A DNA stretch of 64,000 nt from Mycolicibacterium insubricum. GTDB lineage: Bacteria > Actinomycetota > Actinomycetes > Mycobacteriales > Mycobacteriaceae. Made by a program: the position numbers and the translations under genes. The notes below the pieces were generated by a model. It searched no databases. It saw only the letters and a program-made list of their open reading frames with translations, and had not been told where the DNA came from. Shown piece after piece: positions 1-64,000 of this stretch; the stretch's first letter is position 1; every line of letters starts with the position of its first letter. The stretch lies in NCBI RefSeq assembly GCF_010731615.1, contig NZ_AP022618.1:1364001-1428000 (forward strand), in the 5' to 3' direction.

Positions 1-565
1 TGAACCCGACGGTGGAGATGGTCAGGCCGGGGTGGGTTTTCTTGAGGTTGGTGGCGGTGTCGCACGGTGGGGTGTCGCAGGTGTCTTCGCCGTCGGAGAC
101 CAGCACGATGGCGGTGTCGCCGTCGGGCAGGGCGTCGGCGCCGGTCTGCAGGGCCAGGGAAATGGGGGTGTACCCCGACGGGGTGATGGCGTCGATGGCC
201 GACCCCATGGCGGTGCGGTCTAGTGGTCCGAGGGGGATCAGGGTGCGCACGTCGTTGCAGCCGGCGGGTTTGTCGGTGTCGGCGGATCCGGTGGCGGTGC
301 CGTAGGCCAGCAGTCCGATGGTGGAGTCGTCGGGGAGGGCTTTGAGCAGTCCGTGGGCGGCGGTTTTGGCGGCGTCGATGCGGGGGCCGGGGGCATCGGC
401 TTCGGTCATCGATCCGGAGGCGTCCAGGATCAGCACGGTGGGTACTGATTTCGCCACGGGTGCCGGGGTCGTCGACGATGCAGCTGAGGGCGCGTCAGTG
501 CCCCGGGAACATCCGGCCAGCAGTAGACAGGCGACGGCCAGCAGCGAAAGAATCCCCCGAGTCAT
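1..565 (-). CDS. VWA-domain lipoprotein (3' end outside window)
   Basis: Reading from the ATG at 563-565 on the minus strand gives an N-terminal lipoprotein signal with a lipobox LAGC (Cys19), then a Ser/Thr/Ala/Pro linker. A von Willebrand factor A domain follows, opening with VLILDASGSM; the D-x-S-x-S metal-ion-dependent adhesion site is D48, S50, S52. A second VWA landmark, LVSDGEDTCD, lies further on, followed by a cysteine pair. Exported VWA lipoproteins of actinobacteria bind metal ions and protein partners at the cell surface; the partner is unknown here. The reading frame is open to the window edge, so the C-terminus is missing. It is transcribed divergently from the SDR gene. The family call is secure, the function is not. 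Confidence 0.85.
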   Translation of the reverse strand, partial: MTRGILSLLAVACLLLAGCSRGTDAPSAASSTTPAPVAKSVPTVLILDASGSMTEADAPGPRIDAAKTAAHGLLKALPDDSTIGLLAYGTATGSADTDKPAGCNDVRTLIPLGPLDRTAMGSAIDAITPSGYTPISLALQTGADALPDGDTAIVLVSDGEDTCDTPPCDTATNLKKTHPGLTISTVGF

Positions 566-643
566 GCCCGCAGCATAGGGCAGCGCCGCGAAGTGATCCG
601 GGTACTGCTGCGCAGGTCAGCCGAACGACGGATAGCGCAGAAT

Positions 644-659
644 CTAGAACACGTTCTAG
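644..659. promoter_or_regulatory. KstR-type operator
   Basis: A 16-bp palindrome, ctagaac-ac-gttctag, has perfect 7-bp arms. Its core at 645-658 is TAGAACACGTTCTA and fits the published KstR consensus TnnAACnnGTTnnA at every defined position. KstR is the TetR-type repressor of the mycobacterial cholesterol regulon. The site lies 63 bp upstream of the SDR start and also faces the divergent VWA gene. Confidence 0.75.
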
Positions 660-671
660 TTCGACTGTTAG

Positions 672-1565
<894 letters not shown>

Positions 1566-1655
1566 CGCAAACGCGGGCGGCCCTGTCCGCCCCGGTGACG
1601 CACGCCACATACACTGCGAAGTGCCGACGGCGGGTCTAACGGGAGAGGGGGGCCG

Positions 1656-4600
1656 GTGGCGCGCATCTTCCTCAGCTATTCGCGGGAGAACAAGCAGGCC
1701 GCGCATGCGCTGAAGAACTGGCTGCAGGCGCAGGATCCGGACTTGGCCGACGACATCTTCATGGACGTCGACCAGCAGTCCGGCATTCGTCCCGGCGAGC
1801 AGTGGCGAAACTCCATCACCCGCGCGATCGACCGCTGCGAGGTGCTGATCGGCTGCGTCTCCCCGGACTGGGAAACCTCCACGATGTGCCAGGCCGAGTA
1901 CATGCTCGCCCTGAGCAAGGGCAAGCGGGTGATCCCGGTGCACGTCGTGCCGATGGCCGAGGTCGGCTCCACCGCCGACCTCAACGGCATCCCGATCTAC
2001 CCGGATTCCGCCGACGACACCGTCCGGGTCGACGCCACCGACTTCTCGCTGACCGGGCTGCACCGGCTGCTGTCGGACATTTCGAGTGAGAACATCAAGT
2101 TCGAGTTCCCCGCCGGCCGCACGCCCTACCGCGGCCTGGAGCCGCTCGGCGAAGAGGACGCCGCGGTGTTTTTCGGCCGCGACGGTGACCTGGCCCGCGG
2201 CATGTCGTCGCTGCGCAGCGTGCGGCTCACCGACAAGACGCTGTTCGTCATCTCCGGACCCTCGGGTGCGGGTAAGTCGTCGTTCCTGCGCGCCGGTCTG
2301 CTGCCCCGGATGCGCCGCGACACAAAGAATTTCATCGTGCTCGACGTCGTCCGTCCGGGCCGTCAGGCGATCACCGGCAGCTCCGGCCTGGCAGCGTCGG
2401 TGTACAACGCCGCCGGCTCGCTGACCGGCACCACGCGCGCCGAGGTGATGCGGGTGTGTCAGTCCGATCCCGACGAGGTCCTGGAGATGCTGGGCCGGCT
2501 CCACGAGGCCACCACCGACGACCAGGGCGGCGACGAGGACAAATCCCCGCCGACCCTGGTGCTGCCGGTGGATCAGGCCGAGGAGCTGTTTTCCACCGGT
2601 GAGGACCCCGACGGCAAGGGTGAGGCGTCGGCGTTCCTGGACCTGATCCGCACCCACGCCGAACGCGATGCAACGCAACGGATTCCGCTGCTGGTCATCA
2701 TGACCATCCGGGCCGACCGGTTCGAGGCGCTGCAGACCGCCGATCAGCTCAAACTGGTCAAGTATGAACTCTTCGGGGATCTGCGGCCGCTGGGCGACGC
2801 CGAGTTCCGTGCGGTAATCGAGGGACCGGCGAAGGTCGGCGGCGCCGACGGTAAACCGATCATCATCGAGGACGCACTGGTCGACCAGCTGGTCAACGAC
2901 TGTCAGCGCGGCGGCGGCAGCCTGCCCCTGCTGTCGCTGACCATGGCGATGCTGTACGAGAACCACCGCGGCGCCGACGGCACGCTGAAACTCGCGGACT
3001 ACAAACCGGATTCGATGAACTCGGTGGTCCAGTCGCTGGTCGACGAGGTGGTGGTCGGCGACACCGAGCGCAAGTTGGTGGAGCGCGCGTTCCCGTCGCT
3101 CGTGGACGTCGAGCCCGGCACCAACAAGGCCGCCCGCCGCGTCGCCCGCTGGGACGAGTTCGACGAGGACGTCAAAACCCTGCTGAACCAGCTGGTCGCC
3201 CAGGGGCTGCTGTCCAAGGCCGGTGGCGACGAGACCATCGAGGTCGCCTTCGAGGGACTCTTCGAGCGCTGGGGACTGCTCAACGAGCTGATCATCCGCC
3301 AGGGTCAGGACATCGCCCAGGCGGGCCTGCTGAACATCTGGTCGGACGCCTGGAAGCGCGACGGCGACCGCGGCAAGCTGCTGCAGGGCGACGACGTGAC
3401 CAAAGCGGTCGGCTTCATCGCTGACGGTTCCCCGCTGCGCGCCCGGCTGGAATCGGCCCGCCCCTACATCGAGGCCTCCCAGCGAGCTGAATCCCAGCGG
3501 CGCTTCCGCAACCGGGTGATCGCCGCGCTGACCGTCCTGCTGATCGTGGTGATGCTCGGCACCAGCGGCTGGGGCTTCTACAACCACCGCCAGACCCAGG
3601 CGGCGCAGCAGGCCGAAACCGGCATGCGGCTGGTCGCCGAGGCCGATCAGATGATGGAGGGCGGGCGTCCGGGCGGTGACGTGCTCGCACTGCAGCAACT
3701 CGTCGTCGCCAGCAAGATGGGCGCTCGCAGCGCCGACTCCGTCGCCAACCGCCGCCGCGATCTGGACCGCATCATGGAGAACCCGGACGGTGGGAACGAA
3801 CAGGGCGTCACCCCGGTTCGCGCCGTCGCGCTCTCCCCGGCCGGCGACGACGGCGCCGGAATGAAGATCGCCGCCGCCAATGACGACGGCACGCTGCGGA
3901 TCTGGGATGCCGACACCGGTGCCCTGGACCGCGAGATCAAGGTCGTCAACGACGGGCTGGTGCTCAGCGTGGCGTTCAGCCCGGACGGCAGGTTCGTCGC
4001 CACCGGAGACGAAACGGCCACCATGAACATCTGGGACGCCGCCACCGGCGAGCGCGTCGGTGTCCCGATGCACCACGGCGGCAAGGTGCTGAGCGTCGTC
4101 TACAGCCCGGACGGCGCACTGGTCGCCACCGGCGGCGAGGACGGATTCCTCACCGTGTGGGACGCCAGCGCCCTGTACAACCGGCCGCTGGTCCGGGAAC
4201 GTGCCGTCGCCGACGTGCGCGGCACCGTCCGCGCCGTCGCGTTCCGCCCGGCGGCTAAGCTGGTGGACGCGAAGGCTGAGGAGAACCACGCCATCCTGGC
4301 CACCGGGAACGACGACGGCGTTGTGCAGCTGTGGGATGCGCGAACTGGGGCGAAGATCGGCCCGGGGAAGCTGGCGGCCCCCAACTCGTCGATCATGAGC
4401 CTGGCCTTCGGTGTGGGCTATGACCCGGTGATCGGGGAACTGCCGCGGGTCGCGGTCGGTCTGATCGACGGCGAGGTGCAGGTGCTCGACGGCAACACCC
4501 TCGACCTGATCCGCGGGCCGGTCCTGGCGCACCCGGGAGTGGTCACCAGCGTGGCGTTCAGCCCGGGTGGCTCGCGGGTGGTTTCCGGCGGCACCGACAA

Positions 4601-5873
4601 CACGGTCCGGGTGTGGGACGTGGGCGGCGGCGTCGAAAAGCGGCCGTTGACCCCGATCGGCGCACCGCTGATCGGCCACCACGGCACGGTCTCCTCGGTG
4701 GCGTTCAACGGTGACACCACGCAGATCGTCTCCGGCGGCATGGACGGGTCGGTGCGCATCTGGGATGCGATCGCCGGCCTCCCGATCCCGGCCCAGCAGG
4801 GCAATGAGGTACGCGCGCTCGCGTTCAACCCGGCGGACGCCGAGCAGATGGCGTCCGGGGGTACCGACGGGACGGTGAAGCTGTGGAACCCGACCTCGGC
4901 TGCGCCGATTGGGCAGCTCGGCGAACCCGTTCCGCCCCAGGACGATTCGCACACCGTCAACGTGCTGGCCTACAGCCCGGACGGCACCCGGATCGTCGCC
5001 GGCGGCCAGGACGGCGTGCTGCGGTTGTGGGACGTGAACGTCCCGGCCGAAAAGCTGCGCTTCGGCCTCAAACGCGACCAGGCCAAGGCCGAGGTGCACC
5101 TCGGTGCGGACAATCGGATCAAGGCCGTCGCCTACAGCGGCGACGGCTCCCTGATCGTGACCGGGGACTGGAAGGGCGGAGTCCGGCTGTGGGACGGTCA
5201 CACCCTGGCCGAGAAGGGCTACCAGGCGGTCCGCTACCAGATCTGGAGCGTCGTGTTCAGCGCCGACAGCGAGCACATCGTCACCGGCTCCGGATACAAC
5301 CTGTCCGGCAACCCGGTGAACCAGATTCAGTTCTGGCGGGTCGATCGCGATTCCGACCAGGGGCTGGTCTCCGACGGTGACCCGATCACGGGTCCGCCAG
5401 GCTGGAACATCTATGCGCTGGCGTTCAGCCCGGACGGCAGCCGGGTCGCCTCCGGCGCCAACGACGGCATCACCCGGCTGTGGAACAGTGATCGCACACC
5501 GGCGGGCCCCCCGCTGGGGGCCGACCAGAACACCGTGTCGAGCCTGGCCTTCATGCACCACCGGCCTTGGTTGATTACCGGCGGCAGTGACGGCAAGGTC
5601 CGATTGTGGGACGTGGCGGCGTTCCGGCCGCTGGGCAGCCCGATCGACGCGCGGCAGACCTGGATTCACAGCGTCGCGGTGAATCCCGACGACACGCTGA
5701 TTGCCTCGGCGGGTGCCGACGGCACCATCCACCTGTGGCGGGTGCCCCCCGACCTGGTGGAAAACCTCTGCAGCAAGATCAACGCCAATATGTCGGTCGA
5801 GCAGTGGAATGCGGTGGTCGGGAACTCGCTGCGTTATCAGACGCAATGCGAGGGCCTGCCGATTCCCAAGTAA
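1656..5873 (+). CDS. TIR - STAND NTPase - TM - WD40 protein
   Basis: A 1405-residue protein with four parts. Residues 1-130 form a TIR domain (opening ARIFLSYSREN; the acidic residue in CQAEYML, E81, sits where TIR NADases carry the catalytic Glu). A nSTAND1-type P-loop NTPase follows, starting PYRGLEPLGEEDAAVFFGRD, with Walker A GPSGAGKS at residues 201-208. One transmembrane helix lies near residues 620-642. The C-terminal half holds about 14 WD40 repeats (GxxDGxVRLWD pattern), enough for two seven-bladed propellers. The GTG start is preceded by gggagagggg. The NTPase and TIR parts should face the cytoplasm, with the propellers across the membrane if the single helix is real. This layout resembles STAND sensors used in signalling and anti-phage defence. 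The role here is inferred, not known. Confidence 0.9.
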   Translation: MARIFLSYSRENKQAAHALKNWLQAQDPDLADDIFMDVDQQSGIRPGEQWRNSITRAIDRCEVLIGCVSPDWETSTMCQAEYMLALSKGKRVIPVHVVPMAEVGSTADLNGIPIYPDSADDTVRVDATDFSLTGLHRLLSDISSENIKFEFPAGRTPYRGLEPLGEEDAAVFFGRDGDLARGMSSLRSVRLTDKTLFVISGPSGAGKSSFLRAGLLPRMRRDTKNFIVLDVVRPGRQAITGSSGLAASVYNAAGSLTGTTRAEVMRVCQSDPDEVLEMLGRLHEATTDDQGGDEDKSPPTLVLPVDQAEELFSTGEDPDGKGEASAFLDLIRTHAERDATQRIPLLVIMTIRADRFEALQTADQLKLVKYELFGDLRPLGDAEFRAVIEGPAKVGGADGKPIIIEDALVDQLVNDCQRGGGSLPLLSLTMAMLYENHRGADGTLKLADYKPDSMNSVVQSLVDEVVVGDTERKLVERAFPSLVDVEPGTNKAARRVARWDEFDEDVKTLLNQLVAQGLLSKAGGDETIEVAFEGLFERWGLLNELIIRQGQDIAQAGLLNIWSDAWKRDGDRGKLLQGDDVTKAVGFIADGSPLRARLESARPYIEASQRAESQRRFRNRVIAALTVLLIVVMLGTSGWGFYNHRQTQAAQQAETGMRLVAEADQMMEGGRPGGDVLALQQLVVASKMGARSADSVANRRRDLDRIMENPDGGNEQGVTPVRAVALSPAGDDGAGMKIAAANDDGTLRIWDADTGALDREIKVVNDGLVLSVAFSPDGRFVATGDETATMNIWDAATGERVGVPMHHGGKVLSVVYSPDGALVATGGEDGFLTVWDASALYNRPLVRERAVADVRGTVRAVAFRPAAKLVDAKAEENHAILATGNDDGVVQLWDARTGAKIGPGKLAAPNSSIMSLAFGVGYDPVIGELPRVAVGLIDGEVQVLDGNTLDLIRGPVLAHPGVVTSVAFSPGGSRVVSGGTDNTVRVWDVGGGVEKRPLTPIGAPLIGHHGTVSSVAFNGDTTQIVSGGMDGSVRIWDAIAGLPIPAQQGNEVRALAFNPADAEQMASGGTDGTVKLWNPTSAAPIGQLGEPVPPQDDSHTVNVLAYSPDGTRIVAGGQDGVLRLWDVNVPAEKLRFGLKRDQAKAEVHLGADNRIKAVAYSGDGSLIVTGDWKGGVRLWDGHTLAEKGYQAVRYQIWSVVFSADSEHIVTGSGYNLSGNPVNQIQFWRVDRDSDQGLVSDGDPITGPPGWNIYALAFSPDGSRVASGANDGITRLWNSDRTPAGPPLGADQNTVSSLAFMHHRPWLITGGSDGKVRLWDVAAFRPLGSPIDARQTWIHSVAVNPDDTLIASAGADGTIHLWRVPPDLVENLCSKINANMSVEQWNAVVGNSLRYQTQCEGLPIPK

Positions 5874-5908
5874 TCCGGTTTGGTATTGCGGTTCCTGTGG
5901 TGGAATAG

Positions 5909-5937
5909 TTGCAACGTAGTGACCGTCCTGTGATAAT
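5909..5937 (+). promoter_or_regulatory. promoter of small secreted protein gene
   Basis: A sigma-A-like promoter: -35 TTGCAA at 5909-5914, 17-bp spacer, -10 GATAAT at 5932-5937 (preceded by TGT, a partial extended -10). It lies about 35 bp upstream of the ATG at 5972. Confidence 0.6.
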
Positions 5938-5971
5938 TCGGCGAAGGACGCGGATCGGGGGGGATACCGGT

Positions 5972-6214
5972 ATGAGCCAAAGTGCGACAGGTGTGGTGGC
6001 GCGGGGTGCTGCTTGTGTCGCGACGCTGGTCGGCGCGATGATCGCCACCGCGCAGGCACCGGCACAGGCCGATCCGTGCACCTCCTCAATGGTCGCACCG
6101 CCTGCCTACTGCGTCCCGGCCCAGGCGCCGGGACAGCAGCCCAAGGCCGATGCCAAGGAGCAGCGGGACGCCACGGCCGGCGGCGGCGCGGCCCGTCCCG
6201 GCGGCCATCACTGA
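5972..6214 (+). CDS. small secreted protein of unknown function
   Basis: An 80-residue product. The N-terminal signal peptide runs about residues 1-33 (hydrophobic stretch followed by AQAPAQA, likely cleaved before DPC). The mature part is short, with two cysteines in DPCTSSMVAPPAYC, then a Pro/Gln/Lys/Gly-rich tail ending in HH. The ATG at 5972 is chosen over an upstream in-frame start because it follows a G-rich ribosome-binding stretch and directly begins the signal peptide. Similar tiny secreted proteins with a DPC...YC start are common in mycobacteria and uncharacterised. It precedes the lanthipeptide locus by 120 bp, but there is no evidence that the two are linked. Confidence 0.7.
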   Translation: MSQSATGVVARGAACVATLVGAMIATAQAPAQADPCTSSMVAPPAYCVPAQAPGQQPKADAKEQRDATAGGGAARPGGHH

Positions 6215-6270
6215 CCGGTGGCCGACGTCGGCAGGTCGCGAATTGGTTGCGTTTCCTGCCACCGGTGGCC
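6214..6270. repeat. 10-bp direct repeat and inverted repeat upstream of the lanthipeptide precursor
   Basis: accggtggcc occurs at 6214-6223 and again at 6261-6270. Between them ggcagg (6230-6235) can pair with cctgcc (6255-6260). The second copy sits in the 10-bp palindrome ccaccggtgg (6259-6268). The placement, 65-120 bp upstream of the precursor start, would suit a regulator site or an RNA hairpin. No function is shown. Confidence 0.4.
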
Positions 6271-6334
6271 TTTGGCTTGTCTCGATGAAAAGATTGGACG
6301 CAGCCCTGGGCGCGCCAAAAAGAAAGGACCCCTT

Positions 6335-6472
6335 GTGAGGACTACCGACGTACTGGTCGCCGAGAACCCGCTGCGGACCGTCATCTCCGACGCCGAGCTG
6401 GAGGTCGCCGCCGAGGACCTGGCGCTGATGTACACGGCACAGACCTCCTCCTACAGCAGGTGCTGCAACTAG
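6335..6472 (+). CDS. putative class II lanthipeptide precursor (LanA)
   Basis: GTG at 6335 with a good ribosome-binding site (agaaagga, 6321-6328, 6 nt away) opens a 45-codon frame. It encodes an acidic leader (contains ISDAELEVAAEDLAL, residues 17-31) followed by a core-like tail MYTAQTSSYSRCCN (residues 32-45) with Thr34, Thr37, Ser38, Ser39, Ser41 and Cys43, Cys44. Ser/Thr followed by Cys is what a lanthionine synthetase dehydrates and cyclises, and the synthetase gene begins 9 nt after the stop. Two (methyl)lanthionine rings are possible. No double-Gly cleavage site is visible; the leader boundary could lie after Leu31 or Met32. It is too short for most gene callers. The assignment rests on size, composition and context, not on similarity. 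Confidence 0.8.
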   Translation: MRTTDVLVAENPLRTVISDAELEVAAEDLALMYTAQTSSYSRCCN

Positions 6473-6481
6473 CCATGGCCT

Positions 6482-9397
6482 ATGCGGCGCGCTGAGTTCG
6501 CGACGCGCGCCGCCACCTTCGGGGAGCTGCTGGGGCCCGGGTTCCGGACATCGGGGAGCCACAGCGACTCCACCCGGGCCGACGACGCCCTGGCGGCCTG
6601 GTGCCGGTCCAGCTCGGACGGCCGGTGGCCGCTTTTCGAACGCCGACTCGGCCGCGACGGCTGGGACCTCGAAACCGTCCGCCGCCGGTTCTCCGCCGCG
6701 CAGCCGTGCACGACGGATGCCTTCACCTGGGCCGCGGACGCGGACTGGATCCGCGCCGCGCTGATGACCCGGCCGACCGCCGGTGCCGGCGGCCCCTTCC
6801 CGTTTTCCGATCTGTTCGTTCCGGTGGTCGACGAGGCGCTGCGGCGGCTGGGCCCCGCGCTGCCCGGCGCCGCGGTGCTGGCCGAATCGGCGCGCCGGGA
6901 CCTGTGCGAGCGGCTGATGGTCGATCTCACCGGCCTGTGCGCGGCGACCCTCTACGACCGGTTCACCGGGCACCCGGGCGGCTACCGATCCTTCATCGCC
7001 ACCGTCGACACCGACGGCATCTTCGCCGAAAAACCGGTGCTGCTGCGATTGATCGCCACCCTGGTCCGGCAGTGGCTGGACGCGACCGCCGAGTTCGCCG
7101 CGCGCCTGAGTGCCGATATCGACGCACTGCGCGGGTTGGGCGGCGCTGCACCCGATGCCGCGGTGGTCGCCGTCGGCGGCGGGCTGTCCGATCGGCACGA
7201 CGGCGGACGCACGGTGCTGACAGTCACTTTCGACGGCGGGCGCCGGTGTGTCTACAAGCCGCGGGACCAGCGTCTCGCGGCGGCCTGCTCGGATCTGCTG
7301 GACTGGCTGGGCGGGCAGGCGCCGCCGGCCGACCTGCGGGTCGCGCGGACGATATCCCGGGACGGCTACGGCTGGACCGAGTTCGTCGAACACACCGGAT
7401 GCACGGACGACGACGGCGTTTCCCGGTACTTCCAACGCGCCGGAGCCTGGCTGGCCCTGCTGTACGCTCTGGGCGCCGCCGACGTGCACCACGAGAACGT
7501 CATCGCCGCCGGGGACCACCCGGTGCCGGTGGACCTGGAATGCCTACTGCAGGAGGAAGATCCGAACCCGGCGCGCAGTGCGGCATACGCCGCCCACGAC
7601 CGGGCCCGGTCGATGATCGCCGACTCGGTTCTGTCGGTCGGACTGCTGCCCGGGTACGCCCGCGTCGGTGACCGGGAGATGCGCAGCATTGGCGGAATGG
7701 CCGCGGGCTGGGCGCAGCAGGCCGAAATCCGTTGGCGCCAGGTCAACTCCGACGACATGTCACCGGAGGCCACGGTCATCTGCGTCGACCCCACCAATCT
7801 GCCGCACATCGCCGGGGAATACGGCCGGCTCGACGCCCACCTGACCGAATTCCTCTCCGGATTCACCGACTACGCGAAATTTCTGAGCAACCGGGACTGG
7901 AGTCGATCGCTGGACCGGTTCGCCGGACTGGCGGTCCGCAAGGTCCTGCGGCCCACGCAGTACTACCATCTGCTGCTGACCCGGCTGCGTGACGATCGCA
8001 CCATGTCCGACGGCATCACCTGGTCGGTCCAGGCGGATTTCGTTGCCCGACTGGCGGACTGGAACACCGAGGACGACCCGCGCTGGCCACTGGTCGCGGC
8101 CCAGCGCGATGCCCTGCTGGAGTTGTCCGTGCCCATCTTCTCCACACCGTCGGATCCGGGACTCGTGCGGGTGCGCACCCGGCTGGCCGGTCTCGACGAC
8201 ACCGCGATCGCCCGGCAGATCGAACTGATCGGCCAGACCTCGAGTTTCCTGACCCCGCCGCAGACGACCCTCTCCGCGGCGGCGCACGGATCCGCGGAAG
8301 GCCAACCCGCGGCGGCCGCCGACCGGATCGCGCAGCAGATTACGGACTACGCCGTCCGGGCCGAAACCGGCGCGGCATGGACCGGACTGACCTGGTTCCC
8401 GGATTCCGACAGCTCACAACTGAGCGTGCTCGGCAACGACCTCTACAACGGCAACGGCGGTATCGCGGTATTCCTGGCCGCACACGCGCGACGGCGGTCC
8501 GATGCCGCCGCCGCCGACCTGGCCCGCGCTGCCCTGGCGATGCTGCGCGCAGACCTACACGGCGTCAACGCCTTCCGGTCCGCGCGGCTGCTCGGCGTCG
8601 GGGGAGCGACGGGCATGGGATCGATCGTCTACAGCCTGGCGGTCACTGCCGCGCTGCTCGACGACGACGGCCTGCGCGCCGACGCGCACCGGGCGGCCGG
8701 CCTGATCTCGGATCGGCTCATCGCCGCCGACAACCGGCACGACGTGATCGCCGGCAGCGCCGGGGCGATCCTGGGGTTGCTGCGCCTGTACCGTGATTGC
8801 GGTGACGCCTCGGTGCTGGCGACGGCCGTGGCCTGCGGTGAGCACCTGCTGCAGAACTCGCCGGCGGACTCCTGGACCGCGGACGGGATGAGCCACGGGG
8901 CCACCGGAGTCGCCTACGCAATGACCGCACTCGCCGCGGCGAGTGCCCGGGACGAGTTCACCCGGGCGGCAGCCGAATACGCGGCCGTCGGCGGTGACGG
9001 CTGCTGCGCGGGCGGGCAGGCGTCATCCCAGTGGTGCCACGGCGCTGCGGGAATCGGCCTGGCGCACCTGGGCATGCAGCGTCACCGTCGGGGCGCCGCC
9101 GCGGGGACCGTCGAGCATGCGCTGGGCCATGTCCTGGCGGACTGGCCGGCGCGGGTCGACACGCTGTGCTGCGGATCGCTGGGCAACATCGAGTTCCTGC
9201 GCGCCGCAGGACGATCTGATCTGGCCGAGGAGCGCCTGTCGGCGGTGCTGGCCTCGGCGCGGGCGAGCGGCGGTTACCGGTGGAACGGCGGTGACACCCG
9301 GTTCAACGTCGGGCTTTTCCGCGGTCTGGCCGGCGTCGGGTACACCTGCCTGCGGGGCATCGACCCGACCCTGCCCAATGTCGTGCTGTGGGAGTGA
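6482..9397 (+). CDS. lanM: class II lanthionine synthetase LanM
   Basis: A 971-residue bifunctional enzyme that would dehydrate Ser/Thr in the precursor and add Cys thiols to form lanthionines. The N-terminal DUF4135 dehydratase half shows VYKPRDQRL (K259), ADVHHENVI (D334, H336, N339) and VDLE (D351, E353), which match the kinase-like phosphorylation site motifs. The C-terminal LanC-like half carries the zinc ligands in WCHGAAGIG (C852) and LCCGSLGN (C896, C897). The third ligand is Cys rather than His, as in ProcM-like LanM enzymes. Length is close to the family norm of about 1000. The start at 6482 lacks a strong ribosome-binding site, suggesting translational coupling to the precursor gene. 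No LanT transporter or protease gene is adjacent. Confidence 0.93.
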   Translation: MRRAEFATRAATFGELLGPGFRTSGSHSDSTRADDALAAWCRSSSDGRWPLFERRLGRDGWDLETVRRRFSAAQPCTTDAFTWAADADWIRAALMTRPTAGAGGPFPFSDLFVPVVDEALRRLGPALPGAAVLAESARRDLCERLMVDLTGLCAATLYDRFTGHPGGYRSFIATVDTDGIFAEKPVLLRLIATLVRQWLDATAEFAARLSADIDALRGLGGAAPDAAVVAVGGGLSDRHDGGRTVLTVTFDGGRRCVYKPRDQRLAAACSDLLDWLGGQAPPADLRVARTISRDGYGWTEFVEHTGCTDDDGVSRYFQRAGAWLALLYALGAADVHHENVIAAGDHPVPVDLECLLQEEDPNPARSAAYAAHDRARSMIADSVLSVGLLPGYARVGDREMRSIGGMAAGWAQQAEIRWRQVNSDDMSPEATVICVDPTNLPHIAGEYGRLDAHLTEFLSGFTDYAKFLSNRDWSRSLDRFAGLAVRKVLRPTQYYHLLLTRLRDDRTMSDGITWSVQADFVARLADWNTEDDPRWPLVAAQRDALLELSVPIFSTPSDPGLVRVRTRLAGLDDTAIARQIELIGQTSSFLTPPQTTLSAAAHGSAEGQPAAAADRIAQQITDYAVRAETGAAWTGLTWFPDSDSSQLSVLGNDLYNGNGGIAVFLAAHARRRSDAAAADLARAALAMLRADLHGVNAFRSARLLGVGGATGMGSIVYSLAVTAALLDDDGLRADAHRAAGLISDRLIAADNRHDVIAGSAGAILGLLRLYRDCGDASVLATAVACGEHLLQNSPADSWTADGMSHGATGVAYAMTALAAASARDEFTRAAAEYAAVGGDGCCAGGQASSQWCHGAAGIGLAHLGMQRHRRGAAAGTVEHALGHVLADWPARVDTLCCGSLGNIEFLRAAGRSDLAEERLSAVLASARASGGYRWNGGDTRFNVGLFRGLAGVGYTCLRGIDPTLPNVVLWE

Positions 9398-9398
9398 G

Positions 9399-11969
9399 TC
9401 ACACCCGTTCGTAGCGGCGGGCGAAATCGGCGCCGGTCACCGGCCAGCATTCGCCGCCCGGGTTTCGTACCAGCCAGTCACCGGGCTGCCCGGTCGCCGT
9501 GCCCTCCAGCGTCTGCACCAGCACCGTCTCGGCCAGCTGCACGGCGTGCACCGGCGCGGTCTTGCGGTACCGGTCGCCGTCGACGTGTTCGTAGGTCTGG
9601 GCGAAGACATCGGCGGCCACCGACCAGCCGGCGTCGCCGTCGGTGACCCACCAGTCGCCGGTGTTGGCGCGCATCGAATCGGCCCGCGCGGTATCCCAAT
9701 TGGCTTCTGCGGAAATGGGTTCCGCACGGACGACGATCCTCGACCGGTAGCTCGAGGCGTCCGCCAGCAGGTCGCCGACCTCTGCGGGATCAAGCGTGCG
9801 CGGCGTCGTGTCGGTGCGGCACGGGCACAGTGGACGGCCGCAGCGTTCGGGCCGGAACTCCGGTGCCGTCCGGGCGGCGGTACCGGCCGGGACGATCGCG
9901 TAGCCGAATGAGGCGGCGATCGCGGGATAGGTTTCGGTGGCGATGCGCCGGTTGTACCGGGCGGCCTTGCGCAGATTCGGGTTCAACGTTCGGCCCAACC
10001 GCTGGGCGGTGTGCTGCGCGGTGTTCCAGCCGTCGTCGTTCTCCAGCGCCACCAGACCCGCGTAGCAGAACTCGTTGGCGGCCACACCGCTGAAGGTGGC
10101 GAGCCGAACCTCCTCGGGCGCACGCCACGGCGGCTTTTGCGTCCAGGGATAGCGACTACTGTCGGTCCAGGTGCGATCGAGCCAGTCCTGGTGTTCCTGC
10201 CAGGCAATGTACTTCTGACAGTCCTCGGGCATCGCAGGCCCGGGCGGCGCGCCGACGCCGTCGTGGCGTTGCAGCTCGAACCCGCACTCGGCCAGCAGCG
10301 TGAGCATGTGGTCGACGGCAAGTTTGCTGGAGTACCGGTCGCCGATCTTCTTCTTCGCCTCGCGGAGAAGACTTTCGCGCCAGGCAGTTTCGTCCCACGC
10401 CCGGCCCTGACTCACCGTCTTCGCCTTTGCCGCCTGGATCCGGCCGGGGTCAAGAGACGCCCGGCGAGCCTCCTCGACCTGCTGCTGCGTCGACTCACCC
10501 ATCGGGGCGCCGGGCTGCCAGCCGACCACCGACCAGGTCCCGTTGGAGAACATCAGGGTGTGGGTGAGACTGAACGTCCGGGCCCACTGCGTTCCGGTGT
10601 CGTCGGTCACCAGCGCTGCGTCCAGACCGGTCTCGGCCGGGTCCACCACCAGGAGCAGATCCTGCAACGTCTCCTCCGGATGGTCGCCGAGCCCTTTCCC
10701 ATCGGCCAGCCACTCCCGGCCGGTGGTGACGGTCTGCGGGTCGTCGAGGTAGCGCAGCTTGGCCGCCCCGGCGATCAGCTGCCGGTTGGCGACCGCGATC
10801 CGCAGGGCGTGGCGCCGGGGGAGTGCCGCGGCGGCCACCGACGTCGACGACGGGCCGGTGAAGATCTGGATCGTCAAACCGCCGGGTTCTTTCGGCGGTC
10901 CCAGGTTGTCCTCGCCGGGTTCGCGCAGCACGATCTGTGGCACTGGGATCTCGTCGTCGTCGCAGACGAAGCTCAGCGACCAGCTCAGCCGCCGCACCCA
11001 GATGCGAATGGTCTCGGCGAGCCCGGGCTGGTCCTGGTCGGTGGTCGTCGACGCCGGGAGGTCCACGACGTCGACGACCGCGCGCTGGATCCGCGGACTG
11101 CCGGTGATCGCAGCGACGATCAGGTGGCAGATGTGCTCGGCGATGTTCTCCGCCGGACAGGTGACCTCGTTGCCGGGCAGCGTCGTGGTGATGGTGTCCG
11201 GGCGCACCAACTCCGCGTAGACGGGGTCGTGGATGATGACCAGATCGGTGCGCCCGCGGTACTTCTCGGACTGGCCGGCCCGGATCACCTGAATCTCGTC
11301 GTGCAGCTGCATGTTGACGCCGTCGGAATCGGTGGCGATGACCACCCGCTTGGCGTGGCTGATCACCCGCCGGGCGGTGGGGGTGGTCAGTACCGCCTGG
11401 AGCTCGCCGGCGGCGATGATCGGTATGGCCGGGGTGGTGGCCATCGCCGCCACGGAATCGCGGCTCTCGGTGATCAGGATCGTCGGGATGTTGTTGGTGA
11501 CGGACGACTTGATCAGGGCGGCCGCGGTGTGACCGTCGCCGATGATCCCCAGGTGTGCCTTGGGCCGGACCAGGTGGACGAAATCCCGGACCCGGCGGGA
11601 CAACAGCACCAGGGAACCGGCGGCGAACAGGGTCAGCAGCAGTGCCAGGATCCCGACGATGCTCAGATCGGTCGGCGGCTGCGGGTCGTAGTCTGGGGTC
11701 AGGGACAGATAGCCGCCGGTGAACAGCGACAGGGTCGCCCACAGCCGCTGCGGGAACGACGACGAGACCTGGGTGGCGTGCTCGGCGTGGGTACTGTCGA
11801 CGGCATAGCGGCCGGTGAGCACGAAGCCCCACACGAACACGACGACGAACGCCGACACGAGAAGCCCGGGCAGGATGATCCGCCCGCGCAACCATCCATC
11901 GGCGCGCAACTGGCGCATTCGCCTCGGAGTCGACCGGCCTCGCACGGATCTGAATCTATCGGGTGTCAC
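9399..11969 (-). CDS. channel-like membrane protein with Rossmann (TrkA-N-like) domain
   Basis: From the GTG at 11967-11969 the product has 856 residues. Two transmembrane helices (about 32-52 and 102-123) flank a hydrophobic re-entrant-like stretch containing LFTGGYLSL (residues 82-90), the layout of a 2TM pore. A Rossmann-like segment follows (LGIIGDGHTAAAL, from residue 140; then an ILITES strand), as in RCK/TrkA-N ligand-gating domains. A canonical K+ filter (TVGYG) is absent. A later region (KAARYNRRIATETYPAI) faintly resembles RyR-type domains, and the C-terminus holds two copies of a GDW...W.V....FA..YE motif. An upstream in-frame ATG at 11999 exists, but the GTG start makes a 4-nt GTGA overlap with the preceding gene, matching the next junction. 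A gated ion-conducting or sensor protein is an inference. Confidence 0.75.
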   Translation of the reverse strand: MTPDRFRSVRGRSTPRRMRQLRADGWLRGRIILPGLLVSAFVVVFVWGFVLTGRYAVDSTHAEHATQVSSSFPQRLWATLSLFTGGYLSLTPDYDPQPPTDLSIVGILALLLTLFAAGSLVLLSRRVRDFVHLVRPKAHLGIIGDGHTAAALIKSSVTNNIPTILITESRDSVAAMATTPAIPIIAAGELQAVLTTPTARRVISHAKRVVIATDSDGVNMQLHDEIQVIRAGQSEKYRGRTDLVIIHDPVYAELVRPDTITTTLPGNEVTCPAENIAEHICHLIVAAITGSPRIQRAVVDVVDLPASTTTDQDQPGLAETIRIWVRRLSWSLSFVCDDDEIPVPQIVLREPGEDNLGPPKEPGGLTIQIFTGPSSTSVAAAALPRRHALRIAVANRQLIAGAAKLRYLDDPQTVTTGREWLADGKGLGDHPEETLQDLLLVVDPAETGLDAALVTDDTGTQWARTFSLTHTLMFSNGTWSVVGWQPGAPMGESTQQQVEEARRASLDPGRIQAAKAKTVSQGRAWDETAWRESLLREAKKKIGDRYSSKLAVDHMLTLLAECGFELQRHDGVGAPPGPAMPEDCQKYIAWQEHQDWLDRTWTDSSRYPWTQKPPWRAPEEVRLATFSGVAANEFCYAGLVALENDDGWNTAQHTAQRLGRTLNPNLRKAARYNRRIATETYPAIAASFGYAIVPAGTAARTAPEFRPERCGRPLCPCRTDTTPRTLDPAEVGDLLADASSYRSRIVVRAEPISAEANWDTARADSMRANTGDWWVTDGDAGWSVAADVFAQTYEHVDGDRYRKTAPVHAVQLAETVLVQTLEGTATGQPGDWLVRNPGGECWPVTGADFARRYERV

Positions 11970-12925
11970 TCGGCCGGCGGCGGATTCTGCCGCAACCACT
12001 CTCGAACGGCCAGCCGGACGTCAGGCGCGGTGAAGAACTCCTCGCATTCGTTGTTGTGCCCGAGGAAATCGGTGAACGGGTTGAAGTTCTGCCAGGCGCG
12101 CAGGGCCTTCTGTTCCTCGTCGAACACCGGCCACAGCTGCTCGCGGCGGTTCACCCGGAACGGCCGGTAGATGTCCTCCAGGCTCCACTGCCACCAGGTC
12201 ATGTTCCGGGCGAAGGTCTGCGTGTAGAACTTCACCTCCCGGACGTCGCGGCCGGAGATCCGGGCGACCTCCTCGGTGTAGGCGCGTTCGAACCCCCGGC
12301 TGGTGATCGGCCATTTCGGCATGGTCACCAGGGCGCTGATCCAGTCGAACGAGTCAATGTCGTTGTAGGAGCGGCTCAACAGCATTCGCAGGCTCTCGGA
12401 GGCCTCTTCCACCTTCGCCCAGTGTGGGTTGAGCTCGGCGTAGCGGTGGGGTTCGGCCAATTCGGTGAGCAGCTGTTCGGCCAACGGTCCGCGCTGGGTG
12501 AAGCGTCCCAGGCTCAGCGGATTGGCACCCAGCAGCAGATGACCGGCGCCCATGAACAGCGGGGCGTGCGCGGCCTTGACGTCGGTGAGCGTCCACAGCG
12601 CGACGTCGGGTTCGTGCCGGTGCACCCAGTCCAGCACACCGAGGCCGGTCCAGATCTCGTATCCCGCACCGCTATCCGCCAGCACCTGCGCGCGGAAGTT
12701 GGCCTGGTCGTCGCGGAAACAGCCGAGGCTGCAGTCGGCGACGACACCCGCCAGACCGGGCGGGCGACGGTCGTCGGTCAACAGCCGGTAGGCGTCCAGC
12801 GGGGTGTAGGCGATCAGGAAGCGGAATTCGAAACCGGGCCGCTGCGCCTGGTAGTGGCGTTCGAACTCGCGGTAGTTCATCGCCTTGCGATGATTGTCCT
12901 CGACGATCAGAAACCATCCGGTCAC
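11966..12925 (-). CDS. atypical receiver-domain protein
   Basis: A 319-residue protein. It begins TGWFLIVEDNH, the acidic pair (E9, D10) of a response-regulator receiver. A possible phospho-acceptor Asp64 lies in LAGVVADCSLG, and LWTLTD fits the position of the conserved Thr strand; the usual Lys is not evident. The C-terminal 170 residues match no DNA-binding domain I can recognise and are rich in Trp/Phe/Tyr. The GTG start at 12923-12925 overlaps the stop of the upstream membrane sensor gene by 4 nt (GTGA), and its own stop overlaps the next gene the same way. It probably relays a signal from the sensor to the channel-like protein rather than to DNA. That pathway is inferred. Confidence 0.7.
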   Translation of the reverse strand: MTGWFLIVEDNHRKAMNYREFERHYQAQRPGFEFRFLIAYTPLDAYRLLTDDRRPPGLAGVVADCSLGCFRDDQANFRAQVLADSGAGYEIWTGLGVLDWVHRHEPDVALWTLTDVKAAHAPLFMGAGHLLLGANPLSLGRFTQRGPLAEQLLTELAEPHRYAELNPHWAKVEEASESLRMLLSRSYNDIDSFDWISALVTMPKWPITSRGFERAYTEEVARISGRDVREVKFYTQTFARNMTWWQWSLEDIYRPFRVNRREQLWPVFDEEQKALRAWQNFNPFTDFLGHNNECEEFFTAPDVRLAVREWLRQNPPPAE

Positions 12926-14376
12926 TGTTGCTCCCACTTGAACAGCTCCAGGGGCGCGGGCAGCGCCCGGTCCGACCAGGTCGCGACGATGCGCTTCGAG
13001 CCGTCGACGAGTGTCTCCTGCACCAGGTCTCCGTGGTGCTCGGTCCGCAGCAGCTCGCGCAACTCGGTGAGCGACTTGCGCGGCGGGCACCAGTTGTCGA
13101 TCGGCGGCAGGTGATCGCGAACCGCAAGGTGGTACCGCAGTTCCAGACCGGAACCGCTGCTGTAACCCTCCAGCACGATGTCGCGGCGGTGGCCGGCGAA
13201 CTCGGGTTTGCTCAGTGCCTGGCCGACGTTGTGCAGCAGCGCGGTCGCCATGGTGATCGCGGTCTGGTGATCGCCCAGACTCAGTTCGCCCCACGACACG
13301 TCGTAGCTGACGAACTCCCACAGCCCGTACGGTTCCAGGATCTCCTCGGCGAGATAGTCCAGGGACATCTGCCGCGAATCGCGGATGCCGGTGCGGGTGT
13401 GGAAGTAGGTCAGCATCGCGGGCAGCGCGGCCAACTGCGTCGCCCACTGCCGCGGCACCTCCTTGATCTGGGCGGTGCCCTCCGCGGCGGCCTTGATCGG
13501 CCCGAACTCGTCGTGCAGCACCCGGCCCAGATCCTCCCGACCGTCCTCGATGGCGTCCCGGGCCGGGACGACGGTGGCGAACACCATCCGGTCGTGGTTG
13601 CGCACCGTGACGCCCAGCGCGAGGGCGAGCACAGTGGCCAGGTAGGCGACCGGCACCATGGCCGGTTCCCAGCGGCCCAGCTCCACCCCGACGGTGACCA
13701 TCGCGACCACCGAGGCCCACGACAGCAGCGGCACCCAGGGCCGCATGGTGTGGAAGATCATCGGCATCGCGCTGGCCTCGGTGTAGTTCGCGACGTCGAG
13801 CAGCAGACCCGCCAGGCTGGAATTGAGATAGCCGATCGCCGCGGCCAGCGCCGCGATCTTCACCCAGCCGACGTCGCCGCCGGACGGTGCCAGGCTCACC
13901 GCGATCAGGTTGAGCGGGTCGGCCAGCAAGCCGATCAGCGCGGGGATGTTCAGATTGCCCTGCAGGCGTTCGTATCTGGCGGGCAGGATCCGACTGGTAC
14001 GGCGGCGCTCCGGTCCCCGTGACGGATACGGGTAGGCCAGGAACTCCAGTGCCACCTGCATCACCGCGGGAACCAGCAGTACCCAGATCCACCACGGTGC
14101 ACCGACGGCCGCCATCGCCGAGGCGACCACCGCCAGGTAGCCGGTGCGGGTGACCGGGCCGCGCAGCCCGTCGTAGTGGGTGATGCGTGCGGCGGCCACC
14201 TTGGTGTGCCACTGGCTGAACGTCGGCGGCTGCACCAGGTCGACGACGAGCTGTTTCCACGGCGAGGCAACCCGGTGGTTGTCGTCGGGCAACTGCCACC
14301 ACAGCGCAACGTCCTCACCGCGCAGGGACTGGGTCCGGAACTGGGCGCGCAGCCGGTCCAGCAGGCCTGCCTTCAT
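12922..14376 (-). CDS. membrane sensor, histidine-kinase-like
   Basis: A 484-residue protein with about five transmembrane helices (roughly 80-118, 143-163, 172-195, 212-233, 240-258) followed by a cytoplasmic segment. That segment contains EDLGRVLHDEFGPIKAAAEG, a HisKA_3-like phosphorylation box with His288. A later LLHNVGQALSKPE stretch resembles the N box of a HATPase, but no DxGxG/G2 glycine boxes are visible, so ATP binding may be lost or very divergent. It is the first gene of a three-gene operon with the receiver-like and channel-like genes, and is divergent from a LuxR-type regulator. A signal-sensing (pseudo)kinase is the best reading; the ligand is unknown. Confidence 0.7.
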   Translation of the reverse strand: MKAGLLDRLRAQFRTQSLRGEDVALWWQLPDDNHRVASPWKQLVVDLVQPPTFSQWHTKVAAARITHYDGLRGPVTRTGYLAVVASAMAAVGAPWWIWVLLVPAVMQVALEFLAYPYPSRGPERRRTSRILPARYERLQGNLNIPALIGLLADPLNLIAVSLAPSGGDVGWVKIAALAAAIGYLNSSLAGLLLDVANYTEASAMPMIFHTMRPWVPLLSWASVVAMVTVGVELGRWEPAMVPVAYLATVLALALGVTVRNHDRMVFATVVPARDAIEDGREDLGRVLHDEFGPIKAAAEGTAQIKEVPRQWATQLAALPAMLTYFHTRTGIRDSRQMSLDYLAEEILEPYGLWEFVSYDVSWGELSLGDHQTAITMATALLHNVGQALSKPEFAGHRRDIVLEGYSSGSGLELRYHLAVRDHLPPIDNWCPPRKSLTELRELLRTEHHGDLVQETLVDGSKRIVATWSDRALPAPLELFKWEQQ

Positions 14377-14442
14377 GCCACCCCCTGGTTCTACCGGCCT
14401 CTGGGCAAACTAACACGCGGCGGCTGCAGGGCCCCGACCTGC

Positions 14443-14477
14443 GGATTGCCGCGAGGCAATCCCCCGATCGGCCGATC
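14443..14477. promoter_or_regulatory. two palindromes in divergent promoter region
   Basis: Between the sensor operon and the LuxR gene lie ggattgcc-gcga-ggcaatcc (14443-14462; perfect 8-bp arms) and the perfect 12-bp palindrome gatcggccgatc (14466-14477). Their position between divergent starts (14376 and 14494) fits operator sites. Which regulator binds them is not known; the adjacent LuxR protein is the obvious candidate. Confidence 0.5.
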
Positions 14478-14493
14478 ACAGACGATTTCTGCC

Positions 14494-14916
14494 ATGACCA
14501 TGCCTCAGCAGTTCGGACTCCTCCGCCCCCGCCCGGCCATCGCGCCGGCCCGCCCGCGGATCGCCCCCGCCGTACCCACCGCTCAGCCCGCTCGACCGGC
14601 CGCGCCGGTCACCCCGGGAGCCTGCACCACGCCGCTGCGCGTGGTCGGCGGCTCCGCCTCGGGACCCGTCGGCGCAGTCGGCGAGGTACGCCGGCCCGAC
14701 TTGACCGAACGGGAAGTCGAGGTGCTGCTGACCTGGCTGCGCACCGACAGCAAGGCCGAGGCCGGCCGGATGCTCTACGTCGCCGGCACCACGGTCCACA
14801 CCCACCTGGAGCGGATCCGGGCCAAATACGACGCCGTCGGCCGGCCGGCCCGCACCAAGGCCGCGCTGGCCGCCCGGGCCATCCAGGACGGTTACGTCGC
14901 GCTCTGGGACCTCTGA
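14494..14916 (+). CDS. LuxR-type HTH transcriptional regulator
   Basis: A 140-residue protein. The first 65 residues are rich in Pro, Ala and Arg and carry no recognisable sensor domain. The C-terminal GerE-type helix-turn-helix starts at LTEREVEVLLTWL and continues through AGRMLYVAGTTVHTHLERI, followed by YDAVGRPARTKAALAARAI. Without a receiver domain it cannot be a standard response regulator, but it is divergent from the histidine-kinase-like gene with two palindromes between them and may control that operon. The ATG at 14494 is preferred to far upstream starts that would run through the divergent gene. Confidence 0.8.
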   Translation: MTMPQQFGLLRPRPAIAPARPRIAPAVPTAQPARPAAPVTPGACTTPLRVVGGSASGPVGAVGEVRRPDLTEREVEVLLTWLRTDSKAEAGRMLYVAGTTVHTHLERIRAKYDAVGRPARTKAALAARAIQDGYVALWDL

Positions 14917-14956
14917 TCAGGTGGATAACCGATACCGGCGGTACATCGTGTAGAAA

Positions 14957-16141
14957 ATGACGATGTCCGAAAACGGAATCGTTATTGCCGGTGGAGGGTT
15001 GGCCGCCACCCGGGTCGCCGAGCAGCTGCGACGCGCCGAATACACCGGCCCGATCACCATCGTCAGCGACGAACTGCACCTGCCCTACGATCGGCCGCCG
15101 CTGTCCAAGGAAGTGCTGCGCAACCCCGAGGTCGACACCACGCTGCGGCCCCAGGAATTCTACGACGACAACAACATCACCCTGCGGCTGGGCTCGGCGG
15201 CCCTGGGTTTCGATGCCGAGGCGCAGACTCTGGCGCTGGCCGACGGGACCTCGCTCGGTTACGACGAGCTGGTGATCGCCACCGGGCTGGTGCCCAAGCG
15301 GATCCCGTCGTTCCCCGACCTGGCCGGCATCCATGTGCTGCGCAATCTGGACGAGTCCGCGGCGCTGCGTGATCAAGCCGGCTCGGCCCGCCGCGCGGTG
15401 ATCGTCGGCGCCGGCTTCATCGGCTGCGAGGTCGCCGCCAGCCTGCGGGCACTCGGTGTCGATGTGGTGCTGGTCGAGCCGCAGCCCCAGCCGCTGGCAT
15501 CGGTGCTGGGGGAGCAGATCGGCGCACTGGTCACCCGACTGCACCGCGGCGAGGGCGTCGACGTGCGCACCGGCACCGGGGTGAGCGAGGTGCTCGGCGA
15601 CGACGGCAAGGTCACCGCCGTGGTGCTCGGCGACGGCACCCGGGTAGACGCGGACCTGGTGGTCGTCGGCATCGGCAGCCGGCCGGGCACGGACTGGCTC
15701 GCGGACTCGGCTATTGAGGTCGACAACGGCGTCGTGTGCGACGCCGTCGGGCGGACCAGCGCTCCGCACGTCTGGGCGCTCGGCGACGTCGCCTCCTGGC
15801 AGGACGGCTCCGGGCACCAGGTGCGCGTCGAGCACTGGAGCAACGTCGCAGAGCAGGCGCGGGTGCTGGTGCCCGCGATGCTCGGCCAGGAGGTGCCGGA
15901 AGCGGTTGTGGTGCCGTACTTCTGGAGCGACCAGTACGACGTGAAGATCCAGTGTCTGGGTGAACCCGAGGCCGACGACACCGTGCACATCGTCGAGGAC
16001 GACGGCCGCAAGTTCCTGGCCTTCTACGAGCGTGACGGCGCGGTTGTCGGCGTGGTCGGCGGTGGCATGCCCGGCAAGGTGATGAAGGCCCGCACCAAGA
16101 TCGCCTCCGGGGCCCCCATCGCCGAGGTCCTGCCCGGCTGA
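14957..16141 (+). CDS. FAD-dependent ferredoxin reductase-type oxidoreductase
   Basis: A 394-residue pyridine nucleotide-disulfide oxidoreductase of the ferredoxin/rubredoxin reductase class. It has an N-terminal FAD loop (IVIAGGGLAATRVAEQL), the DRPPLSKEVL motif, a central NAD(P)H Rossmann loop near residues 148-158 (VIVGAGFIGCE), the ALGDVASW motif that closes the FAD site, and a C-terminal Reductase_C domain with PYFWSDQYD. It occupies the place of M. tuberculosis Rv0688 beside the mycofactocin cluster. It would pass electrons from NAD(P)H to a small iron-sulfur protein, probably of a P450 or Rieske system; the partner is not encoded nearby. Its 3' end faces mftR, 4 bp apart. Confidence 0.9.
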   Translation: MTMSENGIVIAGGGLAATRVAEQLRRAEYTGPITIVSDELHLPYDRPPLSKEVLRNPEVDTTLRPQEFYDDNNITLRLGSAALGFDAEAQTLALADGTSLGYDELVIATGLVPKRIPSFPDLAGIHVLRNLDESAALRDQAGSARRAVIVGAGFIGCEVAASLRALGVDVVLVEPQPQPLASVLGEQIGALVTRLHRGEGVDVRTGTGVSEVLGDDGKVTAVVLGDGTRVDADLVVVGIGSRPGTDWLADSAIEVDNGVVCDAVGRTSAPHVWALGDVASWQDGSGHQVRVEHWSNVAEQARVLVPAMLGQEVPEAVVVPYFWSDQYDVKIQCLGEPEADDTVHIVEDDGRKFLAFYERDGAVVGVVGGGMPGKVMKARTKIASGAPIAEVLPG

Positions 16142-16145
16142 CGCG

Positions 16146-16739
16146 TCAGTCGATACCGGCGGCGACGGTGTCGAAGGCCTGGCCGAGGGCTCGGCGCAGG
16201 CTCATGGACTCGTCGGACAGCCAGTGCTCATAGGCCGCCAGCGCGATCCCGAGCATGGTCCACGCGACGGTCTGCGGGACCAGGGCTTCAGATGACTGGC
16301 CGCGGCGGTACGCGACGAACTCGGCGATCACCGCGCGCCAGCCGGCGTACATCGTCATCGAGTAGGCCTGCAGCTCCGCGGTCTGCAGGATCACCCGCAT
16401 CCGCCGGCGGTGACGGGCGTCCTCCGCGTCGCCGAAATCGTTGAACGCCAACAATGCCGAGCGCAGCGCCGTCGGTAGATCCACGCCGGGATCGGTGGCG
16501 TCGAGCAGGTCGCGCAGGTCCTGCAGGTGGGCATCGAAATCCCCCCACGGGATCGCATTCTTCGACGAGTAGTACCGGAACAGCGTGCGCCGGGCGATGC
16601 CGGCCGCGGCGGCGACGTCGTCGACGCTGACGGCATCGAACCCGCGCTCGCTGAACAGCTCGATGGCCACGTCTGCGATGTCGTCGTGGGTGGTCGACGG
16701 GCGGCGACCCAGCCGGGGACTCGACTCCACCCGCGTCAC
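16146..16739 (-). CDS. mftR: TetR-family regulator MftR
   Basis: A 197-residue TetR/AcrR repressor. The N-terminal helix-turn-helix includes [19 protein letters not shown] followed by the usual SSKNAI transition, and the C-terminal ligand domain is divergent. It is transcribed away from mftA with 84 bp between, the conserved arrangement for MftR, which represses the mycofactocin genes and is reported to respond to acyl-CoA. The start is set at 16739 next to a short leader. It corresponds to Rv0691c by position. Confidence 0.9.
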
Positions 16740-16787
16740 CCCCCTTTCATTTCTGCACTCGATGCCATATTCTGGCCCAACCCGGCC

Positions 16788-16807
16788 GATGTGTCGAGGA
16801 CCACATC
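16788..16807. promoter_or_regulatory. inverted repeat upstream of mftA, possible MftR operator
   Basis: gatgtg (16788-16793) and cacatc (16802-16807) form 6-bp inverted arms around an 8-bp spacer, ending 16 bp before the mftA ATG. A -10-like TATTCT is at 16768-16773. Its place between the divergent mftR and mftA starts fits an autoregulatory operator, but binding is not shown. Confidence 0.45.
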
Positions 16808-16823
16808 ACGAAAGGTGCAATAC

Positions 16824-16913
16824 ATGGACCAGAATCAGCAGGTCGAGACCGAACTGGTCAGCGAGGCTCTCGTCGAAGAGGTTTCCATCGACGGTATGTG
16901 CGGGGTCTACTGA
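16824..16913 (+). CDS. mftA: mycofactocin precursor peptide MftA
   Basis: A 29-residue peptide beginning MDQNQQVETELVSEALVEE and ending with the invariant tail SIDGMCGVY. The last two residues, Val-Tyr, become the mycofactocin redox core after decarboxylation and cross-linking by MftC. The Glu-rich N-terminal part is the leader bound by MftB. The ATG at 16824 follows a ribosome-binding stretch (gaaagg). The C-terminal sequence is diagnostic. Confidence 0.97.
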   Translation: MDQNQQVETELVSEALVEEVSIDGMCGVY

Positions 16914-16915
16914 CC

Positions 16916-17230
16916 GTGGTCGAGGCGCCCGCCGCGTCGCCGGTACAGCGGCCCGTGCCGTTCGACCCGGAACGCGGCTGGCGCCTGCACCCGCAGGTTG
17001 CCGTGCGGCCGGAGCCCTTCGGCGCGCTGCTGTACCACTTCGGCACCCGCAAACTGTCGTTCCTGAAAAGCTGCACCATTCTGGAACTGGTGCAGGCGCT
17101 CGGCGATTGCGACGACGCGAACGCCGCGTTCACCGCCGTCGGTATCGATGCCGACGCCCGCGCCCCCTACCTGAGCGCCCTGCGCGTCCTGGTCGAATCC
17201 AAAATGCTCGTTCCGAAGGAGAATTCGTGA
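16916..17230 (+). CDS. mftB: mycofactocin biosynthesis chaperone MftB
   Basis: A 104-residue PqqD-like RiPP recognition element that binds MftA and presents it to the radical SAM enzyme. Typical features are VPFDPERGWRLHPQVAVRPE near the N-terminus and FGALLYHFGTRKLSFLKSC. The GTG at 16916 lies 2 nt after the mftA stop; an in-frame ATG at 16898 would overlap mftA and is a weaker choice. The stop overlaps mftC as GTGA. Confidence 0.93.
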   Translation: MVEAPAASPVQRPVPFDPERGWRLHPQVAVRPEPFGALLYHFGTRKLSFLKSCTILELVQALGDCDDANAAFTAVGIDADARAPYLSALRVLVESKMLVPKENS

Positions 17231-18417
17231 CCGCAGTGGCACCGGTTCCCCGGCTCGTCGACCAGTTCGAGCGCGGCTTGGACGCGCCCATCTGTCTGAC
17301 CTGGGAACTCACCTACGCCTGCAACCTGTCGTGTGTGCACTGCCTGTCCAGCTCCGGCAAGCGCGACCCCCGCGAGCTGAGCACCGAGGACTGCAAGGCC
17401 ATCATCGACGAACTGCAGCGCATGCAGGTGTTCTACGTCAACATCGGGGGCGGCGAACCCACCGTGCGATCGGACTTCTGGGAGCTCGTCGACTACGCCA
17501 CCGAGCATCAGGTCGGCGTCAAGTTCTCCACCAACGGAGTCCGCATCACCCCTGAGGTGGCCGCCAAGTTGGCCGCCAGTGACTATGTGGACGTTCAGAT
17601 TTCGCTGGACGGCGCCACCGCGGAGGTCAACGACGCAGTGCGCGGTCCGGGTTCGTTCGCGATGGCGATCCGTGCGCTGGAGAACCTCGCCGAGGCGGGT
17701 TTCGCCGACGCCAAGATCTCCGTCGTCGTCACCCGCGAGAACGTCGACCAACTCGATGATTTCAAGGCCCTGGCCGACCGGTACGGAGCCACCTTGCGGA
17801 TCACCCGGCTGCGTCCGTCCGGCCGTGGCGCCGACGTGTGGGATGAGCTGCATCCCACCGCCGCCCAGCAGGTTCAGCTCTACGATTGGCTGGTCGCCCA
17901 CGGCGAGGGCGTCCTCACCGGGGATTCGTTCTTCCACCTGTCGGGACTGGGCGCGCCGGGAGCGCTGGCCGGGCTGAACCTGTGCGGAGCCGGCCGGGTG
18001 GTCTGCCTGATCGACCCCGTCGGTGATGTCTACGCCTGCCCGTTCGCCATCCACGAGCGCTTCCTCGCCGGGAACATCCTGACCGACAACGGTTTTGCCA
18101 ACGTCTGGCAGAATGCGCCGCTGTTCCGCGAACTCCGCGAACCGCAGTCGGCCGGTGCGTGCGGCAGCTGCGGACACTACGACGCCTGCCGGGGCGGCTG
18201 CATGGCGGCCAAGTTCTTCACCGGTCTGCCGATGGACGGCCCGGACCCCGAATGCGTGCAGGGCTACGGCGAACCGGCGCTGGCCGCCGAGCGTGACAAG
18301 CCCAAGTCGCACATCGACCACTCCCGCAGCGGCGGCCGCAAGGGCCCGATTCCGTTGAAGCTGTTGACCATGCCGTCCAAGGCCCCCCAGAAGTTCTGCA
18401 ACGAAAGTCCGGTCTAG
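17227..18417 (+). CDS. mftC: mycofactocin radical SAM maturase MftC
   Basis: A 396-residue radical SAM/SPASM enzyme. The [4Fe-4S] motif CxxxCxxC is C32, C36, C39 (YACNLSCVHC), followed by the IGGGEP motif. The C-terminal SPASM region has LCGAGRVVCLIDPVGDVYAC and CGSCGHYDACRGGC, which hold auxiliary clusters. It oxidatively decarboxylates the C-terminal Tyr of MftA and then forms the Val-Tyr C-C bond. The GTG start at 17227 overlaps the mftB stop, indicating translational coupling. Confidence 0.97.
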   Translation: MTAVAPVPRLVDQFERGLDAPICLTWELTYACNLSCVHCLSSSGKRDPRELSTEDCKAIIDELQRMQVFYVNIGGGEPTVRSDFWELVDYATEHQVGVKFSTNGVRITPEVAAKLAASDYVDVQISLDGATAEVNDAVRGPGSFAMAIRALENLAEAGFADAKISVVVTRENVDQLDDFKALADRYGATLRITRLRPSGRGADVWDELHPTAAQQVQLYDWLVAHGEGVLTGDSFFHLSGLGAPGALAGLNLCGAGRVVCLIDPVGDVYACPFAIHERFLAGNILTDNGFANVWQNAPLFRELREPQSAGACGSCGHYDACRGGCMAAKFFTGLPMDGPDPECVQGYGEPALAAERDKPKSHIDHSRSGGRKGPIPLKLLTMPSKAPQKFCNESPV

Positions 18418-18421
18418 CAAT

Positions 18422-19597
18422 ATGGCTCGTGATACCTGGTTCGAAACCGTCGCCATCGCCCAGCAGCGTGCCAAGAAGCGGCTGCCGAAGTCGGTGTACT
18501 CCTCGCTGATCTCGGCCAGCGAGAAGGGTCTCACCGTCTCCGACAACGTGGAAAGCTTCGGCGAACTCGGCTTCGCCCCGCACGTTGTCGGTGCGCCGGA
18601 GAAGCGTGAGATGGCCACAACCGTTATGGGCCAGGATATTTCGATGCCGGTCATCATCTCGCCGACCGGGGTCCAGGCCGTCGACCCCGACGGGGAGGTC
18701 GCCGTTGCGCGGGCGGCCGCGGCGCGGGGCACGGCCATGGGACTGTCGTCGTTCGCATCCAAGCCGATCGAGGACGTCGTCGCTGTCAACGACAAGATCT
18801 TCTTCCAGATCTACTGGCTGGGCGGGCGTGAGGCCATCGCCGAGCGGGTGCAGCGGGCCAAGGACGCCGGCGCGGTCGGTATGATCGCCACCACCGACTG
18901 GAGCTTCTCGCACGGCCGGGACTGGGGCAGCCCGACGATTCCGGAGAAGATGGACCTGGCCACCATCGTCAAGATGATGCCCGAGGGCCTGGCCCGACCC
19001 CGCTGGTTCCTGCAGTGGGCCAAGACCCTGCACCCGCCGAACCTGCGGGTGCCCAACCAGGGGCGTCGCGGTGACGCCGGGCCGCCGTTCTTCCAGGCCT
19101 ACGGGGAGTGGATGGGCACCCCGCCGCCCACCTGGGAGGACATCGCCTGGCTGCGCCAGGAGTGGGGCGGCCCCTTCATGCTCAAGGGCATCGTCCGTGT
19201 AGACGACGCCAAACGTGCTGTGGACGCGGGAGTTTCGGCCATCTCGGTGTCCAACCACGGTGGCAACAATCTGGACGGGACACCGGCCTCGATCCGCTGC
19301 CTGCCCGCGGTCGCCGAGGCCGTCGGCGACCAGATCGAGGTGCTCCTGGACGGCGGCATCCGCCGGGGCAGCGACGTTGTCAAGGCCGTCGCGCTGGGGG
19401 CCCGGGCAGTGATGATCGGCCGGGCTTACCTCTGGGGGCTGGCCGCCAACGGTCAGGCCGGCGTGGAGAACGTGCTCGATCTGTTGCGCGGCGGCATCGA
19501 TTCGGCACTGATGGGTCTGGGCCGCGACTCCGTCCACGACCTCAGTCCGGCGGACATCCTGATTCCCGAAGGGTTCACCCGCGCCCTCGGCACCTAG
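18422..19597 (+). CDS. mftD: mycofactocin FMN-dependent dehydrogenase MftD
   Basis: A 391-residue enzyme of the alpha-hydroxy-acid dehydrogenase fold (formerly annotated LldD1). Landmarks are PVIISPTGVQAVDPDGE in the N-terminal half, the FMN/substrate loop SVSNHGGNNLDGTPA, and LLDGGIRRGSDVVKA with the phosphate-binding end GARAVMIGRAY. MftD oxidatively deaminates the free core (AHDP) to give premycofactocin. It begins 4 nt after mftC. A 146-bp gap follows before mftE, longer than other gaps in the cluster. Confidence 0.95.
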   Translation: MARDTWFETVAIAQQRAKKRLPKSVYSSLISASEKGLTVSDNVESFGELGFAPHVVGAPEKREMATTVMGQDISMPVIISPTGVQAVDPDGEVAVARAAAARGTAMGLSSFASKPIEDVVAVNDKIFFQIYWLGGREAIAERVQRAKDAGAVGMIATTDWSFSHGRDWGSPTIPEKMDLATIVKMMPEGLARPRWFLQWAKTLHPPNLRVPNQGRRGDAGPPFFQAYGEWMGTPPPTWEDIAWLRQEWGGPFMLKGIVRVDDAKRAVDAGVSAISVSNHGGNNLDGTPASIRCLPAVAEAVGDQIEVLLDGGIRRGSDVVKAVALGARAVMIGRAYLWGLAANGQAGVENVLDLLRGGIDSALMGLGRDSVHDLSPADILIPEGFTRALGT

Positions 19598-19611
19598 CGG
19601 ACCGCGGTCCG
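19598..19611. terminator. 14-bp palindrome after mftD
   Basis: cggaccgcggtccg is a perfect palindrome directly after the mftD stop. It could weaken read-through into mftE or bind a regulator. It lacks a loop and a U-tract, so a true terminator is uncertain. Confidence 0.3.
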
Positions 19612-19716
19612 ATTGGCTCGGGTTACTGGTGCGGACGGGACTCACGTGGCGTGGGTGAAAAATGCGGCCCGCGGTTGCCGGATTTTGGAAACTGAGCCAC
19701 AACAACCGGTGCGCAA

Positions 19717-19743
19717 CCGATGGAATCGGCCTAACATCTGCTG
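19717..19743 (+). promoter_or_regulatory. probable internal promoter of mftEFG
   Basis: TAACAT at 19732-19737 matches the TANNNT -10 pattern and ends 6 nt before the mftE GTG, which would give a leaderless transcript. A small inverted repeat, ccgat-gga-atcgg (19717-19729), lies just upstream. No good -35 is visible, as is common for mycobacterial leaderless promoters. Confidence 0.45.
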
Positions 19744-20460
19744 GTGCCTTACTCCGCCGAGCTGGGAGACTCGACGTCGAGTGATTTGGATGGACTGCAG
19801 CCGGTGTTGATCGTTCCGGTCGGTTCCGTTGAGCAACACGGGCCGCATCTACCGCTCGACACCGATACCCGCATTGCCGCCGCCGTGGTCGGTGCGGTCA
19901 CCGACCGCCTGGCGGGCGCGTCCCGGGACGTCCTGACGGCCCCGGCCATCGCCTACGGCGCCAGCGGCGAACACGAGGGCTTCCCCGGGACCGTGTCGAT
20001 CGGCACCACCGCGCTGTCCGGGCTGCTCATCGAATACGGACGTTCCGCCTGCCGATGGGCGGGGCAGCTGGTGTTCGTCAACGGTCACGGTGGCAACGCC
20101 CAGGCCCTGGCCGATGCGGTGGCCCGGCTGCGTTTCGAGGGTCGAGATGCCGCCTGGTGCGCGCCGAGTGTCGCCGGCGCCGATGCGCACGCCGGACACA
20201 CCGAAACGTCGGTACTGCTGCATCTTTCGCCGGAGGTCGTTCGTTTCGACCGCGCGGTTCCTGGCAACCGGGCGGCATTGCGTGAACTGCTGCCGAGCAT
20301 GCGGGCCGGGGGGCTCGCGGCTGTGAGCAAGGAGGGAATCTTGGGGGACCCGACAACGGCGAGTGCTGCGGCGGGGGCGCAGATTTTCGCCGAGATGGTC
20401 GACGGTTGCGTGCGCCGGATCGAGGACTGGTGCCCCGACGACCGCGGGCTGCTGATATGA
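19744..20460 (+). CDS. mftE: mycofactocin peptidase MftE
   Basis: A 238-residue creatininase-family metallopeptidase. The metal-binding segment [16 protein letters not shown] (E30, H32, H35, D39, D41 region) and [11 protein letters not shown] are typical. MftE cuts the modified MftA before the last two residues to release the cyclised core (AHDP). The GTG start at 19744 gives the family's usual N-terminus. The stop overlaps the mftF start as ATGA. Confidence 0.95.
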
Positions 20461-21875
20461 CAGGGCAGCGACTACCCGACGGCTTCGCCGTCCAGGTAGA
20501 TCGCCGGGTGCGGGTGCTCGGCTCCGGCTCGGTGCTCCTCGGCGGCTCCCCGATGCGGATGTTGCGGCTCGCACCGGCGGCCCAGAGCATGATCGGCAAC
20601 GGGCGGCTGGAGGTCCGCGATGCGCAGAGCGCACAGCTGGCCCGCACCCTTCTGGATGCCACCGTGGCGCACCCGCGACCGCCGTGCGGCCCATCGTACC
20701 GCGACGTGACGGTGGTTATTCCGGTGCGCGACAACCTGACCGGGGTGCAGCGGCTGGTGCATTCGCTGCGTGGGCTAGCCGTGGTGGTCGTCGACGACGG
20801 GTCCGCGCGTCCGGTACAGGTCGAGGACTTCGCCGGCGCCAACTGCGCGGTGCGGGTGATCCGCCGCCTGGAGTCCGGTGGACCGGCGGCCGCCCGCAAC
20901 GCCGGAATGGCCTTGTGTGAAACGGAATTCGTCGTATTCCTGGACTCCGACGTGGTCCCGCGCCGGGGCTGGCTGGAGGCGCTGCTCGGGCACTTTTGCG
21001 ATCCCGCGGTCGCGCTGGTGGCACCCCGCATCGTCGGAATGCCCGACGCCGACAATCTGCTCGCCCGCTACGAGGCGGTGCGCTCCTCCCTGGATCTCGG
21101 CCAGCGGGAGGCCCCGGTGATGCCGCACGGTTCGGTGTCGTACGTGCCGAGCGCGGCGATGGTCGGCCGCACCGAGGCGCTGCGCGCCATCGACGGTTTC
21201 GACGAGGCGATGACCTGCGGAGAGGACGTCGACCTGTGCTGGCGGCTGGTCGAGGCCGGTGCCCGGCTCCGCTACGAACCGATCGCCCTGGTCTCCCACG
21301 ATCATCGCAGCGACCCGGGACAGTGGCTGCGGCGCAAGGCGTTCTACGGCAGCTCGGCCGGGCCGCTGGCGCAGCGACATCCGGGAAAGGTGGCACCGCT
21401 GGTGATATCCGGCTGGGCGCTGCTGAGCTGGCTCCTTCTGGCCATCGGTGGCCGGCTGGGCGTGCTGGGCTCGCTGCTGTGCGCGGCGGTGGCCGGCGGC
21501 AAGGTCACCCGAGCGCTGCGGTCCCCGGAGACCGGAGCCCGCGAAGTCGCTCTGCTGACCACCCGCGGTCTGGGCTCAGCAGCCCTTCAGCTGTGCGCTG
21601 CGATCTGCCGGCACTACTGGCCGCTCGCGCTGCTCGGTGCGTTGCTGTCGCCCCGGATGCGCCGGGCGGTGTTGATCGCCGCGGTGATCGACGGCGTCGC
21701 CGACTGGCTCGCGCACCGCCGCACAGGTGAGGACGCCGACGAGGTCCGGCCGGTCGGAATCATCGCCTACCTGATGATCAAACGGCTCGACGACCTGGCC
21801 TACGGTGCCGGGCTGTGGGAATCGGTGGTGCGCGGCCGGACCGTCGCACCGCTGCAGCCGCAGATCCGATTCTGA
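20457..21875 (+). CDS. mftF: mycofactocin glycosyltransferase MftF
   Basis: A 472-residue family 2 glycosyltransferase. An N-terminal PqqD-like segment precedes the GT-A domain ([15 protein letters not shown] at 112-116, FLDSDV with DSD at 163-165). A hydrophobic C-terminal region ([13 protein letters not shown] and later stretches) suggests membrane association. MftF adds a glucose chain to (pre)mycofactocin. The ATG at 20457 lies in an ATGA overlap with mftE and is preferred to an upstream in-frame ATG at 20406. Confidence 0.95.
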
Positions 21876-21883
21876 TCGCGACG

Positions 21884-23302
21884 GTGCGCAGCGACGTCCT
21901 GATCGTCGGTGCCGGCAGCGCCGGTTCCGTCCTGGCCGAGCGCCTTTCACGCGATCCGCAGCGCCGCGTCACGGTGCTGGAGACCGGCCCGGATACCGGC
22001 GATGCAACCATCGCCGGGTTGATCGGCGACGGACTGCGGCTTCCGCTGGGGCCGGACAGCCCGGTCGTCGCCCGCTACCCGACGCTACTGACCGACGATC
22101 CGATACGCAGCGTCGACCTGGTCCGAGGCGCTGTGACGGGCGGCTCCGGAGCGGTCAACGGCGGCTACTTCTGCCGTCCCCCGTCGGGCGATTTCGCCGA
22201 CTGGGCGCTACCGGGATGGAGCTGGCCAGAGGTGTTGCCGCACTTCCGGGCGATCGAAACCGACCTGGATTTCGCCGGTCCGCTGCACGGCGACGACGGG
22301 CCGATCCCGGTCCGCAGGGCCGCCGACCCGGGGGATATCAGCGCCCAATTCGCCGAGGCGGCGACACGTGCGGGCATCGTCTGGCTCGACGACCTCAACG
22401 GCGACCATCCCCGGTTGCCCGACGGGATCGGCGCGGTCCCGTCGAACACCATCGACGGACGTCGCCTGGGGCCTGGCGAGACATTCCTCGCTCGGGCGAG
22501 AACCCGTCCGAACCTGTTGGTGTACAACGAAATACAGGTGACAAGAATCGAGTTCGCCGGATCCCGAGCGACCGGTGTCATCGGTCGCGGTCCCGACGGG
22601 CCGGTGCGGTTCGGCGCCGAGGCGGTGGTGCTGTGCGCGGGTGCGATCGGCACCGCGAAACTGCTGATGCTCTCCGGAATCGGCGATCCGGCGCATCTGG
22701 CCGGCCTGGGCATCGAAACGCGGGTGTCCGCCCCCGTCGGATCTGCATGCTGCGATCACCCGGAGTGGGTACTGCCGACCGTTTGGACGTCGGGCTCCCG
22801 GGGTCCAGTGCTCGAGGTGGTTTTCAGCCTGGCCGCCGGGATTGAAATACGGCCATATACAACGGGATTCGGTGCGATGACCGGGAATCGCCAGGAAGAT
22901 GACCCGGTGTGCATCGCGGTGTCCCTGATGACCCCGGCTGCCCGAGGAACGGTCCGGCTGCGCAGTGTCGACCCAGCCGCGGCCCCGGATATCCGCCAGC
23001 ACTACGACACCGAACCGGCCGACGCGCGTAAACTCGCCCACGGCGTCGCCGTGGTGCGTGAAATACTCAGCGGCACAGGGTCAATCGACGGTCCATACTG
23101 GTCCACCTCGCAACACCTGTGCGGTACCGCTCCGATGGGCACCGACGGGGACCCGCGGGCAGTCCTGGACCCGCAGTGCCGGGTCCGCGGCGTCGACGGG
23201 CTGTGGGTGATCGACGGATCGGCGCTGCCCGCGGCCCCTGGGCGCGGCCCGCATGCCGTCACGGTGATGCTCGCCCATCGGGCGGCGGAGTTCGTGCACT
23301 AG
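21884..23302 (+). CDS. mftG: mycofactocin-associated GMC oxidoreductase MftG
   Basis: A 472-residue FAD-dependent glucose-methanol-choline family enzyme. The FAD loop LIVGAGSAGSVLAER is at the N-terminus, TGGSGAVNGGYFCRP is the second FAD contact, and the C-terminal GMC_oxred_C region ends with HLCGTAPMG and DGSALPAAPGRGPHAVTVM. MftG is reported to reoxidise mycofactocinol and link it to respiration. The GTG at 21884 follows the mftF stop by 8 nt and starts just before the FAD strand. An in-frame start at 21815 would overlap mftF by 60 bp. Confidence 0.9.
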   Translation: MRSDVLIVGAGSAGSVLAERLSRDPQRRVTVLETGPDTGDATIAGLIGDGLRLPLGPDSPVVARYPTLLTDDPIRSVDLVRGAVTGGSGAVNGGYFCRPPSGDFADWALPGWSWPEVLPHFRAIETDLDFAGPLHGDDGPIPVRRAADPGDISAQFAEAATRAGIVWLDDLNGDHPRLPDGIGAVPSNTIDGRRLGPGETFLARARTRPNLLVYNEIQVTRIEFAGSRATGVIGRGPDGPVRFGAEAVVLCAGAIGTAKLLMLSGIGDPAHLAGLGIETRVSAPVGSACCDHPEWVLPTVWTSGSRGPVLEVVFSLAAGIEIRPYTTGFGAMTGNRQEDDPVCIAVSLMTPAARGTVRLRSVDPAAAPDIRQHYDTEPADARKLAHGVAVVREILSGTGSIDGPYWSTSQHLCGTAPMGTDGDPRAVLDPQCRVRGVDGLWVIDGSALPAAPGRGPHAVTVMLAHRAAEFVH

Positions 23303-23455
23303 CCCCGTCGCCGGGGGTATCGCCTTGCCGGGTCTTGGAGTTCGCTGTGCAACCGCTGGGCGGTGGCGAAGAATGTGTGCGTCCCGGTGTTGTGGCGCGA
23401 GGCCCCGTGCCGTACCTTCGGCTGATTAGCTGCCCTAGCGAAGAAAGGGGCATCG

Positions 23456-23902
23456 GTGCGGCGGGATACCTTTGCACGCCGGGTGGCGCGGCACTGGACT
23501 CTGCTGCTGGCGGTCGCGGTGATCGCGGTGGCAGGGTTCACGGTGTACCGGCTGCACGGACTCTTCGCCGCCCACGACGTGACGGCCACGCCGGACAATT
23601 CGTCCAACGACGTCGTCCCCTTCAACCCGAAGCACGTCGTCGTGGAGGTGTTCGGCGCTCCGGGATCGGTGGCCACCATCACCTTCACCGACGTCAACGC
23701 CCAGCCGCAGCGTCGCGACGCCGTTACCCTGCCCTGGGCCTACGACACGACGACCACCCAGCCGGCGGTGTTCGTCAACGTCGCCGCCCAGGGTGACCGG
23801 GATTCGATCAGCTGCCGCATCACCATCGACGGCGAGGTCAAAGACGAGCGCACGGTCAACACCCACAGTGCGTTCACCTACTGTCTGGATAAGTCCGGAT
23901 GA
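23456..23902 (+). CDS. MmpS-family membrane protein
   Basis: A 148-residue protein with one N-terminal transmembrane helix (about residues 14-33, [20 protein letters not shown]) and an exported beta-rich domain ([19 protein letters not shown] ... CRITIDGEV ... YCLDKSG) with two cysteines. MmpS proteins are accessory factors of MmpL transporters. The GTG at 23456 follows gaaagggg. It overlaps the mmpL start as ATGA, showing co-translation. Which of the several MmpS types this is cannot be told. Confidence 0.9.
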
Positions 23903-26763
23903 GCGCGTGGATCCGGCGGTTCGCCCCGCTCGTCGCCCTGTTCTGGCTCGCGCTGGCCGTCGTCACGAACGTGTTTGTGCCGCAGCTGGAAACGGTCGCC
24001 GAGGCGCACAACGTCTCGATGAGCGCCCAGGATGCCCCGTCGATGCAGGCCGCCAAACGGATCGGCAAGGTATTCGACGAGTTCGACTCGGACAGCTCGG
24101 CGATGATCGTGCTGGAGGGCGACGAGCCGCTCGGCGCCCAAGCGCACCACTACTACGACGGGCTGATCGGCCAGCTGTCCCGGGACACCGTGCACGTCCA
24201 GCACATTCAGAACTTCTGGGGCGACCCGCTGACGGCGGCCGGTTCGCAGAGCGCTGACGGCAAGGCGGCGTTGGTGCAGCTCTACCTGGCCGGCAATCAG
24301 GGTGAATCGCTGGCCAACCAGTCCGTCGACGCGGTGCGTCAGGTGGTGGACGAGACCCCGCCGCCCCCCGGCCTGAAGGTGTACGTCACCGGGGCCGCGC
24401 CGATGATCACCGACCAGTTCGAGGTGGGTCGGCACGGCACTCTGAAAACGACCCTGATCACCATCGGGGTGATCGCGGTGATGCTGTTCGTACTCTACCG
24501 CCGGATCACCACGGTGATGATCGTGCTGTTCACGGTGATGATCGGCCTGACGGCATCGCGCGGGGTGGTCGCGGTACTGGCCAGCGCCGGGGTCATCAAG
24601 CTGTCCACGTATTCGACGAATCTGCTTACCCTGCTGGTGATCGCGGCCGGAACCGACTACGCGATCTTCCTGCTCGGTCGGTTCCACGAGGCGCGCTACG
24701 ACGGGCAGGACCGGGTCACGGCGTTCACCACCATGTACCGCGGCACCGCGCACATCATCGTGGGTTCGGGTCTGACCATCGCCGGTGCGGTGCTGTGCCT
24801 GTCGTTCACGCGGCTCCCGTACTTCCAGACCCTCGGCGTGCCCGCGGGGCTCGGGGTCCTGGTCGCCGTGGCGGCGGCGTTGACGCTGACACCGTCGGTC
24901 CTGGTGCTCGGCCGGCACTTCGGGCTCTTCGAACCGGCCCGGCCGATGCGGACGCGGGGGTGGCGTCGGATCGGGACGGCCATCGTGCGCTGGCCCGGAC
25001 CCATCCTGGTGGCGACGTGCGCGGTGGCGGCCGTCGGCCTGCTCGCCCTGCCGGGCTATCACACCAGCTATGACGTGCGGCCGTACATGCCCGCCGGCGC
25101 CCCGGCCAACACCGGGTACGCGGCCGCGGAACGGCACTTCTCGCAGGCCCGGCTCAACCCCGAGCTGCTGATGATCGAGGCCGACCACGACCTGCGCAAC
25201 CCGACCGGGATGATCCTGCTGGAACGGGTCGCCAAGGCGGTGTTCCACACCGACGGCATTGCGCAGGTCCAGTCGATCACCCGGCCGCTGGGCACCCCGC
25301 TGGACCACACGTCGATACCGTTCCAGATCAGCGCGGGCAACGGGGCGCAGCTCAACAATCTGCCGTTCCAGCAGGCGCGGTCCGCCGATCTACTCAAGCA
25401 GGTCGAGGTGATCAACACCTCGATCAACATCCTGCGCCAGCAGTACGCGCTGCAGCAGCAGTCCAGCGCCGCGACCAACGATCAGACCAAGGCGTTCGCG
25501 CAGACCGTCGCCACCGCCCAGGACCTGCGCGACAAGATTGCCAACTTCGATGACTTCCTGCGGCCGATCCGCAGCTACTTTTACTGGGAGCCGCACTGTT
25601 TCAACATCCCCGCGTGCGCCGCGCTGCGGTCGGTCTTCGACGCCCTCGACGGCGTCGACGCGCTCGTCGACCAACTGGGCAACGTTTCGACCAGCATCGC
25701 CAAACTCGATGCGCTGCAACCGAAGCTGCTCGCATTGATCCCGCCGCAGATCGCCAGCCAGGAGGCCAACCGGGACCTGGCGCTGACGAACTACGCGACC
25801 AACTCGGGTCTCAACGACCAGGCCGCGGCGTCGCTGGACAACGCGATGGCGATGGGCCAAGCCTTCGACGCCGCGAAGACCGACGACTCGTTCTACCTGC
25901 CGCCGGAGGCGTTCCGCAATCCGGAGTTCCTGCGCGGACTCAAGCTGTTCCTGTCGCCGGACGGCAAGGCCGCCCGGATGATCATCACCCACGAGGGTGA
26001 TCCGGCCACGCCCGAGGGCATCGCCCACATCGCCGCGATCCGGCATGCCGCGGCCGACGCCGTCAAGGGGACCCCGCTGGCCGGGTCCCGGATCTACCTG
26101 GCCGGAACCGCCGCCACGTACTCCGACATTCAGGACGGCGCGAAGTACGACCTGATGATCGCCGGAATCGCGGCGATCAGCCTGATCCTATTGGTGATGG
26201 TCTTCATCACCCGCAGCGTGGTGGCCGCGCTGGTGATCGTCGGCACCGTGGCCCTGTCGCTGGGCGCCGCGTTCGGGCTGTCGGTGCTGATCTGGCAGGA
26301 CCTGCTCGGCATCCAACTGTTCTGGATCGTGCTGGCGCTGGCGGTGATCCTGCTGCTGGCGGTGGGATCGGACTACAATCTGCTGCTGATATCCCGGTTC
26401 CAGGAGGAGATCGGCGCCGGCGTGAACACCGGGATCATCCGGGCGATGGCCGGGTCCGGGGCGGTGGTGACGGCCGCCGGTCTGGTGTTCGCGGCGACGA
26501 TGGCGTCGTTCGTGTTCTCCGACCTGAGGGTGCTCGGCCAGATCGGTACGACGATCGCGCTCGGCCTGCTGTTCGACACGTTGATCGTCCGTTCCTTCAT
26601 GACGCCGTCGATCGCGGCGCTGCTGGGACGCTGGTTCTGGTGGCCGCTGCGGGTACGCCCCCGCCCGGCCAGCACGATGCTGCAGCCCTACGGTTCGCGC
26701 GCGGCGGTCCGGCAGTTGCTGCTCTGGGAGGACGGCGACCCGCTCGCGCCGCCACCAAGCTAG
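23899..26763 (+). CDS. MmpL-family RND transporter
   Basis: A 954-residue RND transporter with the usual plan: an N-terminal helix, a first periplasmic domain, a helix bundle containing [19 protein letters not shown] (the MmpL proton-relay motif), a second large periplasmic domain with a coiled-coil-like stretch ([19 protein letters not shown]), and a second bundle with [15 protein letters not shown]. MmpL proteins export lipids, siderophores or drugs across the inner membrane. The substrate is not evident. The mmpS-mmpL pairing resembles the siderophore-exporting MmpS4/5-MmpL4/5 systems, but no regulator or siderophore gene is adjacent. Confidence 0.93.
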
Positions 26764-27185
26764 GCGGGCAACCGCGACTTCAACCGCGCCACCCGGCGCA
26801 GCTGCGCAGTCATGTTGAGCGAGGCCAACATCGGCAGCAGTCCGATGAAGGTCCGGAACGACGGATGCCCGCCGTGCGCACTCAGCTCGTACATGCAGCC
26901 GACGATGTAGAACGACCCCATGGTGAACAGCACGCCGGGTATCGCGTAGGCCATCGGTGACCGTGCGTCGGTGACCAATTCGGTGGCGTACTCCGCCTCC
27001 TCGGGCGACAGTGGTTCGCGTTTGCGCATTTTGGCCAGCACGGCCTTGTGCGCGCCGACCTGTTCGCCCATGGGTGCGGGCACCCGCTTGTCCAGCCGGG
27101 AGAAATACCGGAAGGCGACGGCGCCGAGGACGACGGCCAGCACGGCGGCCAGTACCGTCAGATCGCCCCAGAAACCGAGAAACAT
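26760..27185 (-). CDS. small membrane protein of unknown function
   Basis: A 141-residue protein with hydrophobic segments at about 5-25 ([20 protein letters not shown]), 78-97 ([19 protein letters not shown]) and a weaker one at 108-122. A charged cytoplasmic loop lies between them ([20 protein letters not shown]). No family recognised. It converges on mmpL, and their stop codons share the 4 bases ctag. Confidence 0.65.
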
Positions 27186-27240
27186 CGGCTTGCTCCTCCG
27201 CGCAGTGTGGCCCCGGGATCAATGTAGCCGTGAGGCCCGG

Positions 27241-28836
27241 TCAGTGCGCGCGGTGACGGCCGGTGTACCCGCCCCCAGTGAGCCGACGGACGAGGGCCAG
27301 CTGCCGGCCGTCGCGTCCGGGGGCCCACAATCCGATCAGCACCGCCGAGATGACGGTGACCGCGCCGAGGATGGTCAGCGCGAAGTGGGTGGCGTCGGTG
27401 AACGCCTGCATCGCGGCGTCGACGAGACCCTGGCCGGCCGGGCCGAGGTGACCGGAGACCCCGATGGCCTCGCCGAGGGAGCGGGTGGCGGCCTCGCGGA
27501 CCGGTTGCGGGAAGCCGTCCAGCGACGGCGCGAGCACCCGGGTGTACTGGGTGGCCAGCATCGAGCCCGCCAGCGCGATGCCCAGGGCGGCACCGACCTC
27601 GCGGGTGGTGTCGTTGACCGCCGACCCGACGCCCTGCTTGTCGTCGGGGATCGAGGACATGATGGCCGTGGTGGTCGGGGCGATGGTCAGCCCGAGACCG
27701 GTGGTCAGGATCAGGATGGGCCAGGCCAGCCCCCAGTAGTCGGAATCCAGTGTCAGGTAGCGCATACAGATGAACCCGGCGCCGGTGATCGCCAGGCCGA
27801 GGAAGACGACCAACCGCAGCCCCATCCGCGGCAGGTACCAGAACGAGGTCGCGGCCAGGAACAGCAACGGCGGTGCGAGCGGGGTCAGTGCCACCGCGGT
27901 GCCCAATGCGCTGTACCCCAGGGCGATCTGGATGAACTGCATGTAGATGAAGAAGAAGCCGTAGAGGGCGAAGAACACCATGGTGATGGCCGCGGCGCCG
28001 GTGGCGAACGTGGTGTTGGAGAACAGTCGCACGTCGAGCAGCGGGTGACGCCGACGCAGTTCGACCGCGGCGAATCCGATCGCCAGGACCACGCCGGCGC
28101 CCAGGCAGCCGTAGACCACTGGGTCGCCGAATCCCCGGCTCGGGATCTCCAGGATGCCGAACACGAAGATCGCCACCGCGGCCCCGATCAGCACAGCGCC
28201 CACCGTGTCGAGCGGATGGGGCTCGGACTCCTTGGACGGCCGTGCCAGCAGCGTCAGCGGAATCAGCGCGACGGAGGAGATGGTGAAAGCCCAGAAGATC
28301 GACGGCCAGGACCAGAAGTTCAGCAGGACACCGGATCCCAGCATGCCGACCACACCGCCGATGCCGGACACCCCGGCCCACAGGCCGACCGCCTTGGTCC
28401 GTTCCTCCCGGCTGTACACCGAGGTGATCAGCGACAGGGTCGCCGGCATGATGAACGCCGCGCCGGCGCCGGCCAGACCGCGCGAGATGATCAGCATCGC
28501 CGGGTTCGGGGCGAGGATCGGCGCGGCCGAGGCGATGGCGAACACCACCAGCCCGAACAGCAGCGCGCCGCGGCGTCCGAACCGGTCGCCGAGCGCACCC
28601 GCCGGCAGCAGCAGGCAGGCCATCACGAGTGTGTAGGCGTCGACGATCCAGGTCAGTTGCGTCTGGGTGGCCGAGGTCTCGATGGCCAGATCGCCGAGCG
28701 CGGTGTTCAGCGCAACCATCGAGGACAGCACCAACAGCAGGCCGAAGCAGGCCGCGACCAGCGTCCACACCCGGCGGTGCATCGGTGGTTCGGCCGGGCT
28801 CTCGGTTTCGGCGACCTGAGTGGCGGAGGCTGTCAT
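27241..28836 (-). CDS. DHA2-family MFS multidrug exporter
   Basis: A 531-residue, 14-helix major facilitator. Motif A appears as GALGDRFGRRGALL, motif C as GVSGIGGVVGMLGSGVLLN, and the first helix carries ALNTALGDLAIETSATQTQL, typical of EmrB/QacA drug-proton antiporters. It is divergent from a TetR repressor with a nested palindrome between them, the usual plan for an inducible efflux pump. The substrate is unknown. Confidence 0.92.
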   Translation of the reverse strand: MTASATQVAETESPAEPPMHRRVWTLVAACFGLLLVLSSMVALNTALGDLAIETSATQTQLTWIVDAYTLVMACLLLPAGALGDRFGRRGALLFGLVVFAIASAAPILAPNPAMLIISRGLAGAGAAFIMPATLSLITSVYSREERTKAVGLWAGVSGIGGVVGMLGSGVLLNFWSWPSIFWAFTISSVALIPLTLLARPSKESEPHPLDTVGAVLIGAAVAIFVFGILEIPSRGFGDPVVYGCLGAGVVLAIGFAAVELRRRHPLLDVRLFSNTTFATGAAAITMVFFALYGFFFIYMQFIQIALGYSALGTAVALTPLAPPLLFLAATSFWYLPRMGLRLVVFLGLAITGAGFICMRYLTLDSDYWGLAWPILILTTGLGLTIAPTTTAIMSSIPDDKQGVGSAVNDTTREVGAALGIALAGSMLATQYTRVLAPSLDGFPQPVREAATRSLGEAIGVSGHLGPAGQGLVDAAMQAFTDATHFALTILGAVTVISAVLIGLWAPGRDGRQLALVRRLTGGGYTGRHRAH

Positions 28837-28871
28837 CGTGGCGCGGGCTCCCCTCGGTGACTGCCCGTTAT

Positions 28872-28910
28872 AAGACTGGGCGTCTCGGAATGTCCGAGAC
28901 TAACAGTCTT
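28872..28910. promoter_or_regulatory. nested palindromic operator between MFS and TetR genes
   Basis: Inner perfect arms gtctcgga (28882-28889) and tccgagac (28893-28900) flank atg. Outer arms aagactg (28872-28878) and cagtctt (28904-28910) are symmetric about the same centre at 28891. The 39-bp site lies in the 138-bp divergent promoter region and is long enough for two TetR dimers. Confidence 0.65.
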
Positions 28911-28974
28911 GTAGGGTTGATCGCGTGGTTTTGCTGCACGGACCGCACCGCCGCTGCAGCATGGAGACAGGGAG

Positions 28975-29595
28975 GTGGCGTTGAGCGGCAACCGGACGGA
29001 CCCACGGCCGGCGCGTTCCCGGGCCCGGCTGCTGGAGGCCGCCACCACCCTGCTGCGCGCCGGTGGCCCCAGCGCGGTGACCGTGGATGCTGTGCTGCGC
29101 GGCGCCAACGTCGCCCGCGCCACGCTGTACCGGCATTTCCCCAGCGGCAACGACTTGCTGGCCGCCGCATTCCAGAGCCTCATCCCGCCCGCCCCGATGC
29201 CTCCGGAGGAGGGCTCGCTGCACGACCGGCTGACGGCGCTGCTCCTGGCCTGGGCCGAGCACATCGCCGAGGCGCCCGCTCTGCTCACCGCGATGAACTG
29301 GCTGGCGCTGGGCCGCGACCTGGACGCGCTGCCCGACGCCGGGGAGGCTACCGACAGCGACGAGGTGCGCACCCTGCGCGAGCGGATCGCCCACCAGTAC
29401 GCCGCGCCGTTCGACGCCATCTTCGACAGCCCGCAGGCCACGGCGGAACTCGTCGACTTCGACCGTGCGACGGCGATGACGCTGCTGCTGGGCCCGCTGG
29501 TGACGGCCCGTCTGTCCACCCTGCCCGACATCGACTATCGCGAAACCGTGCGCGCCGCCGTGGAAGGGTTCCTGCACGTTTACGGCAGGCACTGA
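28975..29595 (+). CDS. TetR-family transcriptional regulator
   Basis: A 206-residue TetR/AcrR repressor with the N-terminal HTH: SRARLLEAATTLLRAGGPSA, then TVDAVLRGANVARATLYRHF. The C-terminal domain resembles TetR_C types of efflux repressors. It is divergent from the MFS exporter and probably represses it and itself through the palindrome between them. The start is GTG 28975 (GGAGA 7 nt upstream) or TTG 28981 (GGAGG 5 nt upstream); the two differ by two residues. Confidence 0.88.
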   Translation: MALSGNRTDPRPARSRARLLEAATTLLRAGGPSAVTVDAVLRGANVARATLYRHFPSGNDLLAAAFQSLIPPAPMPPEEGSLHDRLTALLLAWAEHIAEAPALLTAMNWLALGRDLDALPDAGEATDSDEVRTLRERIAHQYAAPFDAIFDSPQATAELVDFDRATAMTLLLGPLVTARLSTLPDIDYRETVRAAVEGFLHVYGRH

Positions 29596-29609
29596 CCGGG
29601 GAGCTCCCG

Positions 29610-29623
29610 TAGGCTCGGCAGTC
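29610..29623 (+). promoter_or_regulatory. -10 element of the carboxylesterase gene (leaderless type)
   Basis: TAGGCT at 29610-29615 fits TANNNT and lies 8 nt before the GTG. There is no ribosome-binding site, so a leaderless transcript is likely. The same TAGGCTCGGC string precedes sppA. Confidence 0.4.
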
Positions 29624-31261
29624 GTGTCGAGTATCGCCGCCCGTCCGTCGCGCACGGCGGTCCTGGGGGCGGTGCTGGCGCTGCTGCTCGGACTGTGGCT
29701 GGCCGGCTGCGCCACCGAGAAGGCCGAGCCGGCGACCCCGGCCCCGCCACCGCCCGACCCCGGGCTGGACAGCGGGCTGGTGCACACCGGCGGCGGTGCG
29801 GTACGCGGCGTCGTCGCCGACGGCTACCGGCTGTTCTACGGCATCCCGTACGCGGCGCCTCCGGTCGGGGCGCTGCGCTGGCAGGCGCCGCAGCCGGCAG
29901 CCGGCTGGCCCGGTGAGCGGGACGCCACCCGGCCCGGGCCGCGCTGCATCCAGGACACCCGCCGCGATCCCGGCTCCGGCCACGGCGACTCCGAGGACTG
30001 CCTGAATCTCAATGTGTGGAGCCCGGCGGGGGCCAGGGGGCTGCCCGTCCTGGTGTGGATCCACGGCGGCGGTTTCGCCAGCGGCGACGGCGCGATGTAC
30101 AACGCGGCCCGGCTGGCCACCGGCGGCAACGTCGTCGTCGTCACCCTCAACTACCGGCTCGGAGCGCTGGGATTCCTGGCCCACTCGGCGCTCGGCGAGG
30201 GCAACTACGGGCTGGCCGACCAGCAGGCGGCGTTGCGCTGGGTGGCCGACAACATCGGCGGCTTCGGCGGCGATCCGGCCAAGGTCACCATCGCGGGCGA
30301 GTCCGCCGGGGCGATGTCGGTCTGCGACCACCTCGTTGCACCGGGATCCACCGGCCTGTTCCGCGCGGCCATCATCGCCAGCGGCCCGTGCCAGAAGCAG
30401 ACCGACCTGACCGCGGCCCGCATCGTCAGCGCCGCCTACGCCCGCGACCGCGGCTGCCCCGACGACAAGACCGCCGCGGCCTGCCTGCGCGCGCTGCCGG
30501 CCACGGCGCTGACGAGTCCACCCTGGTACATCCACATGGGCGACAACTGGCTGACCGGTCCGGCGACCGGCACCTCACTGCTGCCGGTCAACCCGGTCGA
30601 CCGGCTGGGGACGGAGAACGCGGCCAGGGTGCCGATGCTCATCGGCACCACCGCTGACGAGTTCACCCTGTTCCCGGCCATGCAGTACCTGAGGACGCGC
30701 ACGTTGCCGACCGCGGCGGACTACTCCCGGCTGATCACCTCGACGTTCGGGTCGCACGCCGCGGTGGTCCTCGCCGAATACCCGGTGGCGCCCGGTGCCA
30801 CCGATGCGCAGGTGGTCCTGCAGTACGCGCGGACGGTCACCGACGGAGTGTTCGCCTGCCCAGCCGCGCGGATGGCCGGCGCGCAGTCCGCCGTCGCCCC
30901 GGTGTACGCCTACCAGTTCAACGACCCCGACGCCGTCGCGCCCGAATCGATGCGCCACCTGCCATTCCCGATCGGCGCCGGGCACGCCCTGGACCTGCGC
31001 TACCTGTTCGACATCGCCGGCGGTTCCGTCCCCGATGCGGCCCAGCGGGCTCTGTCGGCCCAGATGATCCGATACTGGGCCGCATTCGTCACCAACGCCA
31101 CCCCGAACGCCGAAACTCCCGACGACGACCCGGACTGGCCCCAGCTCGCCGACGCCGCCGGCGCGGGCCCGGTGATGTCACTGCAGCCCGACGGTTCCCG
31201 GCCGATCTCCACCTTCGCCGGCGATCACCGCTGCGCCTTCTGGGCGGGGCTGGCGGCCTGA
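29624..31261 (+). CDS. carboxylesterase type B family lipoprotein
   Basis: A 545-residue alpha/beta-hydrolase of the carboxylesterase/lipase B family. The N-terminal signal has lipobox LAGC (Cys29), so it is probably anchored outside the membrane. The oxyanion-hole motif IHGGGFASGDG and the nucleophile elbow GESAG (Ser227) are intact. The C-terminal region contains GAGHALDLRYLF with a likely catalytic His. Length fits the family. It would hydrolyse esters of lipids or xenobiotics. It sits downstream of the TetR gene but with its own -10-like element. Confidence 0.9.
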   Translation: MSSIAARPSRTAVLGAVLALLLGLWLAGCATEKAEPATPAPPPPDPGLDSGLVHTGGGAVRGVVADGYRLFYGIPYAAPPVGALRWQAPQPAAGWPGERDATRPGPRCIQDTRRDPGSGHGDSEDCLNLNVWSPAGARGLPVLVWIHGGGFASGDGAMYNAARLATGGNVVVVTLNYRLGALGFLAHSALGEGNYGLADQQAALRWVADNIGGFGGDPAKVTIAGESAGAMSVCDHLVAPGSTGLFRAAIIASGPCQKQTDLTAARIVSAAYARDRGCPDDKTAAACLRALPATALTSPPWYIHMGDNWLTGPATGTSLLPVNPVDRLGTENAARVPMLIGTTADEFTLFPAMQYLRTRTLPTAADYSRLITSTFGSHAAVVLAEYPVAPGATDAQVVLQYARTVTDGVFACPAARMAGAQSAVAPVYAYQFNDPDAVAPESMRHLPFPIGAGHALDLRYLFDIAGGSVPDAAQRALSAQMIRYWAAFVTNATPNAETPDDDPDWPQLADAAGAGPVMSLQPDGSRPISTFAGDHRCAFWAGLAA

Positions 31262-31269
31262 TCAGGCCG
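31254..31269. terminator. palindrome at convergent stop codons
   Basis: A perfect 16-bp palindrome, cggcctgatcaggccg, spans the stop codons of the esterase and the hot-dog gene. Its place suggests a bidirectional transcription end, though it has no loop. Confidence 0.3.
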
Positions 31270-31732
31270 GGGTGACCCAGGTGGTGATCTGCGCGCGGAC
31301 CACCTCGGTGCCCGCCTTGTCGGTGATGGTGACCGGAACGACGACGTCGGTGCCCTCGGTGATCGCGGCGAAATCGGGAATGTCCAGCTCGGCGACCGCA
31401 CGCAGCCCCGTCGTCGCCTTCCCGAGGTATTCCACCGTCATCGCCTTGGGGATCCACCGGTGCGACGACGGCACCGTCGCCTCCATCAGCATGCCCATCG
31501 ACACCTCGGCCAGATTGCAGGCCGCGATGGCGTGGAAGGTGCCGATGTGGTTGTAGACGCCGTACCACTTCGGGGCGGTCACCTCGCAGTAGCCCGGCTC
31601 CATCCGGTGCACGTGCGGCATCACCGAGGTGAAGTAAGGGACCCGGGCCATCATCGCCGCGGAGAACAGCGCCGAGCCGCCGGGCTTGCCGGACAGCTTC
31701 TGCCAGGCCTTATAGGTGGGGGATGAGCTCAT
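31262..31732 (-). CDS. hot-dog fold DUF4442 thioesterase-like protein
   Basis: A 156-residue single hot-dog domain. The segment YNHIGTFHAIAACNLAEVSMG matches the helix and active-site region of DUF4442/PaaI-type proteins, and TVEYLGKATTG the following strand. Such proteins hydrolyse acyl-CoA thioesters or bind them. The substrate is unknown. A palindrome (31741-31756) directly upstream may regulate it. Confidence 0.82.
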   Translation of the reverse strand: MSSSPTYKAWQKLSGKPGGSALFSAAMMARVPYFTSVMPHVHRMEPGYCEVTAPKWYGVYNHIGTFHAIAACNLAEVSMGMLMEATVPSSHRWIPKAMTVEYLGKATTGLRAVAELDIPDFAAITEGTDVVVPVTITDKAGTEVVRAQITTWVTPA

Positions 31733-31740
31733 ACCCGGAC

Positions 31741-31756
31741 CTTACTTCAAAGTAAG
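31741..31756. promoter_or_regulatory. palindrome upstream of hot-dog gene
   Basis: cttact-tcaa-agtaag has perfect 6-bp arms and lies 9 bp upstream of the hot-dog gene start. It looks like a repressor site; the regulator is unknown. Confidence 0.4.
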
Positions 31757-31798
31757 TTCAGCGGTCGCCGCCCACCCCGAAGACGGGTGACCTGCGAT

Positions 31799-31827
31799 TT
31801 GGCGCGCACGCCGATCTGGGGCATACT
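31799..31827 (+). promoter_or_regulatory. S10 operon promoter
   Basis: -35 TTGGCG (31799-31804), a 17-bp spacer and -10 CATACT (31822-31827). Transcription would start near 31834 and give a leader of about 250 nt before rpsJ. Confidence 0.6.
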
Positions 31828-32040
31828 GGTCGGGTTGCCTTGAGCCGGGTTCCCGCCCGGCCGGGCATACGACCGGCGTCCGCATGGGCGCGTCCGGTCC
31901 CAACTTCGAGCGCCACGATTCGTCGTGCGGTCGAAGCGCGCGAGGGCGACACACCCGACCGCGGGGGTCGGTGTACTTCAGACAGGTAAACAGCGGCGGC
32001 ATTCCAGCGCGGTTTCGCGCCGGGAGCACTCCAATGTTGT

Positions 32041-32056
32041 CGGGCCTTCGGGCCCG
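32041..32056 (+). promoter_or_regulatory. UUCG hairpin in the S10 leader
   Basis: cgggcc-ttcg-ggcccg forms a 6-bp GC stem capped by a UUCG tetraloop, followed by tattaatt. It lies 26 nt before the rpsJ start. It may act as an attenuator or as a site for feedback by a ribosomal protein; neither is shown. Confidence 0.45.
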
Positions 32057-32082
32057 TATTAATTGAGTGAGGTAGGAGAAGC

Positions 32083-32388
32083 GTGGCGGGACAGAAGATC
32101 CGCATCAGGCTCAAGGCCTACGACCACGAGGCGATTGACGCCTCGGCGCGCAAGATCGTCGAGACGGTCACCCGTACGGGCGCGTCCGTGGTCGGCCCGG
32201 TGCCGCTGCCGACCGAGAAGAACGTGTACTGCGTCATCCGGTCTCCGCACAAGTACAAGGATTCGCGGGAGCACTTCGAGATGCGCACGCACAAGCGCCT
32301 CATCGACATCCTCGATCCGACGCCGAAGACGGTCGACGCCTTGATGCGCATCGACCTGCCGGCCAGCGTCGACGTGAACATCCAGTAG
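32083..32388 (+). CDS. rpsJ: ribosomal protein S10
   Basis: A 101-residue 30S subunit protein, also the NusE transcription antitermination factor. It begins [18 protein letters not shown] and contains [20 protein letters not shown], the diagnostic loop. The GTG at 32083 follows aggagaag. First gene of the S10 operon; the next gene starts 13 nt on. Confidence 0.98.
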
Positions 32389-32401
32389 GAGACCAGAAGA
32401 A

Positions 32402-33055
32402 ATGGCACGTAAAGGCATTCTGGGCACCAAGCTGGGCATGACGCAGGTGTTCGACGAGAACAACCGGGTGGTCCCGGTGACCGTCGTCAAGGCCGGCCCC
32501 AATGTGGTGACCCGCATCCGCACCACCGAGCGCGACGGCTATGCCGCCGTGCAGCTCGCCTACGGCGAGATCAGCCCGCGCAAGGTCAACAAGCCGGTCA
32601 CCGGCCAGTACACCGCCGCCGGGGTCAACCCCCGCCGCCACCTGGCCGAGCTGCGGCTCGACGACGAGGCCGCGGCCGCCGACTACGAAATCGGCCAGGA
32701 GCTGACCGCCGAGATCTTCGCCGACGGCAGCTACGTCGACGTCACCGGCACCTCCAAGGGTAAGGGCTTCGCCGGCACCATGAAGCGGCACGGCTTCGCC
32801 GGTCAGGGCGCCAGCCACGGCGCGCAGGCCGTGCACCGCCGGCCCGGCTCGATCGGTGGCTGCGCCACCCCGGGCCGTGTCTTCAAGGGCACCCGGATGT
32901 CCGGCCGGATGGGCAGCGAGAAGGTCACCACGCAGAACCTGAAGGTGCACAAGGTCGACGCCGAGAACGGCGTGCTGCTGATCAAGGGCGCCATCCCCGG
33001 CCGCAACGGCGGACTCGTCATGGTTCGCACCGCGATCAAAAAGGGTGAGAAGTAA
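32402..33055 (+). CDS. rplC: ribosomal protein L3
   Basis: A 217-residue 50S protein that helps shape the peptidyl transferase centre. It begins [20 protein letters not shown] and contains the signature [19 protein letters not shown]. Its stop overlaps the rplD ATG by one base, so the two are translationally coupled. Confidence 0.98.
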
Positions 33056-33702
33056 TGACCAAGAAAATTGACGTTCTTGCCCCCGGTGGCAAGAAGGACG
33101 GCAGCGTCGAGCTGCCGGCGGAGTTGTTCGACGTCGAGCCCAACATCGCGCTGATGCACCAGGTGGTCGTCGCGCAGCTGGCCGCCGCACGTCAGGGCAC
33201 GCACTCCACCAAGACCCGCGGTGAGGTCTCCGGCGGCGGCCGCAAGCCGTACCGGCAGAAGGGCACCGGCCGCGCCCGCCAGGGCTCGACCCGCGCCCCG
33301 CAGTACACCGGCGGTGGCACCGTGCACGGCCCGAAGCCGCGCGACTACAGCCAGCGGACCCCGAAGAAGATGATCGCCGCCGCACTGCGCGGTGCTCTGA
33401 GCGACCGGGCCCGCAATGACCGCATCCACGCGATCACCGAGCTGGTGTCGGGTCAGACCCCGTCGACCAAGAGCGCCAAGGAATTCCTCGGCCAGCTGAG
33501 CACCAACCGCAAGCTGCTCTTGGTCATCGGCCGCACCGACGAGGTCGGCGCCAAGAGCGTCCGCAACCTGCCGGGCGTGCACGTCGTCGCACCGGATCAG
33601 CTGAACACCTACGACGTGCTCAACGCCGACGACGTGGTGTTCTCGGTGGAGGCACTCAACGCCTACATCTCGGCCCACGCGAAAGAAGGAGTGTCGGCCT
33701 GA
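33055..33702 (+). CDS. rplD: ribosomal protein L4
   Basis: A 215-residue 50S protein of the exit tunnel. The extended loop [19 protein letters not shown] is the L4 hallmark. In E. coli L4 feeds back on the S10 leader; whether that applies here is unknown. The stop overlaps the rplW start. Confidence 0.98.
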
Positions 33703-34004
33703 TGGCAACCGTGACCGCACCCCACGACATCATTCTGGCCCCGGTCATCTCGGAGAAGGCCTACGGCCTGATCGAGGGCAACGTCTACACGTTCCTGGTC
33801 CACCCGGACTCGAACAAGACGCAGATCAAGATCGCCGTCGAGAAGATCTACAAAGTCAAGGTCGACTCGGTGAACACCGCCAACCGGCAGGGCAAGCGCA
33901 AGCGCACCCGGGCCGGCTACGGACAGCGCAAGAGCACCAAGCGCGCGATCGTGACCCTGGCCGCCGGCGAGAAGCCGATCGACGTGTTCGGAGCGCCGGC
34001 CTGA
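33702..34004 (+). CDS. rplW: ribosomal protein L23
   Basis: A 100-residue 50S protein at the tunnel exit, a docking site for trigger factor and [22 protein letters not shown] and the basic [19 protein letters not shown] loop identify it. It begins in the rplD stop codon. Confidence 0.98.
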
Positions 34005-34036
34005 GGCCGGCCCGAAAGAACTAGAGAGACCTACTG

Positions 34037-34873
34037 ATGGGAATTCGCAAGTACAAGCCGACGACCCCCGGTCGTCGCGGTTCCAGCGTCTCCGACTTCG
34101 CCGAGATCACCCGTTCGACGCCGGAGAAGTCGCTGATCCGTCCGCTGCACAGCACCGGTGGCCGTAACGCACACGGCCGCATCACCACCCGGCACAAGGG
34201 CGGCGGCCACAAGCGCGCCTACCGCCTCATCGACTTCCGTCGCAACGACAAGGACGGCGTCAACGCCAAGGTCGCACACATCGAGTACGACCCGAACCGC
34301 ACCGCGAACATCGCGCTGCTGCATTTCCTGGACGGCGACAAGCGCTACATCATCGCCCCCAAGGACCTCAAGCAGGGCGACGTGATTGAGTCCGGGCCGA
34401 ACGCCGACATCAAGCCGGGCAACAACCTGCCGCTGCGCAACATCCCGGCCGGTACCGTCATCCACGCCGTGGAGATGCGGCCCGGCGGCGGGGCCAAGCT
34501 GGCCCGCAGCGCCGGCGTCAGCATCCAGCTGCTCGGTAAGGAAGGCGCCTACGCCACGCTGCGTATGCCCTCGGGCGAGATCCGCCGCGTCGACGTGCGC
34601 TGCCGCGCCACCGTCGGCGAGGTCGGCAACGCCGAGCAGGCCAACATCAACTGGGGCAAGGCCGGCCGTATGCGGTGGAAGGGCAAGCGCCCGACCGTCC
34701 GCGGTGTCGTGATGAACCCGGTCGACCACCCGCATGGTGGTGGTGAAGGCAAGACCTCCGGTGGCCGCCATCCGGTCAGCCCGTGGGGCAAGCCGGAAGG
34801 CCGCACCCGCAAGCCCAACAAGCCGAGCGACAAGCTCATCGTCCGCCGCCGGCGCACCGGCAAGAAGCGCTAG
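34037..34873 (+). CDS. rplB: ribosomal protein L2
   Basis: A 278-residue core 50S protein. It begins [20 protein letters not shown] and contains the near-invariant [15 protein letters not shown] peptide near the C-terminus, including the His needed for peptidyl transfer structure. Full length. Confidence 0.98.
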
Positions 34874-34891
34874 GCCGGAAAGGAATAGACG

Positions 34892-35172
34892 ATGCCTCGT
34901 AGCCTCAAAAAGGGTCCGTTCGTCGACGACCATCTGCTCAAGAAGGTCGACGTGCAGAACGAGAAGAACACCAAGCAGGTCATCAAGACCTGGTCCCGTC
35001 GGTCGACCATCATCCCCGACTTCATCGGTCACACCTTCGCCGTCCACGACGGCCGCAAGCACGTGCCGGTGTTCGTCACCGAGGCGATGGTCGGGCACAA
35101 GCTCGGCGAGTTCGCCCCGACGCGGACCTTCAAGGGTCACATCAAGGACGACCGGAAGAGCAAGCGCCGCTA

Positions 35173-35173
<1 letters not shown>
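34892..35173 (+). CDS. rpsS: ribosomal protein S19
   Basis: A 93-residue 30S head protein. [18 protein letters not shown] and the C-terminal [20 protein letters not shown] are diagnostic. Its TAA stop overlaps the rplV ATG. Confidence 0.98.
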
Positions 35174-36500
<1,327 letters not shown>

Positions 36501-36502
36501 TC

Positions 36503-36919
36503 ATGTTGATTCCCCGTAAGGTCAAGCACCGCAAGCAGCACCACCCCAAGCAGCGGGGTATCGCCAGCGGCGGGACCTCGGTCACCTTTGGTGACTACGG
36601 CATCCAGGCACTGGAACACGCCTACATCACCAACCGGCAGATCGAGTCCGCTCGTATCGCCATCAACCGGCACATCAAGCGTGGCGGCAAGGTGTGGATC
36701 AACATCTTCCCGGACCGCCCGCTGACCAAGAAGCCGGCCGAAACCCGCATGGGTTCCGGTAAGGGTTCGCCGGAGTGGTGGGTGGCCAACGTCAAGCCCG
36801 GACGCGTGCTGTTCGAGCTGAGCTACCCCAGTGAAGAGGTGGCGCGTGCGGCCCTGACCCGCGCGATCCACAAGCTGCCGATCAAGGCACGCATCGTTAC
36901 CCGAGAGGAGCAGTTCTGA
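36503..36919 (+). CDS. rplP: ribosomal protein L16
   Basis: A 138-residue 50S protein near the A-site t[22 protein letters not shown] and [19 protein letters not shown] are signature stretches; the Arg in the latter region is the hydroxylation site in other bacteria. The stop overlaps rpmC. Confidence 0.98.
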
Positions 36920-37152
36920 TGGCAGTGGGCGTTTCCGCCGGCGAACTGCGCGAGCTCACCGACGAAGAGCTGACCGACCGTCTGCGCAAATCCAAGGAAG
37001 AGCTGTTCAACCTGCGCTTCCAGATGGCCACCGGCCAGTTGGAGAAGAACCACGCACTGGGCCGTGTCCGCCGGGAGATCGCGCGGATCTACACCGTGCT
37101 CAACGAACGTGAACTGGGCCTGTCCGCCGGGCCCGCAGGTGAGGAATCGTAA
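36919..37152 (+). CDS. rpmC: ribosomal protein L29
   Basis: A 77-residue helical 50S protein. [20 protein letters not shown] and [15 protein letters not shown] are typical. It overlaps both rplP and rpsQ by one base. Confidence 0.97.
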
Positions 37153-37448
37153 TGGCAGACACCAAGGGACCCAAGCACACCCCGGCCACCGAGAAGCCGC
37201 GCGGCCGTCGCAAGACGGTCATCGGCTACGTGGTCAGCGACAAGATGCAGAAGACGATCGTCGTCGAGCTGGAGGATCGCAAGTCCCACCCGCTCTACGG
37301 CAAGATCATCCGGACCACCAAGAAGGTCAAGGCGCACGACGAGAACGGTGACGCCGGCATCGGCGACCGCGTCTCGCTGATGGAGACCCGGCCGCTGTCG
37401 GCGACCAAGCGCTGGCGCCTGGTCGAGGTTCTGGAGCGGGCCAAGTAG
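37152..37448 (+). CDS. rpsQ: ribosomal protein S17
   Basis: A 98-residue 30S protein with a mycobacterial N-terminal extension before [19 protein letters not shown]; the end [18 protein letters not shown] is conserved. Last gene of the S10 operon, followed 23 bp later by a strong hairpin. Confidence 0.97.
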
Positions 37449-37471
37449 GCGCGCACACGCGAGTTGACGAC

Positions 37472-37505
37472 GGGGAGCCCGGCACCGTGAGGTGCCGGGC
37501 TCCCC
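37472..37505 (+). terminator. S10 operon terminator hairpin
   Basis: A perfect 15-bp stem: ggggagcccggcacc (37472-37486) pairs with ggtgccgggctcccc (37491-37505) around a GTGA loop, a GNRA tetraloop. No U-tract follows, as in many mycobacterial intrinsic terminators. The loop is also the GTG start of the next frame. Confidence 0.8.
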
Positions 37506-38884
37506 GCGCGTCGGCGTCCCCGTCGCTGATCATCGCGCTGCTCGTCGCGTCGGCGTTTGTGATGATCCTCAACGAGACCGTGATGAGCGTCGCGCTGCCG
37601 GTCCTGATCGCCGACCTGAACATCACCGCCGGCACCGCGCAATGGCTGACCAGCGGCTTCCTGCTGACCATGGCGGTTGTCATCCCGATGTCCGGGGCGC
37701 TGCTGTCGCGTTACCCGACCCGCTCGGTGTACCTGGCGTCGATGGGCCTGTTCTGCACCGGCACCTTGACCGCCGCGCTGGCGAGCGGCTTCGGAGTGCT
37801 GTTGGCCGGCCGTGTGGTGCAGGCCTGCGGCACCGCCCTGATGATGCCGCTGCTGATGACGACGGTCATGCGGCTGATCCCGGCGGACCGACGCGGCCAG
37901 ACGATGGGCACCATCTCGATCGTCATCGCGGTGGCACCCGCGATCGGGCCGACGCTGTCCGGACTGATCCTCAACGCGCTGAGCTGGCAGTGGATGTTCG
38001 CCATCGTGCTGCCGATCGCGGTGGCAGCCACCGTCGCCGGGGCGCTGTGGCTGCACGTCGACGACGACCGGTCCGACCCCGTGCCGATCGACCTGGTCTC
38101 GGTGCCGCTGTCGGCGATCGCGTTCGCCGGACTGGTGCTCGGACTGACATTGGCGGGGGCACCGGGTCCGCAGCGGATGCCGGCCTGGGTGCCGACGGTC
38201 GCCGGCGCGGTCGCGATGGTGGTCTTCGTCGTGCGGCAGCAGCACCTGCAGCGCCGCGATCGGGCGTTCCTGGATCTGCGGCCGTTGGGCAACCGGCGGT
38301 TCTCGCTGTCGCTGGGCCTGGTGATCCTCGGCTTCGTCGGGCTGTTCGGTGCGATCATCATGGTGCCGCTCTACGTCCAGGACGTCCTGGGCCGCAGCGT
38401 GCTGGTCGCCGGGTTGACCAGCCTGCCCGGCGGGCTGCTGATGGGGCTGGCCGGGCCGCTGGTCGGCCGGGTCTATGACCGCCGCGGTGCCCGGGTCCTC
38501 GTCATCCCGGGATCGGTGCTGCTCGCCGTTGCACTCGGTGGATTCACCCTGTTGTCGGAGCGCTCGCAGATCTGGCAGTTGGTGGTGCTGCAGGCGGTCA
38601 TGATGGTCGGCCTGTCGATGATGTTCACCCCGTTGATGACCGATGCGCTGGGCGCGCTGCCGGACCGGCTGTACTCACACGGCAGCGCCATCATGTCCAC
38701 GCTGCAGCAGCTCGGCGGCGCGGCGGGCACCGCGCTGTTTGTCACCGTGATGGCCACCGCATCGCACGCCGGCGGCACGCCGGACCTGCCCGGCGTGCAC
38801 GCCGCGTTCGTCGTCGCCGCGGTGATCGGTGTGCTGACCGTCGTGCTGGCATTGTTCACCGCGCGAGCCCCCAGCGGTGAGTAG
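37487..38884 (+). CDS. MFS drug exporter (DHA2 type)
   Basis: A 465-residue major facilitator. The first helix and loop, ILNETVMSVALPVLIADLNI, and the following TAQWLTSGFLLTMAVVIPMS are typical of EmrB/LmrB exporters; VIAVAPAIGPTLSGLILNAL is motif C. Fourteen helices are likely. The only workable start upstream of the first helix is GTG 37487, which is the loop of the S10 terminator hairpin, with a GGGGAG ribosome-binding stretch buried in the stem. Expression would therefore depend on read-through or on opening of the hairpin. The substrate is unknown. Confidence 0.85.
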   Translation: MRCRAPRASASPSLIIALLVASAFVMILNETVMSVALPVLIADLNITAGTAQWLTSGFLLTMAVVIPMSGALLSRYPTRSVYLASMGLFCTGTLTAALASGFGVLLAGRVVQACGTALMMPLLMTTVMRLIPADRRGQTMGTISIVIAVAPAIGPTLSGLILNALSWQWMFAIVLPIAVAATVAGALWLHVDDDRSDPVPIDLVSVPLSAIAFAGLVLGLTLAGAPGPQRMPAWVPTVAGAVAMVVFVVRQQHLQRRDRAFLDLRPLGNRRFSLSLGLVILGFVGLFGAIIMVPLYVQDVLGRSVLVAGLTSLPGGLLMGLAGPLVGRVYDRRGARVLVIPGSVLLAVALGGFTLLSERSQIWQLVVLQAVMMVGLSMMFTPLMTDALGALPDRLYSHGSAIMSTLQQLGGAAGTALFVTVMATASHAGGTPDLPGVHAAFVVAAVIGVLTVVLALFTARAPSGE

Positions 38885-38942
38885 CCTCTGCCTCGGCGAC
38901 TGGTTCCGCCACCGCACTCTCAAATCCGGTCACTGTCGTCCG

Positions 38943-38959
38943 AACAGGTGAATCCTGTT
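38943..38959. promoter_or_regulatory. inverted repeat upstream of lipoprotein gene
   Basis: aacagg-tgaat-cctgtt has perfect 6-bp arms around 5 bp and lies 105 bp upstream of the lipoprotein GTG at 39064. Function unknown. Confidence 0.3.
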
Positions 38960-39063
38960 TCGATTCAGCCGTTCTGGACATTCGATGGGTACTGTCCGTA
39001 TTCAACGTGATGCAAATCCGATGGCCGGCACTGCCGAGCACCATTCCGAGGAGATTGATTGTC

Positions 39064-39669
39064 GTGAAACGACTTAACGCAGTAGTTGCAGCAGTCGCGG
39101 TAGCTGGCTTCGCCGGTCTGACAGCCGGTTGCTCAACGCATACCAGCGATTCCGATGGCTCTGGGGCGCCGGCTACGACGGCGAAGTCAGATATCACCGC
39201 ACTTACTCCCTCCATGGTTGTCGGACGGAATTCATTTCCCGATCTGCCACGCGGAGAGTGGACAGCAGCGGAGGTGAAGGAAGCCAAAGGCGGCGCTGGC
39301 AGCGAAACGCTGAGCGCCGATGATTGCCGCCTGCTGTTCAAAGGGCCACTGTACAAACCGACCTCCCGGGTTGGGGCGAGTATGTCCGGGAGGGGAGAAC
39401 GAGGAGGTGCAGAGATTTACAGCGTCGATATCGGAATCCCCAGTGAAGAAGCACCGGATTGGGTTGGGCTCGTTGACAAGTGCAGTGCCCTCGCTGTGGT
39501 GAGCAACGGGCATGGGGGTGATTTCAAGATGGAGCCAGGAAACATCGAGGGGCTGCCTTCATGGGCAACAAGCTATCTGGCAACCGATCCGGGTGGAACG
39601 GGGTGGATACGCGCCATCATCGGCAATGCTGGGCATGGTGGCGATCGCGACGGCCGGTTGCGGTGGTGA
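39064..39669 (+). CDS. putative lipoprotein, atypical composition
   Basis: From the GTG at 39064 the product has 201 residues. It opens with a clear signal (KRLNAVVAAVAVAGFAGLTAGC) whose lipobox is LTAGC. The mature part has a Ser/Thr-rich linker and a domain with two cysteines (DDCRLLF, DKCSALAVV). Base composition is visibly less GC-rich than the neighbours, hinting at transfer. Its last 25 codons run into the next lipoprotein's signal-peptide region in another frame and end GGDRDGRLRW, which looks unnatural, so the true C-terminus may have been lost. No family recognised; similar secreted lipoproteins of unknown role are common in mycobacteria. Confidence 0.65.
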   Translation: MKRLNAVVAAVAVAGFAGLTAGCSTHTSDSDGSGAPATTAKSDITALTPSMVVGRNSFPDLPRGEWTAAEVKEAKGGAGSETLSADDCRLLFKGPLYKPTSRVGASMSGRGERGGAEIYSVDIGIPSEEAPDWVGLVDKCSALAVVSNGHGGDFKMEPGNIEGLPSWATSYLATDPGGTGWIRAIIGNAGHGGDRDGRLRW

Positions 39670-40237
39670 TCCGACCCGCAGCGCGCCGGACCTGACGCCG
39701 GAATCCTCGATCGCCCAACGGGTGACCACGTCCGCTACGACGTCCAACACGACGCCGTCGTTCCAGACGCCCGACTACGGCATCGAACCCACCGATACCG
39801 CGTCACCGCAGACCGGCTGCCCGCTGTCCGATGCAGCGGCCGATGTCCACGTGCGCGTCCCGGACGGATTCACCGCGGCGTCGCGGGCGGGCACCGCCCG
39901 GCTCACCATGTCCGGGCCCGGCGAACTGACCGCGGCCGTCGAGGTCCGCTCGGCCGATCCCGGCCCGAGGACCGCTTTCAGCCGGTACATCTCCGAACGA
40001 ATCGGCGTTTCGCAGGACCAGGTGGTCAGCGTGCTGCCCGGCCCGATGTGCGGATACAGCGGGCAGCGGATCGGCGGCCTGCTCGACGGTGACGACTTCG
40101 CCGACCGGATCGTGCACGTCGGAACCGGATCCGGCGACTTCCTGCTCGTTGTCGCTCTCCAGGGGCCTTCGGGCGCAGGCGATTTCGGCGCCACCCGCAG
40201 CGCGCTGTTGGCCGATTTCGGCGTCAGGCTGCCCTGA
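39593..40237 (+). CDS. putative lipoprotein
   Basis: The frame from GTG 39593 gives 214 residues. The signal-like stretch YAPSSAMLGMVAIATAGC has a possible lipobox (TAGC), then a Thr/Ser-rich linker and a domain with cysteines in QTGCPLSDA and GPMCGYSGQ. The positively charged n-region is weak, and the start overlaps the previous gene by 77 bp, so the 5' end may have been replaced by a recombination event. Alternative ATGs lie within the signal (AMLGM). Function unknown; similar proteins resemble LpqN/LpqT-type lipoproteins only loosely. Confidence 0.6.
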   Translation: MERGGYAPSSAMLGMVAIATAGCGGDPTRSAPDLTPESSIAQRVTTSATTSNTTPSFQTPDYGIEPTDTASPQTGCPLSDAAADVHVRVPDGFTAASRAGTARLTMSGPGELTAAVEVRSADPGPRTAFSRYISERIGVSQDQVVSVLPGPMCGYSGQRIGGLLDGDDFADRIVHVGTGSGDFLLVVALQGPSGAGDFGATRSALLADFGVRLP

Positions 40238-40322
40238 CCCCTGGTGACCCGACGTCGCGCGGGGTAGCCTGCGCAGATCGCCCGCCCGCGGCGTGATCCC
40301 CATCGAGGAGAGGCGCACCGCC

Positions 40323-42671
40323 GTGGCCGCTGAATTCGCCGGCAAGATCGCACTCGACATCCGCGACTCCGAACCGGACTGGCCGGCGTATGCGGCGCCG
40401 ACCGCGCCCGAGGGCGCGCCGAACGTCCTCTACCTGGTGTGGGACGACACCGGCATCGCCACCTGGGACTGCTTCGGCGGGCTGGTCGAGATGCCGAACA
40501 TGACCCGCATCGCCGACGCCGGGGTGCGGCTGACCCAGTTCCACACCACCGCCCTGTGCTCACCGACCCGCGCGGCGCTGCTGACCGGACGCAACCCCAC
40601 CACCGTCGGGATGGCCACCATCGAGGAGTTCACCGAGGGCTTCCCCAACAGCAACGGCCGCATCCCGGCCGAGACGGCCCTGCTCTCGGAGGTGCTCGCC
40701 GAACGCGGCTGGAGCACCTACGCCGTCGGGAAATGGCACCTGACCCCGCTGGACGAATCCAACCTGGCCGCCACCCGCCGACACTGGCCCTGCTCGCGCG
40801 GATTCGACCGGTTCTACGGCTTCATGGGTGGCGAAACCGACCAGTGGTACCCGGAACTCGTCTACGACAACCATCCCGTCGACCCACCGGCCACCCCGGA
40901 ACAGGGCTATCACCTGTCCAAGGACCTGGCTGAGCGGACAATCGAATTCATCCGCGATGCCAAGGTCATCGCGCCGGACAAGCCGTGGTTCTCCTACCTG
41001 TGCCCGGGCGCCGGGCACGCGCCGCACCACGTGTTCCGCGAGTGGGCCGACCGCTACGCCGGGCGGTTCGACATGGGCTACGAGGCCTACCGGGACATCG
41101 TGCTGGCCAACCAGAAACGCCTCGGCATCGTGCCGCCGGAGACCGAACTGTCCCCGATGAACCCCTACGCCGACGTCACCGGCCCGCAGGGACAGCCCTG
41201 GCCGCCGCTGGACACCGTGCGGCCCTGGGATTCACTCTCGCCCGACGAGCAGCGGCTGTTCGCCCGGATGGCCGAGGTGTTCGCCGGGTTCCTGTCCTAC
41301 ACCGACGACCAGATCGGCCGGATCCTGGACTACCTGGAGGAATCCGGCCAGCTCGACAACACCATCATCGTCGTCATCTCCGACAACGGGGCCAGCGGCG
41401 AGGGCGGGCCCAACGGCTCGGTCAACGAGGTGAAGTTCTTCAACGGCTACATCGACACGGTCGCCGAAAGCCTGCGCTACTACGACGAACTCGGCGGCCC
41501 GTCGACCTACGGGCACTATCCGATCGGCTGGGCGATGGCGTTCAACACGCCCTACAAGCTGTTCAAACGCTACGCCTCGCACGAGGGCGGCATCGCCGAC
41601 ACCGCCATCATCTCCTGGCCGGCGGGCATCGGTGCGGCCGGCCAGCTCCGGGACCACTACATCAACGTCGCCGACGTGACCCCGACGATCTACGACCTGC
41701 TCGGCATCGTACCGCCGGCCACCGTTCGGGGTATCCCGCAGAAACCACTGGACGGGGTGAGTTTCGCTGCTGCACTGCGTGATCCGAATCTGCCCACCGG
41801 CAAGGACACCCAGTTCTATACCATGCTCGGCACCCGAGGAATCTGGCACCGCGGCTGGTTCGCCAGCACCGTGCACGCCGCCACCCCCAGCGGCTGGGGA
41901 CATTTCGACGACGACCGTTGGGAGCTGTTCCACATCGACACCGACCGCAGCCAGTGTCACGACCTGGCCGGCGCGGAGCCGGAGAAGCTCGCCGAACTGC
42001 AGGCGCTGTGGTTCGCGGAAGCGGAGAAGTACAACGGCCTGCCGCTGGCGGACCTCAGCATCGCCGAGATCTTCACCAGGCCGCGGCCCGGCGCGGGCAC
42101 CGACCGCACCAGCTTCACCTTCTACCCGGGTACCGCCGACGTCGGGCTGGGGGCGGACCCGCAGCTGCGCGGGCAGTCTTTCTCGGTGCTCGCCGACGTC
42201 GAGGTGCAGACCGATCCCGACGGCGTGATCTTCAAACACGGTTGTGGACACGGGGGATACGCCCTGTACGTCACCGACGGCCGGTTGTCCTTCGTCTACA
42301 ACTTCATGGGCACCGACGAGCAGGCGGTGACCGCGGACACCACGGTGCCAGCGGGGCGGCACGTGCTCGGGGTCCGCTACGAGCGCACCGGCACCGTCGA
42401 GGGCAGCCACACCCCGGTGGGGGTGCTGTCGCTCTATGTCGACGATGCCGTCGTGGGCACCCGCGCCGATGTGCGCACCCACCCGGGCACCTTCGGCCTG
42501 GGTGGGGTCTCGGCATCGGTGGGCCGCAACTCCGGGCAGGCGGTGTCGAAGGCGTTCGCCGCGCCCTTCCCGTTCGCCGGCGGGACCATCGCCAAGGTCG
42601 TCGTCGATGTGTCCGGGACGGCCTACCTGGACGCCGAGGCCGAACTTGCCGCCGCGTTCGCCCGGGACTGA
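40323..42671 (+). CDS. atsA: arylsulfatase AtsA
   Basis: A 782-residue type I sulfatase. The formylglycine signature CSPTRAALLTGR begins at Cys79, which must be oxidised to formylglycine for activity. GKWHLTP carries the active-site Lys and His, and VISDNGASGEGG carries the metal-binding Asp-Asn. The C-terminal 200 residues form a beta-rich domain. The GTG at 40323 follows gaggagagg and gives almost the same length as M. tuberculosis AtsA (Rv0711), which is also next to the S10 operon. The activating enzyme is encoded at 44536. It hydrolyses sulfate esters, releasing sulfate or remodelling sulfated metabolites. Confidence 0.95.
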   Translation: MAAEFAGKIALDIRDSEPDWPAYAAPTAPEGAPNVLYLVWDDTGIATWDCFGGLVEMPNMTRIADAGVRLTQFHTTALCSPTRAALLTGRNPTTVGMATIEEFTEGFPNSNGRIPAETALLSEVLAERGWSTYAVGKWHLTPLDESNLAATRRHWPCSRGFDRFYGFMGGETDQWYPELVYDNHPVDPPATPEQGYHLSKDLAERTIEFIRDAKVIAPDKPWFSYLCPGAGHAPHHVFREWADRYAGRFDMGYEAYRDIVLANQKRLGIVPPETELSPMNPYADVTGPQGQPWPPLDTVRPWDSLSPDEQRLFARMAEVFAGFLSYTDDQIGRILDYLEESGQLDNTIIVVISDNGASGEGGPNGSVNEVKFFNGYIDTVAESLRYYDELGGPSTYGHYPIGWAMAFNTPYKLFKRYASHEGGIADTAIISWPAGIGAAGQLRDHYINVADVTPTIYDLLGIVPPATVRGIPQKPLDGVSFAAALRDPNLPTGKDTQFYTMLGTRGIWHRGWFASTVHAATPSGWGHFDDDRWELFHIDTDRSQCHDLAGAEPEKLAELQALWFAEAEKYNGLPLADLSIAEIFTRPRPGAGTDRTSFTFYPGTADVGLGADPQLRGQSFSVLADVEVQTDPDGVIFKHGCGHGGYALYVTDGRLSFVYNFMGTDEQAVTADTTVPAGRHVLGVRYERTGTVEGSHTPVGVLSLYVDDAVVGTRADVRTHPGTFGLGGVSASVGRNSGQAVSKAFAAPFPFAGGTIAKVVVDVSGTAYLDAEAELAAAFARD

Positions 42672-42677
42672 GCGGGA

Positions 42678-43004
42678 TCAGTAGTAGTAGCCGCCCCAGA
42701 AGCCGGTGTCACCGTTGTCGCAGTTGACGTTGATGTCCCAGGGCCGATTCAGCGGCACACCCGGGATGAACAGGCCGCCCTGACCCGCGGCGTTCTGGTA
42801 GACCCGGTTGGTGTACCAGTCCGAGGTGTAGGTGCACCAGGTGCCGCCGCTGCCGCCGTCCCAGCCGACCCAGATCCCGCCGACGTGCTGCACCGGATAC
42901 AGCGTCAAGGTGTTGGCGTGCGCGATGCCGGCGCCGGCGAGCGCGGCGGGCATCGCCCCCGCCGCCGCCAGCGTCGCGAGCGCCTTCTTCAAGTGAACTG
43001 CCAT
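42678..43004 (-). CDS. small secreted protein, paralogue of the next gene
   Basis: A 108-residue protein with a signal peptide cleaved around AGIAHA-NT. The mature domain has GGIWVGWDGGSGGTWCTYTSDW, then YQNAAGQGG and VNCDNGDTG near the end, with two cysteines likely bonded. It shares this pattern with the protein at 43122-43454. Secreted, function unknown. Confidence 0.75.
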   Translation of the reverse strand: MAVHLKKALATLAAAGAMPAALAGAGIAHANTLTLYPVQHVGGIWVGWDGGSGGTWCTYTSDWYTNRVYQNAAGQGGLFIPGVPLNRPWDINVNCDNGDTGFWGGYYY

Positions 43005-43121
43005 GGTCGCCTCCCGGTGCCCGCGGCTACCGGTTGGCGACCGCTGTGGGCACAGTTCAGCAAATCAGGGGGGAGCCGGACAACGCGTTGTCCCGCTGGC
43101 CGGAACGGCGTTCGCGTGGAG

Positions 43122-43454
43122 TCAGTACCAGAAGCCGGGCACGTGGCCGGTGTCGCCGTTGTCGCATTTGACGTCGATCAGTGACACCCGGTTCAGCGGG
43201 ATTGAGGTGACGAACACCCCGCCGGTCCCGGTGGCGTTCTGATAGGCCCGCGAACTGAACCAGTCCGAACTGGCCGTGCACCACGTCGCACCGCTGCCGG
43301 CCGTCCAGCCGATCCAGATGCCGTCGCCGGTGATCTGCGGCACCGGCGTGACGTTCAGGCCGGCGGCGTGTGCCGTGCCGGCACCGGCGAGCAGGCCCGG
43401 TACGGCCGCCGCGGCGGCCACAGCGGTGACGATCTTTGTGACGGTGGTCCCCAT
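43122..43454 (-). CDS. small secreted protein, paralogue of the previous gene
   Basis: A 110-residue protein with a signal peptide ending AGTAHA. The mature domain repeats the pattern of its neighbour: DGIWIGWTAGSGATWCTASS, YQNATGTGG, VKCDNGDTG, W at the end. The tandem pair probably arose by duplication. Secreted, function unknown. Confidence 0.75.
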   Translation of the reverse strand: MGTTVTKIVTAVAAAAAVPGLLAGAGTAHAAGLNVTPVPQITGDGIWIGWTAGSGATWCTASSDWFSSRAYQNATGTGGVFVTSIPLNRVSLIDVKCDNGDTGHVPGFWY

Positions 43455-43538
43455 GATCCCTCCAGGTTAGTGCCTCGACCGTAAACCGTGGCACCCACCC
43501 GGGGCAGGGAAATTCCGGCATTCGGCCACTCGCGCCGG

Positions 43539-44405
43539 CTATCCGCAGGATTGGTCGCCCACCGGGGTGAGGCCGCCGGAGAAGTGGACCGTGCCGGTCT
43601 TGGTGTTCGCGGCGATGTTGGAGTTTGCCGAGCACTCCAGGGTCAAGCCGACCAGTCCGGGGCTGTTCGCCGACACCTTGAGCACCGGTGCGCCCTTGGG
43701 TTTGACGGTCTTGGTCCAGGTCCAGCCCGCGATCACCGCGATGTTGTTGTCGGTGATCAGCTGATCGTTGTCACCGAGGTAGCTGATATTGATGCTGGAG
43801 ACCGGAAGTCCGGTCGCCTTCAGCGTGTAGGTGACCGATTGGTCCACCGGTGGGTCGGCGGGCTTGTCGACGGGTACCAACTGCCCCTGAGGCAGGTTCG
43901 TCTCGATGTTCGGCAGCTTGGCTACGACGTTGGGCTGTGCAGCGGCCTGCTTGAAGTCCGTGCTGAGCACAACGGTCTCGTAGTCCATGTCCTGGTTGTC
44001 ATCGCGCCAGAAGGAGATGCCGACGGTCGTGTAGGTGCAATCCCGGATGACGGCGCTGGCGTGGTCGATGAGCTGATCGGTCGTCGGGTCCTCGCGGTCG
44101 TCGACCGCGGCGCGTGCGATGGCCGCATCCACCGTGACTCCGAGCTCGGCGAAGCCCTTGGCGGGGTCGTTGAAGTACGTGGTCCCGGCGGCGTCCGGGC
44201 TGTTCACTTTGCTCGCAACTTGGTCGGCCACCGGGTCCCAGTGCAGCGGGGCGCATCCCGCGTTGGAACGGACGGCGGTGACCCGGGCGATCATCCGCTC
44301 CATGGGGGTTCCGGCCAGGGCGTTGGGTGCGCAGGTGAGGCCGACGGCGATCACCCCGAGTCCGGCCAGGGTCTGGGGGATCGCGGAACTGACGCGGCGG
44401 GTCAT
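43539..44405 (-). CDS. secreted CAP-like protein
   Basis: A 288-residue protein with a signal peptide (about 1-31, ending NALA). Residues 35-125 resemble a CAP/SCP domain: RVTAVRSNAGCAPLHWDPVA at the start and a later DRE-DPTTDQLIDHASAVIRDC / TTVGISFWRDDN stretch. The C-terminal half is a beta-rich domain (TYTLKATGLPVSSINISYLG, LECSANSNIAANTKTGT) resembling MmpS-type exported domains. Exported or surface protein of unknown function. Confidence 0.7.
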   Translation of the reverse strand: MTRRVSSAIPQTLAGLGVIAVGLTCAPNALAGTPMERMIARVTAVRSNAGCAPLHWDPVADQVASKVNSPDAAGTTYFNDPAKGFAELGVTVDAAIARAAVDDREDPTTDQLIDHASAVIRDCTYTTVGISFWRDDNQDMDYETVVLSTDFKQAAAQPNVVAKLPNIETNLPQGQLVPVDKPADPPVDQSVTYTLKATGLPVSSINISYLGDNDQLITDNNIAVIAGWTWTKTVKPKGAPVLKVSANSPGLVGLTLECSANSNIAANTKTGTVHFSGGLTPVGDQSCG

Positions 44406-44523
44406 GACATCTCCTCACATCGGCGGGTTTGGGGTGAATGAACCACCACCGGCCGCCGGAGGAAAGTCGTCGTTCCGCTGTGCGGAACCCGGCCTCGCGG
44501 ACCTCTCGGCAGCCGGTCCCGCC

Positions 44524-44535
44524 TACGCTGGGTCG
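44524..44535 (+). promoter_or_regulatory. -10 element of the FGE gene (leaderless type)
   Basis: TACGCT at 44524-44529 fits TANNNT and ends 6 nt before the GTG at 44536, with no ribosome-binding site, so the transcript is probably leaderless. Confidence 0.4.
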
Positions 44536-45417
44536 GTGCTGACCGAACTCGTCGCGTTGCCCGGCGGCACATTCGCCATGGGCGCCGACGGGTTCTACCC
44601 GGAGGAGACCCCGGTGCACACCGTCACCGTCGGACCGGTATCGGTCGAGCGGCACCCGGTGACCAACGCGCAGTTCGCCGAATTCGTCGCCGCCACCGGC
44701 TACCTCACCGTCGCCGAACGCCCGATGGACTCGGCGGCCTATCCCGGGGTCGCCGCCGAGGACCTGGCGCCCGGCGCGCTGGTGTTCAGCCCGACCTCCG
44801 GCCCGGTCAACCTCGCCGACTGGCGCCAGTGGTGGGACTGGGCGCCCGGCGCCAGCTGGAAACACCCGTTCGGGCCGGACAGTTCGGTGGCCGACCGGGG
44901 CGACCATCCCGTCGTGCAGGTGTCCTATGTCGACGCGGTCGCCTACGCAGCATGGGCGGGTCGGCGGCTGCCGACGGAAGCCGAGTGGGAGTACGCGGCC
45001 CGGGCCGGGTCGTCGTCGACGTATTCGTGGGGTCCCGACGCCGCGCCGGGTGGGCGGTTGATGGCCAACACCTGGCAGGGCGCCTTCCCGCACCGCAACG
45101 ACGGCGCGCTCGGTTGGGCCGGCACCTCGCCGGTGGGGGCGTTCCCGCCCAACGACTTCGGGCTCGTCGACATGATCGGCAACGTGTGGGAGTGGACGAC
45201 GACGATCTTCGCCGGCCGGCACCGGCTGAGGGAGGCCAAGGGGTGCTGCACGCCGAGCCGCGGGCCCGTCGACCCGGACCCCACCGTCAGCCAGGTGCTC
45301 AAGGGCGGATCGCATCTGTGCGCGCCGGAGTACTGTCACCGCTACCGGCCCGCCGCCCGGTCCCCCCAGTCGCAGGACAGCGCCACCACCCACATCGGGT
45401 TCCGGTGTGTGCGCTGA
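44536..45417 (+). CDS. formylglycine-generating enzyme
   Basis: A 293-residue copper-dependent oxidase that converts the sulfatase Cys to formylglycine. The family opening LVALPGGTFAMGADGFYPEE, the RRLPTEAEWEYAARAG motif and the C-terminal LCAPEYCHRYRPAAR with the copper-binding pair C262/C267 are all present. It closes with GFRCVR. It corresponds to Rv0712 and would activate AtsA, which is 2 kb upstream with three secreted-protein genes between. The GTG at 44536 places the start just before the conserved domain. Confidence 0.95.
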   Translation: MLTELVALPGGTFAMGADGFYPEETPVHTVTVGPVSVERHPVTNAQFAEFVAATGYLTVAERPMDSAAYPGVAAEDLAPGALVFSPTSGPVNLADWRQWWDWAPGASWKHPFGPDSSVADRGDHPVVQVSYVDAVAYAAWAGRRLPTEAEWEYAARAGSSSTYSWGPDAAPGGRLMANTWQGAFPHRNDGALGWAGTSPVGAFPPNDFGLVDMIGNVWEWTTTIFAGRHRLREAKGCCTPSRGPVDPDPTVSQVLKGGSHLCAPEYCHRYRPAARSPQSQDSATTHIGFRCVR

Positions 45418-45419
45418 CA

Positions 45420-46322
45420 TCATGTCCGGTCGGACACCTCCCGGGCCACGTGCCCGGCGATGCGCGCGTAGGAATCCTCGGTGACGGCGGTCGCCGAGCT
45501 CATGATGTTGTACCCGTGGTCGACGTCCTCCACCTCGTGGTAGGCCGCCAGCACGCCGGCGGCGCCGAGCTTCAAGGCGTAGCAACGGGCCTCGTCGCGC
45601 AGTCGGTCGTGTTCGGCGGTGACCACGAGTGCAGGTGCAATGCCGGCGATCTCATCTGCGTTGTCGCCCCACGCCGGCGACGCTAAACGGTCGCGACGTT
45701 GCGCGGCATCGGGAATGTAGGCCGTGTCGAAGAGATCGCCCATCCACGGTTTGAGGACCGCCCGGGATCCTATGGTCGACGGCTTGTCTCGGGTCGGCGT
45801 CACCAGGTCCAGCGGTGCGTAGTGCAGCACCTGCAGCGCGATGCGGGGCCCGCCCAGTTCGAGGGCGAGCCGGGCGGCCGCAGCGCTCAGATTGCCGCCC
45901 GCGCTCTGCCCGCCGACGCACAGCCGCGACCCGTCCCACGCCCGGTCGCAGCTCGCCGCCCAGCACACCACGTCGTAGATCTGTTGTGGCGCATCGGGAA
46001 AGCGATGCTGCGGTGCCAGGACATAATCAGGATTGAGGACCGCCACGCCCGCGCGGGCCGCCAGATACCGGCACCACGGGTCATCCTGTTCCGGGTGCCC
46101 GACGACGAATCCGCCGCCGTGGACGTTGACGTAGACGGCTGGGCGGTCGACGCCCGCGGCGGGCAGGTAGACCGTCGCCGGGATCGGGCCGAATCGCGTC
46201 GGGATCACCAGGTGCTCAATGCGCCCGGTGATATCAGGGAACCTGACCGCGGGCTTCGGCGCCGTTCTGGCGGTGGCCGCGAGCAGCCGGGAAAGGGCGT
46301 CGGCGACGCGTTGGTTCGTCAT
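45420..46322 (-). CDS. alpha/beta hydrolase (HSL family esterase)
   Basis: A 300-residue esterase of the hormone-sensitive lipase type. The oxyanion motif HGGG is at 68-71, the nucleophile elbow GQSAG at 138-142 (Ser140), and DYVLAPQHRFP lies between; DVDHGYN near the C-terminus supplies the catalytic His. It acts on short-chain esters; the substrate is unknown. It lies downstream of the frameshifted SDR in the same direction and may have formed one operon with it. Confidence 0.9.
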   Translation of the reverse strand: MTNQRVADALSRLLAATARTAPKPAVRFPDITGRIEHLVIPTRFGPIPATVYLPAAGVDRPAVYVNVHGGGFVVGHPEQDDPWCRYLAARAGVAVLNPDYVLAPQHRFPDAPQQIYDVVCWAASCDRAWDGSRLCVGGQSAGGNLSAAAARLALELGGPRIALQVLHYAPLDLVTPTRDKPSTIGSRAVLKPWMGDLFDTAYIPDAAQRRDRLASPAWGDNADEIAGIAPALVVTAEHDRLRDEARCYALKLGAAGVLAAYHEVEDVDHGYNIMSSATAVTEDSYARIAGHVAREVSDRT

Positions 46323-46355
46323 GATCGACGTTGCTCTCCTTCATCGAGCGTGGCT

Positions 46356-47104
46356 TCAGATGGCGGCCCAGCCGCCGTCGACACTGAGGACGGCGCCGTG
46401 GATATTGGCGGCCCGCGGCCCGGCGAGGAAGACCACCGCGTCGGCCACTTCGCCGGGGGTGCTCATCCGGCGCGAGGGCAGCCGGTGCAGTACCGGGGCG
46501 AGGTAGTCGGCGTACTCCTGCTGACGCTCGGTGGCGATCGGCCCCGGGGCGACGGTGTTGACCCGCACGCCGTGCGGGCCGAACTCGTCGGCCCAGGAGG
46601 TCGTGAGGGAGTGCAGGGCGGCCTTGTTGGCGCAGTATAGAGCGCCGATCCGGCGGCGCCGCGCAACCCGGTGATCGACCCGATGTTGACGATCGCACCG
46701 CCGCCGGCCTCGGCCATCGCCGGTGCGATCGCCCCGGTGAGTAGGAACGGGGCAAACACGTTGACACCGAACGCATCCCGGAGCAGTTCCGCGGACACCT
46801 CGGCGGTCGGGGTGGGCATGAGCAGGAGTGCGGCGTTGTTCACCAGGATATCGAGCCGGCCGCCGGCTGCCTCGGCGGACAGTTCGGCGAACCGCCGGAT
46901 CTCCGGCTCGCCCGCGGACAGGTCGACCGCGACGAACGCCGCGGTGCCACCGGATGCCCTGATCTCGTCAACGACGGCGTTGCCGCGTTCGGCGCTTCGG
47001 CCGCTGACGATCACCGACACATTGTCCGCGGCGAGCGCTTTGGCGATGGCGGCGCCGAGTCCTCCGGTGGATCCGGTCACCAGGGCGGTGCGATTGTTGT
47101 TCAT
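46356..47104 (-). pseudogene. SDR family oxidoreductase, frameshifted
   Basis: The N-terminal part, from ATG 47104, is a classical SDR: NRTALVTGSTGGLGAAIAKA, NNAALLL and IVNIGSITGLRG. After GSALY the frame is lost near 46635. Read in another frame, the sequence continues CANKAALHSLTTSWADEFG and HGVRVNTVAPGPIATERQQE to a normal end (VDGGWAAI) at 46356. A 1-base loss or 2-base gain within the active-site YxxNK region breaks the gene. A sequencing error is possible; otherwise the enzyme is dead. It is divergent from a LysR gene, which may once have controlled it. Confidence 0.8.
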
Positions 47105-47133
47105 CTGTACTCCAATGTCTTTCGTGATCCGGG

Positions 47134-47435
47134 TCAGGACAGGGTGGCGACGTCGACGACGGCCGAGGCGAACTGTGCCGGGGCCTCCTGTGGCACGTTG
47201 TGCCCTATACCGTCGAGGACGCGGTGGCGGTGGGGCCCGGTGTAGAGGGAGCGGTACCCGGCGCCATCGTGTGCGCCGGGTTGGCGGGGAGTTTCGGGAG
47301 TCCCGGGGAGCTGTGGCACGCGGTCGCGACCGGGGTTGCCGCGACGGCGCCCGCGGCCAGCGCGGCGAGCCTGCCGAATCCCCGGCGGCTGAGCCGGCTC
47401 TGGGTCGCGGGAGTGGTGGTGTGCATGGAGCCCAT
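47134..47435 (-). pseudogene. remnant of an exported alpha/beta hydrolase
   Basis: The 5' end encodes a Tat-type signal (SRRGFGRLAALAAGAVAATP) beginning at MGSMHTTTPATQ. After a Pro/Ala-rich stretch the frame shifts near 47220, and the last 30 codons read HRVLDGIGHNVPQEAPAQFA to a stop at 47134, the typical C-terminal His segment of an alpha/beta hydrolase. The catalytic core between is missing. This looks like a large internal deletion with a frame change. Confidence 0.7.
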
Positions 47436-47497
47436 GACACCCGCCCAAAACCATCGTGTCCAACGATTACTTTGAATAGGTTTCATCGTTAAAATCG

Positions 47498-48391
47498 ATG
47501 ATTGTGGAGCTGCGCCAGGTCGAGCATTTCGTCGCGGTCGCCGATGAGCTGAGCTTCACCCGGGCCGCCGAGCGGATCCGGGTGGTGCAGTCGGCGCTGT
47601 CGTCGTCGATCGCCAAGCTCGAGCGCGAACTCGGCGCCGCGTTGTTTGACCGGAGCAGGCAACGGATCACCCTCACCGCCGCGGGAGAGAGCTTCCGGCC
47701 GCACGCGCTGCGGCTGCTCCACACCGCTCGGGAGGCGTCGGAGTCGGTCATCGCGTTCCGCGGAATGCTTTCCGGAACAATCGAATTCGGCTCGCTGATC
47801 GCCTTCGGCCCGCTGGATGTGCCGAAGGCGCTGGGGGAGTTCCACCGGGAGCACCCGTTCGTCCGCCTGCGGCTACGGCTCAGCCAGGCCGGGGCGTCGG
47901 CATATCTGGCCGCGCTGATGGAGGGATCATTGGATCTCGCCCTGGTCTCCGAGCCGAACCGGTTCCCGCCGCAGCTGCACCTGCGGAAGCTCTTTGCGGA
48001 TCCCATGGTCTTCGTCTGCCGTCCGGATCATCCGCGTGCGATGCAAGATCGGGTGAGCCTGAGGGAGCTGGCGGCAGAGGAGCTCGTCGGATTCCCGCGC
48101 GGGTTTGGGCTGCGCGGGCTGATCGACGATGCGTTCCACGCCGCCGGAATGCAGGCGAATACGCCCTACGAGGTGCCGGCCGGCTACGGCGCCATCGCCG
48201 AGCTGGTGGACAACGGGCTGGGCACCGCGTTCATGCCGATCTCCGAGGCCGGTCGGTTTCCGGCGCTGTGTGCGGTACGGCTGGCCGAGCCGGTGCTCTG
48301 GCGGGTCTATCTGGCGTCGCCGCCACCGGAACGGATGACACCGGCGGCAAGGGAGTTGGCGGACGGCCTGTGGAGTCTCCGGGTTCCGTAG
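47498..48391 (+). CDS. LysR-family transcriptional regulator
   Basis: A 297-residue LysR regulator. The N-terminal winged HTH covers residues 4-62 (LRQVEHFVAVADELSFTRAA, then VQSALSSSIAKLERELGAAL and TAAGESF), followed by a substrate-binding domain. It is divergent from the broken hydrolase and SDR genes, the usual LysR plan; its targets appear to have decayed. Its last 160 bp overlap the antisense 3' end of the WhiB gene. Confidence 0.9.
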   Translation: MIVELRQVEHFVAVADELSFTRAAERIRVVQSALSSSIAKLERELGAALFDRSRQRITLTAAGESFRPHALRLLHTAREASESVIAFRGMLSGTIEFGSLIAFGPLDVPKALGEFHREHPFVRLRLRLSQAGASAYLAALMEGSLDLALVSEPNRFPPQLHLRKLFADPMVFVCRPDHPRAMQDRVSLRELAAEELVGFPRGFGLRGLIDDAFHAAGMQANTPYEVPAGYGAIAELVDNGLGTAFMPISEAGRFPALCAVRLAEPVLWRVYLASPPPERMTPAARELADGLWSLRVP

Positions 48392-48668
48392 CGAGATCCG
48401 ACTGCCGGCGAAGCGCCCGGCGCTCCTGCGGTGTGGTGGCGCCCCAGATTCCGTAGGGCTCGTCGGCAGCGACGGCGTAGTCGCGGCAGTGCTGCAATAC
48501 CGGGCAACCCCGGCAGATCTTCTTAGCGTTTTCCTCGTGGGCGTCGCGGCGATGGCCCTTGTCGGATTCTGCGGTGAAGAACACCTCGGCGGGCACGCCG
48601 CGGCACTCCGCGCGCAGTTGCCACGCCCAGTGCTCGGCCAGCGGGGGCAGTGGCAGGCGCACGCTCAC
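48231..48668 (-). CDS. WhiB-family iron-sulfur regulator with extended tail
   Basis: A 145-residue WhiB-like protein. The four [4Fe-4S] cysteines are C22, C52, C55 and C61 (AECRG ... KKICRGCPVLQHCRDYA), followed by PYGIWGATT and the basic QERRALRR segment. Residues beyond about 92 form a Pro/Arg-rich tail encoded antisense to the end of the LysR gene and longer than in most WhiB proteins. The GTG start at 48668 overlaps the stop of the upstream COG0523 gene (GTGA), so it should be co-translated with a Zur-controlled gene. Not WhiB7 by its motifs; the exact class is unknown. Confidence 0.88.
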   Translation of the reverse strand: MSVRLPLPPLAEHWAWQLRAECRGVPAEVFFTAESDKGHRRDAHEENAKKICRGCPVLQHCRDYAVAADEPYGIWGATTPQERRALRRQSDLATEPGDSTGRPPTPLPPVSSVPVAATPDRPARAPARPAVPHTAPETDRPRRSA

Positions 48669-49843
48669 CGGTGGTCTCCGTCTTCGCCGCTGGACACCAG
48701 ATCATCGGTGGTGCAGTCGGTTTCGCTCCAGCCCTCGAAGGGATCGCCGTAGTCGGACCACTCCCCGGGGTTGTCCATCTCCGCGTCGGTCAGCAGTGCG
48801 CAGCTCAGCGCGGCGAAGATCTCGTCGGGATCCGCGCCGCAGACCAGCGCGGTCAGCGCTGTGTGCCGGTCGCCGTGGACCCGGTCCCATCCGACGTCGG
48901 CCAGCGCGCGACGCTCCGGGGCGACGTAGGCGAGTTCGGAGGTGTCCATGGCGGCGAGCCATTTGCCGGCCGAGGTCGCCCGCCAGCCGCCACCTGCGGT
49001 CTCCAGCCACATCGCCTCGATGATGTTGTTGGCCAGCCACATCCGGCCGCGGGTGCGCACCACCCCCTCCAGCAGTAGGCCGAGCGCGGCGTCGAGCCGG
49101 CCGGGGTGGAACGGGCGCCGGGCGTAGAACTCGACCAGCGACACCCGGCCGGCGGGTTCCAGTGGAGGCTGACCGTCGAGCAGCGGATCGTGCGGACAGC
49201 TGCTGCGACCCCGGCGGGCGCCCGACGGGAGACTGGCCACCGCTACCTCGACGGCCCGTGCGTCGTCGATGATCTCGGCCCTGGGGGAGAGGCGGCGCAG
49301 CACCGCGGGAAGCTCGGGATCGGCCGTGCGGCACAGCAGTACGTCGGCGAACTCGGCCTGGCCGACCACCACCTGGGCGACGGTGCGGCCGTCGGCCAGG
49401 TCGTCGTCGCCGAGCGCCTGCTGTAACCAGGTGAATTCCTCGACGCAGGTGATGACGGCGGTGATGGCGACATCGCGTGCCGCCGGCCCGTCGACGAAGC
49501 CGGGTGCGCTGACCCGGACGTGGCGGACGGCCCAGCAGATCGGCTCGGGCTCCAGCCAGGGCGCCAGGTGCACGACGATGCGGGTGACGTCGTCGCGCTG
49601 GTGCAGCCGGCGCAACAGGATCAGCAGGTCGTTGCGGATGGTGCACGACGTGCAGCCGTGCGCGAGTTCGAGTGCGGTCTCGGTGACAGTGGGCACGCCG
49701 TGGTCGACGGTGTGGGTGCTGCGCAGGACGACATGGCCGTCGTAGCGGTGCCGCACGGCCAGCGTTCCCGACCGGCGGAGCAATTCGTCGACGATCCCTT
49801 CGGTGTCACCCTGTCCGGCGACGAGGATCACGGGGGTGCGCAT
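48665..49843 (-). CDS. mrf: COG0523 protein, Mrf-like (zinc-starvation ribosome factor)
   Basis: A 392-residue member of the CobW/COG0523 group. It opens MRTPVILVAGQGDTEGIVDE, so the Walker A loop expected there (GxxGxGKT) is absent; the GCxxC metal motif is GCTSC (C64, C67). A C-terminal domain (VEFYARRPFHPGRLDAAL) is typical. Context matches the mycobacterial Mpy recruitment factor: divergent from cysteine-poor ribosomal protein genes with Zur-type palindromes between. Mrf brings the hibernation factor Mpy to ribosomes during zinc starvation. The assignment as Mrf rests on context and degenerate P-loop. WhiB overlaps its 3' end. Confidence 0.8.
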   Translation of the reverse strand: MRTPVILVAGQGDTEGIVDELLRRSGTLAVRHRYDGHVVLRSTHTVDHGVPTVTETALELAHGCTSCTIRNDLLILLRRLHQRDDVTRIVVHLAPWLEPEPICWAVRHVRVSAPGFVDGPAARDVAITAVITCVEEFTWLQQALGDDDLADGRTVAQVVVGQAEFADVLLCRTADPELPAVLRRLSPRAEIIDDARAVEVAVASLPSGARRGRSSCPHDPLLDGQPPLEPAGRVSLVEFYARRPFHPGRLDAALGLLLEGVVRTRGRMWLANNIIEAMWLETAGGGWRATSAGKWLAAMDTSELAYVAPERRALADVGWDRVHGDRHTALTALVCGADPDEIFAALSCALLTDAEMDNPGEWSDYGDPFEGWSETDCTTDDLVSSGEDGDHR

Positions 49844-49881
49844 CGGCCTCCTTGGCGCTCAGCTAGCGTCACAGCTATTGG

Positions 49882-49896
49882 TAATGATTTTCATTA
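49882..49896. promoter_or_regulatory. Zur-type box 1
   Basis: taatga-ttt-tcatta: perfect 6-bp arms around ttt, 39 bp upstream of the COG0523 gene. The AT-rich TGATTTTCA core fits Fur/Zur-family boxes, and the genes on both sides are those Zur controls in mycobacteria. Confidence 0.7.
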
Positions 49897-49934
49897 ACGC
49901 GTGCTTGAGGGTACAGTCCCGAGTGGAGCTTGTC

Positions 49935-49947
49935 GAAAATGATTTTC
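49935..49947. promoter_or_regulatory. Zur-type box 2
   Basis: gaaaat-g-attttc: a perfect 13-bp palindrome, 43 bp upstream of the L28 start. With box 1 it gives one site per divergent promoter. Confidence 0.7.
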
Positions 49948-49989
49948 AATAAGCCGCCCGCGGGGCGGCAGCGTGAAGGAGGTGGCGGC

Positions 49990-50226
49990 TTGTCCGCGCA
50001 CTGCCAGGTCACCGGGCGCAAGCCCGGTTTCGGTAACACGGTGTCTCACTCACACCGCCGCACCCGTCGGCGCTGGGACCCGAACATCCAGACCAAGACT
50101 TACTTCCTGCCTTCGGAGGGCCGGCGGGTGAAACTGCGGGTCAGCGCCAAGGGCATCAAGGTCATCGATCGGGACGGCATCGAAGCCGTGGTGGCCCGGC
50201 TGCGCCGCGACGGGCAGCGGATCTGA
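49990..50226 (+). CDS. rpmB: ribosomal protein L28, cysteine-poor paralogue
   Basis: A 78-residue L28. It begins [20 protein letters not shown] and continues [19 protein letters not shown]. Only one cysteine remains, so the zinc ribbon is lost, as in the C-minus paralogues made under zinc starvation. The start is TTG 49990, chosen because a strong ribosome-binding site (aaggaggt, 49976-49983) lies 6 nt upstream; upstream in-frame codons run through the Zur box. First gene of a four-gene operon. Confidence 0.9.
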
Positions 50227-50393
50227 TGGCTCGCGCCACCGACATCCGGCCCGTGGTGAAACTGCGCTCCACCGCCGGCACCGGCTACACCTACGTCACC
50301 CGCAAGAACCGCCGCAACGACCCCGACCGGCTGGTGCTGCGCAAATACGACCCGATCGTGCGCCGGCACGTCGACTTCCGCGAGGAGCGCTGA
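50226..50393 (+). CDS. rpmG: ribosomal protein L33, cysteine-free paralogue
   Basis: A 55-residue L33 whose ATG shares a base with the L28 stop (TGATG). Translation gives [20 protein letters not shown], then [20 protein letters not shown] and [14 protein letters not shown]. The knuckle cysteines of zinc-binding L33 are absent. Second gene of the zinc-starvation operon. Confidence 0.93.
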
Positions 50394-50699
50394 ATGGCCA
50401 AGAAATCCAAGATCGTCAAGAACGAACAGCGCGCGCTGATCGTCGCCCGCTACGCCGAACGCCGCGCCGAGCTCAAGGAGATCATCCGCAAGCCGTCGAG
50501 CTCGGCCGAACAGCGACTGGCCGCCCAGCAGGAACTGGCCCGCCAGCCGCGCGACGCCAGCGCGGTGCGGCTGCGCAACCGCGACGCGGTCGACGGCCGT
50601 CCCCGCGGCCATCTGCGCAAATTCGGGTTGTCCCGGGTCCGGGTGCGCGAACTCGCCCACAACGGGCAGCTGCCCGGCGTCCGGAAAGCGAGCTGGTGA
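50394..50699 (+). CDS. rpsN: ribosomal protein S14, cysteine-free long form
   Basis: A 101-residue S14. [20 protein letters not shown] and [20 protein letters not shown] identify it. It has no CxxC motifs, unlike the zinc-binding S14 encoded at 56344-56529 in the spc operon, which it would replace when zinc is scarce. Starts directly after the L33 stop. Confidence 0.95.
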
Positions 50700-50959
50700 T
50701 GGCCGCAAAACGCCGTGATAACCGTCCCGAACTGGACAAGCGCAAGCCCAGGCGAAACCTGTTGAAACAGTTGGGCATTACCCAGGTCGACTACAAGGAC
50801 ACCGCGACGCTGCGGCAGTTCATCTCCGACCGCGGCAAGATCCGCTCTCGCGCGGTCACCGGCCTATCGGTGCAGCAGCAGCGCCAGGTGGCGACCGCGA
50901 TCAAGAACGCCCGGGAGATGGCCTTGTTGCCCTACGGCCCCGCGGCCCCGCGCGGCTGA
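50699..50959 (+). CDS. rpsR: ribosomal protein S18, cysteine-poor paralogue
   Basis: An 86-residue S18. [20 protein letters not shown] and [20 protein letters not shown] are typical; the N-terminal cysteines of C-plus S18 are missing. The ATG at 50699 overlaps the S14 stop by one base. Last gene of the Zur-controlled operon. Confidence 0.95.
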
Positions 50960-51012
50960 CCGCTACCTCGCCCACGGGTGGCATGCTGAAAGACCCGACG
51001 GGAAGGCAGCCG

Positions 51013-51387
51013 ATGAGCACCGTGGACCTGGACCGGCTGGCCGTCGCGCTGGACGAGTACCAGCAGGCGTTCCTGGTGACCGTCGGCGACGACCATCGCC
51101 CGCATTCAGTGCTTGTCGATCCGGTGCTGACCGGCGGGGTCTTCGACCTCGGCCCTTTTGGTGGCCACACGGCGACCAATATCACCGCCCATTCGATCGT
51201 CACCATCCTGTGGCCGCCGCGCGAGCCGGGCGGGTATGCGCTGATGGTCGATGGTCGGGCGTCGCCAACCACTCCAGGAACCCTGCGGGTGACACCGACC
51301 AGGGCGCTGCTGCACCGGCGGGCCAAGCCGGGATCGGCGGTCGCCGAATTGGGGTGTCTGCACGACTGCGTGGTGTTCGAGGCATGA
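51013..51387 (+). CDS. PPOX-type flavin-binding protein
   Basis: A 124-residue split-barrel protein of the pyridoxamine 5'-phosphate oxidase-like class: YQQAFLVTVGDDHRPHSVLV, then a short barrel and LRVTPTRALLHRR. These bind FMN or F420 and reduce or sense small molecules; which is not clear. The ATG at 51013 follows gggaaggcag; an upstream ATG at 50983 has no ribosome-binding site. Confidence 0.75.
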   Translation: MSTVDLDRLAVALDEYQQAFLVTVGDDHRPHSVLVDPVLTGGVFDLGPFGGHTATNITAHSIVTILWPPREPGGYALMVDGRASPTTPGTLRVTPTRALLHRRAKPGSAVAELGCLHDCVVFEA

Positions 51388-51408
51388 GGACCGTGCCGCT
51401 GGGGATGT

Positions 51409-53553
<2,145 letters not shown>

Positions 53554-53686
53554 GGGAGCGGTGCACGCCGTCGCTATGTGAAACGGTGGCTATCCGCGGC
53601 CGACATCATCGGCGGATCTCTGAGCCGCTGGGGATAACCGCCCCGGGGTGAATTGCGGTTTCCCGGCCGGCGGGCAGGGTGACGAC

Positions 53687-54523
53687 ATGAGCGGACTACG
53701 GATCGCAAGCGAGGCGCTGGCTCGGGGCGAACTCACCGAATTCGGGTTGCACCGTCGGTTCCGGCGGGTGCTCCCGGGAGTATGGGCTCCGAACACCTTG
53801 GACCTCGACCTGCCCGACCGGGCCGAAGCGGCCTGGCTGTGGTCGGGCAGGCGTGGCGTGGTCGGTGGACTGGCGGCCTCGGCAATGCTCGGCGCGAAAT
53901 GGGTCGACGACAACGTCCCCGTCGAGCTGTACTGGTCGAACTATCGGGCGCCCGAGGGGGTCGTCGTCCGCAAGGGTCTACTCCTTCCCGACGAAGTTCA
54001 AACGGTCCGCGGGGTACCGACGACGACCGCGCTGCGAACGGCCGTTGACCTGGCTCGGGTCGGGACCGTTGCCGAGGCGGTCGCTCGGCTCGACGCGCTG
54101 GTGCGGGCGACGCAGATCGACCCGAGCAGCATCCTTGCCGTGGCGGAACGGCATCGGAACATCCGTGGTCTAGCGCGCGTGCCGCGGGTCGTCGGTCTGG
54201 TCGACGCAGGCGCGCAATCTCCCAAGGAAAGCTGGCTGCGGTTGGTGCTCGTCGGCGGGGGATATCCGCGCCCGGGAACCCAGATACCGATACTCGGGCC
54301 GGACGGGCGGGTCCGCTACTACATCGATATGGGGTGGGAGGGTCCGAAGATCGGCGTCGAATACGACGGGCAGCAGCACCGACTCGATGACCGCCAGTAT
54401 CACGGTGACATTCGCCGATCGGAATACCTCGCGAGTCTGGGGTGGCGGATCGTGCGCGTTGTGGCGGGGGACAGCCGCGCCGACGTCTTGGCCCGGGTCG
54501 CCGAGTTGTTCGCCCAGAGCTGA
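53687..54523 (+). CDS. DUF559 endonuclease-like protein
   Basis: A 278-residue protein. The N-terminal half (RRFRRVLPGVWAPNTLDL, GVPTTTALRTAVDLAR) resembles the AbiEi-type winged-helix regions of abortive-infection antitoxins. The C-terminal domain is Vsr/PD-(D/E)xK-like DUF559: SPKESWLRLVLVGGG, YYIDMGWEGPKIGVEYDGQQ, then DRQYHGDIRRSEYLASLGWR. The conserved acidic residues are intact. These proteins are numerous in mycobacteria, with unknown function and a predicted nuclease fold. The ATG at 53687 follows agggtg. A repeat array lies immediately downstream. Confidence 0.8.
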   Translation: MSGLRIASEALARGELTEFGLHRRFRRVLPGVWAPNTLDLDLPDRAEAAWLWSGRRGVVGGLAASAMLGAKWVDDNVPVELYWSNYRAPEGVVVRKGLLLPDEVQTVRGVPTTTALRTAVDLARVGTVAEAVARLDALVRATQIDPSSILAVAERHRNIRGLARVPRVVGLVDAGAQSPKESWLRLVLVGGGYPRPGTQIPILGPDGRVRYYIDMGWEGPKIGVEYDGQQHRLDDRQYHGDIRRSEYLASLGWRIVRVVAGDSRADVLARVAELFAQS

Positions 54524-54582
54524 TCGCGGCCGCTGGGTGGTGCGCGTGCGATCGGCAGTGCACAGAGCGCAGATCCAGCGCA

Positions 54583-54709
54583 CGGGAGTGCACTCAGCCG
54601 TGGTTTTCCCGTCGGGAGTGCGCTGGGCGTGCTCAGAAGGGGGATCTGGGGCAAAACGGGCACGATGAATGCACTGTCGACGGGAAAACCACGGCTGAAT
54701 GCACTCCCG
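54583..54709. repeat. 32-bp inverted repeat
   Basis: Arms 54583-54614 and 54678-54709 are complementary at 31 of 32 positions, with a 63-bp spacer. Each arm contains the string cagccgtggttttcccgtcg or its complement. Confidence 0.85.
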
Positions 54710-54738
54710 AGACCGAATACCGCGCTGAGCGCACTCCC

Positions 54739-54840
54739 GAACGCGCTGAGCGCACTGCCGACCGCCGACTCCACGCTGAGCGCACTCCCGAACGCGCTGA
54801 GCGCACCCCCGACCGCCGACTCCACGCTGAGCGCACTCCC
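54739..54840. repeat. two 51-bp tandem repeats
   Basis: 54739-54789 and 54790-54840 match at 49 of 51 positions. Each unit contains two copies of gctgagcgcac, 33 bp apart; further copies precede the array at 54724. Confidence 0.9.
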
Positions 54841-54903
54841 GGCCCACGTACACCCCGGCTCTCCCCGGTAATAGAGCCCCGCCGATACCCCACCAGCGGC
54901 AAT

Positions 54904-54932
54904 TTGGACCATCGCCGCTTCTCCCCTAGACT
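54904..54932 (+). promoter_or_regulatory. spc operon promoter
   Basis: -35 TTGGAC (54904-54909), a 17-bp spacer and -10 TAGACT (54927-54932). Transcription would begin near 54939, giving a leader of about 148 nt before rplN. Confidence 0.65.
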
Positions 54933-55086
54933 CAGGGGGTTGCCGTGGGCAGACCTCGGCTGACTTCTGCGGTATCGATGTCAGCCCCGCGTGCCTTTCG
55001 GTGGCAACGACCGCGCATGTCAGGTTACAAGTGCTGCCCTTCGGGGTGGCGTTTTCTGGCGTGCAGACACACAACAGGGAGATCGA

Positions 55087-55455
55087 GTGATTCAGCAGGA
55101 ATCGCGGTTGAAGGTCGCCGACAACACGGGCGCCAAGGAGATCTTGTGCATCCGCGTGCTCGGTGGCTCGTCGCGGCGATACGCCGGCATCGGCGACATC
55201 ATCGTCGCGACGGTCAAGGACGCCATCCCGGGCGGCAACGTCAAGCGTGGTGACGTCGTGAAGGCCGTCGTCGTGCGGACCGTCAAGGAGCGTCGCCGGG
55301 CCGACGGCAGCTACATCAAGTTCGACGAGAACGCCGCCGTCATCATCAAGAACGACAACGACCCGCGCGGCACCCGCATCTTCGGGCCGGTCGGTCGTGA
55401 ACTGCGCGAGAAGAAGTTCATGAAGATCGTCTCGCTGGCCCCGGAGGTTTTGTAA
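55087..55455 (+). CDS. rplN: ribosomal protein L14
   Basis: A 122-residue 50S protein, exact family length. It begins [20 protein letters not shown] and contains [20 protein letters not shown]. The GTG at 55087 is the correct start; upstream in-frame codons encode unrelated sequence. First gene of the spc operon. Confidence 0.98.
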
Positions 55456-55779
55456 ATGAAGGTCCACAAGGGCGACACCGTTCTGGTGATCTCCGGTAAG
55501 GACAAGGGCGCCAAGGGCAAGGTGCTGCGCGCCTACCCGACCCGCGGCCGGGTCCTCGTCGAGGGCGTCAACCGGATCAAGAAGCACACCGCCGTCTCCA
55601 CCAACGAGCGCGGTGCCTCCTCCGGCGGCATCGTCACCCAGGAAGCGCCGATCGACGTGTCCAACGTGATGGTGCTCGACTCCGACGGCAAGCCCACCCG
55701 CGTCGGGTTCCGCACCGACGAAGAGACCGGCAAGCGCGTCCGCATCGCCAAGACCAACGGCAAGGACATCAAGGCATGA
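55456..55779 (+). CDS. rplX: ribosomal protein L24
   Basis: A 107-residue 50S assembly protein. [20 protein letters not shown] is the KOW motif. It follows rplN with no gap and overlaps rplE by 4 nt (ATGA). Confidence 0.98.
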
Positions 55780-56339
55780 CCACGACTGAGAAGGTTCAGC
55801 CCCGGCTGAAGCAGCGCTACCGCGAAGAGATCCGCGACGCGCTCAACACCGAGTTCAACTACCCCAACGTCATGCTCATTCCGGGCGTGACCAAGGTCGT
55901 CGTGAACATGGGCGTCGGCGACGCCGCCCGCGACGCCAAGCTGATCAACGGCGCCGTCAACGACCTCGCGCTGATCACCGGTCAGAAGCCGGAGATCCGC
56001 AAGGCCCGCAAGTCCATCGCCCAGTTCAAGCTGCGCGAGGGCATGCCGATCGGCGCCCGGGTCACCCTGCGCGGCGACCGGATGTGGGAGTTCCTGGACC
56101 GGCTGATCTCCATCTCGCTGCCGCGCATCCGCGACTTCCGCGGCCTGAGCCCCAAGCAGTTCGACGGCACCGGCAACTACACCTTCGGCCTCACCGAGCA
56201 GTCGGTGTTCCACGAGATCGACGTGGACTCCATCGACCGCCCGCGGGGCATGGACATCACCGTCGTCACCTCGGCGACGACCGACGACGAAGGGCGAGCG
56301 CTGCTGCGGGCCCTTGGCTTCCCGTTCAAGGAGAACTGA
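55776..56339 (+). CDS. rplE: ribosomal protein L5
   Basis: A 187-residue 50S protein that binds 5S r[23 protein letters not shown] and [20 protein letters not shown] are diagnostic. Starts in an ATGA overlap with rplX. Confidence 0.98.
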
Positions 56340-56343
56340 GCAG

Positions 56344-56529
56344 ATGGCAAAGAAGGCTCTGGTCAACAAGGCCAACAAGAAGCCGAAGTTCGCGGTGCGC
56401 GGGTACACCCGCTGCAACAAGTGCGGTCGCCCGCACGCCGTCTATCGCAAGTTCGGCCTGTGCCGGATCTGCCTGCGCGAAATGGCCCACGCCGGCGAAC
56501 TGCCGGGTGTGCAGAAGTCCAGCTGGTAA
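56344..56529 (+). CDS. rpsZ: ribosomal protein S14 type Z (zinc-binding)
   Basis: A 61-residue S14 with zinc ligands C24, C27, C40 and C43 ([10 protein letters not shown] ... [11 protein letters not shown]). This is the normal, zinc-dependent form; its cysteine-free replacement is at 50394-50699. Starts 4 nt after rplE. Confidence 0.98.
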
Positions 56530-56629
56530 TCCGGCTACACAGACCAACTGACCACATAGAACAGGTGCGCGGTAGGCCCCCTGGACTCATCCAGCCGGGA
56601 ACCGCCGCGAGGAAGGTGACACCGCTGTC

Positions 56630-57028
56630 ATGACAATGACGGATCCGATCGCAGACTTCTTGACGCGTCTGCGCAACGCCAACTCGGCGTTCCACGACGA
56701 GGTGACCCTGCCGCACAGCAAGATCAAGGCCAACATCGCCGAGATCCTGAAGCGCGAGGGTTACATCAGCGACTACCGGACCGAGGATGCCCGGGTCGGC
56801 AAGTCGCTGGTTGTCCAGCTCAAGTACGGCCCCAGCCGTGAACGCAGCATCGCGGGCCTGCGCCGGGTTTCCAAGCCCGGCCTGCGGGTCTACGCGAAAT
56901 CCACCAATCTGCCCCGGGTGCTCGGCGGCCTGGGCGTGGCGATCATCTCCACGTCCTCGGGCCTGCTCACCGACCGCCAGGCAGCACGACAGGGCGTGGG
57001 CGGCGAAGTCCTCGCTTACGTCTGGTAG
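56630..57028 (+). CDS. rpsH: ribosomal protein S8
   Basis: A 132-residue 30S assembly protein. [20 protein letters not shown] and [20 protein letters not shown] identify it. A 100-bp gap precedes it. In E. coli S8 represses the spc operon post-transcriptionally; no such site was identified here. Confidence 0.98.
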
Positions 57029-57040
57029 GGGAGTAGATAC

Positions 57041-57580
57041 ATGTCACGCATTGGAAAGCAGCCGGTCCCGGTTCCCGCCGGGGTCGACGTCACGATCGAC
57101 GGCCAGAACGTCGCGGTCAAGGGCCCCAAGGGCGCCCTGACCCTGGATGTCGCCGCGCCGATCAGCGTCTCCCGCAACGACGACGGCGCCATCGTGGTGG
57201 CCCGTCCGGACGACCAGCGGCAGAATCGCAGCCTGCACGGGCTGTCCCGCACGCTGATCGCCAACCTGGTCACCGGGGTGACCGAGGGCTACACCACCAA
57301 GATGGAGATCTACGGCGTGGGTTACCGCGTGGTCGCCAAGGGCAAGGACCTGGAGTTCGCCTTGGGCTACAGCCACCCGGTGCTGATCACCGCCCCCGAG
57401 GGCGTCAGCTTCGCGGTGGAGACCCCCACCAAGTTCTCGATCTCCGGTATCGACAAGCAGAAGGTCGGCCAGGTCGCCGCCAACATCCGCCGGTTGCGCA
57501 AGAACGACCCGTACAAGGGCAAGGGCATCCGGTACGAGGGTGAAGTGATCCGCCGCAAGGTCGGAAAGACAGGTAAGTAA
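57041..57580 (+). CDS. rplF: ribosomal protein L6
   Basis: A 179-residue 50S protein. [20 protein letters not shown] and the C-terminal [19 protein letters not shown] (with the L6 signature) are conserved. Confidence 0.98.
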
Positions 57581-57582
57581 CC

Positions 57583-57987
57583 ATGGCTGCCAACACTGAA
57601 GCTAAGCCGTTCCAGCCGGTCGGCCAGAACGTCTCCGCCACCCGTCGGACCGCCCGGCTGCGTCGGCACGCCCGGCTGCGTAAGAAGGTCGCCGGCACCT
57701 CCGCGGTGCCGCGGCTGATGGTGAACCGGTCCGCCCGGCACATCCACGTGCAGCTGATCGACGACCTGACCGGCACCACCCTGGCCGCCGCCTCCTCCAT
57801 CGAGGCCGACGTCCGTGGCGTCGATGGCGACAAGAAGGCGCACAGCGTCCGCGTCGGACAACTGATTGCCGAGCGCGCCAAGGCCGCCGGCATCGACTCC
57901 GTGGTCTTCGACCGCGGCGGCTACACCTACGGCGGACGGATCGCGGCCCTGGCCGATGCCGCCCGCGAAGGGGGGCTGAAGTTCTAG
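57583..57987 (+). CDS. rplR: ribosomal protein L18
   Basis: A 134-residue 50S protein that binds 5S rRNA with L5. [20 protein letters not shown] and [20 protein letters not shown] are typical. Starts 2 nt after rplF. Confidence 0.98.
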
Positions 57988-58018
57988 TGAACGAGCATTC
58001 CAACAACGGAAGGACCGC

Positions 58019-58708
58019 ATGATGGCGGAGCAGACTACGGCCGCTGACGCCGGCGCTGCCACCACCGGCCGCAACGACGAGCGCGGTTCGGGCCGCGGGG
58101 ACCGCGGCGGGCGCCGCGACGACCGTGGCGGCCGCGGCGGTCGCGACGACCGCGGTGACAAGAGCAACTACCTGGAGCGGGTCGTCACCATCAACCGCGT
58201 TTCCAAGGTCGTCAAGGGTGGTCGCCGGTTCAGCTTCACCGCGCTGGTGATCGTCGGCGACGGCAAGGGCATGGTCGGCGTCGGCTACGGCAAGGCCAAG
58301 GAAGTTCCGGCGGCCATCGCCAAGGGCGTCGAAGAGGCTCGCAAGAACTTCTTCCGGGTTCCGCTGATCGGCGGCACCATCGTGCACCCGGTGCAGGGCG
58401 AAGCCGCCGCCGGTGTCGTGATGCTGCGTCCGGCCAGCCCCGGTACCGGTGTGATCGCCGGTGGTGCGGCGCGTGCGGTGCTGGAATGCGCCGGCGTGCA
58501 CGACATCCTGGCCAAGTCGCTGGGCAGTGACAACGCGATCAACGTGGTGCACGCCACGGTTGCCGCGCTGAAGCAGCTGCAGCGTCCCGAAGAGGTGGCG
58601 GCCCGTCGCGGCCTGCCGATCGAGGACGTGGCGCCGGCCGGCATGCTGCGCGCCCGTCGGGAGAGCGAAGCGCTGGCCGCCGCGGCAGCGCGTGAAGGAA
58701 ATGGCTGA
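58019..58708 (+). CDS. rpsE: ribosomal protein S5
   Basis: A 229-residue 30S protein important for decoding accuracy. A Gly/Arg/Asp-rich N-terminal extension precedes [40 protein letters not shown] and [20 protein letters not shown] follow. Two adjacent ATGs (58019, 58022) are possible starts; ggaagg is upstream. Confidence 0.98.
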
Positions 58709-58710
58709 TC

Positions 58711-58893
58711 ATGGCTGAATTGAAGATCACCCAGGTGCGCGGCACCGTGGGGGCCCGCTGGAAGCAGCGCGAGACCCTGCGCACCCTGGGCCTGCGCAAG
58801 ATCCGCCAGTCGGTGGTTCGCGAGGACAGCCCGCAGACCCGCGGCCTGATCCGCGTGGTCGACCACCTCGTGGAAGTGGAGGAGGTCCAGTGA
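58711..58893 (+). CDS. rpmD: ribosomal protein L30
   Basis: A 60-residue 50S protein. [20 protein letters not shown] and [20 protein letters not shown] are conserved. It overlaps rplO by 4 nt (GTGA). Confidence 0.97.
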
Positions 58894-59336
58894 GCGACGT
58901 CATCAAGCTGCACGACCTGAAGCCCGCCCCCGGCTCCAAGAAGGCCAAGACCCGCGTCGGTCGCGGTGAGGGCTCCAAGGGCAAGACCGCCGGTCGCGGT
59001 ACCAAGGGCACCAAGGCGCGCAAGAACGTGCCGGCGGCCTTCGAGGGTGGCCAGATGCCGATCCACATGCGTCTGCCCAAGCTCAAGGGCTTCCGCAACC
59101 GGTTCCGCACCGAGTACGCCGTCGTCAACGTCGGCGACATCGCCAAGGCGTTCCCGAACGGCGGCACCCTGGGTGTCGACGATCTGGTGGGCGCGGGCCT
59201 GGTCCGCAAGAACGAACTGGTCAAGGTGCTCGGCGACGGCAAGCTGTCCGTCAAGATCGACGTCACCGCCAACAAGTTCTCCGGCAGCGCCCGGGAGGCG
59301 ATCACCGCCGCCGGTGGTACCGCCACCGAGCTGTAG
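58890..59336 (+). CDS. rplO: ribosomal protein L15
   Basis: A 148-residue 50S assembly protein. [20 protein letters not shown] and [20 protein letters not shown] identify it. Last gene of the spc operon here; secY does not follow. Confidence 0.98.
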
Positions 59337-59350
59337 TCGCAGCATTTTCC

Positions 59351-59384
59351 GTCGCAGGGCCCCGCTTCGGCGGGGCCCTGCGAC
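59351..59384 (+). terminator. spc operon terminator
   Basis: A perfect 15-bp stem, gtcgcagggccccgc (59351-59365) with gcggggccctgcgac (59370-59384), capped by a C(UUCG)G loop. No U-tract follows. It ends the rplO transcript before sppA. Confidence 0.85.
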
Positions 59385-59418
59385 GTATCCGGCACCGGCT
59401 TGGGCCGGGATCCCTCGG

Positions 59419-59431
59419 TAGGCTCGGCGCC
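59419..59431 (+). promoter_or_regulatory. -10 element of sppA (leaderless type)
   Basis: TAGGCT at 59419-59424 fits TANNNT, 7 nt before the sppA ATG, with no ribosome-binding site; a leaderless transcript is likely. Confidence 0.45.
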
Positions 59432-61213
59432 ATGCTCTCCCTGCTTTCCGGGCTGCCCGGATCCCACGACCTCAAGGCATTGGCCCGCCGCGTCGACACC
59501 GCTCGCCACCACGGCATCCCGGCCGGCGTGGTGCTCGAACTCGACCTCACCCGGATGCCGGCGGAGACCGCCGGGTTCGATCCGGTGACGGCGCTCGCCT
59601 CGCTGGCCGGAGCCAAACGACCGCTGGTGCTGCGGGAGACCATCGCCGCCATCGAGCGCGCAGCCGCCGACGACCGGGTGGCGGGGTTGATCGCCCGGGT
59701 CCAGCTGGAGGCCGCGGCCCCGGGCGCGGTGCAGGAACTGCGGGCCGCGATCGCCGCGTTCAGCGCCGTCAAACCCTCGCTGGCCTGGGCCGAAAGCTAC
59801 CCCGGCACGCTGTCGTACTACCTGGCGTCGGCGTTCGGTGAAGTCTGGATGCAGCCGTCGGGCACCGTCGGCCTGATCGGCTTCGCCACCAGCAAGATGT
59901 TCCTGCGCAACGCCCTGGACAAGGCCGGCATCGAGGCCGAGTTCATCACCACCGGCGAATACAAATCCGCGGCGGCGATGTTCACCGAGGACGGCTACAC
60001 CCCCGCCCACCGGGAGGCCGACACCCGGCTGCTGGAGAGCGTCGCCGAACAGGTCTGGGCCGGCGTCGCCGAGAGCCGCGGCATCGACATCGCCGACCTC
60101 GACGCCCTGGCCGACCGGGCACCGATCCTGCGCGACGACGCCGTGGCCGCCAACCTGGTCGACCGGATCGGCTTCCGGGACCAGGCCTACGCCCGCATCG
60201 CCGAACTGACCGGCACCGAGGCCACCGACCCCGACGACGAGGACGCCCCGGACCGGCTGTTCCTGGCCCGCTACGCCCGGGCCGGCAAGTCCGAGCTGCC
60301 CACGCCGCCCATCCCGGGCCGCGGCGCGGGCACCACGATCGCGGTGGTCAACGTCGTCGGCCCGATCGTCAGCGGTCGCGGGGACCGCACACTGCTGCCG
60401 CTGGGGGAGAGCAGCGCCGGCGGTGACACCATCGCCGCCGCCCTGCGCACCGCGGCCGCCACCGACGGGGTGGCCGCCATCGTGCTGCGGGTGGACAGTC
60501 CCGGCGGGTCGGTCAGCGCGTCGGAAACCATCTGGCGGGAGGTGGTCCGGGCCCGCGAGCGCGGCATCCCGGTGGTCGCGTCGATGGGCGCGGTCGCCGC
60601 CTCCGGCGGCTACTACGTCTCCATGTCCGCCGACGCGATCGTCGCCAATCCGGCCACCATCACCGGATCCATCGGGGTGATCACCGGCAAACTCAACGCC
60701 CGCGACCTCAAGGACCGGCTCGGGATCGGCTCCGACGGCGTGCGCACCAACGCCAACGCCGACGCCTGGTCGCTGGACGCGCCGTTCACCGAGCAACAGC
60801 ACGCCCAGATCGCCGCCGAGGCGGACCTGCTCTACGACGACTTCGTGCAGCGCGTCGCCGACGGCCGCGGTCTCGGCATCCCGGAGGTGCAGCAGGTGGC
60901 CCGCGGCCGAGTGTGGACGGGCGCCGACGCCCAGGCACGCGGCCTGGTCGACGAACTCGGCGGACTGCAGACGGCGATCCGTCGCGCCAAGGTCCTGGCC
61001 GGCCTGGATCCCGACAAGAAGGTGAAGGTCGTCGAGCTGCCGGGCGGCTCGCTGCGCGACATGCTGCGGCCCAAGGCCTCCTCGCGGCCGGCGGCCGGGC
61101 TCACCGAGCTGCTGTCGAACGCGGTCGTCGGATCGGTCACCGGCATGATCGACGGCGCCCAGCGGCAACTGACCGGAACGACGGCGCTGTGGCTGGGGCA
61201 GGCCAGGTTCTGA
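59432..61213 (+). CDS. sppA: signal peptide peptidase SppA, long type
   Basis: A 593-residue serine protease of the 67-kDa SppA class, with two tandem SppA domains. The catalytic Lys is in GEYKSAA (K178) of the first domain, and the nucleophile Ser is in [10 protein letters not shown] (S391) of the second; [11 protein letters not shown] is the oxyanion-side motif. It digests cleaved signal peptides in or at the membrane. No N-terminal transmembrane helix is obvious, unlike E. coli SppA. It corresponds to Rv0724 by position. Confidence 0.93.
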
Positions 61214-61220
61214 GCCGGCC

Positions 61221-62135
61221 TCAGCCGGGGGTGGTCGCGCTCACGTAGACGATCTCGCCGAGCGCATCGCCTTCGCCCGCCGGCGGGAGCGCGAGGCCGT
61301 GGCGGGTGAACAGCTCGGTCCGCGACACCCCGGTCACCTGCCAGCCCTTCTCCGACAGGTAGTCCATGACGTGGCTGCGCTGGCCGGGATAGATCAACGC
61401 CGTCATGTCCAGATCCAGGCCGTGTTCGCGCAGCACCGCCGAGGATTCGCGGGCCTTGTCCTCGTCGAAGTCGAAGATGCCCGGGACGTACTCGGTGGCC
61501 GCGGCGCTGCCCGGGGCGGACAGCGCGGTGATGGTGTCGAACAGGGCGTCCTGGGCGGCGGGCGGCAGATAGATCAGCAGCCCCTCGGCCAGCCACGCCG
61601 TCGGCGCCGACGGGTCGAACCCCGCGGCGGTCAGCGCCGCCGGCCAGTCCTCGCGCAGGTCGATGGCCACTGTCCGGCGGGTCGCCCGCGGGCCGGCGCC
61701 AAGCTCGTCGAGCACCCGTGACTTGAAGGTGATGACGTCGGGCTGGTCGATTTCGTAGACCACGGTGCCGGCCGGCCAGTCCAGCCGGTAGGCCCGGGAA
61801 TCCAGGCCCGACGCGAGGATCACCACCTGGCGGATACCGGCGTCGGCGGCCGCGGTGAAGTAGTCGTCGAAGAATTTCGTCCGCACCGCCATCCCGTCGA
61901 TCATCGCGCGGGCACGCTCCGGCGAGGCGTTGGGGAACGCGTCGGGGTCGATGTCGCCGTCGAGGACCTTGGTGAAGAACTCGATGCCGACCGCCCGGAC
62001 CAACGGCTCGGCGAACGGGTCGTCGATCAGCGCGTCCGGCTCGCGGCTGGACAGGGCGCGGCCGAGGGCCACCATGGTCGCGGTGGCGCCCACGCTGGAC
62101 GCCAGATCCCAGCTGTCGTTGTCGGTACGTGCCAC
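61221..62135 (-). CDS. SAM-dependent methyltransferase (TIGR00027 family)
   Basis: A 304-residue class I methyltransferase. The SAM loop region is [20 protein letters not shown], followed by [14 protein letters not shown] and a [12 protein letters not shown] motif, the hallmarks of the mycobacterial TIGR00027 group (leucine carboxymethyltransferase-like). The N-terminal [20 protein letters not shown] is shared with the two genes that follow. O-methylation is likely; the substrate is unknown. Third gene in transcription order of a tandem array. Confidence 0.92.
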
Positions 62136-62144
62136 GGGGCCCTC

Positions 62145-63053
62145 CTAGATCTTCACGGCGGTGACGGCCACCGAGTCGCTGAGCGGGACGACGGCGGGAT
62201 CGGACGGGAGCGCGCGACCGTAGTCGGCGAACACCTGCGTCCGCGGGCGGGCGTGCACCTCCCAGCCGCGTTCGCGCAGAAAGTCCGACACGTGATTGCG
62301 TTCGCCCGGATAGAACAGCTCGGTGAAATCCACCACCGCGCCGTCGCCCTGCCAGGCCGCGGCGATGTTGCGGGCGCGGTCGGCCAGCGCCGCGCCGAAG
62401 TCACCGCCGTGGAACTCGGTGGCGACCCGGCTGCCCGGCGCCGACAGCGCGGTGATGTTGTCGAACAACCGGTCCTGGGCGTCGGCCGGCAGGTACATCA
62501 GCAGGCCCTCGGCGCTCCACGCCGACGGCTGGTCCAGGTCGAAACCGGCCGATCGCAGCGCCGCCGGCCAGTCGTCGCGCAGGTCCACGGCCACCGCGCG
62601 CCGCGTCGCGGTGGGGGTGGCAGCCAGTGCGGTCAGCGCGGCGTCCTTGCCGGCCAGCACCTGCTCCTGGTCGATTTCGTAGACCACGGTGCCGGCGGCC
62701 CAGGCCAGCCGGTAGGCCCGGGCGTCCAGGCCCGAGGCCAGGATCACCGCTTGGCGCACCCCGGCCGCCCCGGCGTCGAGGAAGAAGTCGTCGAAGAACT
62801 TCGTGCGCACCGCCATGGTGGCGGTCATCAGCGCGATCCCGCTGGCGGTCTGCTCGTCGGGCAGCGTCGCGGTGCCGTCGACCAGCGCGGTGAAGTAGTC
62901 GATACCGATCGCCCGGACCAGCCCGGCCGCGAACGGGTCGTTGATCAACGGGTCGGGCTCGGCGGTGGCCAGTGCCCGGGCCGCGGCCACCATCGTCGCC
63001 GTCACCCCCACGCTGGAGGCCAGGTCCCACCGGTCGTCGTCGGTCCGCGTCAT
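62145..63053 (-). CDS. SAM-dependent methyltransferase (TIGR00027 family)
   Basis: A 302-residue paralogue of its neighbours. It shows [34 protein letters not shown] and [20 protein letters not shown]. Starts 10 bp after the upstream paralogue ends. Divergence within the second half suggests a different substrate. Confidence 0.92.
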
Positions 63054-63063
63054 CTGCCGATCC

Positions 63064-63984
63064 CTACCGTGTCGCCGTGATGTAGATCGGCCGGCCGGCG
63101 TTCTCGTCGCGCTCCACCGGGTCCAGCCCGTACCGGGTCAGCATGTCGTTGCCGTCGAGGACGGTGGTCTGCCAGCCCAGGCCCCCGAGATAGGCGGGCA
63201 CCTCGGTGCGCGCGTCGGTGTACACCAGCTCGGAGAAGTCCAGGTCAAAACCGTGGTTGCGCCACCGCTCGGTGGACTTGAGCGCGCGTTCCCGCTGTTC
63301 GTCGGGGTCCAGCGGCACCTCCGGCGGGGAGACGGCCTCGACGGCCAGCCAGCTGCCGGGTGCGCTGAGCTCGGTGATGGCGTCGAGCAGCCGGTCCTGG
63401 GCGTCGGCGGGCAGGTACATCACCAGCCCCTCGGCGATCCACGCCGTCGGGGCGGTCGGGTCGAAGCCCGCCTCGGCGAGTGCGGCCGGCCAGTCCTGGC
63501 GCAGGTCGATGGCGATCGGGCGCAGGTCTGCGGTCGGCGTGGCGTCCAGGGAGGCCAGGGTGGCCGTCTTGAAGGCGATCACCTCGGGCTGGTCGACCTC
63601 GTAAACCACCATGTCGGCCGGCCAGTCCAGCCGCCAGCCGCGGGCGTCGAGCCCGGAGGCCAGGATGACGCCCTGGCGCACCCCGGTGGCGGCGGCGTCG
63701 GCGAAGACGCCGTCGAAGAACAGGGTCCGGGCGGCCATCGCGTCGGCGAACCGGTCGATGCCGAAGCGGCCGTCGTCGGAATCGAGCGCGTCGGCGTCGA
63801 GTTCACCGGCGGCCATCCGGCTGAAGAAGTCCACCCCGACGGCCCGGACCAGCGGCTCGGCGAACCGGTCGTCGATGACGGCCTTCGGGCTGCGGGTGGC
63901 GACTGCGCGGGCGGCGGCGACCATGGTCGCGGTGGCGCCGACGCTGGAGGCCAGGTCCCAACTGTCGTCATCGGTGCGGGCCAT
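63064..63984 (-). CDS. SAM-dependent methyltransferase (TIGR00027 family)
   Basis: A 306-residue paralogue, first of the three in transcription order. It shows [34 protein letters not shown] and [20 protein letters not shown]. It probably drives the array; its promoter would lie at or beyond the window edge (only 16 bp upstream are visible). Confidence 0.92.
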   Translation of the reverse strand: MARTDDDSWDLASSVGATATMVAAARAVATRSPKAVIDDRFAEPLVRAVGVDFFSRMAAGELDADALDSDDGRFGIDRFADAMAARTLFFDGVFADAAATGVRQGVILASGLDARGWRLDWPADMVVYEVDQPEVIAFKTATLASLDATPTADLRPIAIDLRQDWPAALAEAGFDPTAPTAWIAEGLVMYLPADAQDRLLDAITELSAPGSWLAVEAVSPPEVPLDPDEQRERALKSTERWRNHGFDLDFSELVYTDARTEVPAYLGGLGWQTTVLDGNDMLTRYGLDPVERDENAGRPIYITATR

Positions 63985-64000
63985 CGGCCACCTCGTTTCG

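Follow-up and report, generated by a model that had tools for sequence, protein, structure and literature searches.

Does the short frame in front of a LanM-type gene in Mycolicibacterium insubricum encode a lanthipeptide precursor, and do these two genes form a locus of their own or part of a larger set? The window analysed here is a stretch of 64,000 nt (NZ_AP022618.1, 1,364,001 to 1,428,000). An earlier note on this DNA had described a two-gene locus with no LanT, protease or immunity gene adjacent. That description proved too narrow: a TIR-nSTAND1-WD40 gene and a small secreted-looking gene lie upstream on the same strand, and these two accompany the precursor in four of five loci. The window contains a four-gene, same-strand set with the following features.

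1656..5873, + strand: TIR - nSTAND1 NTPase - predicted transmembrane helix - WD40 protein, 1405 residues (Pfam, hydropathy, motifs, homologues)
1665..1952, + strand: TIR_2 domain of this protein, residues 4-99 (Pfam; alignment of 25 STAND N-termini)
5972..6214, + strand: small protein, 80 residues, with a signal-peptide-like N-terminus followed by a Cys- and Pro-containing tail (ORF, hydropathy)
6335..6472, + strand: lanthipeptide precursor, 45 residues, GTG start (ORF, profile search, conservation, codon statistics)
6434..6466, + strand: predicted ring-forming region of the precursor, Thr34, Thr37, Cys43 and Cys44 (26-member alignment)
6482..9397, + strand: LanM class II lanthipeptide synthetase of the CCG zinc-motif type, 971 residues (Pfam, NCBIfam, alignment)
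9035..9172, + strand: predicted zinc ligands in the cyclase domain, Cys852, Cys896 and Cys897 (alignment with LicM2 and CylM; motif listing)

Precursor gene and LanM synthetase

The frame at 6335-6472 (+) encodes a protein of 45 residues, MRTTDVLVAENPLRTVISDAELEVAAEDLALMYTAQTSSYSRCCN. The earliest start codon in the open frame is GTG 6218, not GTG 6335; AAGAAAGGA is found directly 5' of GTG 6335, and the database relative P0002 starts at the equivalent residue. The translation bears out the acidic leader and the tail with five Ser/Thr and two Cys that had been noted before, and the distance from the precursor stop to the LanM ATG is indeed 9 nt.

A profile of three precursors matched 25 protein clusters at E<=0.001 in a search of 5.8 billion sequences. 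P0001 has the same sequence as one row of the query profile, and P0002, at 93% identity, probably contains the window's own precursor protein; with query rows and their close kin set aside, the best match is P0004 (E 4.1e-17). Among the sampled same-genus genomes the family was found at five loci in 4 of 396, with one match in the window genome, and a search of the surroundings of G078 and G145 (100 genomes each) revealed no precursor loci beyond those already known. The ratio pN/pS over the last 31 codons of the five loci is 0.22-0.55 in nine of ten pairs and 1.03 in the tenth, the window against L062. That the frame arose by chance or is a broken gene would fit its shortness, its one sub-threshold NCBIfam match (see below) and its lack of a Pfam match, but not the database matches, the pN/pS values below 0.6 in nine pairs, or the fact that the precursor adjoins LanM, the receptor gene or both in 5/5 loci; we consider this explanation highly improbable. 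The tiny GTG gene of the earlier note is real, on the evidence of its reading frame and family conservation. Apparent relatives from a phylum sample, found in four genomes of 1.3-1.7 Mb at E 0.002-0.01, lie inside frames of 595-895 residues and were taken as chance matches.

Sequence conservation in the family is concentrated in the leader and at a few core positions. R14, D19, E21, L22, E23, A25, A30, Y33, T34, T37 and C44 are invariant in all 26 aligned members, and Cys43 is present in 25, with a gap in the remaining one. Positions 38, 41, 42 and 45 of the core are variable, and family-wide conservation of the window's five core Ser/Thr is limited to Thr34 and Thr37. The invariant Thr34, Thr37 and Cys44, together with the nearly invariant Cys43, make two methyllanthionine rings the likely minimum for the predicted product.

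A class III assignment was rejected. The window frame scores 21.3 bits against NCBIfam NF038160, under the curated cut-off of 27. No other match in that search scored higher than this frame (E 0.004), and the model matches 9/26 family members at E<=0.1; at E<=10 it matches 197/198 same-genus genomes and 10/14 controls, and above the curated cut-off none of the 198.

The LanM assignment is supported by Pfam matches to DUF4135 (323 bits) and LANC_like (114 bits), by NCBIfam TIGR03897 (578.8 bits, cut-off 304), by the zinc ligands and by the adjoining Ser/Thr/Cys precursor, in agreement with the earlier reading of a class II pair. The cyclase zinc motifs are WCHG and LCCG (DTLCCG), the three-Cys type; LicM2 and CylM carry LCHG where the window LanM has LCCG. 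The four LanMs of the CC type group in a single clade (SH-aLRT 99; 0/500 shuffles as low). It had been suggested that LanM homologues be searched for the same small frame and its Cys-containing tail. Four same-genus homologues have both, but most other relatives have no recognised precursor or have different ones; the precursors of other LanM relatives have an SDxxLE leader stretch in common with the family. The remark that such loci are rare in mycobacteria can be put in numbers: of the 396 sampled same-genus genomes, 25 have LanM relatives and 4 have this precursor type.

A GG/GA-type leader end and a C39 peptidase transporter are usual in class II lanthipeptide loci, but not obligatory. The window leader reads ELEVAAEDLA and has no GG/GA site; Gly at position 26 is found in one of the 26 members (P0002). 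The reported lack of a LanT holds genome-wide, as no C39 leader peptidase (PF03412, E<=0.001) was found in the one-contig genome. Therefore, the peptide may be matured by another route or remain inside the cell.

The receptor-like protein and its linkage to the precursor

The protein encoded at 1656-5873 has a receptor-like layout: a TIR effector (TIR_2, 58.8 bits) with the Glu of the CxxE motif present, a STAND NTPase (nSTAND1, 201 bits) with the Walker A motif GPSGAGKS, and a repeat sensor (WD40, 286 bits). A hydrophobic helix separates the nSTAND1 and WD40 parts; placement of the WD40 part relative to the membrane rests on hydropathy and charge only. Judged by its domains, the protein resembles an NLR-like receptor. 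Its matches in PADLOC are weak or repeat-driven (HEAT-ARM_XIII, 82.9 bits; SAVED_TIR and mad3, E 0.0008-0.001), and the LanM matches none of the PADLOC defence models. No Pfam family matched the small protein at 5972-6214.

The precursor context was sampled at five loci in four genomes, and of the 25 database clusters only P0001 is represented there; G419 is a MAG with ~6% contamination, and G145 has ~5%. The order receptor, secreted-looking protein, precursor is kept in 4/5 loci, a receptor homologue lying upstream of the precursor also in L059, L060 and L159. In all four, 439-461 nt separate the receptor stop from the precursor start, and each gap contains a secreted-like ORF, the stop of which overlaps the precursor ATG in L060 and L159. 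The genes and this linkage are direct observations. Receptor and secreted ORF are both absent from L062, where the precursor is accompanied by LanM. One genome has the receptor-bearing set with no LanM nearby: L159 keeps receptor and precursor together without it, and the 17 kb read from G419 shows the two with the secreted ORF and no LanM; the LanM of this genome, with another precursor, is on a separate contig. Since the receptor-precursor order occurs in one genome without a nearby LanM, it appears that the peptide stays with the receptor.

Of 148 same-genus genomes, 25 have receptor matches at E<=1e-30, and in most cases this precursor is missing; in the window genome, the gene at 1656-5873 is the sole such match. 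A secreted-like ORF follows the receptor in 4/4 STAND-precursor loci and in 0/21 other TIR-STAND loci examined, with best N-terminal hydropathies of 1.57-2.08 and <=1.17, respectively, by a rule picked after the window's ORF had been seen. The secreted-like proteins of the other loci share just 23-26% identity with the window's. On whether these receptors had independent origins, a tree of 25 receptor rows, with long branches involved, does not place the four precursor-linked STANDs in one clade; a single clade is not rejected in a test on 24 rows (p-AU 0.071 for the four, 0.125 without L159). A TIR-STAND search of 91 LanM loci matched CC-type loci; beyond these, its matches were limited to L112 (nSTAND part) and L076 (E 5.6e-4). 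In the non-CC LanM locus L066, a gene ~4 kb away shares 32% identity with part of the window receptor but has no TIR-STAND match.

Interpretation and known systems

The association of precursor, receptor-like and secreted-looking genes suggests a peptide-linked immunity or signalling system. Our main reading, to which we assign a probability of roughly 0.55, is a TIR-STAND conflict or signalling module coupled to a lanthipeptide that serves as ligand or effector. Co-localisation of the genes does not prove joint function. The locus could also be a small class II lanthipeptide cluster of the ordinary kind, producing a bacteriocin or signal, that shares a variable or defence region with a separate defence gene of the TIR-STAND type. 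Published work places lanthipeptide clusters close to defence genes (PMC12360287, PMC12715929), genes of the receptor type are frequent in the genus, and L062 does without a receptor; set against this are the identical order and strand and the narrow range of spacing in four loci, the secreted-like ORF in between with its two stop/ATG overlaps, the retention of receptor and precursor without LanM in L159, and the single receptor match of the window genome. We regard this alternative as unlikely. Still less probable is an intracellular anti-phage lanthipeptide that acts on phage alone, with the TIR-STAND protein as an independent second layer. The missing C39 peptidase and the leader end without Gly would fit retention in the cell, and a review reports such lanthipeptides from defence islands (PMC12360287), but those described are class I LanBC products (PMC12715929), here the enzyme is a LanM, and the set includes a secreted-looking protein.

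Under the main reading of a lanthipeptide-coupled module, ring pattern, maturation and function being inferred from few loci, LanM would dehydrate at least Thr34 and Thr37 and these would be joined to Cys43 and Cys44, giving two methyllanthionine rings at the extreme C-terminus. Maturation and any export would use another route, or the peptide would stay inside the cell. Acting as ligand or effector, the modified peptide would be recognised by the WD40 part of the TIR-STAND receptor; this might take place outside the membrane, with the small secreted protein as partner. The peptide might activate or restrain the receptor. The TIR domain would respond by consuming NAD+, resulting in immunity or self-recognition. 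A narrower proposal, which we put forward tentatively and hold to be doubtful, is that a TIR-STAND receptor anchored in the membrane has a thioether-ringed ribosomal peptide as its dedicated ligand, which would make it a lanthipeptide-gated NLR. If so, specificity would lie in the variable residues found between Thr37 and Cys43, and lineage-specific peptide-receptor pairs might act in self-recognition or phage-triggered cell death.

CCG-motif LanM enzymes, the ProcM group, make class II lanthipeptides and share with the window enzyme the DUF4135 plus LanC architecture and the LCCG motif (PMC10027976). In contrast to that group, the window genome has a single match to the precursor family, its core is conserved rather than hypervariable, and there is an adjoining receptor gene but neither a Gly cleavage site nor a C39 peptidase. 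FxSxx peptides are coupled with a TIR AP-ATPase, a radical SAM enzyme and a metallopeptidase (Kaur et al. 2020, PMC7159879), and are likewise modified small peptides genetically tied to a TIR-bearing ATPase. Here LanM takes the place of radical SAM and nSTAND1-WD40 that of AP-ATPase-TPR, and none of the four module genes encodes a metallopeptidase; membership was rejected (FxsC_Nterm 26.9 bits, cut-off 130; precursor end not FxSxx). The anti-phage 'lanthiphages' are also actinobacterial lanthipeptides linked to defence genes and possibly intracellular, but they are class I LanBC products and the passages cited mention no dedicated receptor (PMC12360287, PMC12715929). Assignment to that class was rejected, as the window has a single bifunctional LanM and not separate LanB and LanC. 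Antiviral STAND, or NLR-like, proteins have the same tripartite layout of effector, STAND NTPase and C-terminal sensor (PMC10907252); the window receptor differs from those described there in its predicted membrane span, its WD40 sensor end and its being encoded with a lanthipeptide precursor. Among the matches listed from open-licence PMC papers, we found no report of a lanthipeptide paired with a TIR-STAND receptor. If true, the pairing would link lanthipeptide chemistry with an NLR-like receptor, offer a testable role for lanthipeptides of a type that lacks a LanT peptidase, and supply a group of mycobacterial TIR-STAND-WD40 proteins with a possible ligand.

Finally, we looked for signs of a mobile element. 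No precursor relatives were seen among 200 pattern matches in viral contigs, or on plasmids searched with one precursor relative as query, and the 64-kb window contains no tRNA genes. LanM matches on plasmids comprise 153 records, all below 60% identity (26.4-31.4% among 20 of the 153 listed). The GC content of the four module genes is 0.652-0.728, the window mean being 0.688 and the 3-kb windows ranging from 0.656 to 0.729.

Precursor, synthetase and their relatives

The earlier note had described a small GTG-started frame ahead of a LanM gene, and this reading was borne out: the frame encodes 45 residues and ends 9 nt before the LanM gene. The genes of the region are:

723-1565, + strand: mycofactocin-coupled SDR oxidoreductase, preceding the TIR-STAND gene
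1656-5873, + strand: TIR-nSTAND1-WD40 protein (receptor-like, called the receptor below), 1405 residues, TIR_2 at 58.8 bits, upstream of the precursor
6335-6472, + strand: lanthipeptide precursor, GTG start, 45 residues, C-terminal end MYTAQTSSYSRCCN
6482-9397, + strand: LanM, 971 residues, DUF4135 and LANC_like domains
9399-11999, - strand: 866-residue protein, convergent with LanM

The LanM scores 578.8 bits against the NCBIfam model TIGR03897 (cut-off 304). Judged by its cyclase zinc motif it is of the three-cysteine 'CCG' type, since LCCG stands in the alignment where LicM2 and CylM have LCHG. The CCG motif has been described for promiscuous ProcM-like enzymes (PMC10027976); the groups are named CCC and CCH in PMC11251773. 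LanM matches occur in 9 of 61 relatives, the window's genome counted in, and in 25 of 396 genomes of a larger same-genus sample.

By comparison with its homologues, the small frame is a member of a real precursor family. The same frame, which the earlier note had proposed to look for at homologous LanM loci, is present just ahead of LanM at loci L013, L016 and L014. A profile built from three precursor sequences matched 25 database proteins with E-values from 2.5e-21 to 2e-8; one of them carries the name Mycolicibacterium sp. XJ1819. P0001 repeats a query row exactly, P0002 is likely to contain the protein of the window itself, and P0004 is the top match outside the query sequences (E 4.1e-17); genomic context was seen for one of the 25. 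The same profile matched four of 396 same-genus genomes, only the window's own among 249 genomes of the order, and, in a phylum sample of 246, the window's genome plus four weak matches within long frames.

Eleven positions are invariant in the 26-row precursor alignment (R14, D19, E21, L22, E23, A25, A30, Y33, T34, T37 and C44), while C43 occurs in 25 of the rows and falls in a gap in the remaining one. Core positions 38, 41, 42 and 45 are the most variable. Because Thr34 and Thr37 are the only universal Ser/Thr residues of the core, the conserved minimum would be two predicted Thr-derived rings to the two C-terminal cysteines. Over the last 31 codons at five loci, pN/pS was 0.22-0.55 in nine of ten pairs and 1.03 for the window versus L062.

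Linkage to a receptor-like TIR-STAND protein

The window receptor has a Walker A motif, the glutamate of the TIR CxxE motif, and a hydrophobic helix between nSTAND1 and WD40. Five Lys/Arg residues precede this helix and one follows it, so the WD40 part may face outward. Receptor homologues lie upstream of the precursor at L059 (37% identity; contig of Mycobacterium sp. MBM) and L060 (31%). At L159, in genome G419, a second precursor copy follows a homologue of 38% identity; the 17-kb stretch read around it gave no LanM match, and the LanM of G419 sits with another precursor on a different contig. The five precursor loci fall in four genomes, each containing both receptor and LanM; the receptor adjoins the precursor at four loci, as does LanM, a count resting on few loci, with G419 a metagenome-assembled genome of ~6% contamination.

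The distance from receptor stop to precursor start is 461, 453, 448 and 439 nt at the four loci, and between the two lies a small ORF whose N-terminus resembles a signal peptide. At L060 and L159 the stop of this ORF overlaps the precursor ATG. The window's small protein is 23-26% identical to the other three, and homology of the four is suggested by position and type rather than proven by sequence. As a query it found two close relatives only (98% and 88% identical; E<=0.01).

We compared 25 STAND genes (20 further regions plus the four module loci), scoring each by the highest N-terminal hydropathy among ORFs of 50-200 residues that start <=250 nt after the STAND stop. Values were 1.57-2.08 for the four precursor-linked genes and <=1.17 for the 21 others, which include the truncated frame L209. 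Cut-offs of 1.4 and 1.2 separate 4/4 from 0/21, and a cut-off of 1.6 separates 3/4 from 0/21, under a rule picked after the window ORF was known. A TIR-STAND search of 91 LanM loci, with some places counted twice and the window left out, matched L059 with its duplicate L070, and L060; L112 matched in the nSTAND part and L076 through a weak TIR (E 5.6e-4). That search found none at the CC-type LanM locus L062, nor at the non-CC locus L066, where a gene ~4 kb from LanM is 32% identical to part of the receptor.

Of 148 same-genus genomes, 25 have receptor matches at E<=1e-30; some of these matches lack the TIR part, and the window's genome has a single one. In some members of the genus the genome has several TIR-STAND genes (L207 in G082; L194 and L209 in G078), with two in tandem in G082.

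Proposed function and known systems

The direct support in this analysis consists of the genes, their conservation and their linkage. LanM would install two rings on the precursor. Leader removal would not proceed through a LanT-type C39 peptidase, because the one-contig genome gave no PF03412 match at E<=0.001. Since the receptor, the small secreted-looking protein and the precursor remain linked even with LanM elsewhere, the simplest reading makes the peptide a ligand or effector for the TIR-STAND protein. An outward WD40 part would fit with export of the peptide and with a secreted partner; an intracellular peptide is equally possible. TIR domains are known to consume NAD+ as output, and the receptor may do the same.

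Closest in concept is an FxSxx peptide coupled with a TIR AP-ATPase (PMC7159879); in the window a lanthipeptide precursor accompanies a TIR-STAND protein. Anti-phage lanthipeptides exist in Actinomycetota (PMC12360287), but these are class I LanBC products (PMC12715929), unlike the LanM of the window. The main text of the latter paper (2025), on lanthipeptide production and defence-system co-localisation, uses no word that starts with TIR, WD40 or Mycobacter. Among the matches listed from the open-licence PMC literature, we found no paper pairing a lanthipeptide with a TIR-STAND protein.

Other LanM relatives and neighbouring genes

When genome contigs were scanned with four CC-type LanMs, 80 of 133 relatives were retained, the close ones coming mainly from Mycobacterium, Hyphomicrobiales and Burkholderiales. 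Near several of these enzymes lie precursor-like frames that join leaders such as SDEALEAAAG to very different cores. In a quick-method tree of 50 rows (45 different), the four CC-type LanMs form one clade (SH-aLRT 99; 0/500 label shuffles as low). Within L071-L100, mycobacterial CCG-type LanMs are interspersed in that tree with enzymes from Hyphomicrobiales and other Pseudomonadota, a pattern suggesting inter-phylum transfer.

The C-terminal stretch of the window's 866-residue protein is 48% identical over 134 residues to a 137-residue protein ~2 kb after LanM in L059 (12655-13068), which scores 26.6 bits against Pfam PGDYG, just below the cut-off of 27; this is possibly a further shared gene. 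In Mycobacterium montefiorense (L089), precursor-like frames at 7747 and 11509 flank LanM and end ILTPTAK and ILQPTAK, tails without Cys for which a dehydration-only product is possible; the M. triplex frame (L082) ends ILTPTCK.
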